Origin: Chloroflexota bacterium
GTDB taxonomy: Bacteria; Chloroflexota; Limnocylindria; P2-11E
Assembly (NCBI GenBank): GCA_025350745.1
Contig: JANXXG010000034.1
Span: 1-10,225, forward strand
DNA length: 10,225 nucleotides
Direction: 5' to 3'
Shown here: positions 1 through 10,225 of the stretch, one piece after another
Numbering within the stretch: the stretch's first letter is position 1
How the letters are laid out: each line of letters starts with the position of its first letter
The notes under the pieces: model-generated
Database searches by the model: none
What the model saw: only the letters and a program-made list of their open reading frames with translations
Told to the model about the DNA's origin: nothing
Position numbers and translations under genes: made by a program

Positions 1-1258
1 CCGGGTCGGGGAAGTTGCAGTTGAGGACGCCGTGGCCGTCCTGCGTGCCGGGGACCGCGACGCGGAGCGGGGCGTTGAAGAACCATTTGTTCTTGCCCTC
101 GCGCGGGTGCATGTCGAGGGAGATGCGGCCGGCGGGTCTCCCGTCGATCGTCACATCGAAGCTCTCGACGGACGGATGCCAGCGCTCCTCGTGGACCACC
201 GGGGTGAAGGTCATGTTGAAGAGCTCGCTGTTGAGGTCGAGGATCGCCTGACGCACCTTCTGGTACTCGAGGTAGGGGCGCATCTCCTGGGCGTCGTAGC
301 GGAAGCGCGTCGTCTTGACCTTGTTCGTGTAGTAGAGCTGCTCCCACTCGCCGATCGTCGTCGCGCCGGGGTGGTCGAGGCGCTTCTCCTCCAGCAGCAT
401 CTGGAACTCGGCCATCGCCGCCGGCCGGGCGATGGCCTCGATCTCCGTCAGGAAGCGTTCGAGCTGGTCCGGTGTCGAGACCATCCGCTCCTCGAGGTTG
501 TAGTGGGCCCAGGTCGGATACCCGAGCAGCCGCGCGAGCTCGTCCCGGGTGTGGGTGAGCTTCTTCAGGACCTCGATGTTCGGCTGCGCGCGATCGAGGC
601 TCTCGCGCTGCAGCGCCTTGCGCGCGCGATCGCTGTGCGCGTAGGTCATGAACGGGACCATGTCCGGCGGGTTCGTCGTGATGACGATCCCATCAGGACC
701 GGGCCGGTGCGCCTTCACGTAGTCGGCCGGTAGTCCGTCGAGCTCGGACACGCTCTCGAGCGTGATGTGGCGGGTGTCGTCGCGGATATTCCGGGCGTGA
801 TCCTGACCGAGTCTGGTGAGCGTCGCGCGTAGCTCGCGGGCCGTCGCGCGGTCGGCGTCACGCAGCTCGACGCCGGCGCGCTTCATATCCTGGCGCACGA
901 GCGTGACGAATCGCGTGTCGAGCGGGTCCTCCGTTGCGACGGCGCCGAGCGCGCCGTAGATGGCCGTGCTCTGGAGCGCGCGCTGGCCGAGGTCGATCGC
1001 TTCGCGTTGCAGGCGCTCGGCGGCGTCGCGGACGTCCTTGTCGGGATGCATGGCGGTGTAGATGCCGGCCTCGGCGCTGATGTTGGAGAGCTCGACGTGG
1101 AGGTCGTTCAACGGCGCGAGCACCGTCCCGACGGTGAACGGCGTCTTCGCCGCTTCGAGCTCGGCAAGGATCTCGTTCGCGCGCGCCAGGCGTTCGCGGT
1201 CGCGGGCTTCGAGCTGTTTCGCGGTGATCGGGGTCGGGGAGCCGGGGGTCTTCAGCAC
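1..1258 (-). CDS. M3 family zinc oligopeptidase (oligoendopeptidase-like), N-terminal part, truncated by window edge
   Basis: This is a cytoplasmic metallopeptidase of the thimet oligopeptidase/oligopeptidase F superfamily, which cleaves short peptides. Reading the minus strand gives 419 open codons that run off the left edge. The N-terminal half is helical and charged. Residues around 381-389 contain LDMHPREGK, preceded by GRISLD and followed by an aromatic WFFN stretch and VLNCNFPDP; this block is typical of M3 enzymes just upstream of the catalytic helix. The zinc motif HExxH should lie a few dozen residues past the edge and cannot be seen. I chose GTG at 1258 because the frame has no nearby ATG and this start sits 10 nt after the ankyrin gene's TAG; the ribosome binding site is weak. 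It is probably co-transcribed with the ankyrin gene. The family call is firm; the subfamily is not. Confidence 0.85.
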   Translation of the reverse strand, partial: MLKTPGSPTPITAKQLEARDRERLARANEILAELEAAKTPFTVGTVLAPLNDLHVELSNISAEAGIYTAMHPDKDVRDAAERLQREAIDLGQRALQSTAIYGALGAVATEDPLDTRFVTLVRQDMKRAGVELRDADRATARELRATLTRLGQDHARNIRDDTRHITLESVSELDGLPADYVKAHRPGPDGIVITTNPPDMVPFMTYAHSDRARKALQRESLDRAQPNIEVLKKLTHTRDELARLLGYPTWAHYNLEERMVSTPDQLERFLTEIEAIARPAAMAEFQMLLEEKRLDHPGATTIGEWEQLYYTNKVKTTRFRYDAQEMRPYLEYQKVRQAILDLNSELFNMTFTPVVHEERWHPSVESFDVTIDGRPAGRISLDMHPREGKNKWFFNAPLRVAVPGTQDGHGVLNCNFPDP

Positions 1259-1268
1259 CGGCCGCAGC

Positions 1269-1800
1269 CTAGCCGCTCCGCGCGGCGGCTTGCTCCAGGT
1301 GTTGCGCAAGCTCCGAATGGCCGTGCGTTCGCGCGAGATCGGCCGGCCTGCTGCCATCGCCGAGCGTGAGCGACGGGTCGGCGCCGGCGGCGAGCAGCGC
1401 GTCGACGATCTCCTGATCGCCGATCTGCGCGGCCTCATGGAGGGCGGTGAACGAATCCTGCTGCGCGACCGGCGATCGCGCTGTGGAGCGCGGTCACCTT
1501 CATCGCGTTGCGCGACGGCGCCGACACATCAGCACCTGCGGCGATGAGCAGGGTCACGACATCGGGATGCTTGAAGAAGGCCGCCAGCCCGAGGGGATGG
1601 AAGCCGTCGGGCGCGAACGCGCGCGCCAGCCCTGGATCGAAGTCGACGAGCGAGCGGACGCGATCGACGTCGCCTACGGCGCAGGCCTCGAAGACGTTCA
1701 GCTCCGGGCCGCTCGCGAGGATGGCCGCCACCGCGTCGGCGTCACCGCGGTAGACCGCCATCAGGAGGGCCGACACTCCGTTCTCGTCCATGCCGCCCAT
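1269..1800 (-). pseudogene. Ankyrin-repeat protein gene, frameshifted by an internal deletion
   Basis: Two reading frames on the minus strand together make one ankyrin protein. The first starts at ATG 1800 (MGGMDENG, alternative ATG 1791). It runs through repeats ending in LNVFEACAVGD, DGFHPLGLAAFFKHPDVV and AGADVSAPSRNAMKVTALH, then leaves the ankyrin pattern near 1475 and stops at 1435. From about 1465 the other frame resumes perfectly with DSFTALHEAAQIGDQEIVDALLAAGADPS and a C-terminal ADLARTHGHSELAQHL helix, ending at TAG 1271-1269. The distance between the two equivalent ALH motifs is 46 nt, whereas a 33-residue repeat needs 99, so about 53 nt are missing. Ankyrin repeats mediate protein-protein contacts; no partner can be named. 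It is either a genuine pseudogene or an assembly or sequencing deletion. A truncated product of about 121 residues could still be made. Confidence 0.75.
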
Positions 1801-1808
1801 TGAATGCC

Positions 1809-1814
1809 TAAACT
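1809..1814 (+). promoter_or_regulatory. Candidate -10 element (TAAACT) of fabF, possibly leaderless
   Basis: TAAACT fits the TANNNT pattern and ends 8 nt before the GTG chosen for fabF. That would put the transcription start at or next to the start codon, with no room for a ribosome binding site. No convincing -35 hexamer is seen. The gap between the divergent ankyrin ATG (1800) and fabF GTG (1823) is only 22 bp, so promoter parts must overlap coding sequence. This is inference from spacing only. Confidence 0.35.
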
Positions 1815-1822
1815 CGCAATCT

Positions 1823-3073
1823 GTGAATGGGGACCGGCGGCGCGTGGCGGTGACGGGCATCGGCATGATGACGCCCCTCGGAGCCACGGTCGAGAAGTCG
1901 TGGGCCGGGCTCACCGCGGGGAAGAGCGGCATCGGCCCGATCACCCGGTTCGACGCATCCGACCTTGACACGAAGATCGCGGGCGAGATCCACGACTTCG
2001 ACCCGCTCGAGTACATGGAGCGCAAAGAGGCCAAACGCGCCGACCGGTTCGCGCAGTTCGCGGTCGCGACCGCGGGTCAAGCGCTGAAGGACGCGAAGCT
2101 CGAGATCACCAAGGACAACGGGCCGCGCATCGGCGTTACCTTCGGCTCCGGTATCGGCGGCGTCGGCACGCTCGTTGACAACATCCTGGAGCACGAGAAG
2201 GATCCGCGGCGGGTGTCTCCGTTCATGATCCCGATGATGATCGTGGACATGGCCGCGGGCGAGATCGCGATGAAATACGGCGCGAAGGGCCCCAACCTCG
2301 CGACGGTCTCGGCCTGCGCGTCGAGCGCGCACGCGATCGGGGAGGCCGCTGACACGATCCGCCGCGGACAGGCCGACGTGATGCTCGCGGGCGGCAGCGA
2401 GGCCGGGCTGATCAAGATCGCCATCGGTGCGTTCGGCGCGATGCACGCGCTGAGCCGCCGCAATGACGATCCGGAGAAGGCATCGCGGCCGTTCGACAAG
2501 GATCGCGACGGATTCGTGTTCAGTGAGGCCGCCGCCTGCCTCGTCCTCGAGGAGGAGAGCATCGCAAGGGCCCGCGGCGCGAGGATCCTGGGCTGGGTCT
2601 CGGGGTACGGCGCCACGGCCGACGCGTATCACATCACCGCACCGCCGGAGGGCGCCGAAGGCATCGTGCGCGCGATGCGCATGGCCTTCGCCGATGCCGG
2701 CATCACGGCCGCCGACATCGGGTATGTGAACGCGCACGGTACCTCGACGCAAGCGAACGACAGCGCCGAGACCGCGGCGTTGAAGACGGTCTTCGGCGAC
2801 CGCGCGAAGCAGGTACCGATCTCGTCGACGAAGTCCATGACCGGGCACACCCTCGGTGCGGCTGGCGCGATCGAGGCGGTCATCTGCCTCCTCGCGATGC
2901 GCGACGGGATCCTGCCACCGACGATCAATCAAGAGACGCCCGACCCGGCATGCGATCTCGACTACATCCCGAACACCGCACGCAAGGCGAAGGCCGAATA
3001 CGCGCTCAGCAACTCCATGGGCTTCGGCGGACACAACGTCGCGCTCGTCATCCGCGGGACCACCGCGGCCTGA
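1823..3073 (+). CDS. fabF: 3-oxoacyl-ACP synthase II (KAS II)
   Basis: This cytosolic condensing enzyme elongates acyl-ACP with malonyl-ACP in type II fatty-acid synthesis. The thiolase-fold protein is 416 residues with the GTG start (VNGDRRRVAVTGIG), close to the 413 of E. coli FabF. The full catalytic triad is visible: Cys165 in VSACASSAH, His305 in NAHGTSTQAND and His342 in STKSMTGHTLGAAGA. Each is two residues after the E. coli position, which supports this start over the in-frame ATG at 1790. The C-terminal gate loop is SMGFGGHN. No good ribosome binding site precedes the GTG, and a leaderless transcript is possible. The stop codon overlaps the accB start (TGATG), so accB is translationally coupled. 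An acyl carrier protein gene, often next to fabF, is absent here. Confidence 0.95.
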   Translation: MNGDRRRVAVTGIGMMTPLGATVEKSWAGLTAGKSGIGPITRFDASDLDTKIAGEIHDFDPLEYMERKEAKRADRFAQFAVATAGQALKDAKLEITKDNGPRIGVTFGSGIGGVGTLVDNILEHEKDPRRVSPFMIPMMIVDMAAGEIAMKYGAKGPNLATVSACASSAHAIGEAADTIRRGQADVMLAGGSEAGLIKIAIGAFGAMHALSRRNDDPEKASRPFDKDRDGFVFSEAAACLVLEEESIARARGARILGWVSGYGATADAYHITAPPEGAEGIVRAMRMAFADAGITAADIGYVNAHGTSTQANDSAETAALKTVFGDRAKQVPISSTKSMTGHTLGAAGAIEAVICLLAMRDGILPPTINQETPDPACDLDYIPNTARKAKAEYALSNSMGFGGHNVALVIRGTTAA

Positions 3074-3573
3074 TGTCCGACCCGAAGCGCGTCCGGGCCG
3101 AGGCGAACGCGCTCGTCCAGGAGCTCCTGACCCGGCTCGACACGACGAGTGTTCGCGAGCTCGAGGTCACCCGGGGCACGTTGCGCGTCCGCGTCAGCAA
3201 GGACGCAGCGCCGGTCGCGGGTGCGCCCGTCACGAGCGCGCCCGTCGCGCAGGCCGCCCACGCGGCGACCGCGCCGGTGGGGGCGGCTGCCGCTGGCCCG
3301 TCCGTGATCACGGCCGCATCGGCGTCGTCGTCGAGCACCGCGATCACCGCCCCGCTGACCGGGATCTTCTATCGCTCTCCTTCACCTCAAGCGCCGGCAT
3401 TCGTCCAGGTGGGCAGCATCGTCGCTGCCGGTGACGTCATCGGGCTGATCGAGGCGATGAAGCTGTTCAACGAGATCCGGTCGACCAAGAACGGAACGGT
3501 CCGCTTGATCGTTGCCGACAGCGGTCAGCTCGTCCGTGCGCACCAGCCGCTCATCGAGCTCGACCTGGCGTGA
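3073..3573 (+). CDS. accB: Biotin carboxyl carrier protein of acetyl-CoA carboxylase
   Basis: This subunit carries the biotin that shuttles carboxyl groups between biotin carboxylase and carboxyltransferase to make malonyl-CoA, the substrate consumed by the upstream fabF product. It has 166 residues. Residues 1-45 form the N-terminal helix and strand (RVRAEANALVQELLTRLD). An Ala/Pro/Ser-rich flexible linker covers about 45-90. The biotinyl domain (about 91-166) has the conserved APLTGIFYRSPSPQAPAF segment, including the thumb region, and the attachment site EAMKLFNEI with biotin on Lys130. The ATG overlaps the fabF stop in TGATG. The usual accC does not follow; a YHS protein does. The domain call is secure and the AccB assignment rests on the fabF context and the N-terminal region. 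Confidence 0.93.
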   Translation: MSDPKRVRAEANALVQELLTRLDTTSVRELEVTRGTLRVRVSKDAAPVAGAPVTSAPVAQAAHAATAPVGAAAAGPSVITAASASSSSTAITAPLTGIFYRSPSPQAPAFVQVGSIVAAGDVIGLIEAMKLFNEIRSTKNGTVRLIVADSGQLVRAHQPLIELDLA

Positions 3574-3746
3574 TGAGCGCGACCTGCCCGACGTGTCACG
3601 CGCCGCTGGCGGACCCGCCGGCGTTCAAGCTTCGCTACGAGAGTCGCCTCTATGCGTTCGATCGCGAGGCCTGCAAGCGGATCTTCCAGGAGAACCCCGA
3701 CCGCTATCTCGACGCTGACGGTGGCGTGCTGCCGCAGCCGCGCTAG
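3573..3746 (+). CDS. Small YHS-domain putative metal-binding protein
   Basis: This 57-residue protein starts at an ATG overlapping the accB stop in TGATG and ends at TAG 3744-3746. Its N-terminus has a CPTCHAPL knuckle (Cys5, Cys8, His9), as in half a zinc ribbon. It is followed by a YHS-type core: YESRLYAFDREACKRIF with Cys34, then NPDRYL at 41-46. YHS domains occur in metal-handling proteins and as small stand-alone proteins, and are usually thought to bind a transition metal through the Cys residues. Being third in a strictly coupled fabF-accB cluster, it is almost certainly co-translated with them. A link to carboxylase or fatty-acid synthesis is inference, and no function is established. 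The C-terminal GGVLPQPR looks unstructured. Confidence 0.8.
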   Translation: MSATCPTCHAPLADPPAFKLRYESRLYAFDREACKRIFQENPDRYLDADGGVLPQPR

Positions 3747-3976
3747 GGACAGGCCGCGCGCGGATCGCCACGGCAGAGCGTGGCAATGGCTGCACCGGCA
3801 GGGCCGACCGCGAAGATGACCTCGATGGTCGCGAAGGCAAACCTCGCGTTCGCGTCCTCGCGCGGCACGATCGCGTAGAGCGAGGAGCCGACCGACGACC
3901 ACCAGACGTCGAGAACGTTACGCGCCGGTCCGATCACCTTCGTCGCCGGCCCGGTCGGGGAGAGTCCAGACCTCAC
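3743..3976 (-). CDS. Doubtful small ORF (77 aa) of unknown function in the convergent intergenic region
   Basis: From GTG 3976 the minus strand stays open for 77 codons to position 3743, overlapping the YHS stop by 4 nt. The product has a fairly protein-like composition: an aromatic VWWSSVGSSLYAIV segment, then one possible membrane or signal-like stretch (FAFATIEVIFAVGPAGAAIA), and an end with two cysteines. Against it: no visible ribosome binding site, no recognised family, the start lies inside a perfect inverted repeat, and GC-rich DNA often gives long open frames by chance. It could instead be the C-terminal remnant of a decayed gene, since the frame stays open upstream into the membrane-protein gene. 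I do not recognise it. Confidence 0.2.
   Translation of the reverse strand: MRSGLSPTGPATKVIGPARNVLDVWWSSVGSSLYAIVPREDANARFAFATIEVIFAVGPAGAAIATLCRGDPRAACP
3767..3784. terminator. Candidate terminator hairpin downstream of fabF-accB-YHS
   Basis: GCCACG and CGTGGC form a perfect 6-bp stem with a 6-nt loop, beginning 20 nt after the YHS stop codon. There is no T-tract on the plus strand, so it is at best a weak or atypical terminator. Its position between convergent transcription units is the main support. Confidence 0.3.
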
Positions 3977-3995
3977 GCGGCGCGCCGAGGTCTGG
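3966..3995. terminator. Perfect 9-bp inverted repeat, probable terminator for the minus-strand metal operon
   Basis: CCAGACCTC (3966-3974) and GAGGTCTGG (3987-3995) are exact reverse complements separated by a 12-nt GC-rich loop. It sits 70 nt downstream of the stop of the minus-strand membrane-protein gene and 220 nt downstream of the plus-strand YHS gene, so it could serve either converging unit. There is no run of T residues after it on either strand, so a protein-bound operator remains an alternative. The rest of 3747-4065 holds only the 6-bp hairpin at 3767-3784 and the doubtful small ORF. Confidence 0.45.
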
Positions 3996-4065
3996 CGCGG
4001 CTCGCCGATAGCGCAAGCGTCACCTTCCAGTGGACCGGTGGGCTCGGCTCGTCGGTGCGGCTCCG

Positions 4066-4890
4066 CTAGCTCCGCAGCACGCGGAGGGTGACGAGCTGCG
4101 TGATGAGCGCCGCAGCGACGGCGAGGGCGAACGCCGCAAGTCCGATCGGCTCGAGGAAGAGCGCGAGCATCAGGTAGAACGCGCCGAAGCCGAAGAGCCC
4201 GAATAGCAGCCCGCGCCACACGTCGATGGCCGCGCGTGGCCCGGCGAGGGTGTGGCCGAATCCGGCGAGGATGCTGGCGTAGAGCGGAACGGTCGCGAGC
4301 AAGCCGGCGAGGCGCGGGCCGAGGAGGACCGCGGCGTTCGTGATGGTGAGGACGAGCACCGTCGCGAGGATCATCCGAGCCGGAAGGTCCCACGACGGCA
4401 GCCGCACGTCGTCGTGCGTGAGTGACGCAGGGATCGCTCGGATGCCCACGATGAGGGCGATCACGAGCGCCAGGTAGAGCACGAGCGGCGCGGCCGTGAG
4501 CTCGCGCATCGCCGTTCCGAGGACCGCGAAGGACACGAGTCCCGCGGCCACTGAGAGTGCGAGTCCGGCACCCCGCTGTGCGACGGCGCTGTACGAGAGG
4601 GCCCACGCGATCGTGGCGAAGATGCCGAGCATCGAGCCGACGACGGCGTTCGTGGCAAAGGCCGCGCCGTGATCGCGGAACAGGAACAACGTGATCGGGC
4701 CCGAGGTGAACGGGAAGCCGACGAGCCAGCCGCTGATGGAGCTCCCCCAGCGCCGGCCGGCGAGGCTCGCCGTCCCGATGAGCAGCGGCGTGAGGACGAG
4801 CTTGAGCGCGAGCGCGGCGTCGATCAGGTGAAGAGCTGCGCGAGCACGAACACCACCGACATCGCGCTCACCAGGAAGGTGATGCCCCAA
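4066..4890 (-). CDS. Unrecognised polytopic membrane protein with internal duplication, coupled to the Nramp gene
   Basis: I do not recognise the family. The protein is almost entirely hydrophobic, with about nine predicted membrane segments and one clear hydrophilic loop (PASLTHDDVRLPSWDLP) in the middle. The two halves resemble each other: LTPLLIGTASLAGRRWG, then a segment with GWLVGFPFTSGP, matches LVLTITNAAVLLGPRL, then GLLATVPLYAS. The helices that follow each also align loosely. ATG 4890 is the only standard start but overlaps the Nramp gene by 67 nt and adds a hydrophilic, unconserved-looking N-terminus. A CTG at 4827 forms a CTGA overlap with the Nramp stop and would give a compact protein of 253 residues starting at the first helix; I think that start is biologically likely. 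It is the last gene of the PRC/MgtE_N/CBS-Nramp operon, so a transport-related role is plausible but unproven. Confidence 0.75.
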   Translation of the reverse strand: MGHHLPGERDVGGVRARAALHLIDAALALKLVLTPLLIGTASLAGRRWGSSISGWLVGFPFTSGPITLFLFRDHGAAFATNAVVGSMLGIFATIAWALSYSAVAQRGAGLALSVAAGLVSFAVLGTAMRELTAAPLVLYLALVIALIVGIRAIPASLTHDDVRLPSWDLPARMILATVLVLTITNAAVLLGPRLAGLLATVPLYASILAGFGHTLAGPRAAIDVWRGLLFGLFGFGAFYLMLALFLEPIGLAAFALAVAAALITQLVTLRVLRS

Positions 4891-6092
4891 CCGACGGTCA
4901 GGAGGAACCTGCCACTTGCCATGTCGCCGAGCAGCTTGCGGTCACCGGCGATGAGCATGACGAACACCAGGATGATCGGCAGCAGCAGACCATCGAGCAC
5001 CGCCGACAGGAAGATCACCTGGATCAGCGGCAGCCCCGGGATGATGACGAAGAGAGCGGCAAACCCAACGAAGAACGCCAGCAGACCGTAGAACACGGGG
5101 GCCTGACCCCAGCGCCAGTGGAGGCCGCGCTCCCAACCGAACGCTTCACAGGCGAAGTACGCGCTGCTCAATGGGACCACGCCGAGACCGAGCAACGATG
5201 CGGCCAGCAGTCCGACACCGAAGATCACCGTCGCGCTGCGGCCAGCCAGTGGTTCCAGGGCGAGCGCGGCATCGGCGGCGTCGGTGATCGTCCCTCCGAC
5301 CTTCCAGATCGTCGCGGCACAGGCCACGACGATCAATGCCGCCACGCCATTCGTGATGAGGGTGCCGAGGGTCACATCCACGCGCTCGTTCGCGAGATCC
5401 CGCGGGCCGAGCCCTTTATCGGCGACGTAGGACTGGATGAACGCCTGCCCCCACGGTGTGATGGTCGTCCCGACGACGCCGACCAGCGTGAGGAAGTACG
5501 CAGCCGTACCGGTGATCTCCGGCACGGCGAGCGCAGTCGCTGCATGACCCCAGTCCGGCTTGGCCAGGATCGCAGACACCGCGTATGCGATAGAGACCGC
5601 GCCGCCGATTGCGAGGAACCCGTACTGCACGCGACCGAAGTTACTGCGCGCGAGCACGATCAGGACGAGCGCAGCGGCCGCAATGCTGCTCACCTGGGGC
5701 GGCACGCCGAACAAGGACAGCGCGGCCGCGATCCCCGCGAACTCCGCCACCGTCGTACCGAGGTTGGCGATGAGCACGACGGAGACGGCAAGTGCCGTCC
5801 AGCGGACACCGAAGCGCTCCCGGATGACACCCGACAGCCCCTGGCCGGTCGCGATGCCGAGCCGCGCGCCGACCTCCTGCGTGAAACCGAGGGCGATCAT
5901 GGTGACCAAGAGCGCCCACATCAGGCCGTACCCGTACTGGGCACCTGCCAACGAGTATGTCGTGATGCCAGCCGCATCGTTGTCGGCGAATCCGCTTACC
6001 AAGCCAGGCCCCAGGACCAAGAGCAGGCCCCGGAAACGCGGTCTGCGCAGGCGCGGTCGGCGGGACGGCCTCGGCGCGGGCTCGCCGGTCAC
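4824..6092 (-). CDS. Nramp (SLC11) family divalent metal transporter, NRMT-like binding site
   Basis: This inner-membrane carrier has 422 residues, an Arg/Pro-rich N-terminal tail (about 5-21) and about 11 membrane segments. Helix 1 carries FADNDAAGITTYSLAGAQYGYG at 35-56, where canonical Nramp has DPGN; here it is D37-N38-D39-A40. Helix 6 reads VGTTITPWGQAF (207-218) where canonical members have an A-T-V-M-P-H pattern, so the metal-binding Met is Thr212 and the proton-linked His is Trp214. Glu117 in TTVAEFAG is kept, but the Asp usually three residues before it is Thr114. Canonical Mn/Fe transport is therefore unlikely. These losses, with the MgtE_N/CBS neighbour, point to Mg2+ (NRMT-like), which is inference. 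GTG 6092 overlaps the upstream TGA as GTGA, so I prefer it to the longer TTG start at 6125. Confidence 0.88.
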   Translation of the reverse strand: MTGEPAPRPSRRPRLRRPRFRGLLLVLGPGLVSGFADNDAAGITTYSLAGAQYGYGLMWALLVTMIALGFTQEVGARLGIATGQGLSGVIRERFGVRWTALAVSVVLIANLGTTVAEFAGIAAALSLFGVPPQVSSIAAAALVLIVLARSNFGRVQYGFLAIGGAVSIAYAVSAILAKPDWGHAATALAVPEITGTAAYFLTLVGVVGTTITPWGQAFIQSYVADKGLGPRDLANERVDVTLGTLITNGVAALIVVACAATIWKVGGTITDAADAALALEPLAGRSATVIFGVGLLAASLLGLGVVPLSSAYFACEAFGWERGLHWRWGQAPVFYGLLAFFVGFAALFVIIPGLPLIQVIFLSAVLDGLLLPIILVFVMLIAGDRKLLGDMASGRFLLTVGWGITFLVSAMSVVFVLAQLFT

Positions 6093-7342
6093 CGGGCCGA
6101 GTGACGACCCGAACGTTTTTTCCAACCGCGGGGCATCATGAGATCGACCACGTCGTCGACGGTGACCGACCCGATGAGACGACGGTCGGCATCGATCACC
6201 GGCAATGCCAGGAGATCGTATTTCGCGATGAGCGACGCGACGTCCTCTTTGTTGGTCGCCGCGTCGACCCTGAGCACATTCGGATTCATGATCGTCGCGA
6301 GTGGCGTCTCCGGTGGTGCCACGACGAGGTCCCGTAGCGAGATGTTGCCGTCAAGGCGACCATCTGCATCGACGACGTACAGGTAGTAGACCAGCGCGGG
6401 ATCCGGCTGCAGCTCGCGCAGCCGATCGATCGCCTGCCCCGCGGTGAGGTCACGCGGAAGCGCGAGAAAGTCGGTGGTCATGATGCCGCCGGCGGAATTC
6501 TCGTCGTGAGCGAGCAGCTCCTCGACGTCCGCGCCTTCCTCTTCTTCCATGAGCTCGATGAGCTCTTCACGCTTCTCCTCTGACAGATCTTGCAGCAGGT
6601 CGACCGCTTCGTCGGGATCCATCTCCTCCAGGATGTCGGCGGCACGCTCCTCGTCGAGGTCGCCCATGATCGCGGCCTGCATCTCCGGGTCGACCTCGCC
6701 GAGGGTCTCGGCCGCGGTCTCGACGTCGAGCTCATCGAACACGACGCGCCGCTCGTCCGCGGTCATCTCCTCGACGATGTCCGCGATGTCAGCGGGATGG
6801 AGGAGTGCGAGCTTCTGATGCGGAAGGGTCAGCCGCACGTTCTGCTGTTTCGACTCGAGCGGCTCGACGAGGTGCCAGGGGATCGTGCCCCGGGGGAGCT
6901 TGCGCCCGATGATGCCCGCGATCCGCTCGGCCGCGCGCTCACCGCCGATCTGCCGGAGGATCCCGCGCAATCCGACGTCCGCGCCGACCAGGAGCAGCTG
7001 CCCACCCTTGTCCTCGAGCTGCAGGTCGTTCACCCGAACGACCTTGGCCCCGTGGGTGTCGACGATCTGCTTGTCCAGGAGGTCGCGACCCAGGCGGAGC
7101 GCCTCCGGCGGTAGCTCGCCCGCCGCCGGGGGGACGGCCGTCGCCTTGAGCCGGTACTGGCCGCCGGTACGCTCGAGATCGGCCCAGCGGACGATGCGCT
7201 CGCCATCCGGACCCCGCAGGATGGCCCACTGGACGGCCGGGAACTGGTCCTTTGGGATGACCGCGACGTCCAGGAGGCGCCCGATCTCGGCCCCCGCCGG
7301 ATCGACCACTTTCGAGCGCCGGATCTCCGACAGGTATGGCAT
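6089..7342 (-). CDS. Soluble PRC-barrel/MgtE_N/CBS-pair protein, putative Mg2+ sensor and gate for the Nramp-like transporter
   Basis: This 417-residue cytosolic protein looks like the regulatory half of an MgtE magnesium channel without its membrane domain. In order: a PRC-barrel-like repeat at about 1-70 (EIRRSKVVDPAGAEIGRLLD), a second at about 80-165 (LLDKQIVDTHGAKVVRVNDL), an MgtE_N superhelix at about 175-280 (HPADIADIVEEM, ERAADILEEMDPDEAVDLL), then two CBS domains at about 286-345 (GGIMTTDFLAL) and 350-405 (IMNPNVLRV...LPVIDADRRLIGSVTVDDVVDLM). It ends in a short basic tail (RGWKKRSGRHSAR) where MgtE would continue into its plug helix and pore. In MgtE the acidic N and CBS domains bind Mg2+ and close the pore; this protein is similarly acidic. 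Its TGA overlaps the Nramp GTG. I chose ATG 7342 (MPYLSEIRRS) over an ATG 12 codons upstream because the domain starts there. Confidence 0.9.
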   Translation of the reverse strand: MPYLSEIRRSKVVDPAGAEIGRLLDVAVIPKDQFPAVQWAILRGPDGERIVRWADLERTGGQYRLKATAVPPAAGELPPEALRLGRDLLDKQIVDTHGAKVVRVNDLQLEDKGGQLLLVGADVGLRGILRQIGGERAAERIAGIIGRKLPRGTIPWHLVEPLESKQQNVRLTLPHQKLALLHPADIADIVEEMTADERRVVFDELDVETAAETLGEVDPEMQAAIMGDLDEERAADILEEMDPDEAVDLLQDLSEEKREELIELMEEEEGADVEELLAHDENSAGGIMTTDFLALPRDLTAGQAIDRLRELQPDPALVYYLYVVDADGRLDGNISLRDLVVAPPETPLATIMNPNVLRVDAATNKEDVASLIAKYDLLALPVIDADRRLIGSVTVDDVVDLMMPRGWKKRSGRHSAR

Positions 7343-7349
7343 TGGCTGG

Positions 7350-7355
7350 AGCGTA
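7350..7355 (-). promoter_or_regulatory. Candidate -10 element (TACGCT) of the metal-transport operon, possibly leaderless
   Basis: Read on the minus strand, TACGCT fits TANNNT and lies 7 nt before ATG 7342, too close for a leader with a ribosome binding site, and none is visible. A weak GTGAAT sits 17 nt further upstream in the -35 position. The geometry is the same as at fabF. This is inference from pattern and spacing. Confidence 0.35.
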
Positions 7356-7368
7356 GCCCGCGAGCCGC

Positions 7369-7374
7369 TAGAAT
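7369..7374 (+). promoter_or_regulatory. Candidate -10 element (TAGAAT) of the TPR-lipoprotein operon
   Basis: TAGAAT matches the bacterial -10 consensus at 5 of 6 positions and lies about 60 nt upstream of the TPR gene's ATG. No good -35 at ideal spacing is seen; a TTGGCT at 7342-7347 is 21 nt away. It would give a leader of about 50 nt containing the 7397-7413 inverted repeat and the GGAGG ribosome binding site. It faces the divergent TACGCT element 14 nt away, so the two promoters probably interfere with or share control. Confidence 0.4.
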
Positions 7375-7396
7375 TCACTCATACCCGAATGGCCGC

Positions 7397-7413
7397 GACG
7401 CATCCTGTGCGTC
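7397..7413 (+). promoter_or_regulatory. Inverted repeat in the TPR gene leader, possible operator or 5' UTR hairpin
   Basis: GACGCA (7397-7402) and TGCGTC (7408-7413) are perfect reverse complements with a 5-nt spacer, ending 6 nt before the GGAGG ribosome binding site (7420-7424). It could fold in the mRNA next to the ribosome site or bind a dimeric regulator between the two divergent promoters. The stem is short, so chance is possible. Confidence 0.3.
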
Positions 7414-7433
7414 TGCGTTGGAGGCAATGACCC

Positions 7434-8285
7434 ATGAAGACCATGATCGAACCCGGTGTCCGGACGCGTGCGTTCGCTGATCAAGCGGTCCAGGCGGCCC
7501 TGGAGGCTGATTGGACCCGCGCCCTGGACCTGAACACCCGGATCATCGAGGGGAATGCCGACGACCTTGAGGCTCGCAACCGGCTCGGCCGGGCGCTCCT
7601 CGAGACGGGCAAGCTGGAAGAGGCCAAGGCGACGTACGCCGAGGTCCTCAAGACCGAGCCGAACAATCCCATCGCCCTCCGCAACGTCGCCCGGCTCGCG
7701 ACGCTCATCGAGCACAAGACCAAGATCAACATGACGAAGTCGAAGACCCAGCCCCGCCTCTTCATCGAGGACATGGGCAAGACCGGGATCCTGCGCCTCA
7801 TCAACCCGGCCCCGCCGCACGTCGTGGCGAAGTACTCGCCCGGGGCCGAGGCCGAGCTCCGCGAGCGCGACGGCCTCATCGCCGTGCACGCGCGCGATGG
7901 CGAGCTCCTTGGCTTCCTCGAGCCGAAGGTCGGCCGTCGCCTGCTCGATCTGCTACGGACCGGGAACCAGTACGTCGTCGCGGTCGTGAGCAACGACCAG
8001 CAGAACCCGCGCATCGCGATCCGCGAGACGCTCCAGAGCCCCGAGAACGCCCAGCGCATCTCGTTCCCCGGCCACCACCGTCCCGCCGAGACGAAGGAGC
8101 GTGCCTACATCAAGGGCAACTTCTTCCGCTTCGGCTCAGAGGACGAAGAGGGCGAGGATGGCGAAGAGACCGAGCCGACCGCATCCAGCGCGGACGACGA
8201 GTCCGATCCCGCGGTCGACGAGAAGCCTCTGGCCATCGAGGTCGATGACGACGACGACGACGACGAGGATGAGGCCGACGGGTAG
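7434..8285 (+). CDS. TPR protein with HIRAN-like middle region and acidic C-terminal tail
   Basis: This 283-residue protein begins at ATG 7434, 9 nt after a strong GGAGG. Residues about 13-46 and 47-80 form TPR-like helical pairs (the second with RNRLGRALLETGKLEEAKATYAEVLKTEPNNPIAL), a scaffold for protein binding. Residues about 135-200 contain a conserved-looking block (LIAVHARDGELLGFLEPKVGRRLLDLLRTGNQYVVAVV). Its order of strand, DG turn, G-x-L and a helix with LLxxG resembles HIRAN domains, which act in DNA repair and remodelling enzymes; I hold this weakly. Residues 235-283 are a disordered acidic tail ending in seven consecutive Asp residues. No signal peptide is present, so it is cytosolic. 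It overlaps the lipoprotein gene by 17 nt or more. The TPR call is fair; the function is unknown. Confidence 0.8.
   Translation: MKTMIEPGVRTRAFADQAVQAALEADWTRALDLNTRIIEGNADDLEARNRLGRALLETGKLEEAKATYAEVLKTEPNNPIALRNVARLATLIEHKTKINMTKSKTQPRLFIEDMGKTGILRLINPAPPHVVAKYSPGAEAELRERDGLIAVHARDGELLGFLEPKVGRRLLDLLRTGNQYVVAVVSNDQQNPRIAIRETLQSPENAQRISFPGHHRPAETKERAYIKGNFFRFGSEDEEGEDGEETEPTASSADDESDPAVDEKPLAIEVDDDDDDDEDEADG
8247..8264 (+). repeat. (GAC)6 trinucleotide repeat
   Basis: Six exact GAC units encode most of the poly-Asp tail of the TPR protein. Just upstream at 8245 is an in-frame ATG for the next gene, from which the same repeat would read as poly-Thr. Unit-number changes would keep both frames open. 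Confidence 0.85.
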
Positions 8286-10074
8286 CGGACCCCTCCGCCT
8301 CGCGACCCACGCTCTCCTTTTCGTCCTGATCGCGACCGCCTGCGAGCCGACACCCAAAGTGGTGCCGAGCGGCGATGTCGCGGACGCGCCCAAGATCGCG
8401 CGCGCCGCCGGCGCCGTGCTGCTGCAGCTGTCGGCGTACGACTACGCCCTTGCGGGCAGCTATGCCGGCGAGAAGGTCCGTGTGGTCGGTCCCGAGCGGT
8501 ACATCGCCGTGAGCCGATCTCTGATCCCGAAGCTCGCCGAGCTGACGTCGACCTCGCTCTCCGCGACCGCGAACGCCGCTGGTCCGGTCCGCGACGCGGT
8601 CGTCTCGCTCGCCGACGCGCTCAACGACCTCGGCAAGGACGCCGGTAGCTACTCGGGCCTGAACGACGCCGGCGTCTTCGCGAGGATCGGCGGCGACGTC
8701 GGGACGGCCTGGGACCGGCTGAGAGCCCTCGCGAACATGCTCCCCCCGGATCCGGACCTCGCGAAGACACTCGCGCGCGGCCCCTCGTTCAGCGTGAAGG
8801 CCACCTCTGAATCGCTCTTCGTGCTGGCCGCGGGTCCGTATGCGACCGTCGCCGACGCGGATGCCGCGGCGAAGAAGATCGGCACCGTCATTTCCGTGAC
8901 GCGCGCGCCACCGTTCGTGGTGCGCGTCGTCACGTACCCGACGAAGCCGCTCGCTGATGCCGCCGGGGTCGCCCTCCGGGCCAAGGGCACCGACGTCATC
9001 TCCGTGTCGGAAGAGCGCAAGTACGCGTTCGCCCGATCCGGTCCCGCCCCTGATGTCGAGCTCTGGCGCGAGCCGACGCGCGTCGTGGATGGGCTCGGTG
9101 GGGCGCGCCGGGTCGCCCTGTCGCCGGACGCGAAATGGATCGCCGTGGGCACTGAGGACGGGACGGTCGCCATTTTCTCCGCCGAGGGCGTGCTCCGCGG
9201 GCTGCCGAGGTTCCCGGTCGGCATCAACGCGCTCCTGTTCAGCGGTGACAGCGCCTGGCTGTTCGCGGGCGGAGCGTCGGCGACGGTCCTCTTCGTTCCG
9301 TCGGGCGCGTCGCCGCTCAGTGCCCAGAACCAGATCCGGTTCCCCTCGGCGATCACGCAGGTGCTCTACGTCGGCGTGCCGACGGCCCGCGCGTTCGTCG
9401 CGGCCTCGAAAGGCGCGACCGGGATCGCCGCGGGCGGCGGCGGCCTCGTGGGCGCCCGCGCGCCGGATGGAGCCACCCTCGGTGATCCGTTCCCGATCGT
9501 GACCCCTGCGGCCGGGGCGCTCATCGCGGTGAGCGACACCGCCGAGATCTTCATCGCGACGACCACCGGCACCAGCACGGACGTCGAGCTGCTCCGCCTC
9601 GGTCGGGAACGGGTCACGCGCGGGGTGATCAAGATCCCGGGCATCGCGATCGATCTCGCGCTCGATCCGAAAGGTGACCGCGCGGCGCTCGTGACGGACC
9701 AGGGCACCTATCGGTTCTCGCCGCACGCGCCCGATCCCGCGGTCACTCTGCAGCGCGTCGGCCCGGCGGTCCGCGATGTCGCGTTCGACGCCGACGGCAC
9801 CTTCTACCAGCTGGACAAGGACAAGGTGACCGCGACCCGGATCGACGGCACGCAGCGCTGGCAGGCGCCGCTGACCGATGGACGGAAGCTCCTCACCGGG
9901 ACCCGGACGCTCGTCTGGGATGGGGCCGACGTCGTGTGGGCCATCGCCCCGGACGGGGCGATCGACGCTTTGGGCATCGATGGCCTGGTGCAGGACCTGG
10001 TGACGTCGGCGGACGGAAAGCGCGCGGCGGTGGTCCTCGACGGTCGGCGGGCACTAGTCTTCGAGCTGCAATGA
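8269..10074 (+). CDS. Putative lipoprotein with SPOR-like repeats and WD40-type beta-propeller
   Basis: The 601-residue protein starts with a lipoprotein signal: MRPTGSGPLRLATH, a hydrophobic ALLFVLIATA and Cys25, so it is probably lipid-anchored on the outer face of the membrane. Residues about 36-165 are helical and Ala-rich. Residues about 180-258 hold two SPOR-like beta-alpha-beta units (SLFVLAAGPYATVADADAAAKKIG and PFVVRVVTYPTKPLADAAGVAL); SPOR domains bind denuded peptidoglycan. From about 265 to the end are repeated blades such as RRVALSPDAKWIAVGTEDGTVAIFS, the pattern of a WD40/quinoprotein propeller. ATG 8269 lies inside the TPR gene, with a GAGG directly against it; ATG 8245 is an alternative that adds eight residues, mostly Thr. 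The stop overlaps the next gene as ATGA. Architecture is well supported, function unknown. Confidence 0.85.
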   Translation: MRPTGSGPLRLATHALLFVLIATACEPTPKVVPSGDVADAPKIARAAGAVLLQLSAYDYALAGSYAGEKVRVVGPERYIAVSRSLIPKLAELTSTSLSATANAAGPVRDAVVSLADALNDLGKDAGSYSGLNDAGVFARIGGDVGTAWDRLRALANMLPPDPDLAKTLARGPSFSVKATSESLFVLAAGPYATVADADAAAKKIGTVISVTRAPPFVVRVVTYPTKPLADAAGVALRAKGTDVISVSEERKYAFARSGPAPDVELWREPTRVVDGLGGARRVALSPDAKWIAVGTEDGTVAIFSAEGVLRGLPRFPVGINALLFSGDSAWLFAGGASATVLFVPSGASPLSAQNQIRFPSAITQVLYVGVPTARAFVAASKGATGIAAGGGGLVGARAPDGATLGDPFPIVTPAAGALIAVSDTAEIFIATTTGTSTDVELLRLGRERVTRGVIKIPGIAIDLALDPKGDRAALVTDQGTYRFSPHAPDPAVTLQRVGPAVRDVAFDADGTFYQLDKDKVTATRIDGTQRWQAPLTDGRKLLTGTRTLVWDGADVVWAIAPDGAIDALGIDGLVQDLVTSADGKRAAVVLDGRRALVFELQ

Positions 10075-10225
10075 CGGCCGAACGGCTCGACAGCTTCGTT
10101 CCCGTCGAGATCGTTCCCCTTCCCAGACCCCTCCACCGCTTCGGTAGCGCATTCCCCCTCGGCCTCGCCGAGGCGTACGTGACCGCGTACACCCAAGACC
10201 GAGCCGCGATCCTCGATCCGCTCGC
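10071..10225 (+). CDS. Probable DNA methyltransferase, N-terminal fragment cut by window edge
   Basis: ATG 10071 overlaps the lipoprotein stop as ATGA, and 51 codons plus two bases follow to the edge without a stop. The fragment ends FPLGLAEAYVTAYT-x6-AILDPLA. This resembles the start of adenine/cytosine DNA methylases of the DpnA/N4-N6 type, in which a helix leading to a P-x-x-L-A pattern precedes SAM-binding motif I (DPFAGSG); here DPLA would be its beginning. The catalytic (D/N)PP(Y/W) motif is outside the window. Family assignment is therefore tentative, and other Rossmann-fold methyltransferases are possible. Coding status is well supported by the overlap and the frame. Confidence 0.5.
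   Translation, partial: MTAERLDSFVPVEIVPLPRPLHRFGSAFPLGLAEAYVTAYTQDRAAILDPL

Follow-up and report, generated by a model that had tools for sequence, protein, structure and literature searches.

A pore-free PRC-MgtE_N-CBS protein encoded beside an NRMT-type permease in Chloroflexota, a candidate two-gene system for divalent-metal import

The closest described relatives of the gene pair analysed here are the NrmT pairs of Shin et al. 2014 (PMC4072509). There, an MgtE-like fragment was described next to most NrmT genes and feedback was proposed as its function; the hypothesis that an MgtE-like sensor regulates NrmT is thus not new and has been in print since 2014. NrmT functions without the MgtE-like fragment, and a chaperone role was named as an alternative for the MgtE-like protein. 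The Acidobacterium pair (A. capsulatum) fully rescued a mutant in Mn2+ uptake and weakly rescued a Mg2+ mutant; its permease looks Mn2+-specific, and co-expression of the fragment gave no better rescue; as described, that experiment looked for a gain in rescue and not for an inhibitory effect. The M-box riboswitch is present in the Mg2+-specific NrmT members. Our literature search, conducted mostly outside subscription journals, found no later paper testing what the MgtE-like gene next to nrmT does. What is new here is the extent of the adjacency (71/80 loci), the switches of permease, the presence of MgtE at the same locus, the genome-wide contrast with MgtE, and the conservation of acidic residues in the sensor.

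The window (the whole stretch of 10,225 nucleotides analysed) encodes on its minus strand a soluble sensor of 417 aa (6089..7342) and, directly after it, a permease of 422 aa (4824..6092). As the initial annotation had described, the two genes overlap by 4 nt (GTGA, 6089..6092, minus strand), formed by the TGA stop of the sensor and the GTG start of the permease. In the C. acetobutylicum and A. capsulatum pairs, as Shin et al. describe them, a pore-free gene for MgtE cytoplasmic domains likewise adjoins an Nramp-related permease. The window differs from them in having no M-box, in carrying a permease on another branch of the tree, and in the N-terminal PRC part recognised in its sensor.

The architecture of the sensor is PRC-PRC-MgtE_N-CBS-CBS, as judged by Pfam and NCBIfam, and homologues have identical domains. 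Its N-terminal PRC part (6845..7342, minus strand), with the motif DKQIVDTHGAKVVRVND, is read as two barrels from the Pfam match and the strands of the structure model, only one of the two being called by Pfam; six of its residues (D90, Q92, G98, R103, N105 and D106) are invariant among 40 aligned sensors. The MgtE_N domain (6497..6802) and the CBS pair (6128..6496), both on the minus strand, were matched by Pfam and aligned to TtMgtE, the CBS pair also by a fold match to 2yvy. These parts and their fold are those of MgtE (TtMgtE 2yvx, 2yvy; TIGR00400), from which the sensor differs in its extra PRC part, in its TIGR00400 score (193.3 bits, under the NCBIfam cut-off of 232.75) and in the pore, no PF01769 domain being found in it by Pfam. 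The earlier description of a soluble protein made of the cytosolic half of MgtE, with no membrane domain, therefore stands. Because the structure model had a pTM of only 0.53, the orientation of its domains was not used; no PRC structure was among the fold matches listed for it.

In TtMgtE, the acids of the Mg4 to Mg7 sites are E59, D91, D95, D226, D247 and D250 (PMC5882242). All six equivalents are acidic in the window sensor: E212, D244 and D248 in MgtE_N, and D376, D397 and D400 in the CBS pair. Across 118 aligned sensors, an acid occupies the E59 position in 109, D91 in 105, D95 in 116, D247 in 106 and D250 in 89; five of the six acids are thus conserved in most sensors. The window sensor may bind Mg2+. 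The D226 equivalent is acidic in just 30/118, which counts against the explanation we prefer. The plug-helix acids of Mg2 and Mg3 (TtMgtE E258 and D259) are absent from the window sensor, which stops 17 residues past D400 with a short basic tail, LMMPRGWKKRSGRHSAR (6092..6142, minus strand; compared with the tails of 17 other sensors), where MgtE has its plug helix; ungapped counting puts K408 and K409 at E258 and D259. The TtMgtE F227 equivalent is Leu in 100/118 sensors; we draw no conclusion on ATP sensing from this replacement, as Leu is also found in 8/11 canonical MgtEs.

The pairing extends far beyond the window. An NRMT gene has an adjacent sensor in 71/80 loci from 11 named phyla, with a median gap of 63 nt, and pairs also occur on plasmids and in both gene orders. 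In 61 genomes, the sensor and a permease of either of two clades, A (that of the window permease) and B, are jointly present in 44 and jointly absent in 17. That the two genes are chance neighbours within one lineage, with no functional link, is hardly credible against this record; the sole support for it is the 6/80 loci where NRMT has no sensor. Counting against the explanation favoured below, sensor-less NRMTs were also seen in the plasmid regions inspected from Methylobacterium and A. curvatus, and in a phylum sample, 20/78 sensors had no NRMT within 1.2 kb, some of these lying at contig ends. The neighbourhood proposed from the window alone is thus conserved in many phyla.

In two close relatives (G015 and G021), the locus of the pair is occupied instead by an MgtE of full length, with a separate gene for the PRC part adjacent to it. 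Since MgtE sits there at the same chromosomal place, this suggests that the sensor-permease pair does the job of the ordinary magnesium channel. In all four genomes of family f1 that have no clade A or B NRMT (G006, G015, G018 and G021), the MgtE_N-CBS half of the sensor is gone and the PRC part is left. Two of these were set aside as further cases of PRC beside MgtE: in G006 the adjacent ORF is not MgtE, the MgtE of this genome being on another contig, and the MgtE recovered from G018, a genome 70% complete, clusters with the divergent type and likewise lies on another contig. Genome-wide, an MgtE over the TIGR00400 cut-off was found in 2/53 genomes with an adjacent pair as against 43/98 others (151 genomes of the phylum), with pair and such an MgtE occurring together in G089 and G189. 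Among the 61 genomes above, canonical MgtE was found in 0/44 genomes with the pair and in 11/17 lacking it. PF01769 on its own separates the two groups only weakly (matches over cut-off in 16/44 versus 11/17, the 16 being divergent MgtEs), and the exclusion therefore depends on separating canonical from divergent MgtE. Divergent MgtEs under the TIGR00400 cut-off coexist with the pairs; in one pair genome (G028), a double-repeat MgtE of 1042 aa totals 301 bits, above the cut-off, its best single stretch scoring 226.9. CorA is present in 44/61 genomes, including that of the window.

The permease (PF01566, 4e-79) has EleNRMT (7qia) as its best solved relative, at 302 bits against 86 for the next Nramp. 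With EleNRMT it shares the fold and the NRMT binding-site motif DxxG-TxxA/T (PMC8806188), in the form D39-A-A-G42 in helix 1 (5967..5978) and T209-T-I-T212 in helix 6 (5457..5468), both on the minus strand; it differs in that the helix 6 site ends in T rather than A, and in our tree the two do not nest together. That tree included two MntHs, omitted the C. acetobutylicum NrmTs and took Acidobacteriaceae relatives as stand-ins for A. capsulatum. The permease is placed apart from both MntHs, and the branch joining it with EleNRMT has support of 92/73; the careful version of the tree flags meeting of long branches for clade C and MntH, and a quick version flags several. The motif and the position outside these two MntHs support an NRMT-like permease; its grouping with characterised NRMTs is tentative.

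Mg2+ is the likely substrate of the permease, though not the certain one, since in PMC4072509 the pair from A. capsulatum acted as a transporter of Mn2+. It is possible, if unlikely, that the permease is chiefly a Mn2+ importer, or a mixed one, with the MgtE-like protein signalling Mn2+ itself or else informing an importer of Mn2+ about the state of Mg2+, as has been suggested for A. capsulatum. The rescue pattern in A. capsulatum fits this, as does the M-box (RF00380), which was not found in the window at E up to 1 or in the three Chloroflexota loci scanned. The binding site argues otherwise, being DxxG-TxxT and not the DxxN-A/CxxM of the canonical Mn2+ Nramp MntH, and so do the M-box control of relatives, the element lying upstream of 9/10 Bacillota loci scanned, and the way in which the pair alternates, at one locus and phylum-wide, with the Mg2+ channel MgtE of canonical type. 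The tree is undecisive here, because the Acidobacteriaceae relatives of the A. capsulatum permease share a 25-row clade (99/97) with the M-box-linked NRMTs and clade A falls outside it.

How the sensor would act is a separate matter. In one family where the sensor is inherited vertically, the neighbouring permease switched at least four times between clade A and clade B (42-48% identity), and an interface closely fitted to one protein might not withstand such switches. The MgtE-like protein could then have no contact with the permease and be a free Mg2+ buffer, a chaperone (the alternative named in PMC4072509) or a reporter elsewhere, the operon being kept for metal balance. Fusions bear on both sides of this question. 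The whole sensor architecture is fused to MgtE pores in family f19 and in G119 (L193-L200), 35-41% identical over the sensor; these chains carry their pore, whereas the window has a separate NRMT. Solitary sensors occur in 11/11 genomes of the phylum sample with such a fusion, which favours a sensor independent of the permease. The fusions themselves, the close coupling of the two genes despite varying order, and the loss of the MgtE_N-CBS half in f1 genomes without clade A or B NRMT all speak the other way, and we regard the absence of contact as improbable.

No clean fusion of sensor to Nramp was found in the searches made, nor in any of the 80 NRMT loci. An 852-aa sensor-Nramp ORF (G019) has a 2-bp gap at the joint relative to its sister G025, and is therefore taken as a frameshift fusion, possibly an assembly error. 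Four other candidates were rejected: P0123 and P0152 are apparently out of frame between domains, in P0151 neither the CBS pair nor the metal-site Asp is present, and P0124 passes through a membrane stretch and is then apparently frameshifted. The initial annotation had proposed a split Mg2+ system in which the sensor gates the permease. Its pore-free sensor, NRMT-like permease and conserved neighbours hold, and MgtE at the locus in two relatives agrees with them. Binding and gating of the permease fared less well, with no clean fusion, no plug-helix acids and, in the published A. capsulatum work, no gain from co-expression.

We favour, at slightly better than even odds (about 0.55), a two-gene importer of divalent metal. 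According to this reading, the NRMT-type permease would be the transporting part, most likely for Mg2+, and its cytosolic feedback subunit would be the soluble PRC-MgtE_N-CBS protein translated along with it. In its compact state the sensor would lower permease activity, docking at the membrane perhaps via the basic tail or the PRC barrels. More tentatively, and at somewhat less than even odds, one may speculate that the PRC-MgtE_N-CBS unit is a portable module for Mg2+ feedback, able to regulate more than one transporter fold: the MgtE pore in its fused form and, as a separate protein, at least two lineages of NRMT. The permease would then have been swapped under a constant sensor and, at one locus, the pair swapped for MgtE, with the separate module relying on its basic tail and PRC barrels in place of the MgtE plug helix. 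The natural exchanges, of two permease kinds beside one sensor lineage and of the pair and MgtE at one locus, provide ready comparisons that bear on whether one metal-sensing module may gate unrelated transporter folds.

The sensor gene (6089-7342, minus strand; PRC-PRC-MgtE_N-CBS-CBS) keeps company with the NRMT-type permease gene (4824-6092, minus strand) far beyond this contig. A genome scan with NRMT patterns gave 576 confirmed stretches; in the best 80 of these, a sensor adjoins the NRMT in 71 loci covering 11 named phyla (68 of the sensors are upstream and co-directional, 2 are downstream and 1 is on the opposite strand), while 3 loci end at a contig edge and 6 have no sensor. A conserved neighbourhood, whose absence the initial annotation would have taken as refuting its coupling of the two proteins, was recovered. 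In our phylum sample, an even draw of genomes at least 90% complete except the window's own, an NRMT gene lies no more than 1.2 kb from 58 of 78 sensor places, and in 54 cases it is on the same strand. Plasmid-borne pairs, in both gene orders, are present in annotated regions from Alicyclobacillus, Leifsonia, Mycolicibacterium, Rhodococcus, Arthrobacter and Citrobacter. No sensor adjoins the Nramp gene in the plasmid regions viewed from Methylobacterium and Alicyclobacillus curvatus. Judging by a locus on a conjugative Citrobacter plasmid (L108, 961-3673), near which lie ArsR/SmtB regulator and Tn3 transposase genes, the pair can be mobile. MgtC/SapB family genes lie near the pair on actinobacterial plasmids (L104, 5291-6073; L105, 4500-5210), and one Bacteroidales locus (L123) carries two oppositely oriented pairs (2637-5230, plus strand; 5932-8522, minus strand). 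A solitary sensor (L201, 2428-3840, minus strand; genome G105) has no adjoining NRMT, its neighbours resembling, by eye in translation, CTP synthase and ribose-phosphate pyrophosphokinase.

The pair and canonical MgtE appear to replace one another. Among 61 genomes, the sensor and a permease of Nramp clade A (the window's) or B are both present in 44 and both absent in 17; canonical MgtE occurs in 0 of the 44 and 11 of the 17 (Fisher 3.0e-8, uncorrected for shared ancestry, the canonical calls being our own reading). These calls have a mixed basis: 323-426 bits, above the TIGR00400 cut-off, in G015, G021, G030, G036, G050 and G051; placement in a quick tree in G006, G044, G048 and G054; and identity plus PF01769 in G060. 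In the phylum sample, where 53 genomes have an adjacent pair and 98 do not, an over-cut-off MgtE is found in 2 of the former (G089, G189; 3 if G028 is included) and 43 of the latter (Fisher 5.5e-8, shared ancestry uncorrected). Counted by any sensor, the figures are 13 of 69 versus 32 of 82 (p 0.008, likewise uncorrected), the eleven additional MgtE-positive genomes being those with PRC-MgtE fusions; all 11 also bear a separate sensor with no NRMT within 1.2 kb. Eight fetched fusion ORFs of 650-751 aa (L193-L200; seven belong to family f19 and the eighth to G119, family f32) consist of a full sensor followed by the MgtE pore. Two database proteins of ~600 aa (P0154, P0178) combine PRC, MgtE_N, CBS and a weakly scoring MgtE pore in a single chain. 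Judged by taxon code, pair and MgtE states alternate among members within f1, f3, f4, f8 and f14.

In family f1 this alternation can be followed at a single locus. Its flanks are common, although not every gene was seen in each genome. One flank has ORF c6 and c1, which encodes a beta-ketoacyl synthase; the opposite flank comprises c5 (a TPR gene, divergent), c2 (WD40) and two further genes, c3 and c4. Between c1 and c2, c3 and c4 in G015, and between c6 and c5 and c2 in G021, the pair's place is taken by a full-length MgtE gene and a stand-alone PRC gene that converge. Both genomes belong to genus g8, in which G008 and G012 carry the pair. G006 and G018 have a stand-alone PRC gene next to c5 with no adjoining MgtE. 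All four stand-alone proteins stop right after the second barrel. In motif DKQIVDTHGAKVVRVND, all four have altered Q92 and N105, which are among the positions invariant in 40 sensors; we infer that this motif would contact the MgtE_N-CBS part of the sensor.

Under one sensor lineage, the permease itself has been exchanged. The f1 permeases beside a sensor are either clade A (70-72% identical to the window's) or clade B (42-47%; 42-48% across all 61 genomes), and the two clades, judged by identity ranges, never occur together (0 of 61). A careful tree was built from 24 sensors, two of them partial (23 of the 24 pair-bearing f1 genomes, G024 omitted, plus G028); on it the A/B label requires four changes, none of them avoidable given the starred branches (bootstraps, 4-4). 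G000 and G001 are sisters (100/100) with sensors 85% identical and permeases of clades A and B, respectively, and share a downstream membrane gene. In the window this gene is a 274-aa ORF (4066-4890, minus strand), apparently multi-spanning and without a Pfam match, that overlaps the permease 3' end; its counterpart in the congener G001, in the same place, is 65% identical despite the permease of a different clade.

The sensors largely retain the Mg4-Mg7 acids of MgtE (residues of sites Mg2-Mg7 as given in PMC5882242). An acid stands at the equivalents of TtMgtE E59, D91, D95, D247, D250 and D226 in 109, 105, 116, 106, 89 and 30 of 118 sensors; 101 keep at least four of the six, and 22, the window's included, keep all. 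Mean acid retention is 0.78 at these sites versus 0.52 over 45 further TtMgtE positions that hold an acid, and 1.6% of random sets of six positions reach the six-site mean, figures that are descriptive since the sensors are related. The window sensor has a basic tail and stops 17 residues past D400; across 17 other pattern-picked sensors, the median net charge of the tail is +4. By our count, 16 of the 44 pair genomes, the window's own included, also hold a divergent MgtE. Those of G000 and G026 score 224 and 215 bits, below the TIGR00400 cut-off, and in G028 a 1042-aa ORF (L079, 2803-5928, minus strand), in which two MgtE_N stretches accompany CBS and a single MgtE pore, sums to 301 bits, its best single stretch reaching 226.9. 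Most Mg2+-site acids are missing from the four divergent MgtEs examined (G000, G026, G018, G028). Two from pair genomes, just below the cut-off and with these acids lost (L076, 2442-3809, minus strand; L078, 2940-4328, plus strand), are possibly MgtEs without Mg2+ feedback.

As for the permease, its top solved chain is EleNRMT (302 bits; the second Nramp, 86), and its metal site, DxxG with TxxT, agrees with the NRMT motif DxxG-TxxA/T (PMC8806188). On a careful 51-row tree, clade A (100/100) is separate from two MntHs and from clade C, whose Nramps carry DDDPSG. Such a third Nramp (DDDPSG, TTISPYLFFW) lies near the pair in L003, L004, L019 and L030, on the opposite strand in the last two. Among 17 loci scanned, upstream M-box riboswitches are confined to Bacillota, where 9 of 10 loci have one; the tenth (L117) offers no upstream sequence to scan, and one of the nine, L156, has no sensor. 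None is present at 4 Acidobacteriota and 3 Chloroflexota loci, and the window has no M-box at E up to 1. Since M-box-linked and Acidobacteriaceae permeases share one 25-row clade (99/97) with clade A outside it, and the branch uniting clades A and B, EleNRMT and the rest has a support of only 92/73, the tree is compatible with Mg2+ and Mn2+ alike.

Within the literature searched, NrmT and MgtE occur together only in PMC4072509 and PMC8806188, and no paper has MgtE with PRC-barrel or combines all of PRC-barrel, CBS domain and magnesium. Most NrmT group members were reported to adjoin a gene for a homologue of the N-terminal cytoplasmic domain of MgtE, for which feedback regulation or a chaperone role was suggested (Shin et al. 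2014, PMC4072509). There, the A. capsulatum permease fully rescued Mn2+ uptake and partially Mg2+ uptake, and the MgtE-like fragment gave no better rescue. That negative result appears to have concerned improved rescue, not inhibition, and the pair used seems to be a Mn2+ carrier. Taken together, sensor and permease are very likely functionally tied, and Mg2+ is the likelier substrate of the permease.
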